From: Modestobacter italicus
GTDB taxonomy: Bacteria > Actinomycetota > Actinomycetes > Mycobacteriales > Geodermatophilaceae
NCBI RefSeq assembly: GCF_000306785.1
Contig: NC_017955.1
Coordinates: 2,046,001 to 2,110,000, forward strand
DNA length: 64,000 nucleotides
Direction: 5' to 3'
Shown: positions 1-64,000 of the stretch, in pieces
How positions within the stretch are numbered: the first letter of the stretch is position 1
Layout of the letters: every line of letters starts with the position of its first letter
Position numbers and translations under genes: made by a program
The notes under the pieces: generated by a model
What the model was told of the DNA's origin: nothing
Seen by the model: the letters and a program-made list of their open reading frames with translations, nothing else
Database searches by the model: none

Positions 1-2
1 TG

Positions 3-1022
3 CGGGTGCTGCTGGACGGCGTCTTCAACCACGTGGGCCGGGAGCACCCGGCCTTCCGCGCCGTCCTGGAGCAGGGCCCGGCGGCCCCGACGGCGGACTG
101 GTTCCGGCTGCGCTGGCCGCACGGGCCGGACGCCGAGCCGGAGTACGACACCTTCGAGGGCCACGGACAGCTGGTGGCGCTGGACCACTCCGCCCCGGCG
201 GTCGCGGACTGGGTCACCGGGGTGATGACCGGCTGGCTGGACCGCGGCGCCGACGGCTGGCGGCTGGACGCCGCCTACGCCGTCCCGACGTCGTTCTGGG
301 CGACCGTGCTGCCCCGGGTGCGGGCCCGGCACCCCGACGCCTACGTCGTGGGCGAGGTGATCCACGGCGACTACGCCCGGGTGGTCGCCGACTCCGGCAT
401 GGACGCGGTCACCCAGTACGAGCTGTGGAAGGCGGTCTGGAGCTCGCTGAACGACGGCAACCTGCACGAGCTGGCGCACGCGCTGGGCCGGCACGACGGG
501 TTCCTGGACGCGTTCGTGCCGCTGACGTTCGTCGGCAACCACGACGTCACCCGGATCGCCAGCCGGCTCACCGACGTCCGGCACCTGCCGCACGCGCTCG
601 CCGTGCTGTTCACCGTCGGGGGCACGCCGTCGGTCTACGCCGGGGACGAGCAGGCCTTCACCGGGGTCAAGGAGGACCGGGCCGGTGGGGACGACGCCGT
701 CCGGCCGGCGTTCCCGGACACCCCGGCCGGCCTGGCGCCGTACGGCTGGCCCACCTACCGGCTGCACGAGGAGCTGATCGGCCTGCGCCGCCGGCACCGG
801 TGGCTGCACCGCGCCCGGACGACGCCGCTGCACCGGGACAACCGGCAGCTGAGCTACGCGGTGGCCGCCGACGGCCAGCGGCTGGTCGTGGCGCTGAACC
901 TGGCCGACACCGCGGCGCGGCTGCCGGCGCCCGGCGCGGGGGCGGTGCTCGCCGGCGCCGGCACGGTGCGCGGGGACTCCGTCGAGCTGGCGGCGCACGG
1001 CTGGGCCGTCCTGGACGGGTGA
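3..1022 (+). CDS. GH13 alpha-amylase-family glycoside hydrolase, 5'-truncated by window edge
   Basis: The reading frame is already open at base 3, so the true start lies upstream. It is a retaining alpha-glucan or alpha-glucoside hydrolase of family GH13. Conserved region I (DGVFNH) opens the fragment. Region II (GADGWRLDAA) holds the Asp nucleophile, region III (VVGEVIHG) the Glu acid/base, and region IV (FVGNHD) the transition-state stabiliser, in the family order. The C-terminus ends in a short beta-domain (LSYAVAADGQRLVVALNLAD). No signal peptide can be judged because the N-terminus is missing. Exact substrate (maltodextrin, trehalose or sucrose) cannot be told from this part. Confidence 0.9.
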   Translation, partial: RVLLDGVFNHVGREHPAFRAVLEQGPAAPTADWFRLRWPHGPDAEPEYDTFEGHGQLVALDHSAPAVADWVTGVMTGWLDRGADGWRLDAAYAVPTSFWATVLPRVRARHPDAYVVGEVIHGDYARVVADSGMDAVTQYELWKAVWSSLNDGNLHELAHALGRHDGFLDAFVPLTFVGNHDVTRIASRLTDVRHLPHALAVLFTVGGTPSVYAGDEQAFTGVKEDRAGGDDAVRPAFPDTPAGLAPYGWPTYRLHEELIGLRRRHRWLHRARTTPLHRDNRQLSYAVAADGQRLVVALNLADTAARLPAPGAGAVLAGAGTVRGDSVELAAHGWAVLDG

Positions 1023-1059
1023 GCAACCGCACAGCCGCCGCCGGGAATGGCGGGACGGC

Positions 1060-2430
1060 GTGGCGGCGTCGTCCCTGCACGTGACCCCACCGACCGGGAC
1101 GACGTCCTCGCGCGCCTACGCGATCTGGCTGGTCGGTCTGCTCGCCTACGCCGTCGCCATCTTCCACCGCGCCTCGCTGGGCGTCGCCGGGCTCGAGGCG
1201 CAGGAGCGGTTCTCCGCCGGCGCGTCGGCGATCTCGCTGTTCCTGGTGCTGCAGCTGGGGGTCTACGCCGCGTTGCAGGTGCCGGTCGGCGTGGCCCTGG
1301 ACCGGTTCGGCTCCCGCCGGGTGATCATCGCCGGGGCGCTGACCATGGCCGCCGGTCAGCTCGTGCTCGCGCTGGCCACCGACGTGCCCACCGCGGTCCT
1401 CGCCCGGGTGCTGGTCGGCGCCGGCGACGCGATGACGTTCATCAGCGTGCTCCGGCTGGTGCCGCTGTGGTTCCCCGGCCGCACCGTCCCGGTGATCACC
1501 CAGCTGACCGGCATCCTCGGCCAGTTCGGGCAGATCGTGGCCGCCTACCCGCTGGTGCGGCTGCTGCACTCCGCGGGCTGGACGCCGACCTTCGTCGGCG
1601 CCGCCGCGGTCGGCGTGCTGGTGGCGGTGCTGGTGCTGGTGGCGCTGCGCGACGCCCCGCCCGGCACGGTGACCGTCCCCCCGTCCGGGATGGCGGTGGT
1701 CCGGCGCAACCTGCTCGCCGCCTGGCGGGAGCCGGGCACCCGGATCGGGCTGGCCACCCACCTGGTCACCCAGTTCTCCGGCACGGTGTTCGCCCTGCTG
1801 TGGGGCTACCCGTTCCTCACCATCGGGGAGGGCCTCTCCGCCGGCGCCGCGGCGTCCCTGCTCAGCCTGCTGGTGCTGGTCGGGATGGGCTTCGGCCCGC
1901 TGCTGGGCCAGCTGGTCGCACGCTGGCCGCTGCGCCGCTCCAACCTGGTGTTCGGCATCCTCGGCGTCACCGCCGCGACCTGGACGGTGGTGCTGCTCTG
2001 GCCGGGCCGGGCACCGCTGTGGCTGCTCGTGGTGCTGGTCCTGGTGCTCGGCACCAACGGCCCCGGCTCGATGATCGGCTTCGACTACGCGCGCACCGAG
2101 AACCCGGTCGAGCGCTCCGGCAGCGCCAGCGGCGTGGTGAACGTCGGTGGCTTCGTCGCCTCGCTGTGCACCGTGCTGGCGATCGGCTTCGTGCTGGACG
2201 CGATGACCCCGGGCAGCTCGACGGACTACTCGCTGGGCGCGTTCCGGGCGGCGTTCTCGGTGCAGTACGTCTTCTGGGCGATCGGCCTGGCCGGCGTCGT
2301 CGTCCACCGCCGCCAGCTGCGCGCCCGGTTCGCCCGCGACGGCATCGTCATGGTGCCGCTGCTCGTCGCCGCCCGGGCCCGGCTGCGCGGCGGGTCCGCC
2401 TACCCCGTGCGGTCGTCGGCCGGCGACTGA
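1060..2430 (+). CDS. MFS transporter
   Basis: Inner-membrane secondary transporter of the major facilitator superfamily, 456 aa, the usual length for a 12-helix member. Repeated hydrophobic spans run through the protein. The loop-2/3 signature appears as ALDRFGSRRVIIAG near residue 85, with Asp and the Arg pair typical of MFS. The GTG start at 1060 lies 37 nt after the hydrolase stop; there is no strong Shine-Dalgarno, so an alternative start a few codons on is possible. The substrate is not recognisable. The 3' end overlaps the convergent pseudogene by about 31 bp. Confidence 0.85.
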   Translation: MAASSLHVTPPTGTTSSRAYAIWLVGLLAYAVAIFHRASLGVAGLEAQERFSAGASAISLFLVLQLGVYAALQVPVGVALDRFGSRRVIIAGALTMAAGQLVLALATDVPTAVLARVLVGAGDAMTFISVLRLVPLWFPGRTVPVITQLTGILGQFGQIVAAYPLVRLLHSAGWTPTFVGAAAVGVLVAVLVLVALRDAPPGTVTVPPSGMAVVRRNLLAAWREPGTRIGLATHLVTQFSGTVFALLWGYPFLTIGEGLSAGAAASLLSLLVLVGMGFGPLLGQLVARWPLRRSNLVFGILGVTAATWTVVLLWPGRAPLWLLVVLVLVLGTNGPGSMIGFDYARTENPVERSGSASGVVNVGGFVASLCTVLAIGFVLDAMTPGSSTDYSLGAFRAAFSVQYVFWAIGLAGVVVHRRQLRARFARDGIVMVPLLVAARARLRGGSAYPVRSSAGD

Positions 2431-3101
2431 GCGGACCGCGCGAGCACGACCGCGTAGTCGAAGCGTCGGCCGTCGCGCTGCACGGGCAGCCCCAGGTGCT
2501 CGACGTCGGCGGCGCGGGCAGGGCGGCCAGCCGCCGCACAGCTCCGGCGCGGGGTCGCTGGACCAGATCGCCAGCACCCCACCGGGCCGCAGCGCCGCCA
2601 GCGCCGCGGCCAGCCCGGCCCCGGTGTAGAGGCCGGCGTTGGACTCGTGCACCAGGAACGCCGGGCCGTTGTCGACGTCCAGCAGCACCGCGTCCCAGCG
2701 GGGAGCCGGCAGGGTGTCCGCGACGTCCCCGACGTACAGCCGCACAGCCGCAGCCGCCCGGCGGGCAGCTGCGGCAGCCCGGGCAGGCGGCCCAGCGGAC
2801 CAGCGCCGGCTGCAGCTCGGCGACGTCGACCGCGGCGACCCGCGGTCGGCGAGCACGGTCGCCGCGTCCAAGCCCAGCCCGAGCCCGCCGACGAGCACCC
2901 GCAGAGCACCCGCAGCCCCGCCCCGGGGCAGCGGCGCAGCGCCTCGGTGGCCAGCGCCCGCTCGGTGGAGGTGTCGACGTCGTCCATGGCGAAGACGCCG
3001 TCGACCACCAGCTCGGTGATCGCGCCGCGGCGGCGCAGCACCACCTCGCCGTGGGCGCCGGAGGTCCGGCCCAGCTCGTGCAGCTCCCCGTCGCCGGTCA
3101 C
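2400..3101 (-). pseudogene. Decayed spermidine-synthase-like methyltransferase-fold protein
   Basis: The N-terminus (MTGDGELHELGR..., about 65 codons) reads cleanly, then homology hops between frames. GLRVL ends in the first frame. VGGLGLGLDAATVLADR (SAM/dcSAM glycine loop) continues in a second. VAAVDVAELQPALVRWA needs the third. LYVGDVADTLPAPRWDAVLL and LRPGGVLAIWSSDPAPEL return to the second. VEHLGLPVQRDGRRFDYA finishes in the first. So at least four frame breaks exist, the first caused by an 11-bp tandem duplication at 2893-2914 and the next by about 2 extra G near 2856. The order of motifs is that of spermidine-synthase-fold proteins common in actinobacteria. Neighbouring genes are intact, which argues for real decay, although read errors cannot be excluded. 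Confidence 0.75.
2893..2914. repeat. Perfect 11-bp tandem duplication inside pseudogene
   Basis: The unit GAGCACCCGCA occurs twice back to back (2893-2903, 2904-2914). Removing one copy restores the glycine-rich nucleotide-binding loop of the surrounding reverse-strand coding sequence, so the duplication is the direct cause of the first frameshift. It has the form expected of replication slippage. Confidence 0.9.
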
Positions 3102-3124
3102 CGGAGCAGTCTTCCCCAGCGTTC

Positions 3125-3808
3125 TCAGCCGAGGGCGGGGTCCGGCGGGTGGTCCCGGTGCCGCGACAGGCCGCCCCGCACGTGCTCGACCATCACCGCT
3201 GCCGCCCGGTCGGGGTCGCCACTGCGCAGCGCGGCCAGCACGTCGGCGTGGTCGGTCACCAGGTCGATGTCGGCGTGCACCGAGGTGAAGTAGTCGCCCC
3301 AGGCCTGCATCGTCACGCTGCGGCCCCAGAGGTCGTCGAACAGCTCGAGCAGGAACGGGTTCCCCGACGCCTCGACGACCGCCCGGTGGGCGAGCCGGTT
3401 GGCCCGGAAGACGTCCGGCCCGCTCGACCCGGCACCGGCGGACAGCCGGCGCAGCGTGGCCTCGATCTCGTCGACGGACGCGACGGCCCGGGCGGCGACC
3501 AGCCGCGCGGCCTGCCCCTCCACGGCCTCGCGGACCTCGTAGAGGTGGCCGATGTCCGTGCTGGTCAGGTCCGGGACGACGTAGCCCCGCCCCTCGCCGG
3601 CGCGGATGGTGCCCTCGCGCTCCATCCGCTGCAGGGCCTCCCGCACCGGTGTCCGGCTGATCCCGAGCCGCAGGGCGAGGACGTCCTGCACCAGTCGGTC
3701 GCCGGGGGCGAGGTCGCCGGAGAGCAGCGCGTCGGTCAGCCGTTCGTAGGCGAGGTCGGCGAGCGAACTGGCGTGGATGCGGCGCAGGACCACCGGATCG
3801 CCCTTCAT
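3125..3808 (-). CDS. GntR-family regulator, FadR/FCD subgroup
   Basis: DNA-binding repressor or activator of about 227 aa. The N-terminal winged helix includes ALRLGISRTPVREALQRMER, the GntR recognition helix with the canonical SRTPVREAL. The C-terminal all-alpha FCD ligand domain follows (LYEVREAVEGQAARLVAAR, FRANRLAHRAVVEAS, TDHADVLAALRSGD), with the Asp/His set that usually binds a metal and an organic acid. I place the start at the ATG at 3806-3808 because the longer frame would run over the candidate operators. It is divergent from the copper amine oxidase, so it most likely controls that unit and itself; the effector is unknown. Confidence 0.85.
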   Translation of the reverse strand: MKGDPVVLRRIHASSLADLAYERLTDALLSGDLAPGDRLVQDVLALRLGISRTPVREALQRMEREGTIRAGEGRGYVVPDLTSTDIGHLYEVREAVEGQAARLVAARAVASVDEIEATLRRLSAGAGSSGPDVFRANRLAHRAVVEASGNPFLLELFDDLWGRSVTMQAWGDYFTSVHADIDLVTDHADVLAALRSGDPDRAAAVMVEHVRGGLSRHRDHPPDPALG

Positions 3809-3814
3809 AGCAGT

Positions 3815-3828
3815 GTGATGCCGATCAC
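3815..3828. promoter_or_regulatory. Inverted repeat upstream of gntR-type gene
   Basis: GTGAT-gccg-ATCAC, a perfect 5-bp inverted repeat 6 nt upstream of the regulator's ATG in the divergent intergenic region. Position suits autoregulation; this is inference from position only. Confidence 0.35.
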
Positions 3829-3850
3829 TTCTAGACCTTGGAGGCTGCTC

Positions 3851-3863
3851 GTACACGGTATAC
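3851..3863. promoter_or_regulatory. Candidate GntR/FCD operator
   Basis: GTACAC-g-GTATAC is a 13-bp near-palindrome (one mismatch between half-sites) between the divergent regulator and amine oxidase. GTATAC-like cores are common in operators of FCD-type GntR proteins, so this is the best candidate binding site for the adjacent regulator. Confidence 0.4.
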
Positions 3864-3920
3864 GGTCCCGCTCACCGAGCCCGAGACACGCCGGTTCGGC
3901 ACTCTCTCGAGGAGGCCCCC

Positions 3921-5957
3921 GTGGCAGTCCAGTTCCCAGACGTCGAGACGACGACGAGCAGCGCGCCGCTGGCGCCGCTGAGCGCCGACGAGATCAGCCG
4001 CGCGTCGGCCGTCCTGCGCGACCAGCGCGACCTCGGCCCGCGGGTCCGGTTCGTCTCGGTGACCCTGCAGGAGCCGACGAAGTCCGAGGTCCTCGGCTGG
4101 CAGCGCGGGGAGTCGGCGGCCCCGGAGCGGTCCGCGTTCGCCGTCCTCTACGACCGGGACGCCCAGCAGACGATCGAGACGGTGGTGTCGCTGGCCTCCG
4201 GCGTGGTCACCTCGTGGCGGGTCGTCGAGGGCGTGCAGCCCGGCGTGATGCTCGAGGAGTTCTTCGCCACCGAGGAGATCACCCGGGCCGACCCCCGCTG
4301 GCAGGAGGCGATGCGCAAGCGGGGGGTCACCGACTTCTCGCTGGCCATGATCGACCCCTGGGCCGCCGGCTACGACATCGAGGACCCGTTGGGCCGCCGG
4401 CTGATCCGGCCGCTGACCTTCGTCCGGTCCCGCGCGGACGACAACGGCTACGCCCGGCCGGTCGAGGGGCTCATCGTGCTGGTCGACCTCGACCTCATGG
4501 AGGTCGTCGACGTCCGCGACCACGGTGTGGTGCCGCTGCCGCCGAAGGCCGGCAACTACATGCCGGAGCTGATGGTCGACGACGACAACCGGCCGGCGCA
4601 CACCGCCGTCCGCGACGACGTCCGGCCGATCGAGATCACCCAGCCCGAGGGGCCCAGCTTCACCGTCGACGGGCACGCGGTGAGCTGGCAGAAGTGGCGG
4701 CTCCAGGTCGGGTACAGCCCGCGGGAGGGGCTCGTGCTGCACCAGGTCGGCTACGAGGACCGCGGCCGGGTGCGCCCGGTGCTGTACCGCGCCTCGCTGT
4801 CGGAGATGTACATCCCCTACGCCGACCCGGCACCGACCCACCGGATCAAGAACGTGTTCGACGAGGGGGAGTACGGGGTCGGCCTGCTGCTCAACCCGCT
4901 GCAGCTGGGCTGCGACTGCCTGGGGGAGATCCACTACTTCGACGCCGTCGCCAACGACCAGGACGGCCAGCCGGTCACCATCCCCAACGCCATCTGCATG
5001 CACGAGGAGGACTTCGGCGTCGGCTGGAAGCACACCGACTTCCGCACCGAGAAGATGGAGGTCCGCCGCTCCCGCCGGCTGGTGGTCTCCTGCTTCGCCA
5101 CCGTCGGCAACTACGAGTACGGCTTCTTCTGGTACCTGTACACCGACGGCACCATCCAGTTCGAGGTGAAGCTCACCGGCGTCATCTCCACCGGGGCGGT
5201 CGCCCCTGGCGAGCAGCCGCGCTTCGGCAACCTGGTGGCCCCCGGCCTGTACGGCCCGCACCACCAGCACTTCTTCAACGTGCGGCTGGACATGCAGGTC
5301 GACGGCGAGGGCAACTCGGTCTACGAGGTCGACTCGGTGCCGCTGCCCCCGGGCGAGGACAACCCGTACGGGAACGCCTGGGTCACGCAGAAGACCCTGC
5401 TGGCCCGGGAGAGCGAGGCCCAGCGGCTGATCGACCCGTTCGCCGCCCGCACCTGGCAGGTCGTCAACCCGTCGTCGGTCAACGAGCTCGGCCAGCCGGT
5501 CGGCTACAAGCTGATGCCGGGGGACAACGTGCTGCCGATGCAGCAGGAGGGCTCCCAGGCCTACGACCGGGCGCAGTTCGCCTACAAGCACCTGTGGGTC
5601 ACCCGGAACACCCCCGGCGAGCTGTTCGCCGCCGGTGACTACCCCAACCAGAGCCAGCGGCCCGGCGGGCTCCCCGAGTTCGTCAAGGCCGACCGGTCGC
5701 TGGAGGACACCGACGTCGTCGTCTGGTACTCCTTCGGCGCGCACCACATCGTGCGTCCCGAGGACTGGCCGGTCATGCCGGTGAGCACGATCGGCTTCCA
5801 CCTCAAGCCGGTCGGCTTCTTCGACGGCAACCCGGCGCTGGACATGCCGCGCTCGACGCCGGCCTGCCACGCCGAGGGCGACGCGGACGCGTCCTGCCAC
5901 GACACGGCCCCGGGCGAGACGGTCGGGCAGAGCGCGCGGGAGCAGGTGGCCGAGTGA
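3921..5957 (+). CDS. Primary-amine oxidase (copper/TPQ amine oxidase)
   Basis: Oxidatively deaminates primary amines to aldehyde, ammonia and H2O2. It is 678 aa, close to Arthrobacter-type copper amine oxidases. The cofactor site VGNYEY is present, with Tyr398 as the residue expected to become topaquinone. Copper ligands are in HHQH (H448/H450) and in GAHHIVRPEDW (H608/H609). The catalytic base is probably Asp302 in YADPAP. No signal peptide is evident, so it is likely cytoplasmic. The start is GTG at 3921, preceded by GAGGAG about 6 nt upstream. The permease gene overlaps the stop by 4 bp, pointing to coupled uptake and oxidation of an amine. Confidence 0.95.
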   Translation: MAVQFPDVETTTSSAPLAPLSADEISRASAVLRDQRDLGPRVRFVSVTLQEPTKSEVLGWQRGESAAPERSAFAVLYDRDAQQTIETVVSLASGVVTSWRVVEGVQPGVMLEEFFATEEITRADPRWQEAMRKRGVTDFSLAMIDPWAAGYDIEDPLGRRLIRPLTFVRSRADDNGYARPVEGLIVLVDLDLMEVVDVRDHGVVPLPPKAGNYMPELMVDDDNRPAHTAVRDDVRPIEITQPEGPSFTVDGHAVSWQKWRLQVGYSPREGLVLHQVGYEDRGRVRPVLYRASLSEMYIPYADPAPTHRIKNVFDEGEYGVGLLLNPLQLGCDCLGEIHYFDAVANDQDGQPVTIPNAICMHEEDFGVGWKHTDFRTEKMEVRRSRRLVVSCFATVGNYEYGFFWYLYTDGTIQFEVKLTGVISTGAVAPGEQPRFGNLVAPGLYGPHHQHFFNVRLDMQVDGEGNSVYEVDSVPLPPGEDNPYGNAWVTQKTLLARESEAQRLIDPFAARTWQVVNPSSVNELGQPVGYKLMPGDNVLPMQQEGSQAYDRAQFAYKHLWVTRNTPGELFAAGDYPNQSQRPGGLPEFVKADRSLEDTDVVVWYSFGAHHIVRPEDWPVMPVSTIGFHLKPVGFFDGNPALDMPRSTPACHAEGDADASCHDTAPGETVGQSAREQVAE

Positions 5958-7471
5958 GCCACTCGGCGGAGGGCAGCCCGGCGGTGCACTCCGACTCCGG
6001 GCTGGCGCACGAGTCGATGAGCCAGCTGGAGGTGATGGCCCAGTCGGTCGCCGGCATCGCCCCGAGCGCGGTCATGGCGACCGGGCCGGTGCTGATCGTG
6101 CTGTTCGCCGGGCCCGGGGCCTGGCTGTCCTACGTGGCGGCGACGGTCGTCGTCGTCCTGGTCGGGCTGTGCGTCGCCCAGTTCGCCCGGCGGTTCGCCT
6201 CCTCGGGCTCGCTGTACAGCTACGTCGCCCGGGGCCTCGGGCCCACCGGGGCGTTCGCCACCGGGTGGAGCCTGGTCATCGGCTACACCTGCATCGCCAT
6301 GCTCGGCGCGACGCTCATCGGCCCCTTCCTCGGCAGCCTGCTCGACCGGGTGGGGCTGCCGGGGATGACGTCGCAGACCGCCTACATCGTCATGACGGCG
6401 CTCGCCGCCGTAGCCGCAGCGGCCTTCGCGGTCATCGGCATCCGGATCTCCACCCGGGTGGGCCTGGTCCTGGAGATCGTCTCGGTCGCCGCGGTGCTGC
6501 TGGTGTTCGTCGTCGTCGTGGCCAAGGGCGGGGACAGCTCGGCGCCGTCGCTGTTCGACCTGTCCGGCGTCAGCTTCGACGGCGTGACCTACGGGATCGT
6601 GCTGGCGGTGCTGGGCTTCGTCGGGTTCGAGAGCGCGGCGAGCCTGGGAGCCGAGGCCAAGAACCCGCACCGGAGCATCCCCCGGGCCGTGATCGGCAGC
6701 GCGGTGCTGGTCGGCCTGCTGTACGTCTTCGCCTCCATCGCCTCGGTGCTGGGCTTCGGCAGCGTCGAGGCGTTCACCAGCAGCGCGGCGCCGGTCAGCG
6801 ACCTGGCCGAGCGGTACGGGCTGAGCAGCATCGTCTGGATCGTCGACCTGGGGGTGGCCGCGTCGTTCTTCGCGGTGACGATCGCCAGCATCAACGCGGC
6901 GTCCCGGGTGCTGTACACGATGGGCGAGGAGGACGTGCTGCCCGCGGCCCTCGGCCGGGCGCACCGCACGTACAAGACGCCGCACGTGGCGATCGGCGTC
7001 CTCGCGCCGGTCGTCGCCCTGGTGCCGGTGGTGCTGATGATCGGCGGCCGCGGACCGTTCGACGTGTACGCCTACGTGGGCACGGTGGGCACCTTCGGGT
7101 ACATGGTGGGCTACCTGCTCATGGCGGTTGCGCTGCCGTTCTTCCTGCGGCGCCGCGGTGAGGGCAACCCGGCGTCGACGGCGCTGTCGGTCGTCGTCGT
7201 GGCTGCGCTGCTCTACGTCTTCTACAAGAACGTCATCCCGGTGCCCGAGTACCCGCTGAACCTGCTGCTGCCGATCTTCGCCGTCGTGCTGGCGCTGGGG
7301 ATGGGCTGGTACTTCCTGGTGCGGTCCCGTCGGCCCGAGGTGCTGGCCGAGGTCGGCAGCACCGAGGAGGAGCCGGTCGCGCCGCACCCGCACCACCTCG
7401 ACGGGCACCGGGTCCCCCCGCCGGCCGCGGCCGACCCCGCCGAGACCGCGCCGACGGTCGACCGGACGTGA
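5954..7471 (+). CDS. APC-family amino acid/amine permease
   Basis: Integral membrane transporter of the amino acid-polyamine-organocation superfamily, 505 aa with about 12 to 13 hydrophobic spans. The helix-1 region (VAGIAPSAVMATGPVLIVLF) and the conserved GFESAASLGAEAKNPHRSIP segment after helix 6 are APC hallmarks. GTG start overlaps the amine-oxidase stop (GTGA), so the two genes are translationally coupled. From this context the substrate is probably a primary amine such as putrescine or an aromatic amine; the sequence alone does not decide. The tail is His/Pro-rich and presumably cytoplasmic. Confidence 0.88.
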   Translation: MSHSAEGSPAVHSDSGLAHESMSQLEVMAQSVAGIAPSAVMATGPVLIVLFAGPGAWLSYVAATVVVVLVGLCVAQFARRFASSGSLYSYVARGLGPTGAFATGWSLVIGYTCIAMLGATLIGPFLGSLLDRVGLPGMTSQTAYIVMTALAAVAAAAFAVIGIRISTRVGLVLEIVSVAAVLLVFVVVVAKGGDSSAPSLFDLSGVSFDGVTYGIVLAVLGFVGFESAASLGAEAKNPHRSIPRAVIGSAVLVGLLYVFASIASVLGFGSVEAFTSSAAPVSDLAERYGLSSIVWIVDLGVAASFFAVTIASINAASRVLYTMGEEDVLPAALGRAHRTYKTPHVAIGVLAPVVALVPVVLMIGGRGPFDVYAYVGTVGTFGYMVGYLLMAVALPFFLRRRGEGNPASTALSVVVVAALLYVFYKNVIPVPEYPLNLLLPIFAVVLALGMGWYFLVRSRRPEVLAEVGSTEEEPVAPHPHHLDGHRVPPPAAADPAETAPTVDRT

Positions 7472-7905
7472 GCACCGGCGGGGCCGCCCGGGTCGTGGCC
7501 CCGGGTGAGGGTGGCGGCCGTCGTCGCGCGCTCTGCGTCGCGGTGCACGTGGCGACGGCCACCTCCGCCGGCCACGGCGGCCCGGCCGAGCGGGCGGTGT
7601 TCGCCGCCATGGCGGTGGCCTGCCTGCCGTGCGTCCGGGCGCTGTGGCGGCGTCCGACGCGGGGCGTCTGGCGGGCGACCGCGGTCATGTACGGCGGCAT
7701 GCTCTTCCTGCACCTCCTGCTGCTCAGCGCCGCGTCGGGTCGCTCCGAGCACCTGGCCGGCGCGCACCACCCGGCCTCCGCCGGCGCGGGGCTGGGCATG
7801 TGGGGCGGGCTGCTGCTGGCCGCACTCCAGGTGGCGGTCGCCGTTGCGGTGCTGGTCAGCGGCAGGCTGCCCCAGGTCGACCCGGTCGGGGTGCGGGCGG
7901 GCTGA
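7468..7905 (+). CDS. Small membrane protein of unknown function
   Basis: 145 aa, not recognised. It starts with GTG in a 4-bp overlap with the permease stop, so it belongs to the amine-oxidase transcript. Four hydrophobic stretches can be seen: LCVAVHVATAT, VFAAMAVACLPCVRALW, AVMYGGMLFLHLLLLSAA and GGLLLAALQVAVAVAVLV. It carries several His residues near membrane edges (HV, GHGG, FLH, EHLAGAHH). It could help assemble or protect the copper enzyme, but nothing in the sequence proves this. Confidence 0.7.
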   Translation: MSTGGAARVVAPGEGGGRRRALCVAVHVATATSAGHGGPAERAVFAAMAVACLPCVRALWRRPTRGVWRATAVMYGGMLFLHLLLLSAASGRSEHLAGAHHPASAGAGLGMWGGLLLAALQVAVAVAVLVSGRLPQVDPVGVRAG

Positions 7906-7918
7906 CCGGGTCGGGTGG

Positions 7919-8758
7919 TCAGCGGGCGCGGAAGCGCAGCTCCTGGCCGGGGCGGAGCTGGGCGCACCGGTCGACGTCGGCGTCGGCCACGTAGCCGATG
8001 ACCGGGTAGCCGCCGGTGACCGGGTGGTCGGCGAGGAAGAGCACCGGGGTGCCGGCCGGCGGCACCTGCAGCGCGCCGCGCACCATGCCCTCGCTGGGCA
8101 GCTCGCCGGTGCGCAACCGGTCGAGCGGCACGCCGTCCAGCCGCAGGCCGACCCGGTTGCTGTCGCTGCTGACCGTCCACGGCTGCCCGACCAGCCCCGA
8201 CCAGCCGGCGGCACCGAACCAGTCGGCGCGGGGGCCGGGCAGCACGCCGACGGTCACCTCGCCGCCGGGTGGGTCGGCGACCGGGGCCAGGTCGACGCCG
8301 GGAGGCGGGTCGGTCGGCTCGCCGACCGGCAGCACGTCGCCGGCCGCGACGACGGGCGGGCCCAGCCCGGAGAGGACGTCGGTGGCGCGGGAGCCGAGCA
8401 CCGGCGGGACGGAGATGCCGCCGCGGACGGCGAGGTAGCTGCGCAGCCCGCTTGCCGGGGCCCCGAGCCGCAGCTCCGCACCGCGGCGGAGCACCGCCGG
8501 CGCGGCGTGCGGCGCACCGGGGCAGCGGGCCCCGGTGCTGACCACCAGCAGGTCGGACTCTGCGCGGACGGCCAGCCCGCCGAACGTCACCTCGAGCACC
8601 GCTGCGTCCGGGGGGTTGCCGACCAGCCGGTTCGCCAGCGCCGCGGCGGCCCGGTCGCAGGCGCCGGACCGGCCGATGCCGAGCGCGCCCTGGCCCGGGC
8701 GGCCCTCGTCCTGGACGGTGGTGAGCGGCCCGGTGGCCAGCACGGTGAGCGACCTCAT
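7919..8758 (-). CDS. pxpC: 5-oxoprolinase subunit C (biotin-dependent carboxyltransferase-like)
   Basis: Component of the three-subunit ATP-dependent 5-oxoprolinase that opens pyroglutamate to glutamate. It is 279 aa of the KipA/allophanate-hydrolase-subunit-2 family: N-terminal GPLTTVQDEGRPGQGALGI, then SGACDRAAAALANRLVGNPP, YLAVRGGI, SRATDVLSGL and the late SDSNRVGLRLDG and SEGMVRGALQVPP segments all match the family. It starts with ATG in a 4-bp overlap with pxpB and is the last gene of the operon. Confidence 0.92.
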   Translation of the reverse strand: MRSLTVLATGPLTTVQDEGRPGQGALGIGRSGACDRAAAALANRLVGNPPDAAVLEVTFGGLAVRAESDLLVVSTGARCPGAPHAAPAVLRRGAELRLGAPASGLRSYLAVRGGISVPPVLGSRATDVLSGLGPPVVAAGDVLPVGEPTDPPPGVDLAPVADPPGGEVTVGVLPGPRADWFGAAGWSGLVGQPWTVSSDSNRVGLRLDGVPLDRLRTGELPSEGMVRGALQVPPAGTPVLFLADHPVTGGYPVIGYVADADVDRCAQLRPGQELRFRAR

Positions 8759-9363
8759 GCCGGCGTGAACCGCACCCGGGTGCCGGGGCGGAGCAGCGCG
8801 GCCGGGTCCCGGGACAGGTCGAACACGGCGACGTCGGTGCGGCCGATGAGCTGCCAGCCGCCGGGGGACTCGCGCGGGTAGACCCCGCTGAACTCCCCGG
8901 CCAGCGCCACCGACCCCGGCGGGACCCGGGTCCGCGGGGTGGACCGGCGCGGCACGTCCCACCCGCCGCCGTCCTGGGTCAGGTAGCCGAAGCCGGGCGC
9001 GAAGCCGCAGAAGGCGACCGTCCACTCCCGGCCGGTGTGCCGCTCCACCAGCTGGTCCGGGGTCAGCCCCAGCAGCTCGGCGGCGTCGCCGAGGTCGGTG
9101 CCGTCGTAGTGCACCGGCAGCTCGACGGTGTCCCCGGACCGCTGCGCACCCGGTCGCGGGGTCGTCGTCCGCACCGCGGCGGCCACCGCGTCCAGGGTGG
9201 TGCGCGCCGGGTCGGTCACCAGCAGCACGGTCCGGGCCGCCGGGACGACGTCCACGACGCCGGCGGGGGGCGCGTCGCCGAGGGCGGCGTAGAGCGCGAG
9301 GACGTCGTCGAGGGAGTCCAGCTCGACGAGCAGGGCGGCGCTGCCGCTGGGGAGGAGCCGCAT
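8755..9363 (-). CDS. pxpB: 5-oxoprolinase subunit B (KipI-like)
   Basis: Second subunit of the pyroglutamate-hydrolysing complex; Bacillus KipI and allophanate hydrolase subunit 1 are relatives. It is 202 aa. The motif FCGFAPGFGYL near residue 120 and PRTRVPPGSVALAG downstream are diagnostic, as is SPGGWQLIGRT. The start is the ATG at 9361-9363, overlapping the pxpA stop by 4 bp. It is coupled at both ends, as expected for obligate complex partners. Confidence 0.92.
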   Translation of the reverse strand: MRLLPSGSAALLVELDSLDDVLALYAALGDAPPAGVVDVVPAARTVLLVTDPARTTLDAVAAAVRTTTPRPGAQRSGDTVELPVHYDGTDLGDAAELLGLTPDQLVERHTGREWTVAFCGFAPGFGYLTQDGGGWDVPRRSTPRTRVPPGSVALAGEFSGVYPRESPGGWQLIGRTDVAVFDLSRDPAALLRPGTRVRFTPA

Positions 9364-10133
9364 CAGCCGGCGAAGGGGGCCAGCTCGACCCCCGCGGCGG
9401 TGAGCGCCTGCCGCACCTGCCGGGCGATCTCCACCGCGCCGGGGGTGTCGCCGTGCACGCAGATCGAGCCCGGCTGGAGGGTCAGCTCGCCGCCCTCGAC
9501 GTCCCGGATCGGCTCGCCGGCGGCCATCGCCACGCACCGCGCGGCGATCTCCGCGGGGTCGTGCAGCACGGCGCCGGACAGCCGGCGGGAGACCAGCGTG
9601 CCCTCGGGGGTGTACGCCCGGTCGGCGAAGGCCTCGTGGACCACGGTGAGCCCGGCCTCGGCGGCCAGCCGGAGCCAGGCCGAGCCCGGCAGCCCCAGCA
9701 CCGGCAGCGTCCGGTCGTAGGCGACGACCGCCGCGACCACGGCGGCGGCCTGCTCCTCGTGGTGCACGATCGCGTTGTAGAGGGCGCCGTGCGGCTTGAC
9801 GTAGCGCACCCGGTCGCCGGCGATCCGGGCGAAGCCCTCCAGCGCGCCGAGCTGGTAGACGACGTCCGCGGTGAGCGCCTCCGGCTCGACGTCGATGAAC
9901 CGGCGACCGAAGCCGGGCAGGTCGCGGTAGCCGACCTGCGCGCCGATGGCCACGCCGGACGCGACCGCCCGGGCGCACACCCGCCGCATGGTCGGGGCGT
10001 CGCCGGCGTGGAAGCCGCAGGCCACGTTGGCGCTGGTGACCACGCCGAGCAGCGCGTCGTCGTCCCCGAGGGTCCACTGGCCGAAGCCCTCGCCGAGGTC
10101 GGAGTTGAGGTCCACCCGCGCAGCCTGCGTCAC
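9363..10133 (-). CDS. pxpA: 5-oxoprolinase subunit A (LamB/YcsF family)
   Basis: Catalytic-type subunit of the ATP-dependent 5-oxoprolinase, 256 aa. The N-terminus [14 protein letters not shown] and then [16 protein letters not shown] are the LamB/YcsF signature. [10 protein letters not shown] and [10 protein letters not shown] give the later conserved His/Asp positions of this TIM-barrel family. GTG start at 10131-10133 forms a GTGA overlap with the upstream transporter, so transporter and enzyme are coupled. Confidence 0.93.
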
Positions 10134-11380
10134 GAGAAGAGATCGATCACCGGGCGGACCGAGTTCACCGCCAGGTAGAGCGTCACCAGCCAGGCGACCC
10201 AGCCGATCCCCAGCAGCCAGCGGGGGTAGCGGTAGCCGCGCAGCAGGTCGGTGCGCCGGGTGGCCACCCACAGCAGGACGGCGATCCCGATCGGCAGCAG
10301 CAGGCCGTTGAAGGCACCGGCGAAGACCAGCAGGGTCGCCGGCGCGGTGCCGATGAGCAGGAAGGCCAGCGTGGTCACCGCGATGAAGCCGACGACCAGC
10401 AGCGTGCGGGTGCGGTCGCTGGTGCGGGTCCGGGAGGTGACGAAGGAGACGGTCGTGTACGAGGCACCGATGACGCTGGTGATCGCTGCCGCCCAGAGCA
10501 CGACGCCGAACACCCGGAGCCCCACCTCGCCGGCGGCCTGGCCGAAGGCCGAGGCGGCCTGGTTGTCCGGGTCGAGTGCCGCGCCGCCGGTCACCACGCC
10601 GAGGATCGCCAGGAAGAGGAGGATCCGCATGACCGCGGTGATGAGGATGCCGGTGACCGAGCCGCGGGTGATGTCCCGGACGTGCTCCGGCCCGGCGACG
10701 CCGGAGTCGAGCAGCCGGTGCGCGCCGGCGTAGACGATGTACCCGCCGATCGTGCCGCCGACCAGCGTGGTGATCGCCAGGAAGTCGACCTCCTCGGGCA
10801 GGACGACGTTCCGCAACGCCTGCCCGACCGGCGGGCCGGACGTCACCGCGACGTAGGCGGTCAGCGCGATCATCACCAGGCCCAGGACGACGACGATCCG
10901 GTCGACGGCCACCCCGGCACGCTTGCTCAGGAAGATCCCGATGGCGATCAGCGCCGAGATCGCGCCGCCGATCTTCGGGTCCAGACCGAACATCGCGTCG
11001 GTGCCCAGGCCGGCCCCGCTCACGTTGCCGATGTTGAACACCAGCCCGCCGATCAGCAGGAACCCGGCCATCACCCAGCCCAGGCCGGGGGCGACGAGGT
11101 TGCCCAGCTCCTGGGCCCGCCGACCGCTGACGCCGATGACCCGCCAGACGTTCAGCTGCAGGGCGATGTCGATGAGGATCGAGATGAGGATCGCGAAGGC
11201 GAACGCGGCGCCCAGCTGGACGGTGAACGCGGTCGTCTGGGTGATGAACCCCGGTCCGATGGCCGAGGTGGCCATCAGGAACATCGCCCCGAGGAGGGTG
11301 GAGCGGGTGCTCGCGGCCAGCCGGCCACCCGGCGGTGCGGTCGCGGTGTCGGTGCCGTGCTGCTCCGGGGTGTGCGACAT
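10130..11380 (-). CDS. NRAMP-superfamily transporter of 5-oxoprolinase operon (YcsG-like)
   Basis: Membrane protein of 416 aa with about 11 hydrophobic spans, related to NRAMP divalent-metal transporters. In NRAMP the first helix carries DPGN for metal binding. Here the matching stretch reads [15 protein letters not shown], so the key Asp/Asn are absent. Together with its position as first gene of the pxp operon, this suggests it carries an organic substrate such as 5-oxoproline rather than a metal; that is inference. Start is the ATG at 11378-11380. Bacillus ycsG occupies the same place next to ycsF. Confidence 0.85.
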
Positions 11381-11503
11381 GGGGCGCTCCAGGGTTCCTG
11401 CGGTGAGCGGATCCGGGAACTGCGCTGTGTCCTGGTGGTGAACGACCGTAGGGTCGGCCAGGCCCTCCGGCAATTCGAGCTCCCGCACCCGAGGAGGTCT
11501 CCG

Positions 11504-12316
11504 ATGACCACCACCGCTGCCGCCACCGGCACCGACCCGGTCGCCCGCCGCACGCCCGCCGACGCCCGGGCGCGCTACCGGGCCGGTCTCGCGGTGCCCA
11601 GCTCCGGCGAGGCGCCGGGCTTCACCCAGGCCAACCTCGTCGTCCTCCCGCGGGACTGGGCCTGGGACATGCTGCTGTTCGGCCAGCGGAACCCGCAGCC
11701 GGTGCCGCTGCTGGACGTCACCGACCCGGGGTCGGTCGGCACCGTGCTGGCGGCCGGCGCCGACCTGCGCACCGACCTGCCGCGGTACCGGGTCTGGCGG
11801 GACGGGGAACTGGTCGACGAGCCGACCGACGTCACCGACCTGTGGACCGACGACCTGGTCGCCTTCCTCATCGGCTGCAGCTTCAGCTTCGAGAACGCAC
11901 TGCTGGACGCCGGCGTGCCGGTGCGCAACGTCGAGCAGGGCCGGAACGTGTCGATGTACCGCACGAACCGGGCCTGCCGGCCGGCCGGGCGGCTGTCCGG
12001 GCCGCTCGTCGTCTCGATGCGACCGGTGCCCGCGGAGCTGGTCGCGACGGCGGTGCAGGTCACCGCCCGGATGCCGCAGGTGCACGGCGCGCCGGTGCAC
12101 GTCGGGTCGCCGTCGGCCCTGGGCATCGCCGACCTCGCCCGGCCCGACTTCGGCGACCCGGTCGAGTGCGCGGAGGGTGACGTGCCGGTGTTCTGGGCCT
12201 GCGGGGTCACGCCCCAGGCGGCGCTGATGGCCTCCCGCCCGCCCTTCGCCCTCACCCACGCGCCGGGGCACATGTTCGTCACCGACGTCCCGGACGCCGC
12301 CTACCGGCAGCTGTGA
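11504..12316 (+). CDS. DUF1445/YcsI-type protein (putative hydro-lyase, D-glutamate-cyclase-like)
   Basis: 270 aa. Recognised by [20 protein letters not shown] at the N-terminus, then [33 protein letters not shown] and the late [13 protein letters not shown] and TDVPD segments typical of the family (bacterial YcsI, C-terminal domain of mammalian D-glutamate cyclase, which interconverts D-glutamate and 5-oxoproline). ATG start with a strong GAGGAGG ribosome site. It is divergent from the pxp operon, so a role in handling D-glutamate or pyroglutamate is likely. The downstream methylase overlaps its stop by 4 bp. Confidence 0.88.
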
Positions 12317-13065
12317 GCGCGGCCGTCGTCGCCCGGCTGCGGGCCGCCGGCTGCGTGTTCGCCGAGGACGAGGCGGCGCTGATGCTCGAGGCGGGCGGTG
12401 ACCTGGAGGCACTGGTCGCCCGCCGGGTCGCCGGGGAGCCGCTGGAGCAGGTGCTGGGCTGGGCGGAGTTCTGCGGTCTGCGGTTCGCCGTCGCGCCCGG
12501 GGTGTTCGTGCCCCGGCAGCGCACCCGGGTGCTGGTGCGCGAGGCGGTGGCGCTGGCACGGCCGGGGTCGGTCGTGCTGGACCTGTGCTGCGGCACCGGC
12601 GCGGTGGGCGTCGCCGTCGCGGCCGCCGTCGGCGCGGTCGACCTGCACGCCGCCGACGTCGACCCGGCGGCGGTGGCCTGCGCCCGGCGCAACGGCGCGG
12701 GCTCGGTGCACGAGGGGGACCTGTACGACGCGCTGCCCGCCGCGCTGCGCGGCCGGGTCGACGTGCTGGTCGCGAACGCGCCCTACGTGCCGACCGGGGC
12801 GATCGCGCTGATGCCGCCGGAGGCCCGCGACCACGAGGCCCGGGCCGCGCTGGACGGCGGGGACGACGGGCTGGACGTGCAACGCCGGGTGGCCGCGGGC
12901 GCACCGGAGTGGCTCGCGCCCGGTGGGGCGCTGTTGATCGAGACCAGCCGCGGGCAGGCGCCCGGGACGCTGGCCGCGGTGACCCGGGCAGGGCTGACCG
13001 CGCGGGTGGTCACCGACGAGGACCTGGCCGGCACCGTGGTGGTCGGCCAGGTCCCCGCCGGCTAG
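12313..13065 (+). CDS. PrmC/HemK-like N5-glutamine methyltransferase
   Basis: Class I SAM-dependent methyltransferase, 250 aa, related to release-factor glutamine methylase. It shows the family's [15 protein letters not shown], the SAM loop [15 protein letters not shown] (motif I), [14 protein letters not shown] and the catalytic motif as NAPYVP in place of the usual NPPYVP. That Pro-to-Ala change and the shorter N-terminal domain suggest a paralogue and not the housekeeping PrmC. GTG start in a 4-bp overlap with the DUF1445 gene. Confidence 0.82.
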
Positions 13066-13910
13066 CTGGGCTCGACGCCGAAGGCGGTGGCCAGCTTCTC
13101 GATCTTGCGGGCCCGGCCGAGGCGCGGCAGGTCGCTGCCGTCCCGGATGACCTGCCCGCGGGCGTCGAAGTCGGCCAGGAAGTCCCGGGCCCAGGCCACG
13201 TCGGAGGGGGCCGGGCTGATGACCTCGTTGATGACCGGCAGCTGGTCCAGCTGCAGGCAGAGCTTGCCGGTGAGGCCGAGGGAGACCGTCAGCGCCGACT
13301 GCTCGCGCAGCACCGGGTGGCTGGCGCTCACCGTGGGGCCGTCGATCGGGCCGGGCAGACCGCCGACCCGGCTGGCGATCACCAGCCGCGAGCGCGGGTA
13401 GGCCATCGCCAGGTCGTCGGCGCTGGTGCCGGTGTCGCGGCGGTAGTCACCGCTGCCGAACGCGAGCCGGAAGGCGCCGCGCGCGGACGCGATCCGCACC
13501 GCCTCCTCGATGCCCAGCGCGGACTCGACCAGGGCGAGCACCGGCGTCGCGCCGCCGAGCCGGTCGGCGGTCTCGGTGACGTGCTCGGCGGCCTCGGTCT
13601 TGGCGAGCATGACCCCGGCCAGCCCGGGCAGCCCCTTGAGGGCGTCGACGTCGTCGGACCAGAACTCGGTCGACCGGTCGTTGATCCGGACCCAGGCGCG
13701 CTTGTCGCCGCTGCTGAGGTACTCGACCACGTCGGCGCGGGAGGCCGGCTTGCGCGCCGGGTCCACCGCGTCCTCGATGTCGAGCACGACCTGGTCGGCC
13801 CGCGACTCGTGCGCGCCGTCGAACAGCTCCGGTCGCGCGCCGTTGACCAGCAGCCACGAGCGAGCGATCCCTGGGTCTACCTGCCTGCCTCTGTGCACCA
13901 CGCGGGCCAT
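13062..13910 (-). CDS. HpcH/HpaI aldolase, citrate-lyase beta-subunit-like (CitE family)
   Basis: Mg-dependent TIM-barrel lyase of 282 aa acting on CoA thioesters or free hydroxy-acids. Motifs: SWLLVNG at the N-terminus, VVLDIEDAVDPARK (metal-binding Asp/Glu), WVRINDR, GVMLAKTEAA, VLALVESALGIEEA and FGSGDYRRDTG. It stands alone between convergent and co-oriented neighbours, so the substrate (malyl-, citramalyl- or HMG-like) cannot be assigned. It overlaps the convergent methylase by 4 bp. Confidence 0.85.
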   Translation of the reverse strand: MARVVHRGRQVDPGIARSWLLVNGARPELFDGAHESRADQVVLDIEDAVDPARKPASRADVVEYLSSGDKRAWVRINDRSTEFWSDDVDALKGLPGLAGVMLAKTEAAEHVTETADRLGGATPVLALVESALGIEEAVRIASARGAFRLAFGSGDYRRDTGTSADDLAMAYPRSRLVIASRVGGLPGPIDGPTVSASHPVLREQSALTVSLGLTGKLCLQLDQLPVINEVISPAPSDVAWARDFLADFDARGQVIRDGSDLPRLGRARKIEKLATAFGVEPS

Positions 13911-13958
13911 TCTGCTGACCGGGCTCCCGCGGACGGCGCGCGGGGTGGCCCCGGGCGG

Positions 13959-14558
13959 TCAGGCGGCGGTGCTGCGCAGCCGGTCGAGCAGGCCGACGTG
14001 CCAGTCGACGTCGACCCGCCGCCCGCTGGAGCCGCGCGGCCGGACCAGGTCGAAGCGGACCAGCTCCGGGTCGCGGCCGGGAGCCCGGGAGTCGGCCCAC
14101 AGCAGGGCGAGGTGCTCGCGGCGGGCCGGGTCGCCCGGGACGGCGTCGAGGGCCAGCTGGAGCCGCAGCTGGGCGGTGGGCGACTGGGAGTAGAAGTCGC
14201 GCAGCCCGTGGGTGTCGGCGGCCGGCAGCTCGCCGTCCTCGGAGTGCCACACCCGCAGCACCTCGGTGGGCGTGCGCAGGATGAGGCCGCTCATCGGCAG
14301 GCCGAGGTTGTCGTTGCCGGGTTCGAGCAGCTCGAGCTGGGTGCCGAACGGGTGGTCGACGTGCTCGGCGTAGGGCCGCAGCCGCTCCATCGCCTCCCGG
14401 CGTACCAGCTGGTGGTCGAGGTGGCGGTCGGCGGTGGGCTGCCAGTCGTGGGTGGCGTGGATCGCCCGGCTGACGGCCAGCCCGCGGAGCAGTGCGTCCC
14501 GCACCTCGACGAGCAGCGGGTGCAGCCGCCGGACGACGGCTTCGGAGGGGTGGGCCAC
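13959..14558 (-). CDS. Conserved-looking hypothetical protein
   Basis: 199 aa, soluble, no signal peptide or membrane span, family not recognised. It contains many charged residues and a central stretch GNDNLGLPMSGLILRTP. A His-rich N-terminal third (AIHATHDWQPTADRHLDHQL) could bind metal. Codon use and GC3 look native. It is followed, in the same direction, by the CitE-like gene after about 50 nt, so co-transcription is possible. Confidence 0.6.
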   Translation of the reverse strand: MAHPSEAVVRRLHPLLVEVRDALLRGLAVSRAIHATHDWQPTADRHLDHQLVRREAMERLRPYAEHVDHPFGTQLELLEPGNDNLGLPMSGLILRTPTEVLRVWHSEDGELPAADTHGLRDFYSQSPTAQLRLQLALDAVPGDPARREHLALLWADSRAPGRDPELVRFDLVRPRGSSGRRVDVDWHVGLLDRLRSTAA

Positions 14559-14617
14559 GACGCAGAGTCTGCCGGGCGGGTGTGACAGTCCGCGGGACCC
14601 GGCCCCAGGATCACCCC

Positions 14618-15361
14618 GTGCCCCCTCTCACCCTGGTCACCGGCGGCAGCCGGGGGATCGGTGCCGCCACCGTCCGCGCCCTCGCCGACCGCGGCCACGA
14701 CGTGGTCGTCGGCCACCGCACCGGCGCCGCCGAGGCCGCGGCCGTGGTGGCCGACGCCGAGGCGCGCGGCGTGCGGGCGGTCGCCGTCCGGGCCGACGTG
14801 ACCGACCCCGACGAGGTCGACGCGCTCTTCGCCGCGGCCGGGGAGCTGGGGGTGGTGACCGGGCTGGTGGCCAACGCCGGCGTCACGGCGCACCTGGGCG
14901 ACCTGGCCGACACCCCGGTGGACGTCGTCCGGCAGGTGCTGGACGTCAACCTGCTCGGCGTCGTGCTGTGCGCCCGGCGCGCGGCGCAGCTGATGTCCCG
15001 CCGGCGCGGCGGTGCCGGCGGGTCGATCGTCGCGGTGTCCTCCAGCGCGGCGACCCTGGGCTCGGCGCACGAGTACGTGCACTACGCGGCGGCCAAGGCC
15101 GGCGTCGACGCGCTCGTCGTCGGGCTGGCCAAGGAGCTGGCCGACGACGGGGTCCGGGTCAACGCCGTCGCGCCCGGGCTGGTGCGCACCGGCATCCACG
15201 CCGGCGCCGGGGACGCCGGGCGGCTGGACCGGGTCACCGGCCGGGTGCCGATGGGCCGGCCCGGCGAGCCGGAGGAGATCGCCCCGGCGATCGCCTGGCT
15301 GCTCGGTCCGGAGGCCGCCTACTGCACCGGCGCCGTGCTGCGGGTGGCCGGCGGGCTCTGA
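14618..15361 (+). CDS. SDR-family oxidoreductase (3-oxoacyl-ACP-reductase-like)
   Basis: Classical short-chain dehydrogenase, 247 aa, NADP(H)-type. Cofactor loop TGGSRGIG sits at residues 8-15, NAG appears as VANAGVT, Ser in AVSSSAATLG, and the catalytic Tyr-xxx-Lys in YVHYAAAKAG. The C-terminus YCTGAVLRVAGGL is typical of FabG-like proteins. GTG start at 14618 puts the Rossmann fold directly at the N-terminus; longer versions extend into unrelated upstream sequence. Substrate unknown. Confidence 0.9.
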   Translation: MPPLTLVTGGSRGIGAATVRALADRGHDVVVGHRTGAAEAAAVVADAEARGVRAVAVRADVTDPDEVDALFAAAGELGVVTGLVANAGVTAHLGDLADTPVDVVRQVLDVNLLGVVLCARRAAQLMSRRRGGAGGSIVAVSSSAATLGSAHEYVHYAAAKAGVDALVVGLAKELADDGVRVNAVAPGLVRTGIHAGAGDAGRLDRVTGRVPMGRPGEPEEIAPAIAWLLGPEAAYCTGAVLRVAGGL

Positions 15362-15412
15362 CGAGGGGCGGGGGTGGTCACGCCGGGTCCGGGTCCTGCC
15401 GATGAGCGGGTC

Positions 15413-15706
15413 GTGATCCGTCATCACCTCGGTGCGAGCTCGCCGCGGAGCCCCCAGTGGTTCGACTCGGCCCACCAGGCCGACATCCTCGCCGCCTACG
15501 AGACCCACCTGGCTGCCGGGCTGCACGACCGCAGCCACGCCGGCCCCCGGCCCGAACGGGTCCGCGAGCTCGGCCAGCTGGCCGCGGCCAGCGCGATGCC
15601 GGCCCGGGCCGCGCTGCTGCGCTGGGGCGCCCTCCCGGCGCAGGTCCGCAGCGACCTGCTGACCGGGTGGTACGGCAGCCAGTGGCGGCGCAGCGCCGCG
15701 GCCTGA
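15413..15706 (+). CDS. Small hypothetical protein
   Basis: About 97 aa from the GTG at 15413 (a longer start at 15374 is possible). The sequence is a helix-rich polypeptide with FDSAHQADILAAYETHLAAG and ALLRWGALPAQVRSDLLTGWY. No motif or family is recognised. It ends 10 nt before the convergent pyruvate-oxidase gene. Moderate confidence because coding potential is supported only by composition and an open frame. Confidence 0.45.
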   Translation: MIRHHLGASSPRSPQWFDSAHQADILAAYETHLAAGLHDRSHAGPRPERVRELGQLAAASAMPARAALLRWGALPAQVRSDLLTGWYGSQWRRSAAA

Positions 15707-15715
15707 GCGCCCCGG

Positions 15716-17452
15716 TCAGGGCCGGGGGACGTTCCGCAGGTTGGCGCGGGCCAGGTCGACCATCTTCCCGACCCCGCCGCCGAGCACCATCTTCGTCGCC
15801 GTGGTCGCGAACCCGCGGACCTGCTCCCCGGTGATCGCCGGCGGGATGGACAGCGCGTTGGCGTCGGTGACGAACTCCATCAGCACCGGCCCCGGCTCCG
15901 CGAGCCCGCGGACCAGCGTCTCCCGCACCTGCGCCGGGTCCTCCACCCGGTAGGACGGGATCCCGACGCCGGCGGCGATGGCGGCGAAGTCGGTGGGCTC
16001 GTGGTCGGTCTCGAAGTCGGGGATGCCGTCGACCATCATCTCCAGCTTCACCATGCCCAGCGACGCGTTGTTGAACAGCACGATCTTCACCGGCAGCCGG
16101 TGCAACCGGACGGTGATCAGCTCCCCGAGCAGCATCGCCAACCCGCCGTCGCCGCTCATCGACACCACCTGGCGGCCCCGGTCGGCGAACTGCGCGCCCA
16201 CCGCGTGCGGCAGCGCGTTGGCCATCGAGCCGTGCCGGAACGAGCCGATCACCCGGCGCCGGCCGTTGGGGGACAGGTAGCGCGCCGCCCAGACGTTGCA
16301 CATGCCGGTGTCCACGGTGAACACGGCGTCGTCGGCGGCGAGCTCGTCGAGCTGCGCGGCCACGTACTCCGGGTGGATCGGCCGCATCTTCTCGACCTTG
16401 CGGGTGTAGGCGTCGACGACCTTCTCCAGCGCGTGCGCGTGGTCGCGCAGCATCGCGTCCAGGAACGTCCGGTCGGTCTTGCGCTCCAGCAGCGGCAGCA
16501 GCGCCCGGATCGTCTCCCCGACGTCGCCGTGCACGGCCACCTCCAGCGGGGTGCGCCGGCCCAGGTGCGAGGCGTCCGCGTCGACCTGCGCCGTCCGCGC
16601 CTGCGGCAGGAAGTTGGTGTACGGGAAGTCGGTGCCCAGCAGCACCAGCAGGTCGGCCTCGTGGGTGGCCTTGTGCGCCGCGCCGTACCCGAGCAGGCCG
16701 TTCATGCCGACGTCGTAGGGGTTGTCGTACTGGATGACCTCCTTGCCGCCGAGCGCGTGGCCCACGGGGGAGAGCACCGTCCCGGCCAGCTCCATCACCT
16801 CGTCGTGCGCTCCCGCGCAGCCCGCCCCGCAGAACAGCGTCACCGTGCGCGCGGCGTTGATCGCGTCGGCCAGCGCCTGCACCTGCCCGGCCGCCGGGCG
16901 CACCGGCGACGGCGTGGTCACCATCGCGGTCGGCACCGTGGGCCCGCCGGACTCCTCGGCCGCCAGGTCACCGGGCAGCACGACGACGGACACCCCGCGC
17001 TTGCCGACGGCGGTCTGGACGGCCACCCGCAGGGCGTGCGGCATCTGCTTCGGCGTCATCACCTCGCACCAGTACGAGCACTCCTGGAACATCCGCTCGG
17101 GGTGCGTCTCCTGGAAGAACGCCATCCCGATCTCCTGGGACTGGATGTGCGAGGCGATGGCCAGCACCGGCGCACCGCTGCGGTGCGCGTCGAACAGGCC
17201 CTGCAGCAGGTGCGTGTTGCCCGGCCCGCACGACCCCGCGCAGACGGCCAGCTTCCCGGTCACCTGCGCCTCGGCCGCGGCGGCGAAGGCGCCGCCCTCC
17301 TCGTTGCTGACGTGCACCCACTCGATGCCGGCGGTGTGCCGGACGGCGTCCACGACCGGGTTGAGGCTGTCGCCCACCACCCCGTAGATCCGTTCGACGC
17401 CGGCGTCCCGCAGCATCTCGACCAGCTGGGCGGCAACGGTGGGGTGGGCCAT
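15716..17452 (-). CDS. Thiamine-diphosphate pyruvate dehydrogenase (quinone)/pyruvate oxidase
   Basis: Decarboxylates pyruvate to acetate, passing electrons via FAD to quinone (PoxB-type). It is 578 aa, matching E. coli PoxB (572). N-terminal TPP-pyrimidine domain: GVVGDSLNPVVDAV with the activating Glu in HVSNEEGGAFAAAA. FAD-binding middle domain. C-terminal PP domain with MSGDGGLAMLLGELIT and NNASLGMV (the GDG...N thiamine motif). ATG at 17450-17452 has a GGAGGAG ribosome site; a longer upstream frame is not needed. Confidence 0.92.
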   Translation of the reverse strand: MAHPTVAAQLVEMLRDAGVERIYGVVGDSLNPVVDAVRHTAGIEWVHVSNEEGGAFAAAAEAQVTGKLAVCAGSCGPGNTHLLQGLFDAHRSGAPVLAIASHIQSQEIGMAFFQETHPERMFQECSYWCEVMTPKQMPHALRVAVQTAVGKRGVSVVVLPGDLAAEESGGPTVPTAMVTTPSPVRPAAGQVQALADAINAARTVTLFCGAGCAGAHDEVMELAGTVLSPVGHALGGKEVIQYDNPYDVGMNGLLGYGAAHKATHEADLLVLLGTDFPYTNFLPQARTAQVDADASHLGRRTPLEVAVHGDVGETIRALLPLLERKTDRTFLDAMLRDHAHALEKVVDAYTRKVEKMRPIHPEYVAAQLDELAADDAVFTVDTGMCNVWAARYLSPNGRRRVIGSFRHGSMANALPHAVGAQFADRGRQVVSMSGDGGLAMLLGELITVRLHRLPVKIVLFNNASLGMVKLEMMVDGIPDFETDHEPTDFAAIAAGVGIPSYRVEDPAQVRETLVRGLAEPGPVLMEFVTDANALSIPPAITGEQVRGFATTATKMVLGGGVGKMVDLARANLRNVPRP

Positions 17453-17516
17453 GGGAGCTCCTCCGGAGGTGGTTGGCTGCTGCACCCCTACCCGCCGGGG
17501 CGCCGTCGAACATGGG

Positions 17517-17666
17517 TCAGTCCGTGTCCCGGGCCTCACCGCAGGAGGCGCACCGCCCGGACGGCAGCCGTTCGGACAGCCGCCCGCAGGCGGGGCAGAC
17601 CTGGTCCAGCCAGCAGGCCGGGTCGCCGCCCTCCGGCTCGGCCGGCTCGCGCTCGGCCGGGTCCAC
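17517..17666 (-). CDS. 49-aa double-CxxC zinc-ribbon protein
   Basis: A short gene starting with GTG at 17664-17666 just 3 nt after the Dyp-peroxidase stop. The product has an acidic N-terminal third (MDPAEREPAEPEGGD) and then Cys at CWL, CPAC and CASC, i.e. two CxxC knuckles about 13 residues apart, the arrangement of a rubredoxin-like zinc ribbon. Its tight coupling behind the peroxidase makes a peroxidase-linked role plausible. Too short to name a family; coding status rests on the open frame, spacing and Cys pattern. Confidence 0.6.
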   Translation of the reverse strand: MDPAEREPAEPEGGDPACWLDQVCPACGRLSERLPSGRCASCGEARDTD

Positions 17667-17669
17667 GGC

Positions 17670-18590
17670 TCAACCCTCCTCGGGCGGGGCGAACCGGGTG
17701 AGCGCGTCGATCGACGGGCAGGTGTAGTAAGCGCCGGTCAGCGGGGTGAGGTAGTGGGTCAGCCCGTCGCGGACCCCGTCGGCCACCCCGGCCATCCGGC
17801 GCAGCATCTCGTGCAGCCGCCAGCGGTCCCGGGCGAAGCCGACGAACGCCGTCCCGTGGTCGGTCACGCCGCCGTAGGCGACGTTGCGCCGGAAGATCTG
17901 CCTCTCCTCGCCGTCGACCTCGACGGTGGTGCGGGCGACGTGCGCGCTGGGCAGCATGACGTCCTCGGGCAGCTCGACGCTGTCGGGCTTGGTGCGGCCC
18001 ATGTTCATCTCCTGGCCGACCATCCCGAGCGACTCCCAGGTCGCGCTGTCGTGCCGCCAGAGCTGGTAGAGCACGACGCTCGCTCCCGCGCCCGGCTCCC
18101 CGGCCGGGACGGCGGCCACGTCGGCGGCGGTGAGCAGCGAGGGGTTCTCGGTGCCGTCGATGAACCCGGTGAGGTCGCGGTGGTGCCGGTACAGCCACCC
18201 GGTGACCTCGGCGCCCACGGTGGCCACGCCCTTCAGCGCGGCCAGCACCGCGCGGGAGTTGTCGAACACCGCCGTCCGGTCGCCGCCGGCGACCCACACC
18301 CAGGCGTCGTGCTGGGTGGCCGGCATCCGGAACCGCCCCGGGCCGATCAGGTCCTCGGTGAACCCGGCGGCGTCGGCGGGGGCGTCGTCCGGGGCGACGG
18401 AGGCCCAGAGCTCGGGCCGGAAGCCGACGACGACGTTCACCCCGCCCGTCGTCGACAGCGGACCGGTGAGCCCGGCCACCCCGCGGACCAGGTCCTCCGC
18501 GGTGCGACCGGGCTCCAGGTCGAGCTCGAGGTAGCAGTGCTCAGGGGTGCCGAGGGCGAGGATGCCGGGCTGCGTCGTCACGCCCGACAC
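17670..18590 (-). CDS. Dyp-type heme peroxidase
   Basis: 306 aa dye-decolorising peroxidase (class P/B size). The distal-pocket motif GFIDGTEN near residue 142 contains the catalytic Asp. A conserved proximal His is probably the one in SAHVARTT near residue 218. An Arg-rich RQIFRRNVAYG segment and GTAFVGFARD follow, as in the family. No Tat signal, so cytoplasmic or encapsulated. No encapsulin gene lies next to it in the window; the immediate partner is the small zinc-ribbon gene. Confidence 0.92.
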   Translation of the reverse strand: MSGVTTQPGILALGTPEHCYLELDLEPGRTAEDLVRGVAGLTGPLSTTGGVNVVVGFRPELWASVAPDDAPADAAGFTEDLIGPGRFRMPATQHDAWVWVAGGDRTAVFDNSRAVLAALKGVATVGAEVTGWLYRHHRDLTGFIDGTENPSLLTAADVAAVPAGEPGAGASVVLYQLWRHDSATWESLGMVGQEMNMGRTKPDSVELPEDVMLPSAHVARTTVEVDGEERQIFRRNVAYGGVTDHGTAFVGFARDRWRLHEMLRRMAGVADGVRDGLTHYLTPLTGAYYTCPSIDALTRFAPPEEG

Positions 18591-18610
18591 CCTCTCAGGC
18601 GGTCGGCGCG

Positions 18611-19000
18611 TCAGTCCGTCGGCGGCTCGTCCTTGCCGGCCTCCTCGAGGGCGTCGGCCTCCTCCTTCGTCTTGTGCACCGCCTTGTCGGCGTGCTCGGG
18701 CGGGCCGTAGACGGTGTAGAGCACCAGCGGGTTCACGCCGGTGTTGAGGAAGTTGTGCTTCTTGCCCGCCGGGACGACGACCAGGTCGCCCTGCGCGACG
18801 TTCTTCTCCTGCCCGCCGACCTTGGCCTTCCCGGTGCCGCTGACGAAGGTCAGGATCTGGTCGACGTCGTGCACCTCCTCGCCGATCTCGCCGTCCACCG
18901 GGATCGTCATGATCACCAGCTGGGTGTGCTCACCGGTCCAGAGCACCCGACGGAAGTCGGCGCTCTCCTCGGCGACGGTGGCGATGGTGAAGTGCTCCAT
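18611..19000 (-). CDS. Cupin-domain protein
   Basis: 129 aa single-domain cupin. Motif 1 is degenerate (GEEVHDVDQILTFVSGTGKA) and motif 2 reads GDLVVVPAGKKHNFLN, giving possible metal ligands His/Asp/Glu/His. The C-terminal tail is rich in Lys/Glu and Ala. Such proteins are often annotated mannose-6-phosphate-isomerase-like cupins. It precedes the Dyp peroxidase by 20 nt in the same orientation, so the two may be co-expressed. Confidence 0.85.
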   Translation of the reverse strand: MEHFTIATVAEESADFRRVLWTGEHTQLVIMTIPVDGEIGEEVHDVDQILTFVSGTGKAKVGGQEKNVAQGDLVVVPAGKKHNFLNTGVNPLVLYTVYGPPEHADKAVHKTKEEADALEEAGKDEPPTD

Positions 19001-19162
19001 GTCGGCCGTTCCTCTCGCTCGCTCGTTCTGCTGCCGGCGCGTGCCGGCTCATGATCAGTCAAGAGCAGAGCGGCCCGCGGCGCGATCCGAGGACCCTGGT
19101 GGCGGCGCGGGCCGGGGGCGCAGACTCCTCCCGCACACCGCCCCGGACGACGGAGGAACCCC

Positions 19163-19576
19163 ATGCGCAGCGAGCACGACGGCACCGACCCGCAGACCCT
19201 CGAGACGGTGTCGGACACCCTCTCCGGCGACGTGGACGACGACACCGCCGGGTACTCGCCGGCCGACCGGCCCTGGGTGTCCAACGACTGGGGCACCACC
19301 GACCGGGAGGAGGAGGCGGGGGAGGGGCTCGACGGCCGGCTCGCCCGCGAGCTGCCCGAGGGTGCGGCCGACGACGGCGACGGCCTCGGTGACGCCTCCG
19401 ACACCGACGGGGAGCTGCTCGACGGCGAGGTCGGCGACGAGCGCGCCGGCCGGCTGTCCGACGACGAGGGCGACGGGTTCTCCGACACCGACGACGAGCT
19501 GTACGCCGAGGACGAGGGCATCGACGGCGCCGGCGCCTCGGCCGAGGAGGCCGCCGTCCACGTCGTCCGGGAGTGA
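19163..19576 (+). CDS. DUF5709 acidic protein
   Basis: 137 aa, extremely Asp/Glu-rich, with no Cys. The pattern YSPADRPWVSNDWGTT, then EEEAGEGLDGRLARELPE, DERAGRLSDDEGDG and finally DEGIDGAGASAEEAAVHVV matches the actinobacterial DUF5709 family, whose function is unknown. Likely intrinsically disordered. ATG start follows a GGAGGAA ribosome site. Orphan gene divergent from the cupin. Confidence 0.85.
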   Translation: MRSEHDGTDPQTLETVSDTLSGDVDDDTAGYSPADRPWVSNDWGTTDREEEAGEGLDGRLARELPEGAADDGDGLGDASDTDGELLDGEVGDERAGRLSDDEGDGFSDTDDELYAEDEGIDGAGASAEEAAVHVVRE

Positions 19577-19700
19577 CCCGGCCGGAACGCGGCGACGCGC
19601 CCGACCGTTCCTCGGGGCGGTGGGGGAGGCTGTGGCCGGACCGGGCCCCCCGGCCGGCAGAGGGGCCGCGCGCGAGCGCGGCGGAGGCAGGAGGACGGCG

Positions 19701-20240
19701 ATGACGGAGCAGTCCCGGGACGCGGTGGTCGCCGCGGAGCTCGACGAGGCAGCGGTCGAGCCGGTCGACGACGCGGAGATCTCGACGCGCGCGGTGGTCG
19801 AGGGCGGTGTGGTGGTCGGGCACGACGGCTCCGGCTGCGCGCAGGAGGCGCTGGAGTGGGCCGCCGCGCTGGCCGAGCGGGCGGACTGGCCGCTGCACGT
19901 GGTGCGGGCGTGGCGGATCGCCACCGCCCCGCAGCCGTCGACCTGGGAGCCGGGCTACGTGCCGCCTGTCACCGACTACGAGAAGGCCGTGCTGGCCGAC
20001 CTGGAGGCCGACGTCGCCGCGGTGCTCGGCGTCGAGCGGGCCGCCCGGGCCACCTGCCACGTGGTGCACACCCAGCCGGTGCGCGCGCTGATCGAGGCGG
20101 CGGCCGGCGCCGACGTGCTGGTCGTCGGGGCCCGCGGGCGGGGCGGCTTCGCCGGCCTGCTGCTCGGCTCGGTCAGCGACCAGGTCACCCACCACGCGCC
20201 GTGCCCGGTCACGGTGGTCCGCAGCGACCGCAAGGACTGA
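19701..20240 (+). CDS. Universal stress protein (UspA domain)
   Basis: 179 aa single USP domain after a roughly 30-residue acidic N-terminal extension. The first strand VVVGHDGSGCAQEALEWAA carries the ATP-contacting Asp, and the signature GARGRGGFAGLLLGSVSDQV followed by APCPVTVVR is the ATP-binding G-x2-G-x9-GS motif. ATG with an AGGAGG ribosome site. The next gene starts 1 nt after the stop. Confidence 0.92.
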   Translation: MTEQSRDAVVAAELDEAAVEPVDDAEISTRAVVEGGVVVGHDGSGCAQEALEWAAALAERADWPLHVVRAWRIATAPQPSTWEPGYVPPVTDYEKAVLADLEADVAAVLGVERAARATCHVVHTQPVRALIEAAAGADVLVVGARGRGGFAGLLLGSVSDQVTHHAPCPVTVVRSDRKD

Positions 20241-20241
20241 G

Positions 20242-20880
20242 GTGCAGCCCGTCCCCCCGGCCTTCCTGCGCGCGCACACCCGGGTCGCCCGGCCGACCCT
20301 CGTCCCCGAGGTGCAGCTGCACGTCGCCGACGACGTCGTCGGGCTGTGGGAGGCGATGGAGACCGAGGGCGGCGGCGCCGGGCTGGACCCGCCGTTCTGG
20401 GCCGCGGCCTGGCCCGGCGGGCAGGCGCTGGCCCGCTACGTGCTCGACCACCCCGGGACCGTCGCCGGCCGCCGGGTGCTCGACCTGGGGGCGGGCAGCG
20501 GGCTGGTCGCGGTGGCGGCGCTGCTGGCCGGTGCCCGCGCGGTGGTGGCCAGCGACGTGGACCCGTACTCGCACACCGCCGTCGCGCTGAACGCCGAGCT
20601 CAACGGGGTGTCGGGCATCGAGGTGGTCGGGGACGTGCTGGCCGACGAGCTCCCCGACGTCGAGGTCGTGCTGGCCGGTGACGTCTGCTACGACCGCGAG
20701 ATGACCGGCCGGGTGCTGCCGTTCCTCGGCGCGGCCTGGCTGGGTGGGGCGAGCGTGTTCCTCGGCGACCCGGGGCGCGCCTACGTGCCCAGTGAGGGCC
20801 TGGTCGAGCAGGCGGTCTACGACGTCGTCGACGCCGACGGCGGGCCGGCCCGGCGGACGACGGTGTGGCGGCTGCCCTGA
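20242..20880 (+). CDS. Class I SAM methyltransferase, protein-lysine/nicotinamide N-methyltransferase-like
   Basis: 212 aa. PPFWAAAWPGGQALARYVL at the N-terminus, then VLDLGAGSGLVAVAALLAGA (SAM loop), ASDVDPYSHTAVALNAELNG and VVLAGDVCYDRE form the pattern of the methyltransferase-16 group that includes the electron-transfer-flavoprotein beta-subunit lysine methylase. The target protein is unknown. GTG start one base after the USP stop, so the two are an operon. Confidence 0.85.
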   Translation: MQPVPPAFLRAHTRVARPTLVPEVQLHVADDVVGLWEAMETEGGGAGLDPPFWAAAWPGGQALARYVLDHPGTVAGRRVLDLGAGSGLVAVAALLAGARAVVASDVDPYSHTAVALNAELNGVSGIEVVGDVLADELPDVEVVLAGDVCYDREMTGRVLPFLGAAWLGGASVFLGDPGRAYVPSEGLVEQAVYDVVDADGGPARRTTVWRLP

Positions 20881-21016
20881 GTGCCGCCCGTGGCGCGCCT
20901 GTGGGCACGTTCACATTCCCACGCGTCCCCCCTGTCCCACCTGCCCGTTGAGCACGCTCACACACCACTGGTAGTGGCCGGACGGGACAGATCACTACGA
21001 AATGTGGGCCCCAGCA

Positions 21017-21046
21017 TTGTCACGAGCGGGTAACGGCATCTACGTT
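21017..21046 (+). promoter_or_regulatory. Promoter driving the c-di-AMP riboswitch transcript
   Basis: TTGTCA (21017-21022), 18-nt spacer, TACGTT (21041-21046). The predicted transcription start a few bases downstream falls just where the riboswitch begins. The rest of 20881-21016 is intergenic and holds a small inverted repeat (CCACtggtaGTGG) but no gene. Confidence 0.55.
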
Positions 21047-21052
21047 GGCTGG

Positions 21053-21247
21053 GTCCGGTCGGACGTCAGGTCCCCAGCCGGGGAGCCCGAGCCGGATGCC
21101 GCCGAGTCGCTCACCGCAGCGAGCCGGGGACCCACCGCAGCACTGGGGTGAATCCTGACCTGGGCACGTGCCCGGGTCGGGTAGGGCTTCTTCCCGCCCG
21201 AACCCGTCAGCTAACTCGGTAGGCGGCCACGGAAGACCACCGGAGTC
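21053..21247 (+). ncRNA. ydaO/yuaA c-di-AMP riboswitch
   Basis: Contains the conserved blocks of the actinobacterial ydaO class in order: GGGGAGCCCGAGCCGG near 21079, CGAGCCGGGGACCCACCGCAG near 21118, GGGGTGAATCC at 21145-21155, GGGCTTCTTCCCGCCCG near 21184 and AACCCGTCAGCTAACTCGG at 21201. It ends about 7 nt before the transglycosylase start. In Streptomyces and relatives this class sits before resuscitation-promoting factors and cell-wall hydrolases and turns expression down when c-di-AMP is high. Confidence 0.93.
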
Positions 21248-21253
21248 CCCTTC

Positions 21254-22167
21254 TTGCTGTCCCGTCGCCCCACCCCGCACACGTCTGCCCCCACCGAGGT
21301 GCTCACCGAGGTCGGCACCGACCAGCCGGCCACCGCGGAGCTCGCCGCCACGGGCGCGAGCCGCCGCCGGCCCCCGCCGGGCTGCGCCGCCCCGCGTTCC
21401 TCCTCGCCGTCGCCGTCGCCGGCGGCGTCATGGTCAACGTCTTCGCCGCCGGTCAGCCCGACGCCGCCGCCGTGGCCGGCGCCGACGAGCCGATCAGCGT
21501 CGCCGCCCAGCTGCAGGAGAGCGCGCAGGACTCCGCCGCCGGCGCCACGTCCACCACCGAGGACGTCAGCGAGCGCCTGGGTGAGCTGGCCGCCAGCCGC
21601 AGCGAGCGGGAGGCCCAGCAGAGCGCCGCCGCGCAGTCCCAGGCCGCCGCCGACCAGGCCGCGATCGAGGCCAAGGCCGCCGCCGAGGCGAAGGCCGCCG
21701 CCGAGGCCCAGGCCGCCGCGGAGGCGAAGGCCGCCGCCGAGGCCCAGGCCGCTGCCGAGGCCAAGGCCGCCGCCGACGCCGAGGCCGCCGCGCAGGCGAA
21801 GGCCGCTGCCGCCGCCGCCAAGCCCGCTCCCGCCACCACCCGGGCGCCGGCCGCCGCCAGCTCGGGGTCGGCCTCGCGCGGTTCCTTCCAGGACTACGCG
21901 CTGGCCCAGCTCGGCGGGGACGCCAGCGAGTTCTCCTGCCTGGAGAGCCTGTGGGGCAAGGAGAGCGGCTGGAACCCCAACGCGCAGAACCCCTCCAGCA
22001 CCGCCTACGGCATCCCGCAGTTCCTCGACTCGACCTGGAAGAGCACCGGGATCGCGAAGACCTCGGACGGCTACCGGCAGATCGACGCCGGGCTGATCTA
22101 CATCGACTCGCGGTACGGCTCGCCGTGCGGCGCGTGGTCGCACTCGAAGTCCACCGGCTGGTACTGA
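21254..22167 (+). CDS. Secreted lytic-transglycosylase-like cell-wall hydrolase, with apparent -1 frameshift
   Basis: The N-terminus (from TTG at 21254: LLSRRPTPHTSAPTEVL..., ending TGASRRRP) is in one frame; the signal-anchor RRPAFLLAVAVAGGVMVNVF and all the rest are in another. One base is missing at the C5 run 21371-21375. After the signal come an Ala/Lys/Glu helical linker (repeats), a low-complexity hinge and a C-terminal lysozyme-like domain with SCLESLWGKESGWNPNAQ (catalytic Glu), TAYGIPQFLDSTW and a final disulfide-type Cys. An ATG at 21430 could start translation inside the signal peptide but would not give export; CTG at 21382 would keep it. Under c-di-AMP riboswitch control. Confidence 0.85.
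21661..21816 (+). repeat. Degenerate tandem repeat coding an Ala/Lys/Glu helix
   Basis: Repeated blocks of GCCGCCGAGGCGAAGGCC and close variants encode KAAAEAK/AQAAAEA repeats, alternating K and Q every six residues. The stretch likely forms a long helix that spans the wall between the membrane anchor and the catalytic domain. Confidence 0.8.
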
Positions 22168-22202
22168 GCCGCAGCTCCACCGCACCTCCACCGCACCTCC
22201 AT

Positions 22203-22236
22203 CGGGGGCCCGGGTCCTGGCGGACCCGGGCCCCCG
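22203..22236 (+). terminator. Strong terminator hairpin after transglycosylase
   Basis: Perfect 15-bp stem CGGGGGCCCGGGTCC / GGACCCGGGCCCCCG with a 4-nt loop, 35 nt after the stop codon. A short direct repeat (CTCCACCGCAC twice) lies just before it. Confidence 0.8.
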
Positions 22237-22346
22237 GTGCGTCCGGGTGGCGCCGACACGCGGGTCGGCGGGCACCTCCCGCTGACGTGCGGGACCGCAT
22301 CGGGCAGGATTGCCTGGTGGACAACCCAGACGAGGAGCGCTGACCC

Positions 22347-22946
22347 GTGGGCAGACACCGCGCACCCGAGGGCGCCACGACGGACTTCGACGCCGCCACC
22401 AGCGCCCTGGCCGACGTGACCGGCGACTACGCCGTCGACGTGGCGCACACCCGCATCGGCATCCGCGCCCGGCACGCGATGGTGACCACCGTCCGCGGGG
22501 CGTTCACCCAGTTCAGCGGGACCGCCCACCTGGACACCGCGAAGCCCTCGGCCAGCAGCGTGGTGCTGCGGATCGACACCGCCAGCATCGACACCGGCAC
22601 GCCCGACCGCGACGGCCACCTGCGCTCGCCGGACTTCCTCGACGTCGAGCGGTACCCGCAGATGCTGTTCACCTCCACCGGCGTGGAGCAGGTCGACGAC
22701 GACGTGTACCGGGTGACCGGCGACCTCACCATCAAGGACATGACCCGGCCGGTCTCGGTCGACTTCACCCTCACCGGCTCCGCGCTGGACCCGTTCGGCA
22801 ACACCCGGGTCGGCTTCGAGGGGGCGCTGGCGATCAAGCGCAGCGACTGGGACCTCACCTGGAACACCGTGCTGGACACCGGCGGCGTGCTGGTCAGCGA
22901 CCGCATCCAGGTGGAGTTCGACGTCTCGGCCATCAAGGTGTCCTGA
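22347..22946 (+). CDS. YceI-family lipid-binding protein
   Basis: 199 aa beta-barrel lipocalin-like protein that binds polyisoprenoid or other lipid. It starts the domain with GDYAVDVAHTRIGIRARHAM and shows the family's VRGAFTQFSGTAHLD, SIDTGTPDRDGHLRSPDFLD, DLTIKDMTRPVSVDFTL and FEGALAIKRSDWDLTW segments. No signal peptide, unlike periplasmic E. coli YceI; cytoplasmic members are usual in actinobacteria. GTG start at 22347. Confidence 0.93.
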   Translation: MGRHRAPEGATTDFDAATSALADVTGDYAVDVAHTRIGIRARHAMVTTVRGAFTQFSGTAHLDTAKPSASSVVLRIDTASIDTGTPDRDGHLRSPDFLDVERYPQMLFTSTGVEQVDDDVYRVTGDLTIKDMTRPVSVDFTLTGSALDPFGNTRVGFEGALAIKRSDWDLTWNTVLDTGGVLVSDRIQVEFDVSAIKVS

Positions 22947-23014
22947 CCGGGGCCGATGAGTTCCCCGCGCCGCCGGGGTCTGCACTGCGGACCCCGTCGC
23001 CGCTGGAGGCTGGC

Positions 23015-24154
23015 ATGCCGCACCTGTCCCGGTTCGTCACCGTCTGGTCGATGCTGCAGGCGCGGGTGCAGGACGGCCGGCTGCCCGGCTTCGCCGCCGC
23101 GGTGCGGTTCCGCGGCGCGGTCGAGGTGCACACCGGCGGCTGCCTCACCCTCGGCGGCACCGACCCGGTGCGACCGGACTCGCTGTTCCGGCTGGCGTCG
23201 GTGTCCAAGCCCGTCGCCGGCGCGCTGACCCTGGCCCTCGTCGAGGACGGGGTGCTGGGCCTCGACGACCCGGTGGCCCGGTGGCTGCCCGAGCTGGCCG
23301 AGCCGCGGGTGCTGCGCAGCCCGGGCGCGGCGCTGGACGACACCGTGCCCGCCGAGCGCCCGATCACCGTGCGGCACCTGCTCAGCAGCACCCCCGGCTT
23401 CGGCGGGGTCTGGGACTCCTCGCCGATCGCCGTGGCCGTCGACGAGGCGGGCATCGGCCCCGGCCCCCTCCCGCCGCAGCTGGACCACGACGAGTACGCC
23501 CGCCGGCTCGGCGCGCTGCCGCTGGTCGCCCAGCCCGGCACCCGCTGGCTGTACCACCTGAGCACCGACGCGCTCTCCGTGCTGCTCGCCCGGGCGTCCG
23601 GCCGGCCGCTGCACGCGCTGCTGGAGTCCCGGGTCACCGGCCCGCTCGGCCTCGGCTCGACCGGCTTCTGGGCCTGCGACCCCGGGCGGCTGGGAGCGGC
23701 CTACCTCCCGGCCGACGGCGGCCTGGAGCTGCTCGACCCCGCCGACGGGGTGGCCGCCCGGCCGCCGCTGTTCGAGGGGCTGGCCAGCGGGCTGGTGTCC
23801 ACCGCGCCGGACGTGCTCGCCTTCCTCTGCGCACTGGCCGACGGCGGCGGACCGGTGCTCGGCGCCGCCTCCGTGGCGGCGATGACCACCGACACGCTGA
23901 CCGCCGCGCAACGCCGCGAGGCCGCCGACTTCCTCGGCCCGGGGCGGTCCTGGGGCATGCAGGTCGGCGTCCAGGTCGAGCCGGGCGACCCGTGGGACCA
24001 GCCCGGCCGCTGGGGCTGGGACGGCGGGACCGGCACCACCGCCTACGTCGACCCCGGGCGGGACCTGGTGGCCGTGCTGCTGACCCAGCGCGGCGCCTAC
24101 CCGGGGGACACCTTCCTCCCGGACTTCTGGCGCGCGCTGTACCGCTGTCTCTGA
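23015..24154 (+). CDS. Serine hydrolase of the beta-lactamase/esterase (class C, EstB-like) family
   Basis: 379 aa. The Ser-x-x-Lys nucleophile motif is in RLASVSKPVAG, the second motif Tyr is in WLYHLSTDAL, and a late GGTGTTAYVDPG takes the place of the KTG box. This set points to a family VIII esterase or D-aminopeptidase-like hydrolase, not a resistance beta-lactamase. No signal peptide seen. The ATG at 23015 has a CTGGAGG ribosome site; a second Met at residue 13 is an alternative. Confidence 0.88.
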   Translation: MPHLSRFVTVWSMLQARVQDGRLPGFAAAVRFRGAVEVHTGGCLTLGGTDPVRPDSLFRLASVSKPVAGALTLALVEDGVLGLDDPVARWLPELAEPRVLRSPGAALDDTVPAERPITVRHLLSSTPGFGGVWDSSPIAVAVDEAGIGPGPLPPQLDHDEYARRLGALPLVAQPGTRWLYHLSTDALSVLLARASGRPLHALLESRVTGPLGLGSTGFWACDPGRLGAAYLPADGGLELLDPADGVAARPPLFEGLASGLVSTAPDVLAFLCALADGGGPVLGAASVAAMTTDTLTAAQRREAADFLGPGRSWGMQVGVQVEPGDPWDQPGRWGWDGGTGTTAYVDPGRDLVAVLLTQRGAYPGDTFLPDFWRALYRCL

Positions 24155-24172
24155 TGCCCCGAGCCCGGTGGC

Positions 24173-25072
24173 TCAGCCGCGGCGCAGCCGGCCCAGCAGC
24201 CCGCCGGTGGTGCCCAGCGTCCGGGCGGCCAGCTGCAGGATGGGGCCGCCGGGGATGCCCGGCGCCGACTGGACGATCGGCGCGAGCTGCATCAGCCCGG
24301 TCAGCTCGTGCACCCGCAGCCGGCGGCGGGCCAGTGCCGCGACCGGGTTGACCCGGCCGGAGGCGGCGTCCAGCAGCAGGTCGGCCGGCGCCTCCACCGC
24401 CGTGCCGGGCACCTCCCCGGCGGCCAGCCGGCGCACGGTCCAGCCCGACGGGTCGGCGGCGAAGGCCCAGCCGCCGTCCGGCGTGGCGAGCGCGGCGCCG
24501 GCGGTGAGGCCCTGGGCGGCGGCCAGCGCACCGGTGACGTCGGCGAGGGCCGCGATGCCCGACTGCAGCACCGGCGCCGGCGGGGCCGGTGCGCCGGCGG
24601 AGACCAGGTCCAGCCCGTGCACGGCGAGCTCGTAGGCCTGCCCGAGCAGCACGCTGAGCATCGGCAGCCGGCCCACGGTGGACACCGTCAGTGCAGTGTC
24701 GAGCTCCACCGGCTCGTCGGCCAGGTAGCGCTCGGTCGCCTCCCGTGCGGCCCGCAGCGCGGCGAGCACGGCCGGCCGGTCGGCGTCCCGGTGGGCGGCG
24801 GTGACCCGGGCGTTGGACGCGTCGGGGTCGCCGGGCTCCCCGGTGCCCCCCGCCCGGGCACCGGCGACCAGGCCGGCCAGCGCCGCGCGGTCGGGCCAGG
24901 CGCCCAGGTGCACGCAGACCTCCTGCGCGCGCCACCCGGGCAGCCGGGTCGCCCGCTGCAGGTCGACCGCGGCCGCCTGGTCCAGGAAGGCGTCCCAGGC
25001 GCCGAGCACCATCGCGCCGACCTCCGCGCGCCCGGCGTCGGCCATGCCGTGCGGCCCGTGCGGCCCGGTCAC
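24173..25072 (-). CDS. Maleylpyruvate-isomerase-type mycothiol-dependent (DinB-fold) protein
   Basis: 299 aa of the TIGR03083-like group. The N-terminal four-helix bundle includes GAWDAFLDQAAAVD, LPGWRAQEVCVHLGAW (His ligand) and AYELAVHGLDLV (second His region), the metal sites of mycothiol-dependent isomerases and S-transferases. The C-terminal part resembles the SCP2-like domain. I choose the GTG at 25070-25072, which gives a 4-bp overlap with the hydrolase stop; an ATG nine codons downstream is the alternative. Consistent with an organism that uses mycothiol. Confidence 0.8.
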   Translation of the reverse strand: MTGPHGPHGMADAGRAEVGAMVLGAWDAFLDQAAAVDLQRATRLPGWRAQEVCVHLGAWPDRAALAGLVAGARAGGTGEPGDPDASNARVTAAHRDADRPAVLAALRAAREATERYLADEPVELDTALTVSTVGRLPMLSVLLGQAYELAVHGLDLVSAGAPAPPAPVLQSGIAALADVTGALAAAQGLTAGAALATPDGGWAFAADPSGWTVRRLAAGEVPGTAVEAPADLLLDAASGRVNPVAALARRRLRVHELTGLMQLAPIVQSAPGIPGGPILQLAARTLGTTGGLLGRLRRG

Positions 25073-25917
25073 CGGCGTGGTGCCCGGAGCGCGAGCAGCG
25101 TGCGCAGGGCGGCGACCAGCGCCAGCGGCTGGTCGAGCATCGGGTGGTGCCCGGCGTCGGGCAGCTCGACGACGGGCATCCCGCCGCGGACCAGCCCGGC
25201 CATCTCCTCGGCCATCGCCGCGGACACCAGCCCGTGCTCGCAGCGCAGCAGGGTCAGCGGCGCGCCCGCGCCGGGCAGCAGGTCGCGCAGCCGCAGCCGG
25301 GCGCCGAAGAAGTCCGGGTCGAACGCCCAGGACCAGCCGCCCTCGACCGCGCGCAGCGACCCGCGGGCGACGTGGTCGCGGACGAAGGGCAGGACGACGT
25401 CCTGCGGGGGGAGGGTGCGGAACCGGGCGACCGCCTCCTCGGCGGTGGGGTACACCCGGTGCGGGCGGCGGCGCTCGCGGAGCCGCTCCTCGTCCGGGGG
25501 CTGGTCGTTGAGCGGCGAGTCGACGACCACCACCGAGGAGACGTCGCCGGCGTGCTCGGCGGCGACGGTGACGGCGACCCAGCCGCCCATGCTGTGCCCG
25601 ACCACGACCGGCCGGTCCAGCTCGGCCGCGGCGGCGACGGCGACCACCTCGCGGGCCCACAGGTGCGGGTCGTAGCTGTCCCGCCGGTCGCTGCTGCCGT
25701 GGCCGGTGAGGTCCAGCGCCACCACCCGGTGCCCGGTGAGCAGCGGTGCGACGTGGTCCCACCACCCGGAGTGCGCGGCGCCGCCGTGCACCAGCACGAC
25801 GCCCGGGGCGCCGACCGGCCCCCAGACCCGGTGGGCGACCCGGGCGCCGGCGACGACGACGTCCCGGTGCTCCGGTTCCTGGGCGAGGGCCTGGGTGAAC
25901 CACGGCGGTGCGGGCAT
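25069..25917 (-). CDS. Alpha/beta-hydrolase
   Basis: 282 aa. Oxyanion-hole HGGAAHSGWWDHV, nucleophile elbow VVGHSMGGWVAV (Ser), acid in ALDLTGHGSSDRR/LLRCEHGLV region and catalytic His in PDAGHHPMLDQP give a complete triad. No signal peptide. Related to epoxide hydrolases and meta-cleavage hydrolases; substrate not determinable. Coupled by 4 bp to the downstream mycothiol-type enzyme. Confidence 0.9.
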   Translation of the reverse strand: MPAPPWFTQALAQEPEHRDVVVAGARVAHRVWGPVGAPGVVLVHGGAAHSGWWDHVAPLLTGHRVVALDLTGHGSSDRRDSYDPHLWAREVVAVAAAAELDRPVVVGHSMGGWVAVTVAAEHAGDVSSVVVVDSPLNDQPPDEERLRERRRPHRVYPTAEEAVARFRTLPPQDVVLPFVRDHVARGSLRAVEGGWSWAFDPDFFGARLRLRDLLPGAGAPLTLLRCEHGLVSAAMAEEMAGLVRGGMPVVELPDAGHHPMLDQPLALVAALRTLLALRAPRR

Positions 25918-25939
25918 GCCCGGATCCTGCCCGATGGGG

Positions 25940-26566
25940 TCAGTGCCCCCTCAGCAGCTCCTCGAAGGAGGTGGTGGGGTCGGCGAACGGGTCGGCCGGC
26001 CGGGGAGCGGCCGGCCGGCCGGCGCGACCGGCGAGGACGTCGGCCAGCTCGCCGGCGGCCCGCTCGACGCGGTCGGCCAGTGCGGTGTCGCCGCCGCCGG
26101 CCCAGTCCTCGCTGGCCGCGAAGACGCCGGTGGGCACCGGCACCGCTCGCAGGTAGGCGAACAGCGGCCGCATCGCGTACTCCACCGCCAGCGAGTGCCG
26201 CGCCGTCCCGGCGGTGGCGCCGAGCAGCACGGGGGTGCCGATCAGCGCGTCCTTGTCCAGCACGTCGAAGAACGTCTTGAACAGCCCGCTGTAGGAGGCG
26301 GAGAACACCGGCGTCACGGCGATCACCGCGTCCGCGCCGACGACCGTGTCGATCGCGGCCTGCAGCTCGGTGCCGGCGAAGCCGGTCGTCAGGTCGTCGA
26401 CCAGGCCCCGCGCGTGGTCCCGCAGCTCGACGACCTCGACGGTGGCGTCGTCCCCGCGGGCGCGCAGCGCCGCCACCGCGGCGGTGGCCAGCCGGTCGGC
26501 CAGCAGCCGGGTCGAGCTGGGGTTGCTCAACCCGGCGCTGACCACGGCCATCGTCCGGGTGGTCAC
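25940..26566 (-). CDS. NAD(P)H-dependent FMN reductase, partner of the LLM monooxygenase (CE1759-like)
   Basis: 208 aa flavodoxin-fold reductase that supplies reduced FMN. N-terminus AVVSAGLSNPSSTRLLADRL is the phosphate loop, and VTPVFSASYSGLFKTFFDVLD is the family signature. LLGATAGTARHSLAVEYAMRP follows. It begins with GTG in a 4-bp overlap with the monooxygenase stop. Pairs of this kind (CE1758/CE1759 type) recur in actinobacteria. Confidence 0.9.
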   Translation of the reverse strand: MTTRTMAVVSAGLSNPSSTRLLADRLATAAVAALRARGDDATVEVVELRDHARGLVDDLTTGFAGTELQAAIDTVVGADAVIAVTPVFSASYSGLFKTFFDVLDKDALIGTPVLLGATAGTARHSLAVEYAMRPLFAYLRAVPVPTGVFAASEDWAGGGDTALADRVERAAGELADVLAGRAGRPAAPRPADPFADPTTSFEELLRGH

Positions 26567-27705
26567 AGCGCCGCCGCCTCGACGGTCTGGCCGGTGACGT
26601 CGTCGACGGCGTGCACGGTGGTGTCGTGCGCGCCCCCGGCGGCGGCGACCAGCGAGGCGTGGGTCGGGGCGTCCGGCACGTGGGCCGGCTTGAGCGCGGC
26701 GAACTCGCGGCGCAGCACGGGCACGACCTCCTCACCGAGGATGTCCAGCTGCTCCAGCACCGTCTTCAGCGGCAGGCCGGCGTGGTCCATCAGGAACAGC
26801 TGGCGCTGGTAGTCACCGACGTAGTCGCGGAAGCCCAGCGTCCGCTCGATGACCTGCTGCGGGCTGCCGACGGTCAGCGGCGTCTGGGAGGTGAACTCCT
26901 CGAGCGACGGGCCGTGGCCGTAGACGGGGGCGTTGTCGAAGTACGGGCGGAACTCACGGACGGCGTCCTGGGAGTTCTTCCGCATGAACACCTGGCCGCC
27001 CAGCCCGACGATCGCCTGGTCGGCGCTGCCGTGGCCGTAGTGCTCGAAGCGGCGGCGGTAGAACTCGACCATCTGCTGGGTGTGCGAGGCCGGCCAGAAG
27101 ATGTGGTTGTGGAAGAAGCCGTCGCCGTAGTACGCGGCCTGCTCGGCGATCTGCGGGCTGCGGATCGAGCCGTGCCAGACGAACGGCGGGACGCCGTCCA
27201 GCGGGCGGGGCGTCGAGGTGAAGCCCTGCAGCGGGGTGCGGAACTGGCCGGACCAGTCCACGACGTCCTCGCGCCACAGCCGGCGCAGCAGCTGGTAGTT
27301 CTCCACGGCCAGCGGGATGCCGTCGCGGATGTCCTTGCCGAACCACGGGTAGACCGGACCGGTGTTGCCGCGGCCCATCATCAGGTCGACGCGGCCGTCG
27401 GCCACGTGCTGCAGCGTGGCGAAGTCCTCGGCGATCTTCACCGGGTCGGTGGTGGTGATCAGCGTCGTGGACGTCGACAGGACCAGCTTCTCGGTCTTGG
27501 CGGCGATGTAGCCCAGCGTCGTGGTGGGGGAGGAGACGACGAACGGCGGGTTGTGGTGCTGGCCCTGCGCGAAGACGTCGAGTCCGACCTCCTCCGCCTT
27601 GAGCGCGATGGTGACCAGCGACCTCAACCGCTCGGCCTCGGTCGGGGTGCGACCGGTCGTCGGGTCGGGCGTGACGTCGCCGACGGTGAAGATCCCGAAC
27701 TGCAT
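26563..27705 (-). CDS. LLM-class flavin-dependent monooxygenase (CE1758-like)
   Basis: 380 aa bacterial-luciferase-like TIM barrel. It shows MQFGIFTVGDVTPDPTTG, FAQGQHHNPPFV (EHH-like region as QHH), LSTSTTLITTTDPVKIAEDF, VDLMMGRGNTGPVYPWFG and SIRSPQIAEQAAYYGDGFF, all LLM landmarks. Works with FMNH2 from the coupled reductase. The ATG at 27703-27705 is the start; a longer frame extends into the promoter. Substrate unknown; an alkane- or sulfur-compound oxygenation role is possible but unsupported. Confidence 0.9.
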   Translation of the reverse strand: MQFGIFTVGDVTPDPTTGRTPTEAERLRSLVTIALKAEEVGLDVFAQGQHHNPPFVVSSPTTTLGYIAAKTEKLVLSTSTTLITTTDPVKIAEDFATLQHVADGRVDLMMGRGNTGPVYPWFGKDIRDGIPLAVENYQLLRRLWREDVVDWSGQFRTPLQGFTSTPRPLDGVPPFVWHGSIRSPQIAEQAAYYGDGFFHNHIFWPASHTQQMVEFYRRRFEHYGHGSADQAIVGLGGQVFMRKNSQDAVREFRPYFDNAPVYGHGPSLEEFTSQTPLTVGSPQQVIERTLGFRDYVGDYQRQLFLMDHAGLPLKTVLEQLDILGEEVVPVLRREFAALKPAHVPDAPTHASLVAAAGGAHDTTVHAVDDVTGQTVEAAAL

Positions 27706-27735
27706 CTCGTGCTCCCTCTCGTCTGAGCCGCACTG

Positions 27736-27749
27736 GTTGAGAGTGCAAC
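27736..27749. promoter_or_regulatory. Candidate operator upstream of the LLM/FMN-reductase operon
   Basis: GTTG-agagtg-CAAC inverted repeat, 31 nt upstream of the monooxygenase ATG and touching the 3' end of the regulator gene. Form resembles MarR-type half-sites; inference only. Confidence 0.3.
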
Positions 27750-28708
27750 TACTGGCCGGTGGAACCCGGGGGGCCACCCGGTTGTTCCCCCAGCGCGGCG
27801 AGCTCCTCCTCGAGGAGCGCCCGGGACTCCGCCGGGTCCAGCGCCATGTCGCTGACCATGTCGAACGCCCGGGTGTAGCGGTGCACCTCGGCCTCGGTGT
27901 CCAGGAAGGAGATCCGGGTCTTGTTCTCCAGGTAGACGACGTCCGGCGCCCCGCTGGCCGGGGAGTCGAGCACCGAGAACGAGCCCGCGGTCACCGGCGG
28001 CAGGCCTGCGGCGAAGGGGAGCACCTGCAGCGTGACGTTGGGCCGGGTGGCGACCGCCACCAGCCGCGCCAGCTGGCCGCGCCGGACGGCGGTGTCCCGG
28101 GCCCGGTCGCCGGGGACGACGCACCGGCGCAGCACCGACTCGTCCACGACGGCGGACAGCCGCAGCCCGCCGTCGGCCCGCTCGGTGTCCAGCACCTCCT
28201 GCCGGCGGCGGCACACCTGCACCCGCCGCTCGACCTCGGCCGTGGACGGGCGCTCCCAGGTGGCGAGGATGACCTCCCGGGCGTAGTCGGGGGTCTGCAG
28301 CAGCGCGTGCGGCACGAGCGCGCCGTAGCAGCGCAGCGCCTGGGAGCCGGACTCCAGCCGGATCAGGTTGGCGTAGCCGGCCGAGAGCGTCTCGGCGTAG
28401 GCGTCCCACCAGCCGCGCGGGCGGACCGAGGGGGCGAGCCGGCGCAGGTAGGCGGCCTGCTGGTCGGGCACCCGGTAGAGGCTGACCAGCCGCTCGAGGT
28501 CGGCCTCGACGATGCCGGTCCGGCCGGTCTCGATGCGGCTCACCTTCGACGCCGACCACCCCAGCCGGGCCGCGACGTCCTTGCCGTGCAGCTGGGCGCC
28601 GGTGCGCAGCTGCCGCAGCTCGTGCGCCAGCCGGCGTTCCCGGACCGAGGGGGTGTCGCGGTCGACCACGACGCCACGGTGACCGGTGCCGTGCAATCTT
28701 GCAAGCAC
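27749..28708 (-). CDS. XRE-family regulator with DUF5753 domain
   Basis: 319 aa. N-terminal helix-turn-helix LRQLRTGAQLHGKDVAARLG then WSASKVSRIETGRTG. C-terminal DUF5753 ligand-like domain with WWDAYAETLSAGYANLIRLE, LVPHALLQTPDYAR, RRRQEVLDTER, VTLQVLPFAAG and TEAEVHRYTRAFD. These WhiJ/BldB-associated regulators usually sit next to DUF397 genes; none is found here. The start may be the GTG at residue 14 or 15. Divergent from the glycine-rich gene at 28790. Confidence 0.9.
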   Translation of the reverse strand: MLARLHGTGHRGVVVDRDTPSVRERRLAHELRQLRTGAQLHGKDVAARLGWSASKVSRIETGRTGIVEADLERLVSLYRVPDQQAAYLRRLAPSVRPRGWWDAYAETLSAGYANLIRLESGSQALRCYGALVPHALLQTPDYAREVILATWERPSTAEVERRVQVCRRRQEVLDTERADGGLRLSAVVDESVLRRCVVPGDRARDTAVRRGQLARLVAVATRPNVTLQVLPFAAGLPPVTAGSFSVLDSPASGAPDVVYLENKTRISFLDTEAEVHRYTRAFDMVSDMALDPAESRALLEEELAALGEQPGGPPGSTGQ

Positions 28709-28789
28709 CCTGTCGCTCCGGGGGGTGGGGGTGAGACCTTCTGCGCACGCGGCCGCGGACCCAGGCCCGCCGACCCGAGGACGGACGAG

Positions 28790-29437
28790 ATGACCGGAAC
28801 CCGCTCACCCCTGCTCACCACCTGCGACGTCCACGACGTCGCCCAGCTGGTCGGCGGGCTGGCCCGGGTGGTCGACACCGCCGTCGTCGCCCTGCTGGAG
28901 CAGGGCCGGCTGCGGGTCGACGGCACCGGCCGGTTCTCCGCGGTCGGCAGCGCGCCGGGCCGGCCGGTCGAGCAGGCCGTCCTCGACCTCGCCGGGTCGC
29001 TGCCGCGGCGCACGATCGGCTCGTTGCGGTTCCGTGCCCAGGCCGACCCCCGGCTGACCGCGGTCGCCGAGCGGCTGGTGGCCGCGGGGCTGCTCCGCCG
29101 CAACCCGCTGGCCGGGCTCTCCGTCGGCTGGCCCACCCACCTGCGCACCGCGGCGGGCCGCCGGGTGCTCGACGAGTGGCGCGCGCTCCCGCAGGCGGGG
29201 CTCGCCGCCGTCGCCCTCGGCGGGCCCGGGCAGCTGGCCGACCGGGCGTGGTACCAGGACGCCTTCGCAGCGGTGACCCCGCCGCGGGTCCGTCGTCCCG
29301 GCACAGCACTCGGCGCCACCGGCTGGGGCGGGGACGGCGGTGGTGGGGGCTGGGGTGGCGGCTGGGGTGGCGGCTGGGGTGGCGACGGTGGCGGGAGCTG
29401 CGGCGGTGGGGACGGCGGTGGGGGCGGGGGCTGCTGA
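28790..29437 (+). CDS. TIGR04222-like protein with Gly/Trp/Cys-rich tail
   Basis: 215 aa. The middle part (VVDTAVVALLEQGRLRVDG, SLRFRAQADPRLTAVAERLV, AAGLLRRNPL) matches the conserved domain of actinobacterial TIGR04222 proteins, but the usual membrane helices are missing. Residues about 175-215 are almost pure glycine with three GWGGGWGG-type units and two cysteines, one at the very C-terminus (GGGGGGC). Function is unknown. ATG start after a GAGGACGGACGAG leader. Divergent from the DUF5753 regulator. Confidence 0.75.
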   Translation: MTGTRSPLLTTCDVHDVAQLVGGLARVVDTAVVALLEQGRLRVDGTGRFSAVGSAPGRPVEQAVLDLAGSLPRRTIGSLRFRAQADPRLTAVAERLVAAGLLRRNPLAGLSVGWPTHLRTAAGRRVLDEWRALPQAGLAAVALGGPGQLADRAWYQDAFAAVTPPRVRRPGTALGATGWGGDGGGGGWGGGWGGGWGGDGGGSCGGGDGGGGGGC

Positions 29438-29451
29438 CCGGCCCCCGCCCC
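29421..29451. terminator. GC hairpin across the stop codon of the Gly-rich gene
   Basis: Perfect 11-bp stem GGGGCGGGGGC / GCCCCCGCCCC with a 9-nt loop that contains the TGA. It lies between convergent genes and probably ends transcription in both directions. Confidence 0.6.
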
Positions 29452-29459
29452 GCCTCCGG

Positions 29460-30596
29460 TCAGCCGAGCGGGTCGACCGTCTCGTGCTGGTCGACGGTGG
29501 CGGCGAGCCGGGCCAGCGCCCAGTCGCCGTCGCCGAGCAGGTGGTCGATCGCGGTGAGCCGGCTGGTGTAGTGGCCGACCGAGTACTCGGCGGTCACGCC
29601 GATCCCGCCGTGCAGCTGGATCGCCTCCTTGCCGATGTGCCGCGACGCCCGGCTGGTCTGCAGCCGGACCCGGTCGGCGGCCGCGACGACGTCGCCGTCG
29701 GCGTCGACCACGAGCGTGGCCCACATGACGGTGCTGCGGGCCAGCTCCAGCGAGACGTACATGTCGGCCGCCCGGAAGGTCAGCGCCTGGAACTTGTTCA
29801 GCGTGACCCCGAACTGCTTGCGGGTCCGCAGGTACTCCGCGGTCGTGGTCAGCGCCGTCTCCATCGCGCCGAGCGCCTCGTGGCCGTAGGCCACCCGGGC
29901 CCGGGCCAGCGCCTTCTCGATCGCGGCGGTCTGGTCGCCGGTCCCCTCGCCGAGCGGGGCCGCCGGGGTGCCGGCGAAGGTCACCTTGGCCGAGCGGGTG
30001 CCGTCGTGGTTGCGGTGCCCCGAGCGGGTGAGCCCCTCGGCGTCGCCCTGCACGAGGAACAGCCGGGTCCCGCCGTCGACGACCGCGCTGACCACCAGGA
30101 CGTCGGCGCGGGCGCCGTTCGGCACCGGCTCCTTCACCCCGGTCAGCCGCCAGGAGCCGCCGTCGGGGGTGGCGGTGACCGCGCGGGCCGACGGCTCCCA
30201 CCGGGTGCCGGTCTCCGCGTGCGCGAACGCCGGCACCAGCGAGCCCTCGGCGAGCGCCCCGAGCACCTCGGCGCGCTGGGCGTCGGTGCCGAGGTCCGAC
30301 ACCAGCCCACCGGCGAGGACGACGGCCTCCACGAACGGCTCGGGCGCGAGCACCCGGCCGATCTCCTCCGCGACGATCGACACCTCGACCGGTCCGGCGC
30401 CCATGCCGCCGTCGGACTCGGCGAACGGGAGCCCGAGGACGCCCATCTCGGCCAGCCGGCTCCAGGTCTTCTCGTCGAAGCCGGGGTCGCCGGCGACCAC
30501 CGACCGGCGCTGCTCGCTGTCCGCGTACGCGCGGGCGAGCAGCCCGCTCACCGCCTCGCGCAGACCGTTCTGCTCGTCGTCGTAGCTGAACTCCAC
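29460..30596 (-). CDS. Acyl-CoA dehydrogenase (second of a pair)
   Basis: 378 aa FAD-dependent fatty-acyl or side-chain acyl-CoA dehydrogenase. Features: GLPFAESDGGMGAGPVEVSI, PAFAHAETGTRWEPSA (the flavin-contact strand is divergent) and QLHGGIGVTAEYSVGHYTSR near the C-terminus. Compared with its neighbour it lacks the standard EPDAGSD block, which is what is seen in the less active subunit of actinobacterial alpha2-beta2 dehydrogenases. Lies 7 nt after the first gene. Confidence 0.88.
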   Translation of the reverse strand: MEFSYDDEQNGLREAVSGLLARAYADSEQRRSVVAGDPGFDEKTWSRLAEMGVLGLPFAESDGGMGAGPVEVSIVAEEIGRVLAPEPFVEAVVLAGGLVSDLGTDAQRAEVLGALAEGSLVPAFAHAETGTRWEPSARAVTATPDGGSWRLTGVKEPVPNGARADVLVVSAVVDGGTRLFLVQGDAEGLTRSGHRNHDGTRSAKVTFAGTPAAPLGEGTGDQTAAIEKALARARVAYGHEALGAMETALTTTAEYLRTRKQFGVTLNKFQALTFRAADMYVSLELARSTVMWATLVVDADGDVVAAADRVRLQTSRASRHIGKEAIQLHGGIGVTAEYSVGHYTSRLTAIDHLLGDGDWALARLAATVDQHETVDPLG

Positions 30597-30603
30597 GGTG
30601 ACC

Positions 30604-31779
<1,176 letters not shown>

Positions 31780-31793
31780 GGGGCCCCATTCCC

Positions 31794-31811
31794 GACGGCA
31801 GCTCTGCCGTC
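31794..31811. promoter_or_regulatory. Inverted repeat upstream of the acyl-CoA dehydrogenase pair
   Basis: GACGGCA-gctc-TGCCGTC, a perfect 7-bp inverted repeat 14 nt upstream of the dehydrogenase ATG, in the 235-nt divergent region shared with the GGDEF-EAL gene. No other gene is seen in that region. Could be a repressor site; not matched to a known regulator. Confidence 0.35.
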
Positions 31812-32014
31812 TCGACGTGCGGACCTCGAAGATCCCACATCGGCTACCGCCGGGTAACTCCGGGTCTGCGGCGGGGGTCACAGCGTGTCGCGGGGCCGCC
31901 CGGGACCCGCCCCGAAGGGGTGGTCCTCGGCCGCGGGGCTGGAGCCCGACCGGCCCGGTGCCGAGGGTGGGGGCAGGGCGCACGGACGTGCCCGGCGTGG
32001 GACGGAGGCACGGA

Positions 32015-34108
32015 GTGGCGGTACGGCAACCGGTGGCAGAGGTCCACCTGGTCCCTCCGGAGGTCGTGGCGGCGGTGTTCCACGGCGTCACCCTCAGCGA
32101 CACGATGGGGATCCTGGTACTCGAGCAGGTCGCCGGCGTGCCGCGCGTGCAGTGGAGCAACGGCCGCGCGGGGACCCTGCTCGGCTACGCCCTGGAGGAC
32201 CTGGCCGGGCTGCCCGCGGCCCAGCTGTTCCCGACCCTGGAGGGCGCCCAGCTCAAGCTGCTGCTGCGCCGCGAGCGCGCGGTCGGGATGGACCTGCCGG
32301 TGCGGTGCGCCACCGGTGCGCTGGTCGAGTGCACCGCCATGGCGACACCGGTCCCCGGCGGACGGCGGTGGACCCTCCGGCTGGCGTCCCGGGCGAACCC
32401 GACCGAGCGGGCGCTGCGGGCGACCGCCGACGCCCACGAGCGCCGCTTCTCCACCCTCACCGAGCGTTCCCCGGTGCCCACGCTGCTCTCCGAGCAGGGC
32501 ATGCGGCTGGCGCACGTGAACGACGCCTTCTGCGCGCTGGTCGGGCTGCAGGCCGAGGAGCTGCTCGGCACGGGCTGGATGGGCGCGGTGCACCCCGACG
32601 ACCTGGACGCCGTGGTGGAGCTGGCGGCCGGTGTCCTCGGCGGGGACCCCGACGACGGCGAGGGCGAGACCCAGGCCCGGCTCGTCCGCGCCGACGGCAC
32701 CGAGCGGACCACCGTCCTCCGGTTCTCCCACCTGTTCACCCCCGGGGTGGGCGCGGGCTTCGTCGGCACCATCGAGGACATCACCGACCGGCTGGCCTTC
32801 GAGGCCCGGCTGGCCCACCAGGCGGCGCACGACCCGCTCACCGGGCTGCCCAACCGCACGCTGCTCGCCCAGCACGTGGCGGCCCGCTTCCGCCCCGGCG
32901 GCGGCCGGCTGGCCTGCGTGTTCCTGGACCTGGACAACTTCAAGGTGGTCAACGACTCCCTCGGCCACGCCGCCGGTGACCAGCTGCTGGTGGAGCTGGC
33001 GCGCCGGCTGGAGGCCACGGTCCGCCCCGGTGACCTCGTCGCCCGGTTCGGCGGCGACGAGTTCGTCGTCGTCTGCGAGGACCTCACCGAGCAGGGCGCG
33101 GTCGCGCTGGCCGAGCGCATCGGCGCGGCGCTCCGCCTGCCGGTGACGCTGGGCGGGGTCGAGCTCCGGCCGGCGGCGAGCGTGGGCGTCACCGTGCAGA
33201 CCGCCGAGCACACCGCGGCCGAGGAGCTCATCCGCGACTGCGACATCGCGATGTACCAGGCCAAGGCCGCGGGCAAGGGCCGGATCACCGTGCTGGACTC
33301 CGAGGCCCGGGCGCAGGCGCACGACGAGCTGCGGCTGGTCGCCGAGCTGCGCGACGCGATCGAGCGGCGCGAGATCACCTGCGCCTACCAGCCCATCTTC
33401 AGCACCGCGGACGGCACGGCGGTGGCGGTCGAGTCCCTCGCCCGGTGGGCGCACCCCGGGCGCGGGGCCATCTCGCCGGCCACCTTCGTGCCGCTGGCCG
33501 AGCGGAGCGGGCTGGTCTCCGGGCTCGGGCTGCTGGTGCTGGACGAGACCTGCCGCCAGCTGGCCGCCTGGGACCAGGAGCTGGGCGAAGCGGCCCCGGC
33601 GCGGGCCAACGTCAACGTCTCCGCGCTCCAGCTGGACGCCGAGCTGCACGGGCACGTCGCCTCCGCGCTGCGCCGGCACGGGCTGCAGCCCTGCCGGCTG
33701 TCGATCGAGCTGACCGAGTCGGCGCTGATGAAGGACCCGGACGCCGCCCGGCAGGTGCTGCTGGACCTGCGGGCCCTCGGCGTGCAGATCTCCATCGACG
33801 ACTTCGGCACCGGCTACTCCTCGCTGGCCTACCTCCGGCACCTGCCGGTCGACTGCCTCAAGGTCGACCGCTCGTTCGTCGCCGAGATGGCCGACGGCCA
33901 CCCGGAGATCACCGAGGCGGTCATCGCGCTGGCCCGCAGCCTCGGCCTGTGCACCGTCGCCGAGGGCGTGGAGACGCTGGCGCAGGCCGAGCAGCTCACC
34001 GGGCTCGGCGCCGACTTCCTGCAGGGCTTCAGCCTCGCCGTCCCGCTGTCCGGCGCCGACGCCACCGCCTGGTTCGCCGCCCAGCACGCTCCGGAGGTCC
34101 GACCGTGA
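32015..34108 (+). CDS. PAS-PAS-GGDEF-EAL cyclic-di-GMP protein
   Basis: 697 aa cytoplasmic signalling protein. Two PAS-like sensor domains (about 15-120 and 130-255; the second ends in GFVGTIEDITDRLAFEARL). GGDEF domain with intact active site RFGGDEF at 344-350 and an RPGD inhibitory site exactly five residues before it. EAL domain begins with VAVESLARW (ESL variant, catalytic Glu473 kept) and has IDDFGTGYSSLAYL and LKVDRSF. Both activities are therefore possible. GTG at 32015 with a GGAGG ribosome site; upstream codons belong to an open but non-coding extension. The HDOD gene follows after 31 nt. Confidence 0.92.
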   Translation: MAVRQPVAEVHLVPPEVVAAVFHGVTLSDTMGILVLEQVAGVPRVQWSNGRAGTLLGYALEDLAGLPAAQLFPTLEGAQLKLLLRRERAVGMDLPVRCATGALVECTAMATPVPGGRRWTLRLASRANPTERALRATADAHERRFSTLTERSPVPTLLSEQGMRLAHVNDAFCALVGLQAEELLGTGWMGAVHPDDLDAVVELAAGVLGGDPDDGEGETQARLVRADGTERTTVLRFSHLFTPGVGAGFVGTIEDITDRLAFEARLAHQAAHDPLTGLPNRTLLAQHVAARFRPGGGRLACVFLDLDNFKVVNDSLGHAAGDQLLVELARRLEATVRPGDLVARFGGDEFVVVCEDLTEQGAVALAERIGAALRLPVTLGGVELRPAASVGVTVQTAEHTAAEELIRDCDIAMYQAKAAGKGRITVLDSEARAQAHDELRLVAELRDAIERREITCAYQPIFSTADGTAVAVESLARWAHPGRGAISPATFVPLAERSGLVSGLGLLVLDETCRQLAAWDQELGEAAPARANVNVSALQLDAELHGHVASALRRHGLQPCRLSIELTESALMKDPDAARQVLLDLRALGVQISIDDFGTGYSSLAYLRHLPVDCLKVDRSFVAEMADGHPEITEAVIALARSLGLCTVAEGVETLAQAEQLTGLGADFLQGFSLAVPLSGADATAWFAAQHAPEVRP

Positions 34109-34139
34109 CCCCGCACCCGCACCACGACCTGGAGACGAC

Positions 34140-34973
34140 GTGACCCTCGCCGCCCCGGCACCCACGCTGGCCCTGGCACCCCTGTTCGACCTCGAGCGGG
34201 TCCTGGCCAGCATCGACACCATGGCCGCCCAGCGGCCGGTGGCCGCCCACCTGGTCTCGCTGTCCAACTCCGAGGAGGTCAGCGCGAAGGAGCTGTCCCA
34301 GGTGCTGGCGTCCGACGTCGCCCTGGCAGGCCGGGTCCTCAAGCTGGCCAACTCGGCGTTCTACGGCATGCGCGGCCGGGTGACCTCGCTGCAGTTCGCG
34401 GTCACCGTGGTCGGTTTCGGCACCGTCCGCACCATGGCGACGGTCGCGCTGACCGACCTGGACGACGAGGCCCGGCTGCCCGAGGACTTCTGGCAGGTCA
34501 GCACCGGTGTCGCGCTGGCCGCCTCCGCCCTCGCCCCGCGCTTCGCCGAGCGGCCGCAGGACGCGCTCTGCCTCGGGCTGCTCGCCCAGCTGGGGGTGGC
34601 GCTGCTGCACCACCACGACCCCACCGGGTACGCCGGGCTGTGGCAGCGCGAGCGGTCCTTCGCCGGGCGGCGGTCGGCCGAGGTGCAGCGGTACGGCATC
34701 TCGGCGCTGCGGCTGACCTCGGTGGCGCTGGAGCAGTGGTCCTTCCCGGTTGGGATGGTGCTCCCGCTCGCCCAGGTCGACGACCCCGCGTCGTCGGGGG
34801 GTGCGCTGCTGCGCTGCGCCTTCGAGCTCGCCGGCCGGCTGACCGACCCCGACCACGAGGAGCTCCCCATCGAGGAGGTCAGCGGCGGGCACCTGCGCGA
34901 GCGGGACGTCGCCGGTGTGGTGGAGCAGGTCCGGCAGGACGCCGACGAGCTGCGCACCGCCCTGCTCGGCTGA
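34140..34973 (+). CDS. HDOD-domain signalling protein
   Basis: 277 aa. HDOD core: LSNSEEVSAKELSQVLASDV, AGRVLKLANSAFYGM, VTSLQFAVTVVGFGTVRTMA and CLGLLAQLGVALLHHHDP, a metal-independent relative of HD-GYP domains. It lacks catalytic HD-GYP residues, so a binding or regulatory role is expected. GTG start. Co-transcribed with the PAS-GGDEF-EAL gene, giving a two-gene c-di-GMP module, and closed by a hairpin terminator. Confidence 0.88.
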   Translation: MTLAAPAPTLALAPLFDLERVLASIDTMAAQRPVAAHLVSLSNSEEVSAKELSQVLASDVALAGRVLKLANSAFYGMRGRVTSLQFAVTVVGFGTVRTMATVALTDLDDEARLPEDFWQVSTGVALAASALAPRFAERPQDALCLGLLAQLGVALLHHHDPTGYAGLWQRERSFAGRRSAEVQRYGISALRLTSVALEQWSFPVGMVLPLAQVDDPASSGGALLRCAFELAGRLTDPDHEELPIEEVSGGHLRERDVAGVVEQVRQDADELRTALLG

Positions 34974-34977
34974 GGAA

Positions 34978-35006
34978 GGACCCCTCTCCGGGCGGAGAGG
35001 GGGTCC
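34978..35006. terminator. Hairpin terminator between convergent genes
   Basis: GGACCCCTCTCCG / CGGAGAGGGGGTCC, 13-bp stem with one bulged G and a 2-nt loop, starting 4 nt after the HDOD stop and ending 4 nt before the amidase stop. Confidence 0.75.
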
Positions 35007-35010
35007 TCCA

Positions 35011-36729
35011 TCAGGTGCCCGGCTCGGGGTTCTCCGGCTGCGGGTCGGCGCCCACGGTGGGCAGGAACCCCGGTGCCTCACGAGCCGCGGCCTGGTCCTC
35101 GAAGTCGGCGGCGATGTCCAGCATCAGCGCGTCCGACCAGCGGCCGCCGAAGAAGGACACGCCCACCGGCAGCGTCTCGCGCGGACCGGAGAAGCCGGCC
35201 GGCACCGACACGTTCGGGTAGCCGGCCACCGCCGCCGGACCGGAGGTGCTGTAGACGAACGCGTCGGCCTCGCCGTCGAGGAACTCGTACCGGGTCTGCC
35301 AGGCCGGGGTGTTGGTCAGCCCGACGACGGCGTCCAGGTCGTCCTCGGGCCCGGCCCCCTGCGCCAGCACCTCGTCGATCGAGGCGCGGGCCAGCTGCCG
35401 GATCCGGTCCCGGGTCGCCTGGATGGCCGGGTCGTCGGCCGGCACGGCCGCCGCCTGCGCCTGCTCGAAGAGCTCCTGGCCAAAGTAGGCCAGCTCCACC
35501 GGGTCCTGCTCGTTGAACGCGATCAGCCCGGCCAGGTCGGCGGGGTGGTCGCCAGGGGTCGCCGCCAGGTAGGCGTTCAGGTCGCGCTTGAACTCGGCCA
35601 GCAGCGCCGGGGTCTCCCCGGCGCCGATCTCCTCCTGGTAGGCCAGCTGCACCGGCACCGCCGTGGCCCCGGCCGCCTCCACCTGCTTCACCGCGGCCGC
35701 GAAGACCGCCTCGGTCTGGTCGTCGACGGCGGTGGCCTGCTCCGGGGTCAGCGTCCAGACCCCGATCCGGGCGCCCTGCAGCGCGTCGAGGTCCAGGTCG
35801 GCGTAGTCGGGGAGCTCACCGGGGATCTCGGCGGTCGCGGCGTCGGCGTCGTCCCGGCCGGCGATGACGTCCAGCATGATCGCCGCGTCGACGGCGTGCC
35901 GGGCCATCGGGCCGGCGGTGTCCTGCTCGGCGGAGATCGGCACGATGCCGTCCCGGCTGACCAGCCCCAGCGTCGGCTTGAGCCCGACCACCCCGTTCTG
36001 CCCGGCCGGGCAGACGATCGAGCCGTCGGTCTCGGTGCCGATCGCGACCTGCGCCAGCGACGCGGCCACCCCGGCACCGGACCCGGACGACGAACCGCAC
36101 GGGTTGCGGTCCAGCACGTAGGGGCTCGCGGTCTGCCCGCCGACCCCGCTCCACCCGCTGGTCGACGCCGAGCCGCGGAAGTTGGCCCACTCGGAGAGGT
36201 TGGCCTTGCCGATGACGACGGCGCCGGCCTCGCGCAGCCGGCGGGTGATCGTGGCGTCGTCCGGCTCGCTGTGCAGCAGGGCCCGGGAGCCCGCCGTCGT
36301 CGGCATCTGCTCGGTGTCCACGTTGTCCTTGAGCAGCACCGGGATGCCCTCGAGCGGGCTGCGCGCCGAGTGCCGCCCCCGCGCCCGGTCGCTGGCGGCG
36401 GCGTCGTCCAGGGCGTCCGGGTTGACGCTCAGCACGGCCCCCAGGTCGTCGTTCAGCGCCTCGATCCGGTCCAGGTAGGCCTCGGTGAGCGCGACGGCCG
36501 TCAGCTCGCCGGCGTCCATCCGCTGCTGCAGCTCGGGGATGGTCAGCGCGTCGAGGTCCAGCCCGCGCAGCGGCAGCGTGCCGGAGCCGGCCCGGTCGGG
36601 CGCCCCGGCCGCGGTGCCCGGGGACGGCGCGGCCGAGACCGTGCTCGCCGGGACCAGCAGGGCCGCGGCGAGCGCGGCGGTCACCGCGGCCTTCCGGGGG
36701 AGGGATCGGGAGGGGACGGCGACGCGCAT
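35011..36729 (-). CDS. Secreted amidase (amidase-signature family)
   Basis: 572 aa with an N-terminal Sec signal (RKAAVTAALAAALLVPASTVSAAP). The Ser-cisSer-Lys triad is complete: Lys in IPVLLKDNVDTEQMPTT, cis-Ser in NPCGSSSGSGAGVAASLA and the nucleophile in GTETDGSIVCPAGQNGVVG. C-terminal half carries SGPAAVAGYPNVSVPAGF. Hydrolyses amide bonds in the envelope or medium; substrate unknown. The ATG at 36727-36729 is chosen because it directly precedes the signal peptide. Confidence 0.93.
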   Translation of the reverse strand: MRVAVPSRSLPRKAAVTAALAAALLVPASTVSAAPSPGTAAGAPDRAGSGTLPLRGLDLDALTIPELQQRMDAGELTAVALTEAYLDRIEALNDDLGAVLSVNPDALDDAAASDRARGRHSARSPLEGIPVLLKDNVDTEQMPTTAGSRALLHSEPDDATITRRLREAGAVVIGKANLSEWANFRGSASTSGWSGVGGQTASPYVLDRNPCGSSSGSGAGVAASLAQVAIGTETDGSIVCPAGQNGVVGLKPTLGLVSRDGIVPISAEQDTAGPMARHAVDAAIMLDVIAGRDDADAATAEIPGELPDYADLDLDALQGARIGVWTLTPEQATAVDDQTEAVFAAAVKQVEAAGATAVPVQLAYQEEIGAGETPALLAEFKRDLNAYLAATPGDHPADLAGLIAFNEQDPVELAYFGQELFEQAQAAAVPADDPAIQATRDRIRQLARASIDEVLAQGAGPEDDLDAVVGLTNTPAWQTRYEFLDGEADAFVYSTSGPAAVAGYPNVSVPAGFSGPRETLPVGVSFFGGRWSDALMLDIAADFEDQAAAREAPGFLPTVGADPQPENPEPGT

Positions 36730-36894
36730 GGGCTTCTCAAGGGGTCGGTGCGGCTGCGGCGTGGGGTGCACGCTAGGCCGGTCGCTGGGCTCCCGCTGGG
36801 TGAGCACCGAGGAACCGCACAGCCGCAGCACAGGGTGACGCAGTCCTCGCCCGGCCGGCAGGACGGCGCGGCCGCGGCGGGGGATCGTGGTGGG

Positions 36895-37749
36895 GTGCTC
36901 GGCAGCGACTTCGGCCCGGACCCCATGGCCCTGCTCACCCGTGAGGTGCTGCGGGAGCGCGCCGGCGAGCTGATCGCCGAGACCTGCGCCTGGGCGGTCG
37001 GCCTCTCCGACCAGCCGCACCACCTCCGGCTGCGCGGCCGGGTGGTGCCCACCGGCCTCACCATCGGCGCGCGGGCCGCGACCGGGCAGCCGCTCGGCGG
37101 GGAGGAGGACGGCCGGCTGGAGCTGGGGGACGCTCGCCCGGGGACCTTCCAGGACGTGCTCAACGCCGTCACCCCCGACGGCTCGCTGGTCGCCGAGCAC
37201 TTCGACCGGGAGGTGGTCGAGCCCTTCGTGCTGGACACCTGCGTCCGGGCCGCCGAGCGCGCCCGGGACAGCCGGGCGGCCGCGTGGGCGGAGCTGCTCG
37301 ACGAGCTCGGGGAGGACGGCAGCGACCTGGTCGAGGTCGTCCGGGTCGGGGAGTGGGAGGCGCCGCTGCGGATCGACGCCGAGCACCTGGTGCTGGCCGC
37401 GCTCGGGGCCGTGCCGCTGGTCGAGGTGGAGGCCGAGGGGCTGCCGCTGTCGCTGGTGCGGGCCGCCGAGGCGGTGACCCGGGCGGCCGCGCCACCGCCG
37501 CCCCGGCCGGCCGAGCCCGGGCGGCCCGACGAGCTGGCGGGTGCGCTGTTCCTCGCCGAGGCGGCGCTGGCCGGCTCGGGGCTCCTGCTGCCGGTGCCGC
37601 CCGCCCAGGCCGACCGGCTGCTGGACCTGCTGCTCGCCGAGGGTCTGCTGCCCGAGGAGGTCCCGGCGCTGCTCGCGCACCTGCCGGTCGAGCCGCGCAC
37701 CGCCGCGGAGGTCCGCGCCACGATCGCCGCCTCAGGTCCCGGGCTGTGA
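36895..37749 (+). CDS. Hypothetical protein
   Basis: 284 aa from the GTG at 36895, family not recognised. No signal peptide or membrane span. N-terminal part MALLTREVLRERAGELIAET and HHLRLRGRVVPTGLTIGAR; middle is Glu-rich; residues about 195-215 are a Pro/Ala hinge (AAPPPPRPAEPGRP) leading to a Leu-rich helical C-terminal domain (LLDLLLAEGLLPEEVPALLA). It overlaps the convergent DUF3616 gene by 18 bp. Confidence 0.6.
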   Translation: MLGSDFGPDPMALLTREVLRERAGELIAETCAWAVGLSDQPHHLRLRGRVVPTGLTIGARAATGQPLGGEEDGRLELGDARPGTFQDVLNAVTPDGSLVAEHFDREVVEPFVLDTCVRAAERARDSRAAAWAELLDELGEDGSDLVEVVRVGEWEAPLRIDAEHLVLAALGAVPLVEVEAEGLPLSLVRAAEAVTRAAAPPPPRPAEPGRPDELAGALFLAEAALAGSGLLLPVPPAQADRLLDLLLAEGLLPEEVPALLAHLPVEPRTAAEVRATIAASGPGL

Positions 37750-38841
37750 GCCGGCGTCCCTGATCGTCCTCGGCAGCCGGACGACGTCGGCAGCCACCCC
37801 GTGGTCGTGCAGCCGCTCCGGCGCCGGGCTGTCGTAGACCACCAGCAGCCGGGGGCCGGCCGGGTCGGGGTCGAGCAGCCCGATCCCCTCGGCGTGGTCG
37901 ACGCCCGCCCCGAAGGGCAGGTCGACTTCCCTGCTGAGCAGGTCGTCGCGCACCACCTGCGGGGTGTCGGCCGTCAGCGCGCCGTGCCACCGGAAGACGT
38001 GCACCGGGCCGTCGAGGTCCATCGTGGGCCCGGCCAGCACGAGCAGGTCCTCGCCGTGCGGGCAGAGATCCCGGACGCCGAGACCGGCCAGGCGCAGCAC
38101 GTGCTTGCGGTACCGGCGGCCGTCCTCGAGGGCGCCCAGCTCGAGCCGGGCCGGGTCGTCGGGGTGGACGTCGGGGCGCAGCTCCAGCACCACGGCCCAG
38201 CCGCGCAGGACCGGGCCCCGGAGTCCCAGGAACACCCGGTCGCCGGCCACTGCGATCCCCTCGACGTCCAGGCCGTTGTCCTTCCCCGGTATCGCCAGGA
38301 ACGGCGCCAGGTGCTCGTCGTCGGCCAGGAGGTCCCGCAGGTCACGGCCGTGCGTGCCGAACACCGCGGCCCGGTGCGTGCGGCCGTCCAGGGTGGCCTC
38401 GCGCACGGGGGTCGGCAGACCGTCGACCTCGGCGACCGGGAGCCGCACCAGCACCTGCCGGTTGGCCTGACCGGTGACCCGGGCCAGCCGCCGCAGCGCC
38501 TTCTCGCCGCTGTGCCGTGCCTTGACCTGACGGCGCCGCAGGCTGTGCGAGCCGACCGCCCACAGGAAGGGGCCGTGCCGGGCCAGCCCCTCGACGTCGG
38601 CCTCCTCGTCGGCGTCCTCCCCGGGCAGCCGCACCAGGTCGGCCAGCCGGGTGCTGGCCTGGTCGGCGTACACCTCCGGCCGCTCGGGGTCGTCGGCGAC
38701 CAGCCGCTCGATCGTCGCGGTCTCGTCACCGGCGACCCAGAGCACCGGCCCCTCGCTGCGGACGGCGGACAGGTTCGTGTGCGTCCCCGACGCCCGCGCC
38801 CCGGCCGAGAACGACAACCGCACGGTGCGCTCGATGCTCAC
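37732..38841 (-). CDS. DUF3616 protein
   Basis: 369 aa, predicted beta-propeller. Conserved blocks: NLSAVRSEGPVLWVAGDE, DVEGLARHGPFLWAVGSHSL, NGLDVEGIAVAGDRVFLGLR, LGVRDLCPHGEDLLVLAGPTM and FGAGVDHAEGIGLL. These repeating G-x-A/V-x-G-D-R-V strands define the family, whose function is unknown. GTG start at 38839-38841. Cytoplasmic by lack of signal peptide. Confidence 0.82.
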   Translation of the reverse strand: MSIERTVRLSFSAGARASGTHTNLSAVRSEGPVLWVAGDETATIERLVADDPERPEVYADQASTRLADLVRLPGEDADEEADVEGLARHGPFLWAVGSHSLRRRQVKARHSGEKALRRLARVTGQANRQVLVRLPVAEVDGLPTPVREATLDGRTHRAAVFGTHGRDLRDLLADDEHLAPFLAIPGKDNGLDVEGIAVAGDRVFLGLRGPVLRGWAVVLELRPDVHPDDPARLELGALEDGRRYRKHVLRLAGLGVRDLCPHGEDLLVLAGPTMDLDGPVHVFRWHGALTADTPQVVRDDLLSREVDLPFGAGVDHAEGIGLLDPDPAGPRLLVVYDSPAPERLHDHGVAADVVRLPRTIRDAGSQPGT

Positions 38842-38943
38842 GCCGACCACCCTGGCACGGCGTTCCCGTCCCGTCGGCACTTCCGTCCAGGGGCCTGCGG
38901 GGTGACCATGGAGCGGCACACCTGCTCCCGGAGGGACAGTGCC

Positions 38944-39279
38944 ATGACGAGTTCCGCCACCCCTGACCCGGCGGGCCGAGGCGGTCGCCCGGCCCGCGCC
39001 GTCCACGAGATGACGGCGGAGGAGAAGGCCATCTGCGAGTGGGAGGCGCGGCACGACGTGGCCGCCCGCGGGTCGCGGGCGACACCCGGTGACATAGCGC
39101 TCTACCTGGCGCAGTCCCGGTCGCGCGAGCTCCGTGAGGAGGCGTCGCGGCGACGGCCCGAGCGCGTCCGGGCGACCGCGCCCCGACCACGGCCGGTGCC
39201 GCCGACCACGGAGGAACTCGCCTTCCGGCTGGCGCCGCCGGAGCACACCCCGAGGCGCCGCCGCGGCACCTCGGGCTGA
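38944..39279 (+). CDS. Small basic hypothetical protein
   Basis: 111 aa from the ATG at 38944 (an upstream ATG at 38909 is possible). Rich in Arg, Ala and Glu, with EEKAICEWEARHDVAARGSR and SRSRELREEASRRRPERVR helices and a Pro-rich tail. No family recognised; likely disordered or helical. Stands before the zinc-ribbon gene in the same orientation. Confidence 0.55.
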   Translation: MTSSATPDPAGRGGRPARAVHEMTAEEKAICEWEARHDVAARGSRATPGDIALYLAQSRSRELREEASRRRPERVRATAPRPRPVPPTTEELAFRLAPPEHTPRRRRGTSG

Positions 39280-39324
39280 CCGGGCCGGCGGGAACCGTCC
39301 GCCGCCCGGCCCCGTTGGCCGGGG

Positions 39325-39672
39325 ATGGACCTGGTCTGCCCGAAGTGTCAGGGGACGATGCGCACCTACGAGCGCAACGGCGTCCACGTCGACCAGTGCG
39401 CGGACTGCCGTGGCATCTTCCTCGACCGCGGTGAGCTCGAGCGGCTGGTCGACGCGGAGGACGCCTGGCACGGCTCCACGCCCCCGCCCCAGCGGCAGGC
39501 CTCGCAGCAGCAGCCGTTCTCCCACCCGCAGGCGTCGTCCGCGCACCCGCAGCAGCCGGCGGCCTCGTTGGGCGCCGTCGTCAGCGAGGTGCTGGGTCAG
39601 GTGCGGAGCAGCTCCAGCTCGCACGGGCAGAAGCCGAGGAAGAAGTCGTTGATCAGCGAGCTCTTCGGCTGA
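39325..39672 (+). CDS. TFIIB-type zinc-ribbon (zf-TFIIB) protein
   Basis: 115 aa. An N-terminal zinc ribbon CPKCQGTM...QCADCRGIFLDRGELERLV gives CxxC-x(~19)-CxxC, the zf-TFIIB pattern, followed by a Gln/Ser/His-rich low-complexity region (QRQASQQQPFSHPQ) and a basic C-terminus (RKKSLISELFG). Found widely in actinobacteria; exact function unknown. Confidence 0.85.
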   Translation: MDLVCPKCQGTMRTYERNGVHVDQCADCRGIFLDRGELERLVDAEDAWHGSTPPPQRQASQQQPFSHPQASSAHPQQPAASLGAVVSEVLGQVRSSSSSHGQKPRKKSLISELFG

Positions 39673-39679
39673 GCCCCCG

Positions 39680-39702
39680 CCGCCGGCCCGGTCAGCCGGC
39701 GG
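39680..39702. terminator. Short hairpin between convergent genes
   Basis: CCGCCGGC / GCCGGCGG, perfect 8-bp stem with a 7-nt loop, lying 7 nt after the zinc-ribbon stop and reaching into the last codons of the convergent VOC gene. Confidence 0.5.
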
Positions 39703-40108
39703 TGGCTGCCCGGCGGGCGCGCAGCGCGCGGTGGTGCGGGTTGCTCATCACGCCCAGGACGTTGCCGAAGGGGTCGACGACCGAGGCCGTGGCGAACCCC
39801 TCGCCGTCGCCGTGCTCGCGCAGCGGCTCGTGCACGGTCGCGCCGAGGGCGACCAGCCGGTCGACCGCGGCCGGCAGGTCGTCGACGTCCCAGAAGACGA
39901 CGGCACCGGTGGGGGCCGGGGCGGCGGGGCCGCCGGGGCGGTAGCGGGCGTCGATCAGGCCCAGCTCGTCCTCGCTCTCGCCGACCCGGTACTCGACGTA
40001 GCCGGGCACCCGGTAGTAGGGCTCGATGCCCAGCAGCTCGGTGTACCAGCGCTCGGCCGCGGTCAGGTCGGTGGCGTAGCAGGAGACGGTGGCCAGCTCT
40101 CGCAGCAC
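39692..40108 (-). CDS. VOC-family (glyoxalase/bleomycin-resistance fold) protein
   Basis: 138 aa. Paired beta-alpha-beta-beta-beta modules: ATVSCYATDLTAAERWYTELL with GIEPYYRV and EYRVGESEDELGLIDARY in the first, AVVFWDVDDLPAAVDRLVAL and VVDPFGNVLGVMSNPHH in the second. Likely metal-dependent dioxygenase, isomerase or binding protein of unknown substrate. Divergent from the WYL regulator, which may control it. Confidence 0.85.
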   Translation of the reverse strand: MLRELATVSCYATDLTAAERWYTELLGIEPYYRVPGYVEYRVGESEDELGLIDARYRPGGPAAPAPTGAVVFWDVDDLPAAVDRLVALGATVHEPLREHGDGEGFATASVVDPFGNVLGVMSNPHHRALRARRAATAG

Positions 40109-40171
40109 GGCGGTGTCCTCTCGTCGGGCGGCGGTGCCGCCGGTGGGGTGTGCGGACCACGATCCCCGCGG

Positions 40172-40194
40172 AAGTGTTCACCTCCTGAGCACTT
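40172..40194. promoter_or_regulatory. Candidate WYL-regulator operator
   Basis: AAGTGTTC-acctcct-GAGCACTT, an 8-bp inverted repeat with one mismatch, centred in the divergent VOC/WYL intergenic region. Its size and position suit a helix-turn-helix dimer site. Confidence 0.5.
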
Positions 40195-40214
40195 TGCCGG
40201 GCATCCTGGGCCGC

Positions 40215-41159
40215 ATGCGGGCGGACCGGTTGGTGGCGGAGCTGCTGGTGCTGCAGGCCCGCGGCCGGGTCACCGCCGCGGAGCTCGCCACCGAGGTGGA
40301 GGTCTCCGTGGCCACCGCCCGCCGCGACCTGGAGGCGCTGTCGGCGGCCGGCATCCCGGTCTACCCGCAGCCGGGTCGGGGCGGTGGCTGGTCGCTGGTG
40401 GGGGGAGCCCGCACGGACCTGACCGGGCTGACCGCGGCGGAGGCGGCCGCGCTGTTCCTGCTCCTGGGCCCGGCGGCGGACGGCGGGCCGGAGGTCCGGT
40501 CGGCGCTGCGCAAGCTGGTGCGGGCGCTGCCGGGGCCGTTCCGGGCCGTGGCCCCGGCGGCCGCCGAGGCGGTGCTGGTGGACCCGGCCGGGTGGGGTGC
40601 GGCCGGCCGGGAACGGCCGCCGGTGGTCGAGCTGCTGCAGCGGGCCGTCGTCCGGCGGCGCCGGGTCCGGCTGCGCTACGGCGGCCGTGGCCACGCGCAC
40701 ACCGACCGGCTCGTCGACCCGTGGGGCCTGGTCGACAAGGACGACGTCTGGTACCTGGTCGCCGGCACCCCGGCCGGCCGCCGCACCTTCCGGGTCGACC
40801 GGGTGCTGGCCGCGGAGCTCACCGACGAGCCCGCCGACCGGCCGGCCGGCCTGCAGCTGGCGGCCGTCTGGGAGGAGGTGGTGGCCGAGCTGGAGGGGCG
40901 GCGCTCCGCGGTCGCGGCGACGGTGCTCGCACCGGACCGGCTGGTCCCGGTGCTGCAGGGCGTCTTCGGCCGGCACTGCACGCCGGGCGCCGTCCGGGAC
41001 GACGGCCGGCGGGAGGTGCGGGTCGCCGCGCACACGGTGCGGTCGGTCGCCGAGCAGCTGGCCGGCCTCGGCGGGGCGGTCGAGGTGCTCGCGCCGGAGG
41101 AGGTGCGCGCCGAGCTGGTTCGGATCGGCGCAGAGCTCGTCGAGCGCCACGGCCGCTGA
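40215..41159 (+). CDS. HTH-WYL transcriptional regulator (YafY/DeoR-like)
   Basis: 314 aa. N-terminal winged helix (RVTAAELATEVEVSVATARR then DLEALSAAGIPVYPQPGRGG), central WYL ligand domain with VDPWGLVDKDDVWYLVAGTP and RTFRVDRVLAAEL, and a C-terminal extension. WYL domains bind small ligands or nucleic-acid-derived signals. ATG at 40215. Most likely target is the divergent VOC gene and itself through the adjacent palindrome. Confidence 0.9.
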   Translation: MRADRLVAELLVLQARGRVTAAELATEVEVSVATARRDLEALSAAGIPVYPQPGRGGGWSLVGGARTDLTGLTAAEAAALFLLLGPAADGGPEVRSALRKLVRALPGPFRAVAPAAAEAVLVDPAGWGAAGRERPPVVELLQRAVVRRRRVRLRYGGRGHAHTDRLVDPWGLVDKDDVWYLVAGTPAGRRTFRVDRVLAAELTDEPADRPAGLQLAAVWEEVVAELEGRRSAVAATVLAPDRLVPVLQGVFGRHCTPGAVRDDGRREVRVAAHTVRSVAEQLAGLGGAVEVLAPEEVRAELVRIGAELVERHGR

Positions 41160-41221
41160 CCCCTACGGTCGGACTCCGGCGGCCGGGTGGGCGGACCTGG
41201 TGAGGCGGGTAGGGAGACCGC

Positions 41222-41572
41222 ATGCCCAGCTACCAGGTGAACGAGGCCGGTGTCGCCCACGCGCGGGAGCTCATCGACGCGGGGCGGTACGACGACACGA
41301 CGGAGTGGTCGGAGGCCGCACCGTCGGCCGCCGAGGAGAACGAGGAGCGGGACAGCGAGGGCCAGGAGGGCTACGCCGCGTGGCACCTGGCGGTCGACCC
41401 CGACAAGGGCGAGGGGACCAAGGGGCGCTACCGCTTCCCCTACGGCGACTTCTCGTCCGTCAACCGCGCGGCGCTCGTCCACGCGAAGCAGCGGGCGAGC
41501 CAGAACGACCACCCCGAGATCGAGCGGGCCGCCGACGAGCTCCTGCAGCGGCTGGACGCCCGGCGGGGCTGA
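41222..41572 (+). CDS. Small hypothetical protein
   Basis: 116 aa, ATG after a GGGAGACC leader. Sequence MPSYQVNEAGVAHARELIDA, then GYAAWHLAVDPDKGEGTKGR and YRFPYGDFSSVNRAALVHAK resembles widespread actinobacterial proteins that carry this WHLAVD...RYRFPYGDF segment, function unknown. Acidic, soluble, no Cys. Ends 7 nt before the convergent phosphatase. Confidence 0.7.
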   Translation: MPSYQVNEAGVAHARELIDAGRYDDTTEWSEAAPSAAEENEERDSEGQEGYAAWHLAVDPDKGEGTKGRYRFPYGDFSSVNRAALVHAKQRASQNDHPEIERAADELLQRLDARRG

Positions 41573-41579
41573 GCAGGGC

Positions 41580-43331
41580 TCAGCGGGCGGCGCTGCGCGG
41601 GGAGTCGCTCCGCGGACCGAGCGGCGGCACCGGGCCGCTGACCTGCCGGCTGCCCCGCAGGGTGACCAGCGAGGTCTCGTGTCCGACGGTCGCCTGCGGG
41701 TCCAGCCGGGGGTCGAGGAGAAGCCCCTTGTCCCCGCCGCTGCGGATGAACCACCAGTCGGCCTGCACCCGCTCCGGGGTCACGTCCAGGACGACGAAGC
41801 CGTGGCCGATGCCGTCCAGGTACCGGACCCAGGGGTTGGCGGCCGGGACGGCGACGGCGACCGCCTCCGCCGCGGCGGTGCCGCCCAGGGCCTCCTTGGG
41901 GCCGTCGCTGGTGACCGACGGGCAGACGAACTCCACGCCGACCGAGTTCCGGTCCACCGGGTAGCGCGCGTGGTCGGTGGGCAGCTCGCTGGCCCACGAG
42001 GAGTGCACGTCGCCGGTCAGCACCACCGGGTCCGCACCTGTGCTGCCGGCCATGGCGGCGAGCACGGCCTGCTGGTCGGCCTGGTACCCGTCCCACGGGT
42101 CGCTGTTGGCGACCTGGCCGGCGAGCACCCCCGGCGCCGGGGTGGCGAGCACGCGGGCGAAGAGGGTCTGGCTGCCGATGAGGTGCCAGCTGGTGCGGCC
42201 GCCGGTGAGCCCCCGGGTGAGCCAGTCCCGCTGCTCCGGCTCGACCAGGTGCCGCGCCGGGTCGGCCAGCGCCGGGTTGAGCGCCCCGCCGACCGTCGTG
42301 GGCACCTGCTGGCTGCGGTGCTGCCGGGTCTCGACCACCGACAGCTCGGCGAGGTCGCCGAAGGTGAACCGGCGGAAGAACTGCGTCCCCTGGTGCGGCT
42401 GCGGCTGCCAGCCCTCCGGCTCGCGGATCGGCATCCACTCCCGGTAGGCCTGCAGCGCGCCGGCCCGCCGGGCGGCGAAGTCCCCCTCCGGGCGGACGCC
42501 GGCCGTGTCGGGGTCGTCGGCGTCCTCGTGGTCCTCCGCGCCACCCGACCAGGCGTCATTGGCGGTCTCGTGGTCGTCGAACACCACCGTCCACGGGTGC
42601 CGCTGGTGGGCGGCCTGCAGGTCCGGGTCGGTCTTGTACAGCGCGTGCCGCACCCGGTAGTCGGCCAGGCTCAGCGCCTCGACCGGCGGCTGGTGGTCGC
42701 GGACCCCGGCCAGCGCCGCGGGGCCGTACCGGTCCTCGCCGTTGCCGTACTCGTACAGGTAGTCGCCCAGGTGCAGGACGAGGTCCAGGTCGTCCCGCGC
42801 GGCGATGCCCCGGTAGGCGGTGAAGTACCCGCCGGTCCAGTTGGAGCAGGAGACGAACGCCAGCCGCAGCGCGTGCGTCATCCCCGGCTCGTCCGGCGCG
42901 GTCTGGGTGCGGCCGACCGGGGAGGTCTCCCCGCCGGCGGTGAAGCGGTACCACCAGCGGGTGTACGGGTCCAGGCCGCTCACCACCACCTTGACCGTGT
43001 GATCGCGGCCGGCGTCGGTCGTGGTGGTGCCCGAGGCCACGACCTGCGCGAACCCCTCGTCGGCGGCCAGCTCCCAGCCGACCGCGGTGGGGAGCCCGAC
43101 CCCGCTGCCGGGCACCGCGTCGGGGGTCGGGGTCACCCGGGTCCACAGCAGCACCTCGGTGGCGGTCGGGTCGCCGCTGGCGACGCCGAAGCCGAAGACG
43201 CCGGACCGGGCGGTCTCGGCGACGGCGGCCCGGACGCGCTCGGGGGTGAACGAGCTGAGCGCCAGGGCGGCGGCAGCGGCGGCCCCGCCCTTGAGCACCG
43301 TCCGGCGGGACAGCGACGTCTCCGTGACCAT
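41580..43331 (-). CDS. phoD: Tat-exported alkaline phosphatase D
   Basis: 583 aa extracellular phosphomonoesterase/phosphodiesterase, Ca/Fe-type PhoD. Twin-arginine signal SRRTVLKGGAAAAAALALSS. Metal-site blocks: FVSCSNWTGGYFTAY (Cys metal ligand), LVLHLGDYLYEYG, VVFDDHETANDAW and DPVVLTGDVHSSWASEL. N-terminal fibronectin-like domain (FGFGVASGDPTATEVLLWTR). A start three codons earlier is possible. Supplies phosphate from organic esters; no Pho box was identified. Confidence 0.93.
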   Translation of the reverse strand: MVTETSLSRRTVLKGGAAAAAALALSSFTPERVRAAVAETARSGVFGFGVASGDPTATEVLLWTRVTPTPDAVPGSGVGLPTAVGWELAADEGFAQVVASGTTTTDAGRDHTVKVVVSGLDPYTRWWYRFTAGGETSPVGRTQTAPDEPGMTHALRLAFVSCSNWTGGYFTAYRGIAARDDLDLVLHLGDYLYEYGNGEDRYGPAALAGVRDHQPPVEALSLADYRVRHALYKTDPDLQAAHQRHPWTVVFDDHETANDAWSGGAEDHEDADDPDTAGVRPEGDFAARRAGALQAYREWMPIREPEGWQPQPHQGTQFFRRFTFGDLAELSVVETRQHRSQQVPTTVGGALNPALADPARHLVEPEQRDWLTRGLTGGRTSWHLIGSQTLFARVLATPAPGVLAGQVANSDPWDGYQADQQAVLAAMAGSTGADPVVLTGDVHSSWASELPTDHARYPVDRNSVGVEFVCPSVTSDGPKEALGGTAAAEAVAVAVPAANPWVRYLDGIGHGFVVLDVTPERVQADWWFIRSGGDKGLLLDPRLDPQATVGHETSLVTLRGSRQVSGPVPPLGPRSDSPRSAAR

Positions 43332-43528
43332 GGCGAGCACTGTGGCCCTGCTGAGCGTCGGGTACCAGGGCTGCGGGTGAACAACCGGCGTCGCGGGCCG
43401 GTCGTTTCACCAGCGGGTCAGCGGGCAGGGGAGGAGGGCAGGCGAGCCGAGCCGGACCGCCCGAGCGCCCCCGGGAGCGCCGCCGTCCGGCCCCGACCCG
43501 CGATCGGTCCGACGACGGGAGACCCCCC

Positions 43529-44953
43529 ATGGCCATCGCCACCACCAACCCCACGACCGGCGAGACGCTGAAGACCTACGAGCCGCTGTCCGACGAGGCG
43601 CTCGAGGAGAAGATCGCCCGCGCCGCGACCGCCTACGCGAGCTACCGGCTGACCTCGGTCGAGGACCGGGTCGGCTGGCTCCGGGCGGCCGCTGACGCGC
43701 TGGAGGCCGACGTCGACGCCGTCGCCGAGCTGATGACCACCGAGATGGGCAAGACGCTGGTCGCGGCGAAGGCCGAGGCCACCAAGTGCGTCACGGCGCT
43801 GCGCTTCTACGCCGAGCACGGCCCGGCCTACCTCGAGCCCGAGCGCAAGGACGCCGACGCGGTCAACGCGGTCGAGGCCTACGTGACCTGGCAGCCGCTG
43901 GGCGTCGTGCTGGCGGTCATGCCGTGGAACTTCCCGCTCTGGCAGGCCATGCGGTTCGCCGCGCCGGCGCTGATGGCGGGCAACGTCGGGCTGCTCAAGC
44001 ACGCCAGCAACGTGCCGCAGACCGCGCTGTACATGGAGGAGCTGTTCCGCAAGGCCGGTTTCCCCGCCGACGTCTTCCAGACCCTGCTCATCGGCTCCGG
44101 CACCATCGAGCGGGTGCTCCGCGACGACCGGGTGGTCGCCGCGACGCTCACCGGCAGCGCGCCGGCCGGGCAGTCGGTGGCTTCGATCGCCGGGGACGCG
44201 CTCAAGCCCACCGTGCTGGAGCTCGGCGGCAGCGACCCGTTCATCGTGATGCCCTCGGCCGACCTCGAGGCCGCCGCCGGGGTCGCGGTGACCTCGCGGA
44301 ACCAGAACAACGGGCAGAGCTGCATCTCCGCGAAGCGGTTCTTCGTGCACCGCGACGTCGCCGAGGAGTTCACCCGGGTCTTCGCCGAGAAGATCGGCGC
44401 GCTCACGGTGGGCGACCCGATGGACCCCGACACCCAGGTCGGGCCGCTGGCCACCGAGTCCGGCGTCCAGGACGTCGCCGACTACGTCGAGGACGCCGTC
44501 GCCAAGGGCGCGACCGTCGTCGTCGGCGGGAAGCGGGTCGACCGGCCGGGCTGGTTCTACGAGCCGACCCTGCTGACCGGGATCACGCCGGAGATGTCGC
44601 TGTACGCCGAGGAGGTGTTCGGCCCGGTGGCGGCGCTGTGGACCGTCGACAGCCTGGAGGAGGCGATCGAGATCGCCAACAGCCACCCCTACGGGCTCGG
44701 CTCGAACCTGTGGAGCGAGGACGAGGGCGAGCGCGCCCGGTTCGTCCGGGACATCGAGTCGGGGATGGCGTTCATCAACGGGATGACCACCAGCTACCCG
44801 GAGCTGCCGTTCGGCGGGGTGAAGCAGAGCGGCTACGGCCGCGAGCTCACCGAGGTCGGCATGCGGGCCTTCATGAACGCCAAGACGGTGTGGGTCGGCG
44901 CACCCAGCAGCGAGCAGACGGCCGGCTCGACGGCGGGCTCAGCCGCCGAGTGA
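43529..44953 (+). CDS. NAD(P)-dependent aldehyde dehydrogenase (succinate-semialdehyde type)
   Basis: 474 aa ALDH superfamily. Oxyanion Asn in VMPWNFPLWQAMRFAAPA, general-base Glu in LELGGSDPFIV and catalytic Cys in QNNGQSCISAKRF are all present. Best resembles GabD-type enzymes (QSCISAKRFFVH). ATG start after a GGGAGA leader. It stands alone, divergent from phoD and convergent with the aldo/keto reductase across a perfect hairpin. Confidence 0.9.
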   Translation: MAIATTNPTTGETLKTYEPLSDEALEEKIARAATAYASYRLTSVEDRVGWLRAAADALEADVDAVAELMTTEMGKTLVAAKAEATKCVTALRFYAEHGPAYLEPERKDADAVNAVEAYVTWQPLGVVLAVMPWNFPLWQAMRFAAPALMAGNVGLLKHASNVPQTALYMEELFRKAGFPADVFQTLLIGSGTIERVLRDDRVVAATLTGSAPAGQSVASIAGDALKPTVLELGGSDPFIVMPSADLEAAAGVAVTSRNQNNGQSCISAKRFFVHRDVAEEFTRVFAEKIGALTVGDPMDPDTQVGPLATESGVQDVADYVEDAVAKGATVVVGGKRVDRPGWFYEPTLLTGITPEMSLYAEEVFGPVAALWTVDSLEEAIEIANSHPYGLGSNLWSEDEGERARFVRDIESGMAFINGMTTSYPELPFGGVKQSGYGRELTEVGMRAFMNAKTVWVGAPSSEQTAGSTAGSAAE

Positions 44954-44956
44954 CTC

Positions 44957-44992
44957 CCGGAGGGGCCATGTCGCCCGACATGGCCCCTCCGG
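44957..44992. terminator. Perfect bidirectional terminator
   Basis: Seventeen perfect base pairs, CCGGAGGGGCCATGTCG / CGACATGGCCCCTCCGG, with a 2-nt loop, between the convergent dehydrogenase and reductase genes. Confidence 0.85.
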
Positions 44993-44998
44993 TCGCGG

Positions 44999-46036
44999 TC
45001 AGAGGGTGCCCTCGCGGGCGCCCTTCCACAGGTCGATGCCGGCGTCCACCGCGTGCTGGTCGATGGCGGCCAGCTCGTCGGCGGTGAAGTCCAGCCGCTC
45101 GGTCGCGGCGACGTTCTGCTCCAGCTGCCGCACGCTGCTGGCGCCCACCAGCACCGAGGTGACCCGCGGGTCGCGCAGCGCCCAGGAGAGCGCGAGCTGG
45201 GCCAGGCTCTGCCCGCGGTCCCGGGCGATCGCGTCCAGCGCCCGCACGTGGGTGAGGTAGGCCTCGGTGATCATGCCCTGGTCCAGGGACTTGCCCTGGG
45301 TGGCGCGGGAGCCCTCCGGCACCCCGTCCAGGTACTTGTCGGTGAGCATCCCCTGGGCCAGCGGGGAGAAGGCGATGCAGCCGGCGCCGACCTCGGCGAG
45401 GGTGTCCAGCAGGCCCTCGGTCTCGATCCAGCGGTTGAGCATCGAGTACGACGGCTGGTGGATCAGCAGCGGGGTGCCCAGGTCGGCGAGGATGCGCGCC
45501 GCCTCCGCCGTCATCTCCGGGGAGTAGGACGAGATGCCCACGTACAGCGCCCGGCCGGACTGCACCGCCGTGTGCAGCGCGCCCATCGTCTCCTCGAGCG
45601 GCGTGGTCGGGTCGGGTCGGTGGCTGTAGAAGACGTCGACGTACTCCAGCCCCATCCGCTGCAGTGACTGGTCGAGGCTGGCCAGCACGTACTTGCGCCC
45701 GCCCCCGCCCTGGCCGTAGGGACCGGGCCACATGTCCCAGCCGGCCTTCGAGGAGATCACCAGCTCGTCGCGGTGGGCGCGGAAGTCGTCGGCCAGGTGC
45801 CGGCCGAAGTTGGTCTCCGCCGAGCCGTAGGGCGGGCCGTAGTTGTTGGCCAGGTCGAAGTGCGTCACGCCCAGGTCGAAGGCCCGGCGGAGGACCTCGC
45901 GCTGGCGGTCGAAGGGGACGTCGTCGCCGAAGTTGTGCCAGAGGCCGAGGCTGACGGCGGGGAGGTCGAGACCGCTGCGCCCGGTGCGCCGGTAGGGCAT
46001 CGAGTCGTAGCGGGTGCTGGCTGCGCGGTAGGACAT
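44999..46036 (-). CDS. Aldo/keto reductase (YghZ/MgrA-like)
   Basis: 345 aa NADPH-dependent AKR. The tetrad can be seen: Asp/Tyr in THFDLANNYGPPYGSAE, Lys in LVISSKAGWDMWPGPYG and His in DVFYSHRPDPTTPLEE. VLVGASSVRQLEQNV contacts NADPH. YMPYRRTGRSGL at the N-terminus matches the L-glyceraldehyde-3-phosphate reductase group, suggesting methylglyoxal or similar aldehyde detoxification. Confidence 0.9.
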   Translation of the reverse strand: MSYRAASTRYDSMPYRRTGRSGLDLPAVSLGLWHNFGDDVPFDRQREVLRRAFDLGVTHFDLANNYGPPYGSAETNFGRHLADDFRAHRDELVISSKAGWDMWPGPYGQGGGGRKYVLASLDQSLQRMGLEYVDVFYSHRPDPTTPLEETMGALHTAVQSGRALYVGISSYSPEMTAEAARILADLGTPLLIHQPSYSMLNRWIETEGLLDTLAEVGAGCIAFSPLAQGMLTDKYLDGVPEGSRATQGKSLDQGMITEAYLTHVRALDAIARDRGQSLAQLALSWALRDPRVTSVLVGASSVRQLEQNVAATERLDFTADELAAIDQHAVDAGIDLWKGAREGTL

Positions 46037-46058
46037 GCCCCCGATCGTGCCGGGTGGC

Positions 46059-47549
46059 TCAGTCGGCCCGGGCCGCGGCCTCCGCCCGGTCGGCGTTGCC
46101 CAGCCGGGAGTGCCGGTGGCCGTAGAAGGCGTAGACCAGCAGGCCGAGGGCCATCCAGGCCAGGAACCGCAGCCAGGTCTCCACCTCGAGGTTCAGCATC
46201 AGGTACAGGCAGGCCAGGGCGGACAGCACCGGCACGACCGGGGAGAACGGGACCTTGAACGCCCGCGGCAGGTCCGGCCGGGTGCGGCGCAGCACCGGGA
46301 CGGCGAGCGACACCAGCACGAAGGCGAACAGGGTGCCGATGCTGACCAGGTTGGCGAGGCTCTCCAGCGGGACGAAGGTGGCGGTGACCAGGACGAGCGC
46401 CGCGTAGAGCAGCGTCATCCGCACCGGGGTGCCGGTGCGCGGGCTGACCTTGGCGATCGACTGGGGGAGCAGGCCGTCGCGGCCCATGGCGAAGCCGATC
46501 CGGCTGACGGTGACCAGGTCGACGAGGATCACCGAGGTCAGGCCGGCGACCGCGGCGATGGAGATCAGCGACGACGCCCAGCCCAGCCCGACCTGGTCGA
46601 ACGCGTCTGCGATCGGGGCGCCGGCGTCGATGTCGGTGTACTTGACCATCCCGACCACGACGAACGCGACGCCGATGTAGAGCGCGGTGGCCACGCCGAG
46701 GGTGCCGAGCAGCCCGAGCGGGATGTCCCGGGAGGGCTTACGGGTCTCCTCCGAGAGGTTCGCCACCGCCTCGAAGCCGGTGTAGGCGAAGAAGACGACC
46801 GCGGCGGCGGTGAGCACCCCGCCGATGCCGAAGGTGGCCGGCTCCAGCCCGGCGATCACCGAGATGAGCGGCCGGGTGAGCCCGCTGGCCCCCTCCGACG
46901 GCTCGCCCGCCGGGACGAACGGGGTGAGGTTCGCGCCCTTGACGAACCAGATGCCGGCGACGACGACGAACACGCAGATCGCGACCTTGACGACCACCAG
47001 CACGTTGGTGACCCGGGCCGACTCCTTGATGCCCAGGACGGCGACCACGGTCAGCACGACGACGATGAACGCCGCACCGACGTTGACCGTGGCGTCCTCG
47101 CCGAACAGCGAGGGCGGCAGGTCCAGCAGGTTGCCGATGTAGGCCGACCAGCCGCGGGCGACCACCGCGGCGCCGAAGGCGAACTCCAGGAACAGGTCCC
47201 AGCCGATGACCCAGGCCAGCAGCTCGCCGGCGGTGGCGTAGGCGTAGGAGTAGGCGCTGCCCGCCGTCGGCACGCTGGAGGCGAGCTCGGAGTAGCAGAG
47301 CGCCGCCAGCAGGGCGACCACGCCGGCGATGGCGAAGGAGATGACGACGGCGGGGCCGGCGGTGTCCCGGGCCTGGATGCCGGTCAGGGTGAAGATGCCG
47401 GTGCCGATCACCACGCCGATGCCGAACCCGATCAGGTGCCGGGCGGTCAGCCGCTTGCGCAGGTGGCCGACGTCCCCGCCGCCGGTGTCGTCGTCCCCGC
47501 CCACGTCGGACTGGATGGCCTCGAGGGACTTGGTCCGGAAGAGCTGCAC
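46059..47549 (-). CDS. APC-family cationic amino-acid transporter-like permease
   Basis: 496 aa with about 12 to 14 hydrophobic spans. HLIGFGIGVVIGTGIFTLTG is the APC helix-1 substrate loop and FFAYTGFEAVANLSEETRKP the helix-6 region. The N-terminal MQLFRTKSLEAIQSD tail is typical of the YfnA/CAT subgroup. Charged C-terminus. No neighbouring catabolic gene explains substrate; it follows the AKR gene on the same strand upstream. Confidence 0.9.
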   Translation of the reverse strand: MQLFRTKSLEAIQSDVGGDDDTGGGDVGHLRKRLTARHLIGFGIGVVIGTGIFTLTGIQARDTAGPAVVISFAIAGVVALLAALCYSELASSVPTAGSAYSYAYATAGELLAWVIGWDLFLEFAFGAAVVARGWSAYIGNLLDLPPSLFGEDATVNVGAAFIVVVLTVVAVLGIKESARVTNVLVVVKVAICVFVVVAGIWFVKGANLTPFVPAGEPSEGASGLTRPLISVIAGLEPATFGIGGVLTAAAVVFFAYTGFEAVANLSEETRKPSRDIPLGLLGTLGVATALYIGVAFVVVGMVKYTDIDAGAPIADAFDQVGLGWASSLISIAAVAGLTSVILVDLVTVSRIGFAMGRDGLLPQSIAKVSPRTGTPVRMTLLYAALVLVTATFVPLESLANLVSIGTLFAFVLVSLAVPVLRRTRPDLPRAFKVPFSPVVPVLSALACLYLMLNLEVETWLRFLAWMALGLLVYAFYGHRHSRLGNADRAEAAARAD

Positions 47550-47569
47550 CGGGACACGCTAGGTCGAGA

Positions 47570-48418
47570 TCACCGTCGCCGCGCGCCGGGGGCCGGAGCC
47601 CAGTGCCCCGGCCGCTCGAGCGCGGCCGGGAGGGACGTCGACGGATCGCCGACGGCCGCGGTGAGCTGCGGCTGGGTGAGGAAGAGCGCGCCGGTGAGGT
47701 CCGCGCCGCGCAGGTCGGCGGCCCGCAGGTCGGCGCCGAGCAGGTCGGCCCGGCGCAGGTCGGCGCCGCGCAGGTCCGCCCCGATCAGGTAGGCCCCGCG
47801 CAGGCTGGCGCCGCGCAGGGCCGCGCCCCGCAGCGCGGCACCGACCAGGTCGGCGCCGCGCCGGTCACGGGCCCGGCCGGGGACGTCCCGGCGGACGGCC
47901 TCGCTCACCCGGCCCAGCAGGTCGCCCACCTCGCGGCGGTGGGCCCCGGCGTCCAGCGCGGCCAGCTCGTCGGCGCGGCCGGCGGCGAGCGCCTCGACGG
48001 CGGCCAGCCGCTGCTCGACCTCGTCGCGCAGCGGGCCGGGGGCGACGAGGGTGCGCGCCTCGCGGAGGTGCCAGAGCAGCTCGGTCAGCTGCCGCATCAC
48101 CGGGAAGACGGCGGACATCGCCGAGGCCGTCGCCGGGTCGTCGCGCCAGTCGGCGCCGCCGAAGACGTCCTGGGTGACCCGCTGGCCGGCCCCGAGGCAG
48201 TCGAACACCACGCAGCCGGGGAAGCCGCGTTCCCGGAGCTGGCCGTGGACCCCGCACCGGGAGTCCGGCAGCAGGTTGACGCACGGGGTGCCGGCGGGCT
48301 TGTCGATCGCGAAGTCGGCCGAGGCGGCGAAGGCCGGCACGACGCAGCAGAGCCCGACGCACCGACCGCAGTCGGCGGTGAGGTCCTGCCGGGCCGCGGT
48401 CAGCTCGTCGGGGGGCAC
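47570..48418 (-). CDS. Cysteine-cluster (YkgJ-like) domain fused to pentapeptide repeats
   Basis: 282 aa. Residues 15-80 hold at least eight Cys in [30 protein letters not shown] and [12 protein letters not shown], close to the zinc/iron-chelating YkgJ cluster. A helical linker follows, then residues about 185-245 form ten or more pentapeptide repeats ([20 protein letters not shown]) that fold as a right-handed quadrilateral beta-helix. C-terminal [19 protein letters not shown] is usual at the end of such helices. Function unknown; possibly DNA mimicry or scaffold plus redox/metal cap. Confidence 0.85.
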
Positions 48419-48446
48419 CTGGGCAGTCTGCCCCCCGGCGCCGGGC

Positions 48447-48635
48447 TCAGCCGACGCGGCAGACGCAGCCGCGGCCCTCGCTGCCGGCGGCCGCGGTGGC
48501 CAGGCAGTACCGGGCGCCGATCGGGTCGTGCGCGGTCATCGGGTGCGGGCAGGCGGGGCACCGCTCCTCGGCGCCGACGGCGTGCGCGGGAGCGGTGCCG
48601 GGAACGGTGCCGGGGGAGTACGTGGGAGCGGTCAT
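48447..48635 (-). CDS. 62-aa Cys-rich small protein
   Basis: Starts with ATG at 48633-48635. After a Pro/Thr-rich N-terminus it shows [19 protein letters not shown] and ends RGCVCRVG: Cys spacing CxxC...C...CxC with a His, which looks like a small metal-binding module. The same block is familiar from actinobacterial short hypotheticals. It sits 28 nt upstream of the pentapeptide gene, same strand, so co-expression with the other Cys-cluster protein is likely. Confidence 0.65.
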
Positions 48636-48803
48636 GGCGGAGGCCTGTCTCCGCCGACGGCGCGGCGGGGGGAGAGGGCCCCGTCGCCGACGGTCGTCGG
48701 GACGGGCGCGTGCGGACCGTGACCTCGACGCTACGCCGCTGCGGGCCGGCGCGGCGTAGCGTCCGGCCCCTGGGGCCTCGGAGCCCCGGACGAGGGAGTC
48801 GTC

Positions 48804-48926
48804 ATGGTCGACAAGAACGCGTCCAAGAAGTCCGGGTCGAGCATCAAGGAGAAGCGCGCCGAGAAGAAGGCGGCGGCGCAGACCACTTCCGGCATGGAGA
48901 AGCTGACCCACCCCACCAAGCACTGA
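48804..48926 (+). CDS. 40-aa Lys-rich small protein
   Basis: ATG at 48804 to TGA at 48926. Sequence begins MVDKNASKKSGSSIKEKRAE and ends SGMEKLTHPTKH. Highly basic, Lys/Ala-rich, similar to short KKSGSSIKEKRAEKKAK proteins seen in many actinobacteria. GAGGGAG ribosome site lies 7 nt upstream and a perfect hairpin follows the stop, so it looks like a free-standing gene. Function unknown; nucleic-acid binding is conceivable from charge alone. Confidence 0.65.
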   Translation: MVDKNASKKSGSSIKEKRAEKKAAAQTTSGMEKLTHPTKH

Positions 48927-48930
48927 CCTG

Positions 48931-48959
48931 CCGTCCGGGCCCGGCGAGGGCCCGGACGG
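48931..48959. terminator. Perfect hairpin terminator
   Basis: CCGTCCGGGCCC / GGGCCCGGACGG, 12-bp perfect stem with a 5-nt loop, between the 40-aa gene and the convergent UPF0303 gene. Confidence 0.8.
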
Positions 48960-49433
48960 TCAGGCCTGCTGCGCGACCAGGTCGCGGAGGGCGGCGACGA
49001 CCATCCGGTGGTCCTCCACCTGCGGCAGCCCGGACACCACGACGACGCCGACCGGGCCGACGTCGCGGACCAGCAGCGGGAAGCCGCCACCGTGCGCGGC
49101 GTACAGCTCCGGGTCCAGCCCGGACCCCTCCTCGAACGTCGTCCCCATCTCCCGGAAGCGCTGGCCCACGGCCAGCGAGCTGTGCCCGAACCGGTGCACC
49201 GTGCGGGCCTTGCGGGCGATCCACTGGTCGTTGTCCGGGGTCGCCCCGGTCAGCGCGGCGTGGAAGAGCTGGTGGGAGTTCCGGGACACCTCGACGGCGA
49301 TGGGCAGCTGCTCGGCCTGCCCGCGGGCGACGAGCGCGGAGCCCAGGGCCCACGCGTCGTCGTTGGTGAACCGGGTCAGCTGCAGCTCCGCCTCCTCGGC
49401 GGCGAGCTCGGCGAGTGCGGGGAAGTCGCTCAT
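48960..49433 (-). CDS. UPF0303/heme-degrading-domain (GlcG-HbpS fold) protein
   Basis: 157 aa. LTRFTNDDAWALGSALVARG, HALTG-like LFHAALTGATPDNDQWIARK, ARTVHRFGHSSLAVG and AAHGGGFPLLVRDVGPVGVVVVSGLPQVEDH are hallmark segments of the family related to HbpS and GlcG, some of which bind or degrade heme. ATG at 49431-49433. Two nt after the pdxY stop, so part of the same operon. Confidence 0.85.
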   Translation of the reverse strand: MSDFPALAELAAEEAELQLTRFTNDDAWALGSALVARGQAEQLPIAVEVSRNSHQLFHAALTGATPDNDQWIARKARTVHRFGHSSLAVGQRFREMGTTFEEGSGLDPELYAAHGGGFPLLVRDVGPVGVVVVSGLPQVEDHRMVVAALRDLVAQQA

Positions 49434-49435
49434 GG

Positions 49436-50287
49436 TCAGACCTCGGTGACGTCGAAGGTGCGGGTGGGGGTGACGTACTCGTCCTGGGCGGCGACCAGCA
49501 GGATCTCGCGGGACCCCGCCTCCGCCGTCATCCGCAGCAGCCCGAAGACCGACGCGGCGGCCCGGCCGAGCGCCTCGCCGGCCGAGCGGGTGGCCAGCCA
49601 GTGCGCCAGGAACAGCGCGGCGATCGCGTCGCCGGCGCCGTTGACCGACACGTCCAGCCGCGGGGTCCGCACCCGGAAGTGCCGGCCGCCCTCGGAGGCG
49701 AGCAGGTCGACGGCGTCCTCGGGGGTGTCGTCGGTGACCAGCGAGGTGGTGAGCACCACCCGCGGGCCCAGCGCCTGCACCGCGGCCACGGCGTCCTGCA
49801 CGGAGCCCAGGGAGCCGGTGCGCTGCCCGGCGAGCAGGTCCAGCTCGAAGTGGTTGGGCGTCACCAGGTCCGCGGCGGGGACGGCGACCTCGCGCAGGAA
49901 CTCCGGGATGCCGGGCCGCACGAACACCCCGCGGCCGACGTCGCCGATCACCGGGTCGCAGCACCACACCGCGGCCGGGTTGGCGGCGCGCACCTTCGCG
50001 ACCGAGCCGAGGACGGCGTGGCCGATGTCGGCCGAGCCCAGGTAGCCGGACAGGACGGCGTCGCAGCTGCCCAGCACGCCGCGGTCCTCGATCCCGGCGA
50101 CGACCTCCTCGACGGCCTGCCCGTCGAAGACCCGGCCGGTCCAGTCGCCGTAGCCGGTGTGGTTGGAGAACTGCACGGTGTGCACCGGCCACACCTCGAC
50201 GCCCAGCCGCTGCAGCGGGAAGACCGCCGAGGCGTTGCCGGCGTGCCCGTAGGCCACGTGCGACTGGATGGACAGGACGTTCACCAT
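49436..50287 (-). CDS. pdxY: Pyridoxal kinase
   Basis: 283 aa ribokinase-fold kinase that phosphorylates pyridoxal to PLP. N-terminus VLSIQSHVAYGHAGNASAVFP, FSNHTGYGDW substrate loop, CDPVIGD, DLVTPNHFELDLLAG and the catalytic NGAGDAIAALFLAH anion hole (Asp base) are all present. Sits upstream of the UPF0303 gene and downstream of an FMN reductase/monooxygenase pair; PLP is the cofactor of the class V aminotransferase across the divergent promoter. Confidence 0.93.
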   Translation of the reverse strand: MVNVLSIQSHVAYGHAGNASAVFPLQRLGVEVWPVHTVQFSNHTGYGDWTGRVFDGQAVEEVVAGIEDRGVLGSCDAVLSGYLGSADIGHAVLGSVAKVRAANPAAVWCCDPVIGDVGRGVFVRPGIPEFLREVAVPAADLVTPNHFELDLLAGQRTGSLGSVQDAVAAVQALGPRVVLTTSLVTDDTPEDAVDLLASEGGRHFRVRTPRLDVSVNGAGDAIAALFLAHWLATRSAGEALGRAAASVFGLLRMTAEAGSREILLVAAQDEYVTPTRTFDVTEV

Positions 50288-50320
50288 GCCGAGGAAGATC
50301 GCACACCCGGCCCCGGGGGC

Positions 50321-50650
50321 TCAGCCGCGGGGCTGGACCTCGCCCATCGGGCCCCAGCCGGCGAGGTCGGGGGAGTCGACGTACATGATCGACGGGGTCG
50401 CCGAGACCCAGTCCGGCATCTCGCCGATCGCCTTCCGGAAGTGCTCGGAGGCGGTGTGCACGGAGCCGGCCTCGGCGTCGGCGAAGCCCTCCACCAGCAC
50501 CCAGGTGTGCGGCTCCTCGACACTGCGGGACCACTCGAAGAAGACGTTGCCCGGCTCCGCCCGGACGGCCTCGGTGAACTCGCGGACGAGCTCGGGCCAC
50601 CGGTCGTCGAACTCGGGTCGGACGGGCCACTTCACGACGATGAGGATCAC
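50321..50650 (-). CDS. ABM-type putative quinol monooxygenase
   Basis: 109 aa dimeric ferredoxin-like (antibiotic biosynthesis monooxygenase) fold. ILIVVKWPVRPEFDDRW, EPGNVFFEWSRSVEEPHTWV and ASEHFRKAIGEM match YgiN/ABM proteins. Starts 9 nt after the FMN-reductase stop, so reductase and monooxygenase probably work together or are co-regulated. Substrate unknown. Confidence 0.85.
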   Translation of the reverse strand: MILIVVKWPVRPEFDDRWPELVREFTEAVRAEPGNVFFEWSRSVEEPHTWVLVEGFADAEAGSVHTASEHFRKAIGEMPDWVSATPSIMYVDSPDLAGWGPMGEVQPRG

Positions 50651-50659
50651 CCGGCCAGC

Positions 50660-51160
50660 CTAGGGTCGGTGCGCTGTGCGGGCCGCAGCCACCTGCGGGC
50701 CGGCCGCGACCAGCCACTCGTCGAGCGGGCCGGGGGAGTCCCAGGCCTTGTCGAGCAGGTACAGGCCCCGCGTCGGGGTGGTGGCGCCCAGCTCGACCAG
50801 CACCGGCTTGAGCAGCAGGTCCGGTGCCAGCGCGTGGCCGGGCCCGCCGCCGAGCAACAGCGGGACGGCGACCACCCCGGCCAGGTCGCCGGTGCCCACC
50901 TGGTCCAAGAAGAGCTTGAGCAGCCCGGTGTAGGTGGCCTTGTAGGTCGGGCTGGCGACGACGGCGACCTCGGCCTCGCGCAGCGCGGTGACCGCGTCGG
51001 CGACGGCCGGGTCGCCCCAGCCGAGCAGGCCGGCGCCGAGGTCGATGACGTCGACGACCCGGTCCGGCGGGGCGCCGGTCAGCCGCTCCACGACGAGCTC
51101 GGCGGCCGACCGGGTGCGCGAGCGGGGCTTGGGGTTGCCGACGACGGCGATGGTGCTCAC
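50660..51160 (-). CDS. NAD(P)H-dependent FMN reductase (SsuE/MsuE-like)
   Basis: 166 aa flavodoxin-like fold. AVVGNPKPRSRTRSAAELVV is the FMN phosphate loop, and VVASPTYKATYTGLLKLFLDQ is the SsuE/MsuE-type signature. The fold ends with ALAPDLLLKPVLVELGA. GTG start at 51158-51160. Divergent from the SAM-IV riboswitch transcript across the shared GTCGATCG block, which fits a role in sulfur acquisition. Confidence 0.88.
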   Translation of the reverse strand: MSTIAVVGNPKPRSRTRSAAELVVERLTGAPPDRVVDVIDLGAGLLGWGDPAVADAVTALREAEVAVVASPTYKATYTGLLKLFLDQVGTGDLAGVVAVPLLLGGGPGHALAPDLLLKPVLVELGATTPTRGLYLLDKAWDSPGPLDEWLVAAGPQVAAARTAHRP

Positions 51161-51177
51161 GGCTCAAATGACACCAT

Positions 51178-51218
51178 GTCGATCGGGTTTGACGGCATGA
51201 GGGCCTGCGTGCCAGGCT
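51178..51218 (+). promoter_or_regulatory. Promoter with operator block shared with the second SAM-IV transcript
   Basis: GTCGATCG (51178-51185), three bases, TTGACG -35 (51189-51194), 18-nt spacer, CAGGCT -10 (51213-51218). The same GTCGATCG-N3-TTGACG-N18 layout occurs on the reverse strand at 62480-62520. The palindromic CGATCG next to the -35 suggests a regulator site. Confidence 0.6.
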
Positions 51219-51219
51219 C

Positions 51220-51330
51220 ACGGCAGGTCATGAGCGCCAGCGCGAAGCCCCGGCTCGCTGGCCGGCAACCCTCCTCCGCGACGGGGTGCCCCGGGTGACG
51301 ACCTGGCGGCTGCAGCCCCGCAGCCGCAAA
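51220..51330 (+). ncRNA. SAM-IV riboswitch
   Basis: Matches the actinobacterial SAM-IV consensus: CAGGTCATGAGCGCCAGC, then GAAGCCCCGGCTCGCTGG, CCGGCAACCCTCCTCCGCG and GGGGTGCCCCGGGTGACGAC, closed by P1 pairing CAGGTC (51224-51229) with GACCTG (51300-51305). Downstream hairpins at 51307-51326 (CGGCTGC/GCAGCCG) and 51335-51352 (GGACCCG/CGGGTCC) may be the expression platform before the ribosome site at about 51363. SAM binding should lower expression of the aminotransferase gene. Confidence 0.92.
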
Positions 51331-51373
51331 GCGCGGACCCGTGCCCGGGTCCCCGGCCCCCTGGAGCACGTCC

Positions 51374-52735
51374 ATGTCCGCTGCCCTGCTCTGTCCGCCC
51401 GCCCCGGCCGCCGCGTGCGCGGGCGAGGTCCCGCTGCTGCCGGTCGTCGGCGCCGACACCCGGGTGCCGCTGGTGCCCGGTGGCACGACCCGCTACGTCG
51501 ACCTGGACTCCGCCGCCAGCAGCCGCGCGCTGGAGTCCGTCGCCGCCCGGGTGGCCGAGGCGCTGCCGCTGTACGCCAGCGTGCACCGCGGCGCCGGGTA
51601 CCTCTCGCAGGTGTCGACGGCGGCCTACGAGGACGCCCGGGAGACCGTCGCGCGCTTCGTCGGCGCCCGGACCGACGACGTCTGCGTGCTCGTCCGGCAC
51701 ACCACCGACGCGCTGAACCTGCTCGCCGGGTGCGTGCCCGACGGCGAGGCGGTGCTGGTCCTGGACTGCGAGCACCACGCCGATCTGCTGCCGTGGCAGC
51801 GCCGCGGCCCGCTGACCGTGCTGCCCACCGCCGCCAGCGTGGTCGAGACGCTGCGCGCCCTGGGTGCCGCGCTCGCCGCGGCGCCGTACGCCCTGGTCGC
51901 CGTCACCGGTGCCTCCAACGTCACCGGCGAGTCGCTGCCGCTGGACGAGGTCGTCGCGCTGGCGCACGCGGCCGGTGCCCGGGTGCTCGTCGACGGGGCG
52001 CAGCTGGTGCCGCACCGCCGGTTCTCGCTGGCCGGCTCCGGCGCGGACTACGTCGCCTTCTCCGGGCACAAGGCCTACGCGCCGTTCGGCTCGGGCGCGC
52101 TGGTCGGCCGCCGGGACTGGCTGGACGCCGCGCCGGCGTACCTGGCCGGCGGGGGCGCGGTGCAGCAGGTGTCGGTGGAGGAGACCTCCTGGGCCGCGGC
52201 ACCGCACCGGCACGAGGGCGGGTCGCCCAACGTCCTCGGCGCCGTCGCGCTGGCCGCGGCGTGCGACGCGCTGGCCGGCCTCGCCGCCGAGGACCTCGCG
52301 GCGCACGAGCGGGCGCTGCGCGAGCGGCTGGTCGACGGCCTCGGGGCGCTGCCCGGGGTGCGGGTGCTGCGGATCTGGGCCGACTCCACGGACCCCACCG
52401 GCGTCGTCTCGTTCACCGTGGCCGGCGCCGACCCGGGGCTGGTGGCCGCCTACCTGTCCGCCGAGCACGGCATCGGCGTCCGCGACGGGCGGTTCTGCGC
52501 GCACCCGCTGCTGGCCCGGCTGGGCGTGCCCGAGGGTGCGCTCCGGGCCAGCGTCGGGGTGGGCAGCACGCTCGCCGACGTCGACCGGCTGCTCGCCGCG
52601 CTGGACGCCTTCCTCTCCGCGGGGCCGCGGGTGGCCTACGCGCCGGTGGACGGGCGCTGGCAGCCGGTCGACGACCCGCGGCCGCTGCCCGGCGACGCCG
52701 CCCGGGGCGCCGGGTGCGCGCCGGCCCGGCGGTGA
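51374..52735 (+). CDS. Class V aminotransferase, cysteine-desulfurase/SufS-like
   Basis: 453 aa PLP enzyme. ATRYVDLDSAASSR-type N-terminus, SVHRGAGYLSQVSTAAYEDA (phosphate region), LLDCEHHADLLPWQ-type strand, ASNVTGESLPLDEVV, ARVLVDGAQLVPHRRF (PLP-pyridine Asp, Gln) and the Schiff-base Lys in AFSGHKAYAPFGSGALVG. FCAHPLLARLGV contains a Cys but not the flexible-loop Cys spacing of SufS. Likely acts on a sulfur amino acid, judging from the SAM-IV leader. The C-terminal tail is Pro/Arg-rich. Confidence 0.88.
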   Translation: MSAALLCPPAPAAACAGEVPLLPVVGADTRVPLVPGGTTRYVDLDSAASSRALESVAARVAEALPLYASVHRGAGYLSQVSTAAYEDARETVARFVGARTDDVCVLVRHTTDALNLLAGCVPDGEAVLVLDCEHHADLLPWQRRGPLTVLPTAASVVETLRALGAALAAAPYALVAVTGASNVTGESLPLDEVVALAHAAGARVLVDGAQLVPHRRFSLAGSGADYVAFSGHKAYAPFGSGALVGRRDWLDAAPAYLAGGGAVQQVSVEETSWAAAPHRHEGGSPNVLGAVALAAACDALAGLAAEDLAAHERALRERLVDGLGALPGVRVLRIWADSTDPTGVVSFTVAGADPGLVAAYLSAEHGIGVRDGRFCAHPLLARLGVPEGALRASVGVGSTLADVDRLLAALDAFLSAGPRVAYAPVDGRWQPVDDPRPLPGDAARGAGCAPARR

Positions 52736-52740
52736 GGAGC

Positions 52741-53661
52741 TCAGTGCGGCAGCAGGACCGTGCGCAGCTCGTGGGCGCCGTCGGGGCGGGTGGCCTCGTA
52801 GTACCAGCGGGCACCGCCGCCGGGCAGCGCGACGACGTCGGCGTACCGCAGGCCGCCGGGCGGGTGCGGGCTCTGCAGCAGCGGACCGGCCGGGTCGGCG
52901 GTGAAGAAGCCCGCGCCGTCCCGGACCGCGAGACCGGTGCGCTCCTCCCAGTTCTCCCCGGCCGTGGCCCGGCCGTCGTACAGCGCCCAGCTGCGGTCGC
53001 CGTCCAGCACCACGGTGGCGAACCGGACGCCGCGGACGTCCCAGCTGCCCGGGGTGCCGGCCAGCGCGGTGCCCTGCCAGGTCCAGTCGACACCGTCGGG
53101 GCTGGTGGCGTGCTCGGTGGTCATCCGGTCGGTGGCGTCGGGGTCGTCGAGGGGGTGCACCGACGCCCACAGGTGCCAGCGGTCGCCGTCGTGCCGGAGC
53201 ACCGGGTCCTTGACCGCGGCCGCGGCGCTGCCGGGCAGGACGGTGCGCGGGCTGGCGGTGGCCAGGCCGGCGACCGTGCCGGCCTCCAGCAGGTCGACCC
53301 GCCAGTGCTTGGTGCCCGGGGTGGCGCAGCTGACGTAGAGCCGCCAGCGCCCGTCGGGGGTGTGCACCAGCGCGGGACGCTCCAGCGACTCCGCGCCGAA
53401 CGCGTCCTTGCCCACGGCGACGACCGGCTCGAAGCGGACCCCGTCGTCGGAGCGGGCCACCACGTTGGCGAAGCCGCGGCCCTCGCCGACCGGACGGCGC
53501 AGCCGGTAGGCCAGCCAGAAGACGCCGTCGACGAGCTGGGCGGAGGGCCCGCCGGCCCAGGAACCCGGCCGCGGGTCCTCCGGCTCGAGCACCACCTGCG
53601 CCTCGGACCAGAAGGGACCGGGCTGCGGCGGCTGGGGGAGGGGCACCGGGTCAGTCTGCAC
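52741..53661 (-). CDS. Five-bladed beta-propeller (GH43/GH130-like fold) protein
   Basis: 306 aa. Repeated blade motifs: WAGGPSAQLVDGVFWLAYRL, VVARSDDGVRFEPVVAVG, ERPALVHTPDGRWRLYVSCA, VKDPVLRHDGDRWHLWASVH, ATSPDGVDWTWQGTAL and WDVRGVRFATVVLDGDRSWA. The conserved Asp at D-P-V-L blade start and ER-P-A fit glycosidase-type five-bladed propellers. No signal peptide. Ends 6 nt from the convergent aminotransferase. Substrate unknown. Confidence 0.78.
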   Translation of the reverse strand: MQTDPVPLPQPPQPGPFWSEAQVVLEPEDPRPGSWAGGPSAQLVDGVFWLAYRLRRPVGEGRGFANVVARSDDGVRFEPVVAVGKDAFGAESLERPALVHTPDGRWRLYVSCATPGTKHWRVDLLEAGTVAGLATASPRTVLPGSAAAAVKDPVLRHDGDRWHLWASVHPLDDPDATDRMTTEHATSPDGVDWTWQGTALAGTPGSWDVRGVRFATVVLDGDRSWALYDGRATAGENWEERTGLAVRDGAGFFTADPAGPLLQSPHPPGGLRYADVVALPGGGARWYYEATRPDGAHELRTVLLPH

Positions 53662-53690
53662 ACCCGTCCGACGCCGCCGGAGGACCCCCG

Positions 53691-54653
53691 TTGAGCCTGC
53701 CCCAGTTCGTCATCGCCGGTGCGCCGAAGGCCGGGACCACCGCGCTGCACGCCGCGCTGGCCACCCACCCGGGGCTGTACCTGTCGCCGGTGAAGGAGCC
53801 GAAGTACTACCTGACCGACGGGCGGCCCCCGCCGCGCAGCGGTCAGCGGGGCCCCGGCGACGCGCACAGCGCCCGGGAGTGGGTCTGGCGCCGCGCGGAC
53901 TACCTCGCGCTGTTCGCCGGCGCCCCTGCCGGCACCGTGCGCGGGGAGAGCACGCCGTTCTACCTCTACGACCGTGCGGCGCAGCGGCGGCTGGTGGCCG
54001 ACGTCCCGGACGTCAAGGTGGTCGTGGTGGTCCGCGACCCGGTCGACCGGGCGTACTCGAACTGGGCGCACCTGCGGGCCGACGGGCTGGAGCCGGAGGC
54101 GGACTTCCTGACCGCGGTGCGGGCCGAGGAGCGCCGGGTCGCGGCGGGGTGGGCGCCGTTCTGGCACTACCGCGGGCTCGGCACGTACGGCGCCCAGCTG
54201 CGCGACCTGCGCCGCCTGGTGCCTGCCGAGCAGGTGTTCGTGCTCCGGTACCGGCAGCTGGTGGACACCCCGGCGGAGACGCTGGACCGGGTGGGCGAGT
54301 TCCTCGGGGTGGCGACCGGGGTGGCGCACACGGCGGCGCCGGAGAACGTCAAGCCCTTCGTCGCCGACACTCCGCGGTACCGGCTGATCGCCCGGGTCAC
54401 CCGCGCAGGAGCGGCGCTCGGCGCGTTCGCCCCGCCGCAGGTGTGGCGGCAGGCCAGCCGGCCGCTGATCGCCGCGCTGCACGCCGGCCGGGCGCCCCGG
54501 CCGACCTTGCCGGTGGAGGTGCGGCGGGAGGTCCTCGACCCGCTGCTGCCGGACATCGAGCTGCTGGAGGAGCTGACCGGTGAGTCCTTCGCCGACTGGA
54601 AGGGCGACACCGGGCGGGGTGACTTCCGCTCCCGCAGCGCGGCCCGCACCTGA
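53691..54653 (+). CDS. PAPS-dependent sulfotransferase
   Basis: 320 aa. The 5'-phosphosulfate loop FVIAGAPKAGTTALHAALA and the 3'-phosphate site VVVRDPVDRAYSNWAHLRADG (Arg, Ser) are both intact. ESTPFYLYDR and YRGLGTYGAQLRDL are usual acceptor-side elements of bacterial carbohydrate or lipid sulfotransferases. TTG start at 53691 after a GGAGGACC leader. Acceptor unknown. It leads a three-gene unit with carbonic anhydrase and DUF1684 and is divergent from the propeller protein. Confidence 0.9.
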   Translation: MSLPQFVIAGAPKAGTTALHAALATHPGLYLSPVKEPKYYLTDGRPPPRSGQRGPGDAHSAREWVWRRADYLALFAGAPAGTVRGESTPFYLYDRAAQRRLVADVPDVKVVVVVRDPVDRAYSNWAHLRADGLEPEADFLTAVRAEERRVAAGWAPFWHYRGLGTYGAQLRDLRRLVPAEQVFVLRYRQLVDTPAETLDRVGEFLGVATGVAHTAAPENVKPFVADTPRYRLIARVTRAGAALGAFAPPQVWRQASRPLIAALHAGRAPRPTLPVEVRREVLDPLLPDIELLEELTGESFADWKGDTGRGDFRSRSAART

Positions 54654-54683
54654 TCCGCACCACCCCACCGAGAAGAGGACCGC

Positions 54684-55172
54684 ATGACCGTGACCGACGA
54701 ACTGCTCGAGGCGAACGCGCGCTACGCCGAGACCTTCGACGGACCGCTCCCGCTGCCGCCGGCGCGGCACGTCGCCGTCCTGGCCTGCATGGACGCCCGG
54801 CTGGACGTGTACCGCGCGCTCGGCCTCGCCGAGGGCGACGCGCACGTGATCCGCAACGCCGGCGGGGTGGTGACCGCCGACGAGATCCGCTCGCTGGCGA
54901 TCAGCCAGCGGCTGCTGGGCACCACGGAGATCGTGCTGGTGCACCACACCGACTGCGGGATGCTGACCTTCGGCGACGAGGACTTCCGCTCCGGCATCGA
55001 GGCCGAGGTGGGGCAGCGGCCGGAGTGGCACTCGGAGGCGTTCGCCGACCTCGAGGACGACGTCCGTGCCTCCCGCAGGCGCATCCTGGACAGCCCGTAC
55101 ATCCCGATCAAGGACAGCGTCCGGGGCTTCGTCTTCGACGTCGCCACCGGCCGGCTCAGTGAGGTGGCCTGA
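54684..55172 (+). CDS. Beta-carbonic anhydrase
   Basis: 162 aa zinc enzyme that hydrates CO2. Zinc ligands are Cys in VLACMDARLD, His and Cys in VHHTDCGM, with the Asp-Arg dyad in CMDARLD. VIRNAGGVVTADEIRSLAIS matches the Rv1284-like group. ATG with a AGAAGAGGA ribosome site. DUF1684 gene follows after 3 nt. Confidence 0.93.
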   Translation: MTVTDELLEANARYAETFDGPLPLPPARHVAVLACMDARLDVYRALGLAEGDAHVIRNAGGVVTADEIRSLAISQRLLGTTEIVLVHHTDCGMLTFGDEDFRSGIEAEVGQRPEWHSEAFADLEDDVRASRRRILDSPYIPIKDSVRGFVFDVATGRLSEVA

Positions 55173-55175
55173 CCC

Positions 55176-55976
55176 ATGACGATCCTCGACATCGACACGT
55201 TCGCCCAGGAGTGGGCGGCGTGGCACGAGCACCACGAGACGGTGCGTGCCGACCCGCACGGCTTCCTCGCGATCACCGGCCTGCACTGGCTGACCGCGGA
55301 GCCGCAGCGGGTGCCCGGGGCGCCGGGTGAGTGGTGGACCGGCCCGGACGGCGTGGTCGTGCGGCTCGCCGAGGACGAGTCGCTCCTCGTCGACGGGCAG
55401 CCAGTGCACGGTGAGCACTCGTTCGGCGTGCTGCCCGAGCGCGGCGGGGTGAGCCCGGTCGCCGGGGACGCGGTGATCGAGGTGGCCAGGCGCGGCGGCT
55501 CGGACGTCGTCCGGCCGCGGCACCCGGACTCGCCGGTGCTGGCCGCCTACCCCGGCACGCCGGCCTACGAGCCCGACCCGCGCTGGCAGCTCACCGGCAC
55601 CTACGTCCCGTTCGACGAGCCGCGGCCGACCACCGTGGGCGCGGTCGTCGAGGGCCTGCAGCACGTCTACGACGCCCCGGGGCGGATCGAGTTCGAGCTC
55701 GACGGGCAGGCGCTGTCGCTGACCGCCTTCAACGGTGCCACCGAGGGCAGCCTGTTCGTGCTCTTCACCGACCAGACCTCGGGTGTCACCACCTACGCGG
55801 CCAACCGGTCGCTCAAGGTCGACGCCCCGGCGGCCGACGGCACCGTGGTCCTGGACTTCAACCGGGCCACCAACCTGCCGTGCGCCTACACCGAGTTCGC
55901 CACCTGCCCGCTGCCGCCGGAGGGGAACCACCTGCCGGTCGCGGTCGAGGCGGGGGAGAAGAAGCCGGTCGGCTGA
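55176..55976 (+). CDS. DUF1684 protein
   Basis: 266 aa. EEWAAWHEHH-type start (FAQEWAAWHEHHETVRADPH), FLAITGLHWLTAEPQRVPGA, GEWWTGPDGVVV, YVPFDEPRPTTV, LFVLFTDQTSGVTTYAANRS and LDFNRATNLPCAYTEFATCP are the family signature. Function unknown. ATG start 3 nt after the carbonic-anhydrase stop. Confidence 0.88.
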   Translation: MTILDIDTFAQEWAAWHEHHETVRADPHGFLAITGLHWLTAEPQRVPGAPGEWWTGPDGVVVRLAEDESLLVDGQPVHGEHSFGVLPERGGVSPVAGDAVIEVARRGGSDVVRPRHPDSPVLAAYPGTPAYEPDPRWQLTGTYVPFDEPRPTTVGAVVEGLQHVYDAPGRIEFELDGQALSLTAFNGATEGSLFVLFTDQTSGVTTYAANRSLKVDAPAADGTVVLDFNRATNLPCAYTEFATCPLPPEGNHLPVAVEAGEKKPVG

Positions 55977-55987
55977 CCGCGGAGTCA

Positions 55988-57685
55988 TCAGAACGGCGGC
56001 GGGTCGTCGACCGGGGGATCCACCCCGGGTGGCGGCCCGTCGCCGTGTCCGGGTGACGGGTCGTCGTCGGTGAGGCCGGCCGGTCGGGTGACGAGCACCT
56101 GGCCGGTGGGGGTGGTGAACCGCAGGGCGCCGTCGGCCAGAGCGTGCAGCTGCCAGCCGGGCGCCTGGTGCACGAGCCGGTGGTGGTGGCGGCACAGGCA
56201 GCAGAGGTTCTCCGCCGAGGTGTCGCCGAGCGGCCAGCGGGTGAGGTGGTGCTGGTCGCAGCCCCGCCCGGGACGACGGCAGCCGGGGAACCGGCAGCGG
56301 CGATCGCGGAGCCGGACGTGCCGGCGCAGGGCGTCGGTGGGGGTGTAGCGGTCGGTGGCTGGCGGCGGACCGAGCGCCTGGCCGGCGCGCAGCCCGGCGG
56401 CGTCGGTCAACGCGAGCAGCTGGCCGGTGAGCTCGTCGACCACGGCGACGTGCGGCCGGTGGGCCAACGCGGTGCCGCGGAGCGTGCGGACGTCGAGCAG
56501 ATCGGTGAGCCCGGCCGCGACGGCCTCTGGGGCCTGAGCTGCCTCGCTCGGCTCGGTGGGCTCGCTCGGCTCGGCGGGCTCGGCGGCGTCCGCGTCGGCG
56601 GGTGCCTCGGCTTCCTCGGCAGGTCCTGCGGCCAGAGTGGGCAGCAGACCCAGCGCGCGGGCGAGGGCGCGGACGGCCTCAGCAGGTACGACCTCCCCGG
56701 CGATCTCACCGGGGTCGTCACCGCCGAGCAGCGTGCGGACCGTGGCGACGATGGTCAGCTGCGCCTGCACCGGGGCCAGCCCGTGGTCGCCGGGCCGCAG
56801 CACCAGGTCGACGAGGCAGTCGGCCATGCGCTGCTGCCGGGTGCGGGGGTCGCCGGGTGCCTTCGCGGCGTCGGCGTACTGCCGCAGCGCGTCCTGCACC
56901 GCGCGCAGCACGGGCAGCGGCATGTCGGTCAGGGACAGGGTGCCCAGCCCGTCGCCGGTGGGGTACAGCTGGATGCCGCGCTCGCGCAGGGCGGTCTCGA
57001 CCCGGCGGCTGATGGCCTGACCGTCGAGTCGTTGCACCACCCGGTGTGCGGCAGCGCGCAGCTGGGTGGGGGTCTTGTGCCCGAGCCGGGCCAGCACGAG
57101 CGCCTCCGCCTCGGCCCGGTGCTCGTCGTCGAGGGGAGCGACCACCTGGCACAGGGCGGCGGCGTGCTCCCAGGTGAGCTCCCCGGCGGCCAGTGCGTCG
57201 AGGGTGGCGGGCAGCCGGTCGACCAGCTGCAGCGACTGGACCATCCACGCCTGAGCCCTGTGGGAGGTGATGGACAGGGCGGTGGCGACCTCGTCGACGG
57301 CCCACTCGCTGACGGTGGCCATGATCGACGGCCGAGCCGCGCGGGTGGCAGCCGCTGCGGCGCCGATCTCGGCGTCCGGGCGGTCGTTCGAGGAGGGGCG
57401 GGACCGGCAGAAGTCGACGAGCCAGCGGGCGCGCATGGCCTCCGCCGCTCCGATCGCCCGCTGCTCCTCGCGCAGCAGGTCGAGCAGCAGCCCGCCGTCC
57501 CCCAGCGACTCCCGCAGCGAGGTGAAGAGCTCGTCCGGCCAGCCCTCTCCCGCAGTGGGGGCGGGTGCTGCGTCGGGGTCGAGGACGGCATCCTGGTCCA
57601 GGACGACGTCGTCCTCGACCCCCTCCTCGGGAGGTTCGCACACCCCTCCGGGACCCAGCTCGGTGACGTACACGTAGTCGAACAC
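55988..57685 (-). CDS. DUF222 (13E12-type) HNH endonuclease-domain protein
   Basis: 565 aa from the GTG at 57683-57685. N-terminal FDYVYVTELG, DUF222 helical region (REEQRAIGAAEAMRARWLVD to LGHKTPTQLRAAAHRVVQRL), an acidic Pro/Glu/Ala linker near residues 385-425, and a C-terminal HNH domain with CRFPGCRRPGRGCDQHHLTR, GDTSAENLCCLCRHHHRLVH (zinc Cys and HH/N/H). Members exist in many copies in actinobacteria. The start codon lies inside a perfect LexA box and very near the expected transcription start, so it is probably SOS-regulated and leaderless. An upstream ATG frame exists but would override this site. Confidence 0.9.
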   Translation of the reverse strand: MFDYVYVTELGPGGVCEPPEEGVEDDVVLDQDAVLDPDAAPAPTAGEGWPDELFTSLRESLGDGGLLLDLLREEQRAIGAAEAMRARWLVDFCRSRPSSNDRPDAEIGAAAAATRAARPSIMATVSEWAVDEVATALSITSHRAQAWMVQSLQLVDRLPATLDALAAGELTWEHAAALCQVVAPLDDEHRAEAEALVLARLGHKTPTQLRAAAHRVVQRLDGQAISRRVETALRERGIQLYPTGDGLGTLSLTDMPLPVLRAVQDALRQYADAAKAPGDPRTRQQRMADCLVDLVLRPGDHGLAPVQAQLTIVATVRTLLGGDDPGEIAGEVVPAEAVRALARALGLLPTLAAGPAEEAEAPADADAAEPAEPSEPTEPSEAAQAPEAVAAGLTDLLDVRTLRGTALAHRPHVAVVDELTGQLLALTDAAGLRAGQALGPPPATDRYTPTDALRRHVRLRDRRCRFPGCRRPGRGCDQHHLTRWPLGDTSAENLCCLCRHHHRLVHQAPGWQLHALADGALRFTTPTGQVLVTRPAGLTDDDPSPGHGDGPPPGVDPPVDDPPPF

Positions 57686-57693
57686 GTGTTCGA
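57678..57693. promoter_or_regulatory. Perfect LexA/SOS box
   Basis: TCGAACACGTGTTCGA, a 16-bp perfect palindrome matching the mycobacterial consensus TCGAAC-N4-GTTCGA at all positions. It overlaps the GTG start and adjoins the -10, where LexA would block transcription. Confidence 0.85.
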
Positions 57694-57721
57694 TGATAGC
57701 GGTCGCGCAAGCGTCTGACCA
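57693..57721 (-). promoter_or_regulatory. Promoter of the DUF222-HNH gene
   Basis: Reverse-strand -10 TATCAT (57693-57698) with a weak -35 (TGGTCA, about 17 nt upstream). A start 6 to 7 nt downstream would be at or next to the GTG at 57685, giving an mRNA without 5' leader. Confidence 0.55.
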
Positions 57722-57837
57722 GCGAAGATAAGTCCCTGTGGACAACTCGTCACGGCCCACGACGCCTGGCGGCCGCCCGGCCCGAGCCGCCAGGGGAGGC
57801 AGCACGGGCCGGGACGTGCGTGGTCAAGCGCCGACGG

Positions 57838-58809
57838 TCAGGACGCCACCTGCGGGTTGACCACCGGGGCGTCGACGGCCTCGTCCGAGAGCCCCCAGTG
57901 CTCGAGCGTCTCGGTGTAGCTGCCGTCGTCGAATGCGTGCTGCAGGCCGGCCTCGACGGCGTCGACCAGCCCGTTGCCCTTGAGCGTGGTGGCGGCGACG
58001 TAGGTGGTGTTCGGCCAGCCGGCGTTCACCGTGCCGACGACCGCCACCTGGCCCTTGCTCTGCTGGTAGACCGCGTTCGGGTTCGGCCCCAGGTAGGCGT
58101 CGACCCGGCCGGACTTGATGGCCAGCAGCGCGTCGGCGGCGTTGGCGTAGTAGTCCAGCGTCGCGGGCTCCAGGCCGGCCGCCTCGTTGGCCTTGTTCCA
58201 GTCGAGCAGGATCCGCTCCTGGTTGGTGCCCGAGCCGACGGCGAGCGTCAGGCCGGCGACGTCCTTCGCCTCGGCGATGGACAGGTCGCTGTCCGGGGCG
58301 GCGGTGAACGCCATGATCCCCTGCCGGTAGGTGGCGAAGTCGAACAGCTGCAGCCGCTCGGCGTTGACGCCGACGTTGCTGAACACCGCCTCGACGTCAC
58401 CGCTCTGCACCGACAGCGGCCACTGCTCCCAGGAGATGTTGCGGACGTCGAGCTCCAGGCCCAGGGACTCGGCGACCAGCGAGGCGATGTCGACCTCGCT
58501 GCCGACCACGGTGCTGTTGTCGTCGGCGAGGAAGGCCAGCGGCGGGTCGCCGGCGCCGACGATGCCGACGGTCAGCTTGCCGTCCGCGGCGATCGGGGCG
58601 GGGACGAGCGCCGCGGCGTCCGGGTCCTCGTCGGTGCTGACCCGGTCGGCCTGCTCGGGGCTCGTGTCGACGACGAGTGCCTGGCTGGCGCCGGCGGCAC
58701 CGGTGTCGGCCTGCTGCTCGGCCTCGATGTCGGCGGAGCTGCTGCACGCCGACAGCAGCAGCGCGGCGGCCACGGGCAGGACGGCGAGGGTGGTGCGGGC
58801 GCGCGACAT
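57838..58809 (-). CDS. ABC transporter substrate-binding lipoprotein, amino-acid family 3 (copy 2)
   Basis: 323 aa lipoprotein with lipobox LLLSAC at residues 17-22. Ligand-binding domain starts KLTVGIVGAGDPPLAFLADD and shows GSEVDIASLVAESLGLEL, SGDVEAVFSNVGVNAERLQL and GSGTNQERILLDW. The last gene of the operon and a clear paralogue of the preceding one (same lengths, same DDNSTVxGSExDIA, SGTNQExILLxW and PNxNAxY positions). Confidence 0.92.
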   Translation of the reverse strand: MSRARTTLAVLPVAAALLLSACSSSADIEAEQQADTGAAGASQALVVDTSPEQADRVSTDEDPDAAALVPAPIAADGKLTVGIVGAGDPPLAFLADDNSTVVGSEVDIASLVAESLGLELDVRNISWEQWPLSVQSGDVEAVFSNVGVNAERLQLFDFATYRQGIMAFTAAPDSDLSIAEAKDVAGLTLAVGSGTNQERILLDWNKANEAAGLEPATLDYYANAADALLAIKSGRVDAYLGPNPNAVYQQSKGQVAVVGTVNAGWPNTTYVAATTLKGNGLVDAVEAGLQHAFDDGSYTETLEHWGLSDEAVDAPVVNPQVAS

Positions 58810-58839
58810 GGGGGTACCTCTCGATCAGGTTGGGGGGGC

Positions 58840-59808
58840 TCAGGAACCGAGGCCGGGCGGGTTGGTCAGTGACTGGTCGACCGCCTCGGCGCCCAGGCCC
58901 CAGCGGTCGAGGACCTCGGCGTAGCTGCCGTCGGCGATGGCGCCGTTGATCGCGGCGGTGAAGGCCTCCGCCAGCCCGTTGCCCTTGGCCGTCGCGACGG
59001 CGATGTTCGCGGTGTCCGGCCAGCCGCCGTTGACCGTGCCGGCGACCGCGACGTCGTCCGGGCTGGTCGCCGCGCTGTAGGCGGCGGTCGCGTTGGGGCC
59101 GACGTAGGTGTCCAGCCGCCCGGACTGCAGGGCGAGGACCGCGTCGTTGTAGGACTCGTAGTAGTCGATCGTCACCGGTTCGAGGCCGGCGTCGGTGTTC
59201 TCTCGGTCCCAGGCCAGCAGGATCTGCTCCTGGTTGGTGCCCGAGGAGACCCCGACGGTGAGCCCGGCGATGTCGGCCGCCTCGTCGATCTCCAGGTCGC
59301 TGCCGGCCTGGACCAGCCAGCCGAGCTGGTCGACACGGTAGGAGGAGAAGTCGAACAGCTGCTTGCGCTCCTCGGTCACCGTGACGTTGGAGATGGTGGC
59401 GTCGACCTCGCCGGACTGGGTGGCCAGCGGCCAGTTCGACCAGTCGTTGACGACCAGTTCCAGGTCGAGCCCGAGGGCGTCGGCGACCAGCGTGGCGATG
59501 TCGGTCTCGCTGCCGATCACCGTGCTGTTGTCGTCGGCGTAGAAGGCCAGCGGGACGGCGCCCTGGGTGACCGAGACCCGCAGCGTCCCGTCCGGGAACG
59601 CGCCGGCCGGCAGCAGGTCGACGGCGTCCTGGTTCAGCTCGGTGTGCACCCGGTCCTGGTCGGGGCCGGTGTCCACCACCAGGGCGCCGGCGGGCTCGTC
59701 GGCCGCGGCGCTCTCGATCTCGGTCGAGCTGGTGCACGCCCCGAGGGCCAGCGCGGACACAGCGGCCAGGACGGCGACGAGCGGGGCTCGTCGGGTACGT
59801 GCGGTCAT
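58840..59808 (-). CDS. ABC transporter substrate-binding lipoprotein, amino-acid family 3 (copy 1)
   Basis: 322 aa with lipobox LALGAC at residues 20-25 and then a Ser/Thr linker. Domain motifs FADDNSTVIGSETDIATLV-like (YADDNSTVIGSETDIATLV), SGEVDATISNVTVTEERKQL and SSGTNQEQILLAWDR. Belongs to polar/sulfur amino-acid binding proteins. Tandem duplication with the next gene; two binding proteins with one permease and ATPase suggest widened substrate range. 90 nt downstream of the ATPase. Confidence 0.92.
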   Translation of the reverse strand: MTARTRRAPLVAVLAAVSALALGACTSSTEIESAAADEPAGALVVDTGPDQDRVHTELNQDAVDLLPAGAFPDGTLRVSVTQGAVPLAFYADDNSTVIGSETDIATLVADALGLDLELVVNDWSNWPLATQSGEVDATISNVTVTEERKQLFDFSSYRVDQLGWLVQAGSDLEIDEAADIAGLTVGVSSGTNQEQILLAWDRENTDAGLEPVTIDYYESYNDAVLALQSGRLDTYVGPNATAAYSAATSPDDVAVAGTVNGGWPDTANIAVATAKGNGLAEAFTAAINGAIADGSYAEVLDRWGLGAEAVDQSLTNPPGLGS

Positions 59809-59898
59809 GGGGTTCCTTCTCCTGTGAGGGGCGCACGGGCGCGCGCCATCGCCGGGCGGCGCAGGTGCGCCGTCCGAGACCGGTGGGGGGTGGGGCTT

Positions 59899-60678
59899 CT
59901 AGAGGACTCGCGCGAGGAAGGCGCGGGTGCGGTCGTGCTGCGGGGCGTCGAGCACCTGCTCGGGCGGGCCCTGCTCGACCACCCGGCCGTCGTCCATGAA
60001 GACGACCTGGTCGGCCACCCGGCGGGCGAAGCCGATCTCGTGGGTGACGACGATCATCGTGGTGCCGGTGCTCGCGAGGCCCTCGATCACCGAGAGCACC
60101 TCGCCGACCAGCTCCGGGTCCAGCGCCGACGTCGGCTCGTCGAACAGCAGGACGGCGGGGCGCATGGCCAGCGCCCGGGCGATGGCGACCCGCTGCTGCT
60201 GCCCGCCGGACAGCTGCCGGGGGTAGGCCTTCTCCCGGTCGCCGAGCCCGACCCGGGCCAGCAGCTCGCGGGCCTCGGCCTCCACCTCGCGGCGCTCGCG
60301 GCCCTGGGCGGACACCGGCGCCTCGACCACGTTCTCCAGCGCCGTGAGGTGCGGGAACAGGTTGAACGACTGGAAGACGAAGCCGAAGCGGGTGCGCTGC
60401 CGCAGCACGTCCTTCTCGTGCAGCTCGTGCAGCCTGTCGCCCTTGCGGCGGTAGCCCACCAGCTCGCCGTCCAGCGCGATGAAGCCGCGGTCGACCTTCT
60501 CCAGGTGGTTGATGCTGCGCAGCAGCGTCGACTTGCCCGAGCCCGACGGGCCGAGGACGACGGTCACCGTGCCCGGCTCGACCACCAGGTCGACGCCGTG
60601 CAGCACCTCGGTGCCGGCGTAGGACTTGTGCACGCCGTGCACCTCGACCCGGCCGGGACCGACCCCGACGGCGGTCAT
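59899..60678 (-). CDS. Amino-acid ABC transporter ATP-binding protein
   Basis: 259 aa. Walker [11 protein letters not shown]-loop [16 protein letters not shown] signature [15 protein letters not shown], Walker [16 protein letters not shown] and switch His in VVTHEIGF are complete. An unusual insert after strand 3 ([20 protein letters not shown]) is shared with cystine-type importers such as TcyN. ATG at 60676-60678 in a 4-bp overlap with the permease stop. Confidence 0.94.
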
Positions 60679-61634
60679 CGGGTGGCTCCGCGCGCGGCGC
60701 CGAAGCGGGCCAGGACGCCGGTCAGCTCCGCGCGGACCCGCTGCAGGGGTGTCGGCGGCAGCGTGCGCACCGCGCCCCGGGCGTAGTGCCGTTCCACGTA
60801 GTACTGGACGACGGTGACCACCGTGGTGAGCACGACGTACCAGATCGCGGCCACGACGAGCATCGGCAGCACCCGCTGGGTCCGGCCGTAGATGACGCTC
60901 ACCGTGTAGAACAGCTCGCCCAGCGCCAGCACGTAGACGATCGAGGTGCCCTTGAACAGGCCGATCACCTCGTTGACCGCCGTCGGCACGATGGTGCGCA
61001 TCGCCTGCGGCAGCACGATCCGGGTGGTCTGCCGGCGCCGCGGGATGCCCAGCGACGCGGCCGCCTCGTGCTGGCCCTGGTCGACCGAGAGGATGCCGGC
61101 CCGGACGATCTCCGCCGAGTAGGCGGCCTGGTGCAGGCCCAGCCCGAGCACCGCGGCGCCGAACTTGTCGATCAGCGAGAGGGTCTGCACGCTGGCGAAG
61201 GACGGGCCGAACGGGATGCCGACGTCCAGGTGCTGGTAGAGGTAGGCGAGGTTGTACCAGAGCAGCAGCTGGAGGATCAGCGGCACCGAGCGGAACACCC
61301 AGGTGTAGCCCCAGCTCACCGCCTGCAGCAGCGGCGAGCGGCTCAGCCGCATCAGCGCCAGCACCGTGCCCAGCGCGAAGCCGAGCACCGCGGTGATCGC
61401 GGTCAGCTCGATCGTGGTGAGCACGCCGCGGACGATCGACTCCTCGGTGAGGTAGGCGCCGACGACGTCCCACTCCCACCGCGGGTTCGTGATCAGGCTG
61501 TTGACCACCATCGCGAGCAGGACGGCGACGACGGCGGTCGCGACCCAGCGGCCGGGGTGCCGGGCCGGCACCACCCGCAGCTGGTCGTAGGGGGTGCCCG
61601 AGCTGGTGACGGGCCGGGTGTCGAGCGTGGTCAC
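60675..61634 (-). CDS. Amino-acid ABC transporter permease
   Basis: 319 aa, five to six membrane spans. [20 protein letters not shown] (HisM/GlnP-type start), [15 protein letters not shown] and the EAA loop [24 protein letters not shown]-terminal extension [20 protein letters not shown] is longer than usual. GTG start overlaps the GNAT stop by 4 bp. A single permease gene implies a homodimer. Confidence 0.93.
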
Positions 61635-62161
61635 GGGAGGTCCTTCTCGAAGGCGTAGAGGCGCTGCTCGACCGGCAGCGCGCGCAGCGCGTCGGTGTCG
61701 GTGGGGCGGGGGACGGCCGGGTCGAACAGCGGTGCCCAGCCGGCGGCGAGGTACAGGTCGCGCGCTTCCGGCTGGCGCGGTCCGGTGGTCAGGTACATCC
61801 GGGCGTAACCGGCCGCGGCGGCCCCCTGCTCGAGCAGCGCGAGCACCCGGCGGGCCAGCCCGCGGCGGCGGTGCGACCCGGCGGTCCACATCCGCTTCAC
61901 CTCGGCGGCGCCCGACGGGTGCCGCATGAACGCGCCGCCGGCGACCGCGACGCCGTCCTCGACCAGCAGCAGGAACTCGCCGTCCGGCGGCAGGAACGCC
62001 GCGGCCGGGTAGCGGGTCAGCTCCTCGGACGCGCCGCCGAACAGGTCGCCGTAGCGGGTGTCGTACTCGACGGCGAGGTCGGCGAACAGCGGCGCGGCCA
62101 GCGGGTCGTCGAGGTGCACGCGCACCACCTGGAGGGCGTGCGGGGACAGGGACGTGGACAT
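61631..62161 (-). CDS. GNAT-family N-acetyltransferase
   Basis: 176 aa. Acetyl-CoA loop [20 protein letters not shown] near residue 95 gives the R/Q-x-x-G-x-A motif; [15 protein letters not shown] and [19 protein letters not shown] complete the fold. First structural gene of the ABC operon and coupled to the permease by 4 bp. In Bacillus the ytmI (SnaA) acetyltransferase heads a similar cystine-type transporter operon and acetylates S-modified cysteine; the same role is a reasonable inference here. Confidence 0.88.
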
Positions 62162-62186
62162 GCGGGAGGAGCTCCTGTGCGGAGGC

Positions 62187-62206
62187 GCGCGCCGACGAGG
62201 GCGCGC
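62187..62206 (-). promoter_or_regulatory. Hairpin between leader peptide and GNAT gene
   Basis: GCGCGCC / GGCGCGC, perfect 7-bp stem with a 6-nt loop, lying 26 nt after the leader-peptide stop and followed by the GNAT ribosome site. Position fits an element opened or closed by ribosomes paused on the leader. Confidence 0.5.
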
Positions 62207-62231
62207 GGAGGTGGGACGGGAGGGCTGCGGG

Positions 62232-62324
62232 TCAGCGACAGAGCGCGCTGTCGGTGCGCAGCAGGTCCACGGTCGGCCGGCCGACCAGGTCGGTGGCGGC
62301 GGCACGGATGCCGGTCTGTCCCAC
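62232..62324 (-). CDS. Cysteine-type leader peptide (30 aa)
   Basis: GTG at 62322-62324 to TGA, preceded by GAGGAG. The peptide starts MGQTGIRAAATDLVGRP and ends TVDLLRTDSALCR. The block VDLLRTDSALC matches the short leader peptides of actinobacterial sulfur genes, in which the Cys codon near the end makes translation sense cysteine supply. It lies between the SAM-IV riboswitch and the GNAT gene, so both signals act on one transcript. Confidence 0.75.
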   Translation of the reverse strand: MGQTGIRAAATDLVGRPTVDLLRTDSALCR

Positions 62325-62374
62325 GGGTGCTGCTCCTCGTTCGTCCCCTCGGGAGGGGAGGCCTCTGCTTGCCG

Positions 62375-62482
62375 GGCGCGGACGCGCACGGCCAGGTCGT
62401 CACCCGGGGCACCCCGTCGCAGGGAGGGTTGCCGGCCAGCGAGCCGGGGCTTGTCGCTGGCGCTCAGGACCTGGCAGGGACG
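62375..62482 (-). ncRNA. SAM-IV riboswitch (reverse strand)
   Basis: Reverse-strand sequence AGGTCCTGAGCGCCAGCGAC, CAAGCCCCGGCTCGCTGG, CCGGCAACCCTCCCTGCGAC and GGGGTGCCCCGGGTGACGAC mirrors the element at 51220 nearly base for base. P1 pairs 62468-62474 with 62392-62398 (seven bp). A short CCCCT/AGGGG hairpin follows at about 62343-62358, just before the leader-peptide ribosome site, and may be the expression platform. Confidence 0.92.
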
Positions 62483-62520
62483 ATAGGGGCACACCCGGCG
62501 ACGCGTCAATTACGATCGAC
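62480..62520 (-). promoter_or_regulatory. Promoter/operator block of the ABC operon, shared with 51178
   Basis: Reverse strand: GTCGATCG (62513-62520), three bases, TTGACG -35 (62504-62509), 18-nt spacer, TATCGT -10 (62480-62485). The start would fall at the 5' end of the riboswitch. Upstream bases CTCAcaATG also resemble the other site. The same block is within reach of the divergent leader/FAD gene. Confidence 0.65.
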
Positions 62521-62617
62521 TTGATAGACATTGTGAGCCTCTGCACTCGCCGGAGGGGAACAGCCCGCCCCCCGGACGCGGTTGCGCCAGTCACCCGGAC
62601 ACCGGAAGGAGACGCAC

Positions 62618-62713
62618 GTGCCCCGCACCCCGCTGGTCTGCCGCCGGCACGTCGACCTCCTGCGCACGGCGAGCGCGCAGTGTCAGCGCACGGTCGGAAC
62701 CCCGCGTCCCTGA
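62618..62713 (+). CDS. Cysteine-type leader peptide (31 aa), divergent
   Basis: GTG at 62618 after GGAAGGAG, TGA at 62711-62713, 22 nt before the FAD-protein ATG. Peptide begins MPRTPLVCRRHVDLLRTASA and continues QCQRTVGTPRP. RRHVDLLRTASAQC is the classical actinobacterial sulfur leader signature with Cys codons (TGC, TGT). Shares VDLLRTxSAxC with the opposite-strand leader at 62232. Confidence 0.8.
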   Translation: MPRTPLVCRRHVDLLRTASAQCQRTVGTPRP

Positions 62714-62735
62714 CCCTCCGCTCCCCGGAGTCCGC

Positions 62736-64000
62736 ATGCCCGCCGCACCCCCGCACACCCCCGCCGGCCCGTCGATCGCCGTGGTCGGCGCCGGCCCCAC
62801 CGCCATCGGCCTGCTCGAGCGGCTGGTCGCCAGCGCGCCCGAGCTGAGCGGCCCCGGCCGCCTGCAGGTGCACCTCGTCGACCCGCACCCGCCGGGCGGC
62901 GGCCGGGTGTGGCGCGCGGCCCAGCCCTCGCTGCTCTGGGCCAACTCGCTGGCCGCCGACGTCACGGTGCTGCCCGACGCGTCGGTGACCGTCGACGGCC
63001 CGGTGGGCGAGGGCACCACGCTGTGGCAGTGGGTGGAGGCGGTGGGCCGGCACCTGCCCGAGGGCGACCCGGTGGGTGAGGAAGCGCGGGCGGTGACGCC
63101 GACGTCCTTCCCGTCCCGGCCGCTGGTGAACGCCTACCTGGGCTGGGTGCTGGCCGAGGTGGTCGCGGCGGCCCGCCCGTGGGCCGACGTGCACCTGCAC
63201 GAGGACACCGTGGTCGACGTCCGGGTGCGCGCCGAGGGCGTCGACGTGGAGCTCGCCGACGGTCGGGTGCTCCCCGCCGACCTGGCCGTGCTCGCCCAGG
63301 GCCACCTCGACGCGCACGCCACCGCCGCCGAGCGCGCCGTCGCCGAGCGCGCGGCCGGCGCGGGGCTCTGCTACCTCCCGACCGGCTACACCGCCGACCT
63401 CGACCTCGACCGGCTCGCGCCGGGGGAGGACGTGCTCGTCCGCGGCGCCGGGCTGGCCTTCATCGACCTCATGGTGCTGCTGACCAGCGGACGCGGCGGC
63501 CGCTTCGAGCCGGCGGGCGACGGGCTGCGCTACCTCCCCTCCGGCCAGGAGCCGGTGCTGCACGTCGGGTCCCGGCGCGGCGTGCCCTACCGGGCCAAGC
63601 TGGGCTACGTCTGGCCCGGGCCGCCGGTGCCGCTGCGGTTCTTCACCCCCGAGGCGCTGGACGCCGATCGGGAGCTCGACCTGCGCGCCGACCTGGCGCC
63701 GGTGATCGCCCGCGAGCTCGGCTGGGCGCACTACACCGAGCTGTTCCGCGCCCACCCCGAGCGCACCGCGCTGCCCTGGGCCGAGTTCGCCGACGCGTAC
63801 GTGGCCGGGGGAGACCTGACCGCCCTGGTCGCGGCCGCCGTCCCCGACCCGGCCGACCGGTTCGACCTCGCGGCCCGGGACCGGCCGCTGGCCGGGGCCC
63901 GGTTCGGTACCGCCGCCGAGCTGCAGGAGGCGGTGCGCGGGCTGGTGCGGGCCGACCTGACCCGCTCGGCGGACCCGGCGCACAGCACCGACGCCGCCGT
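62736..64000 (+). CDS. FAD/NAD(P)-binding protein, 3'-truncated by window edge
   Basis: 421 codons visible with no stop. ATG at 62736. N-terminal Rossmann loop IAVVGAGPTAIGLLERLV, then PHPPGGGRVWRAAQPSLLWA and VNAYLGWVLAEVV, ADLAVLAQGH (second dinucleotide strand) and VLVRGAGLAFIDLMVLLTSG. This is the NAD_binding_9-type family seen beside sulfur or monooxygenase genes in actinobacteria. Leader peptide directly upstream points to cysteine-responsive control. Exact oxidation reaction unknown. Confidence 0.85.
   Translation, partial: MPAAPPHTPAGPSIAVVGAGPTAIGLLERLVASAPELSGPGRLQVHLVDPHPPGGGRVWRAAQPSLLWANSLAADVTVLPDASVTVDGPVGEGTTLWQWVEAVGRHLPEGDPVGEEARAVTPTSFPSRPLVNAYLGWVLAEVVAAARPWADVHLHEDTVVDVRVRAEGVDVELADGRVLPADLAVLAQGHLDAHATAAERAVAERAAGAGLCYLPTGYTADLDLDRLAPGEDVLVRGAGLAFIDLMVLLTSGRGGRFEPAGDGLRYLPSGQEPVLHVGSRRGVPYRAKLGYVWPGPPVPLRFFTPEALDADRELDLRADLAPVIARELGWAHYTELFRAHPERTALPWAEFADAYVAGGDLTALVAAAVPDPADRFDLAARDRPLAGARFGTAAELQEAVRGLVRADLTRSADPAHSTDAA

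Follow-up and report, generated by a model that had tools for sequence, protein, structure and literature searches.

A conserved SAM-IV riboswitch followed by a putative cysteine-type leader peptide ahead of a GNAT-ABC operon in Modestobacter italicus

The window analysed here, a 64,000-nucleotide stretch of the Modestobacter italicus genome (contig NC_017955.1), carries on its minus strand a promoter-like sequence, a SAM-IV riboswitch aptamer, a short open reading frame that starts with GTG behind a GAGGAG Shine-Dalgarno (SD) sequence, a spacer with a GC hairpin, and a run of genes for a GNAT N-acetyltransferase and ABC transporter components (Table 1). A first-pass annotation of this DNA had proposed just this order of parts, and each of them could be located on that strand. 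By the covariance-model criterion the aptamer is a SAM-IV riboswitch, matched over model positions 1-116 with an E value of 2.5e-15 and a score (92.0 bits) well above the gathering score of 38; binding of SAM and an effect on expression are predicted from this assignment. The gap between the aptamer and the start of the short reading frame measures 35 nt. The frame translates as MGQTGIRAAATDLVGRPTVDLLRTDSALCR followed by a stop, with the C-terminal end LVGRPTVDLLRTDSALCR, and its single Cys codon is a UGU at 62240-62238.

Table 1. Features of the minus-strand locus and of the divergent leader beside it, in window coordinates.
Feature	Position	Strand	Basis
Second, divergent leader, VPRTPLVCRRHVDLLRTASAQCQRTVGTPRP and stop	62618..62713	+	NF042934, 28.3 bits, above cut-off 27
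Conserved box abutting the -35, here CAATGTCTATCAAGTCGATCGTAA	62510..62533	-	Consensus over 22 relatives
Putative promoter TTGACG-18-TATCGT, ~8 nt 5' of aptamer	62480..62509	-	Sequence match
SAM-IV riboswitch aptamer	62360..62471	-	RF00634, 92.0 bits, full length
Shine-Dalgarno GAGGAG of leader	62333..62338	-	Sequence
Leader peptide ORF, GTG start, 30 codons	62232..62324	-	ORF list; NF042934, 18.4 bits
C-rich, G-poor spacer with GC hairpin; rut-like candidate	62172..62231	-	Base skew, fold
GNAT N-acetyltransferase, first structural gene, SD AGGAG	61631..62161	-	PF00583, 3.6e-11
ABC permease, polar amino acid type	60675..61634	-	PF00528, 7.9e-23
ABC ATPase	59899..60681	-	PF00005, 9.8e-34
Solute-binding lipoprotein 1	58840..59808	-	PF00497, 6.6e-24
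Solute-binding lipoprotein 2	57838..58809	-	PF00497, 1.9e-18

Among NCBIfam models, the permease finds its top match in the cystine permease model PRK15100 (1.5e-38, below the cut-off of that model) and scores above the cut-off of TIGR01726. Distant homologues of the GNAT protein in other families adjoin a luciferase-like monooxygenase frame (PF00296, locus L056) or stand in frame with an FMN reductase (PF03358, L058), and others look alike by eye. The operon would serve to import organic sulfur compounds and put them to use, and it may resemble the ytmI/tcyJKLMN operon of Bacillus. The host genome, a single 5.58-Mb contig, contains three SAM-IV sites. A second one within the window, at 51226-51339 on the plus strand (94.6 bits), lies directly before a gene for a class V aminotransferase (cysteine-desulfurase-like) and opposite an FMN reductase gene. 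The stretch between this riboswitch and the aminotransferase gene contains no leader motif. The window also carries a c-di-AMP riboswitch (RF00379, 76.7 bits) at 21090-21240 on the plus strand.

The putative promoter consists of a -35 TTGACG (62509-62504) and a -10 TATCGT (62485-62480) separated by an 18-nt spacer, and its position just 5' of the aptamer predicts a transcription start immediately ahead of the riboswitch. The arrangement TTGACG-18-TAnnnT is kept at all 22 orthologous loci tested, at a distance of about 7 to 12 nt from the aptamer, whose start is approximate in three of them. Abutting the -35 is a box with the consensus CAaT.TCtACCAAgtCGATCGgatTTGACG over 22 relatives, also written CAaT.TCtACCAAgtCGATCGgat, which runs directly into TTGACG. 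Its core, CAARYCGAT, is present at 20 of 22 leader-type loci, as against 6 of 49 other SAM-IV sites and none of 79 metY-like ones, and marks the box as a possible activator or operator site. Similar letters precede some SAM-IV loci of the cysteine-desulfurase type (L001, L004, L006). The box could possibly be the site of a shared sulfur activator.

The riboswitch and the leader have been kept together in the family Geodermatophilaceae. A 27-nt degenerate pattern for the leader end, RTDS[AS]LCR and a stop, occurs exactly once in each of 22 of the 112 family genomes, its reversed control has no match in the same 112 genomes, and coordinate comparison places a SAM-IV riboswitch shortly upstream on the same strand at all 22 sites. 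Reading of the sequence behind 150 of the family's SAM-IV sites (of which there are at least that many) showed the leader at 23: in frame at 22, and with a broken frame yet an intact leader end at one (L077, from the draft genome G085), where natural loss and assembly error cannot be told apart. The 23rd locus, under another genus label of the family, ends in RTSSALCR and a stop. These counts stem from one lineage and are not independent events. In most of the last nine codons, moreover, the pattern prescribed the first two letters, and it called for AGY at Ser and for a CGN-TGA end; for 21 of the 22 leaders the end residues, the AGC codon and the terminal Cys-Arg-stop are thus partly built in, and the third letters, the choice between UGU and UGC and the upstream part of the leader are not. 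A single motif near the stop, [VI]D[LFMC]x7C, retrieves the same 22 leaders and three more of the 150 sites, and is absent from the other 125, the frame-broken L077 among them; leaders lacking the motif would escape this count. The three further sites carry classical leaders of the NF042934 type (see below), RRHIDLQLVTSALCP, before a solute-binding lipoprotein gene; these RRHIDLQLVTSALC leaders were recognised on reading 13 odd SAM-IV loci.

Outside the family the pattern is scarce. It occurs in 1 of 394 genomes of the class, namely the window's own, and 18 times in a collection of 84,980 species with one genome per species, where 17 matches belong to Geodermatophilaceae (Modestobacter, Klenkia, Geodermatophilus, Trujillonella, Goekera and one further family member). 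The remaining match, on a contig of Tateyamaria, lacks an upstream SAM-IV core according to a simple core pattern; the same simple pattern fails at L224 of Geodermatophilus nigrescens, whose likely counterpart G046:C4 has a scored SAM-IV riboswitch upstream of the leader. The first gene after the leader encodes a GNAT protein at 19 of 23 loci, a luciferase-like monooxygenase at L030, L064 and L066, and the permease at L072 (identified by Pfam at L064, L066 and L072 and by reading at L030). That the first gene varies while the riboswitch-leader module stays was counted in favour of a model in which the two elements act in series.

The chance that the short frame is one of the many open frames that GC-rich genomes provide, here accidentally lodged between a riboswitch and a gene, is negligible; such a chance origin is refuted by the conservation of the leader end in 22 of 112 genomes and at 23 of 150 SAM-IV sites, with no match for the reversed control. 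Several observations further argue that the frame is translated. An in-frame ATG or GTG preceded by GAGGAG or GGGAGG is found at 22 of the 23 leader loci. Because the search pattern left little freedom at the first two positions of the last nine codons, coding was assessed in the ten codons 5' of the pattern. There, the variable columns number 3 of 10 at first, 3 of 10 at second and 10 of 10 at third codon positions (Fisher p 0.0003 over 18 unique in-frame sequences). The N-terminal half of the leader is free in both length and sequence, and the stretch LVGRxxx[VI]DLx, which lies outside the search pattern, is conserved along with the UGU. The leader is thus a conserved short ORF with an SD sequence, a start codon and a Cys codon near its end, as expected of a cysteine leader, and its translation is supported by this sequence evidence.

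A different account of the same conservation, that the conserved stretch is RNA structure belonging to the expression platform of the riboswitch and not a translated leader, is very improbable. It draws on the third codon positions within the pattern, only two of which vary among the eight sense codons, and on the 4-mer of the Ser-Ala codons, which in 42 of 57 leaders finds a complement in the 42 nt that follow the Cys codon, as compared with a mean of 16.6 and a maximum of 26 in 200 shuffles that keep base composition only, most of the letters concerned having been fixed by the search pattern in 21 of the 57. Against it stand the in-frame starts with SD sequences, the upstream codons with their variation at 10 of 10 third positions versus 6 of 20 at the first two codon positions, and the recurrence of the same peptide motif in leaders that lack a SAM-IV-like core. 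The six invariant third positions hint at an additional RNA-level constraint, which the serial model leaves unexplained.

The peptide motif connects the leader with a recognised family. With an E value of 0.0012 and a score below the cut-off of 27 bits, the minus-strand leader is by sequence a relative of the putative leader peptides described by NCBIfam NF042934 (cis_reg_atten), a model whose above-cut-off matches occur in 104 of the 112 family genomes and for which a literature search found no paper by name among the matches listed. The core [VI]DLxRxxSAxC, read off 30 fetched matches of the family, is present in the leader with the same spacing and the same UGU. The GNAT-type leader thus shares with NF042934 the core motif, the D-x8-C spacing, the UGU and the C-rich spacer, and differs from it in scoring below the cut-off and in carrying LVGRxxx in place of RRH. 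When the 30 matches are pooled with the SAM-IV leaders and the window's plus-strand leader, [VI]D-x8-C holds in 57 of 58 sequences, the Cys spacing in the 30 being partly built in through selection by profile and regular expression. The Cys codon of the motif is UGU in 55 of 57 leaders, whereas 14 ORFs of the window use UGU once and UGC 29 times. A Ser lies three residues before the Cys in 28 of the 30 matches and is encoded by AGC in all 28, compared with 63 of 195 Ser codons in the window's genes; in the GNAT-type set, AGY at this position was required by the search pattern. The last codon and the stop read CGCTGA in 19 of the 30. Together, the UGU, the AGC and the CGCTGA end point to a constraint at the nucleotide level. 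As judged by a simple pattern, none of the 30 has a SAM-IV-like core in the 400 nt before it. As the UGU and the C-rich spacer are common to these leaders, they provide no test of a serial link; they speak to how the leader works and not to its connection with the riboswitch.

The plus-strand leader is a second NF042934-type leader, which ends 22 nt before a divergent gene for an FAD-NAD(P)-binding protein and has no SAM-IV riboswitch near it on its own strand. The two leaders diverge from a shared intergenic region. Similar divergent leaders were found at the corresponding loci of six relatives (L030, L034, L037, L038, L039, L041).

The spacer between the leader stop and the GNAT gene has a C-over-G skew of +0.35, a value reached by 0.66% of the 60-mers in the window. 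Post-stop segments have a skew of +0.34 at the 23 leader loci and likewise of +0.34 after the 30 other NF042934 leaders, against reference values of 0.00 (sd 0.14) for the window and 0.05 (sd 0.17) for the sequence after the aptamer at 127 SAM-IV loci outside the leader class, 13 of which reach the leaders' median. The GC hairpin, at about 62207-62186, was rejected as a specific element, its position and sequence differing between relatives, and a terminator hairpin in the spacer was likewise abandoned as a strong claim: the fold z score, -1.83 here, falls below -1 at 8 of 23 loci versus 29 of 150 random window segments, a weak excess across relatives (p 0.04), and in 10 of the 30 spacers of other NF042934 leaders.

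How the two elements relate to each other is best seen from where translation begins. Counted from aptamer nt 1, the median offset of the leader start is 143.5 nt (interquartile range 141-145; found at 22 of 23 loci), close to where structural genes start at other SAM-IV loci, namely 150.5 nt in a mixed class (42 of 48 found; the class includes the three classical-leader loci, in which the long gene begins at 393-441) and 160 nt for metY-like genes (79 of 79 found). The leader thus occupies the slot that structural genes occupy elsewhere, which points to a series running from riboswitch to leader to operon. With its start directly under the riboswitch and the main gene further downstream, the leader has the layout of a riboswitch-controlled upstream ORF (uORF), and the riboswitch probably gates the leader, which in turn probably gates the operon. 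The proposed order of parts, with one transcript that carries the riboswitch and a translated leader, is supported by the promoter, the start slot and the codon conservation in relatives. Folding of 22 loci, with pseudoknots ignored, revealed no consistent anti-SD sequence for the leader SD, whose mean pairing was 0.45 with and 0.46 without aptamer nt 1-80. An anti-SD for the first gene was also considered and dropped: at 19 loci the pairing probability showed no consistent direction between the leader folded and the leader masked.

Alternatively, the uORF would be mainly a coupling device, in which SAM-IV controls initiation, and translation of a peptide whose sequence barely matters opens the mRNA or blocks Rho for the genes downstream without any sensing of cysteine. 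This alternative is unlikely, yet it is the most serious of those considered here. At some loci the ORF in the slot overlaps the start of the main gene by eye, both without Cys (L007b, L146) and with it (L119, L158), and mini-ORFs without Cys, VSKRMR and a stop, occur at seven loci of another family. Bare coupling, on the other hand, accounts poorly for the conservation of LVGRxxx[VI]DLx and the UGU beside a free N-terminal half, and the leader stop lies 67-160 nt ahead of the first gene wherever a start was assigned, which is too far for simple stop-start coupling.

We favour the reading in which two sulfur sensors, the SAM-IV riboswitch and a cysteine-type leader, act in series on one mRNA, and give it a probability of roughly 0.55. 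Transcription would start about 8 nt before the aptamer, and SAM-IV would control the translation start of the leader, such that high SAM turns both leader and operon off. At low SAM the leader would be read, and the nascent chain [VI]DLxRxxSAx together with the single slow wobble codon UGU would make the ribosome wait whenever charged tRNA-Cys is scarce. Standing two codons before the stop, the waiting ribosome would shield the C-rich post-stop segment and allow RNA polymerase to reach the genes; with ample cysteine it would leave, and Rho would stop transcription in the spacer. The operon would accordingly be on when SAM and cysteine are both low. Sequence supports the elements of this model and their conservation, the start slot, the coding of the leader, the preference for UGU and the C richness of the spacer. 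We infer the transcription start, the direction of the SAM effect, the cysteine signal, the ribosomal pause and the part played by Rho, for which the C-rich spacer and published precedents are the grounds. Of the original proposal that SAM level and cysteine supply gate the same operon, the serial arrangement fits the data best, on account of the start slot, and cysteine as the second signal is plausible given the fixed UGU, the leader family and the sulfur context.

The end of the leader could instead be the site of action. TnaC is the model for nascent-peptide arrest at a stop codon, and a comparable arrest here, with a free small molecule and not tRNA-Cys charging as the signal, is improbable, more so than coupling. 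Cys-Arg-stop is found in all 22 in-frame leaders, having been required by the search pattern for 21 of them; a looser regular expression over the 150 SAM-IV sites, with tails of as many as 15 residues permitted, yielded one addition, L155, which also ends in Cys-Arg-stop, and the C-rich segment follows the stop directly. In NF042934-type leaders, however, the motif keeps a fixed distance from the Cys and not from the stop, which comes 1 to 9 residues after the Cys, and this points away from the stop and towards the Cys codon, even if the fixed distance in the 30 family matches is partly built in by profile and regular-expression selection.

A wider survey of the class drew on the highest-scoring SAM-IV matches and not on a random sample. 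A short Cys-containing ORF occupies the start slot at 12 of 108 class SAM-IV loci, spread over eight family labels, compared with a mean of 3.0 and a maximum of 7 in 60 shuffles; examples, each ending in a stop, are MCCCRMN, MARSPMRCCCQ, MRASLHPLTRCCCR and VTCRMRR. Of these 12 loci, L235 and L328 have the appearance of chance ORFs. The hexamer CGAATG, often an in-frame Arg-Met, is present at 16 loci as against 2.35 expected by shuffle (maximum 7 in 100). An NF042934-type leader, RRHVDLLRVSSALCRR and a stop, stands at 1 of 110 class SAM-IV sites (L302), in another family. This excess of slot ORFs over shuffles indicates that SAM-IV before a leader ORF may be a recurrent arrangement. More speculatively, and with the odds leaning against it, actinomycete SAM-IV riboswitches could repeatedly regulate leader ORFs of several unrelated types, such that a SAM gate is followed by a cysteine or methionine gate, with the NF042934-type leaders acting as nascent-chain-assisted sensors that need one rare UGU. 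Two further observations concern the ORFs themselves. Very short Cys ORFs follow SAM-IV at ten loci under seven family labels (L229, L232, L234, L237, L238, L246, L247, L296, L316, L324), the next gene being O-acetylhomoserine-sulfhydrylase-like (W[SA]FET, by eye). The VSKRMR ORF, six codons long, lies in the start slot well before the first long gene at each of its seven loci (L244, L249, L251, L256, L257, L261, L262).

Among the matches listed from the open-licence literature, none reports a SAM-IV riboswitch with a cysteine-type leader behind it, and the words "leader peptide" are absent from the text of a paper on contiguous riboswitches. The arrangement had been called unusual in the first-pass annotation; this needs qualifying in that the pair is conserved and recurs both in a second operon type of the family and at a locus of another family, and in that control of a uORF by a riboswitch has already been published for other riboswitches. 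If the serial model is true, one mRNA would report on both ends of the sulfur pathway, on SAM and on cysteine, through a riboswitch that gates a peptide-based sensor, and the pair would offer a compact natural two-input system as well as a handle on the NF042934 leaders.

Each half of the design has relatives. In the Mbox of M. tuberculosis, a riboswitch controls a small uORF with Rho-dependent termination (PMC12810186), and the likeness extends to the placement of the riboswitch directly over a conserved small ORF before an operon, and to a translational platform, with Rho acting in the Mbox; the Mbox differs in its ligand, Mg2+, and in the accessible part of that paper the role of the uORF is given as unclear and the word "cysteine" does not appear. 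The B12 riboswitches of M. tuberculosis metE and ppe2 likewise combine a riboswitch and a translated uORF in one leader, the ppe2 uORF being required for expression, and differ in their ligand, the accessible text mentioning no second metabolite signal (PMC11260477). Actinobacterial cysteine leaders, including mycobacterial ones, lack a terminator, and Rho has been suggested for them (PMC1262725); they resemble the present leader in being short ORFs that precede sulfur genes and carry Cys close to the stop (PMC1262725; Canestrari 2020), but they carry runs of Cys codons, with no riboswitch mentioned in the portion of the source available (PMC1262725), in place of one UGU within a conserved peptide motif. 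A SAM-I riboswitch of Xanthomonas also senses uncharged tRNA-fMet and thus joins SAM with a second signal of amino acid supply on one leader, but there a single platform binds the tRNA, and the part of the paper available mentions no leader peptide (PMC7270179). Control of a uORF by a riboswitch and cysteine leaders are each already known; what is new here is their combination and its conservation.
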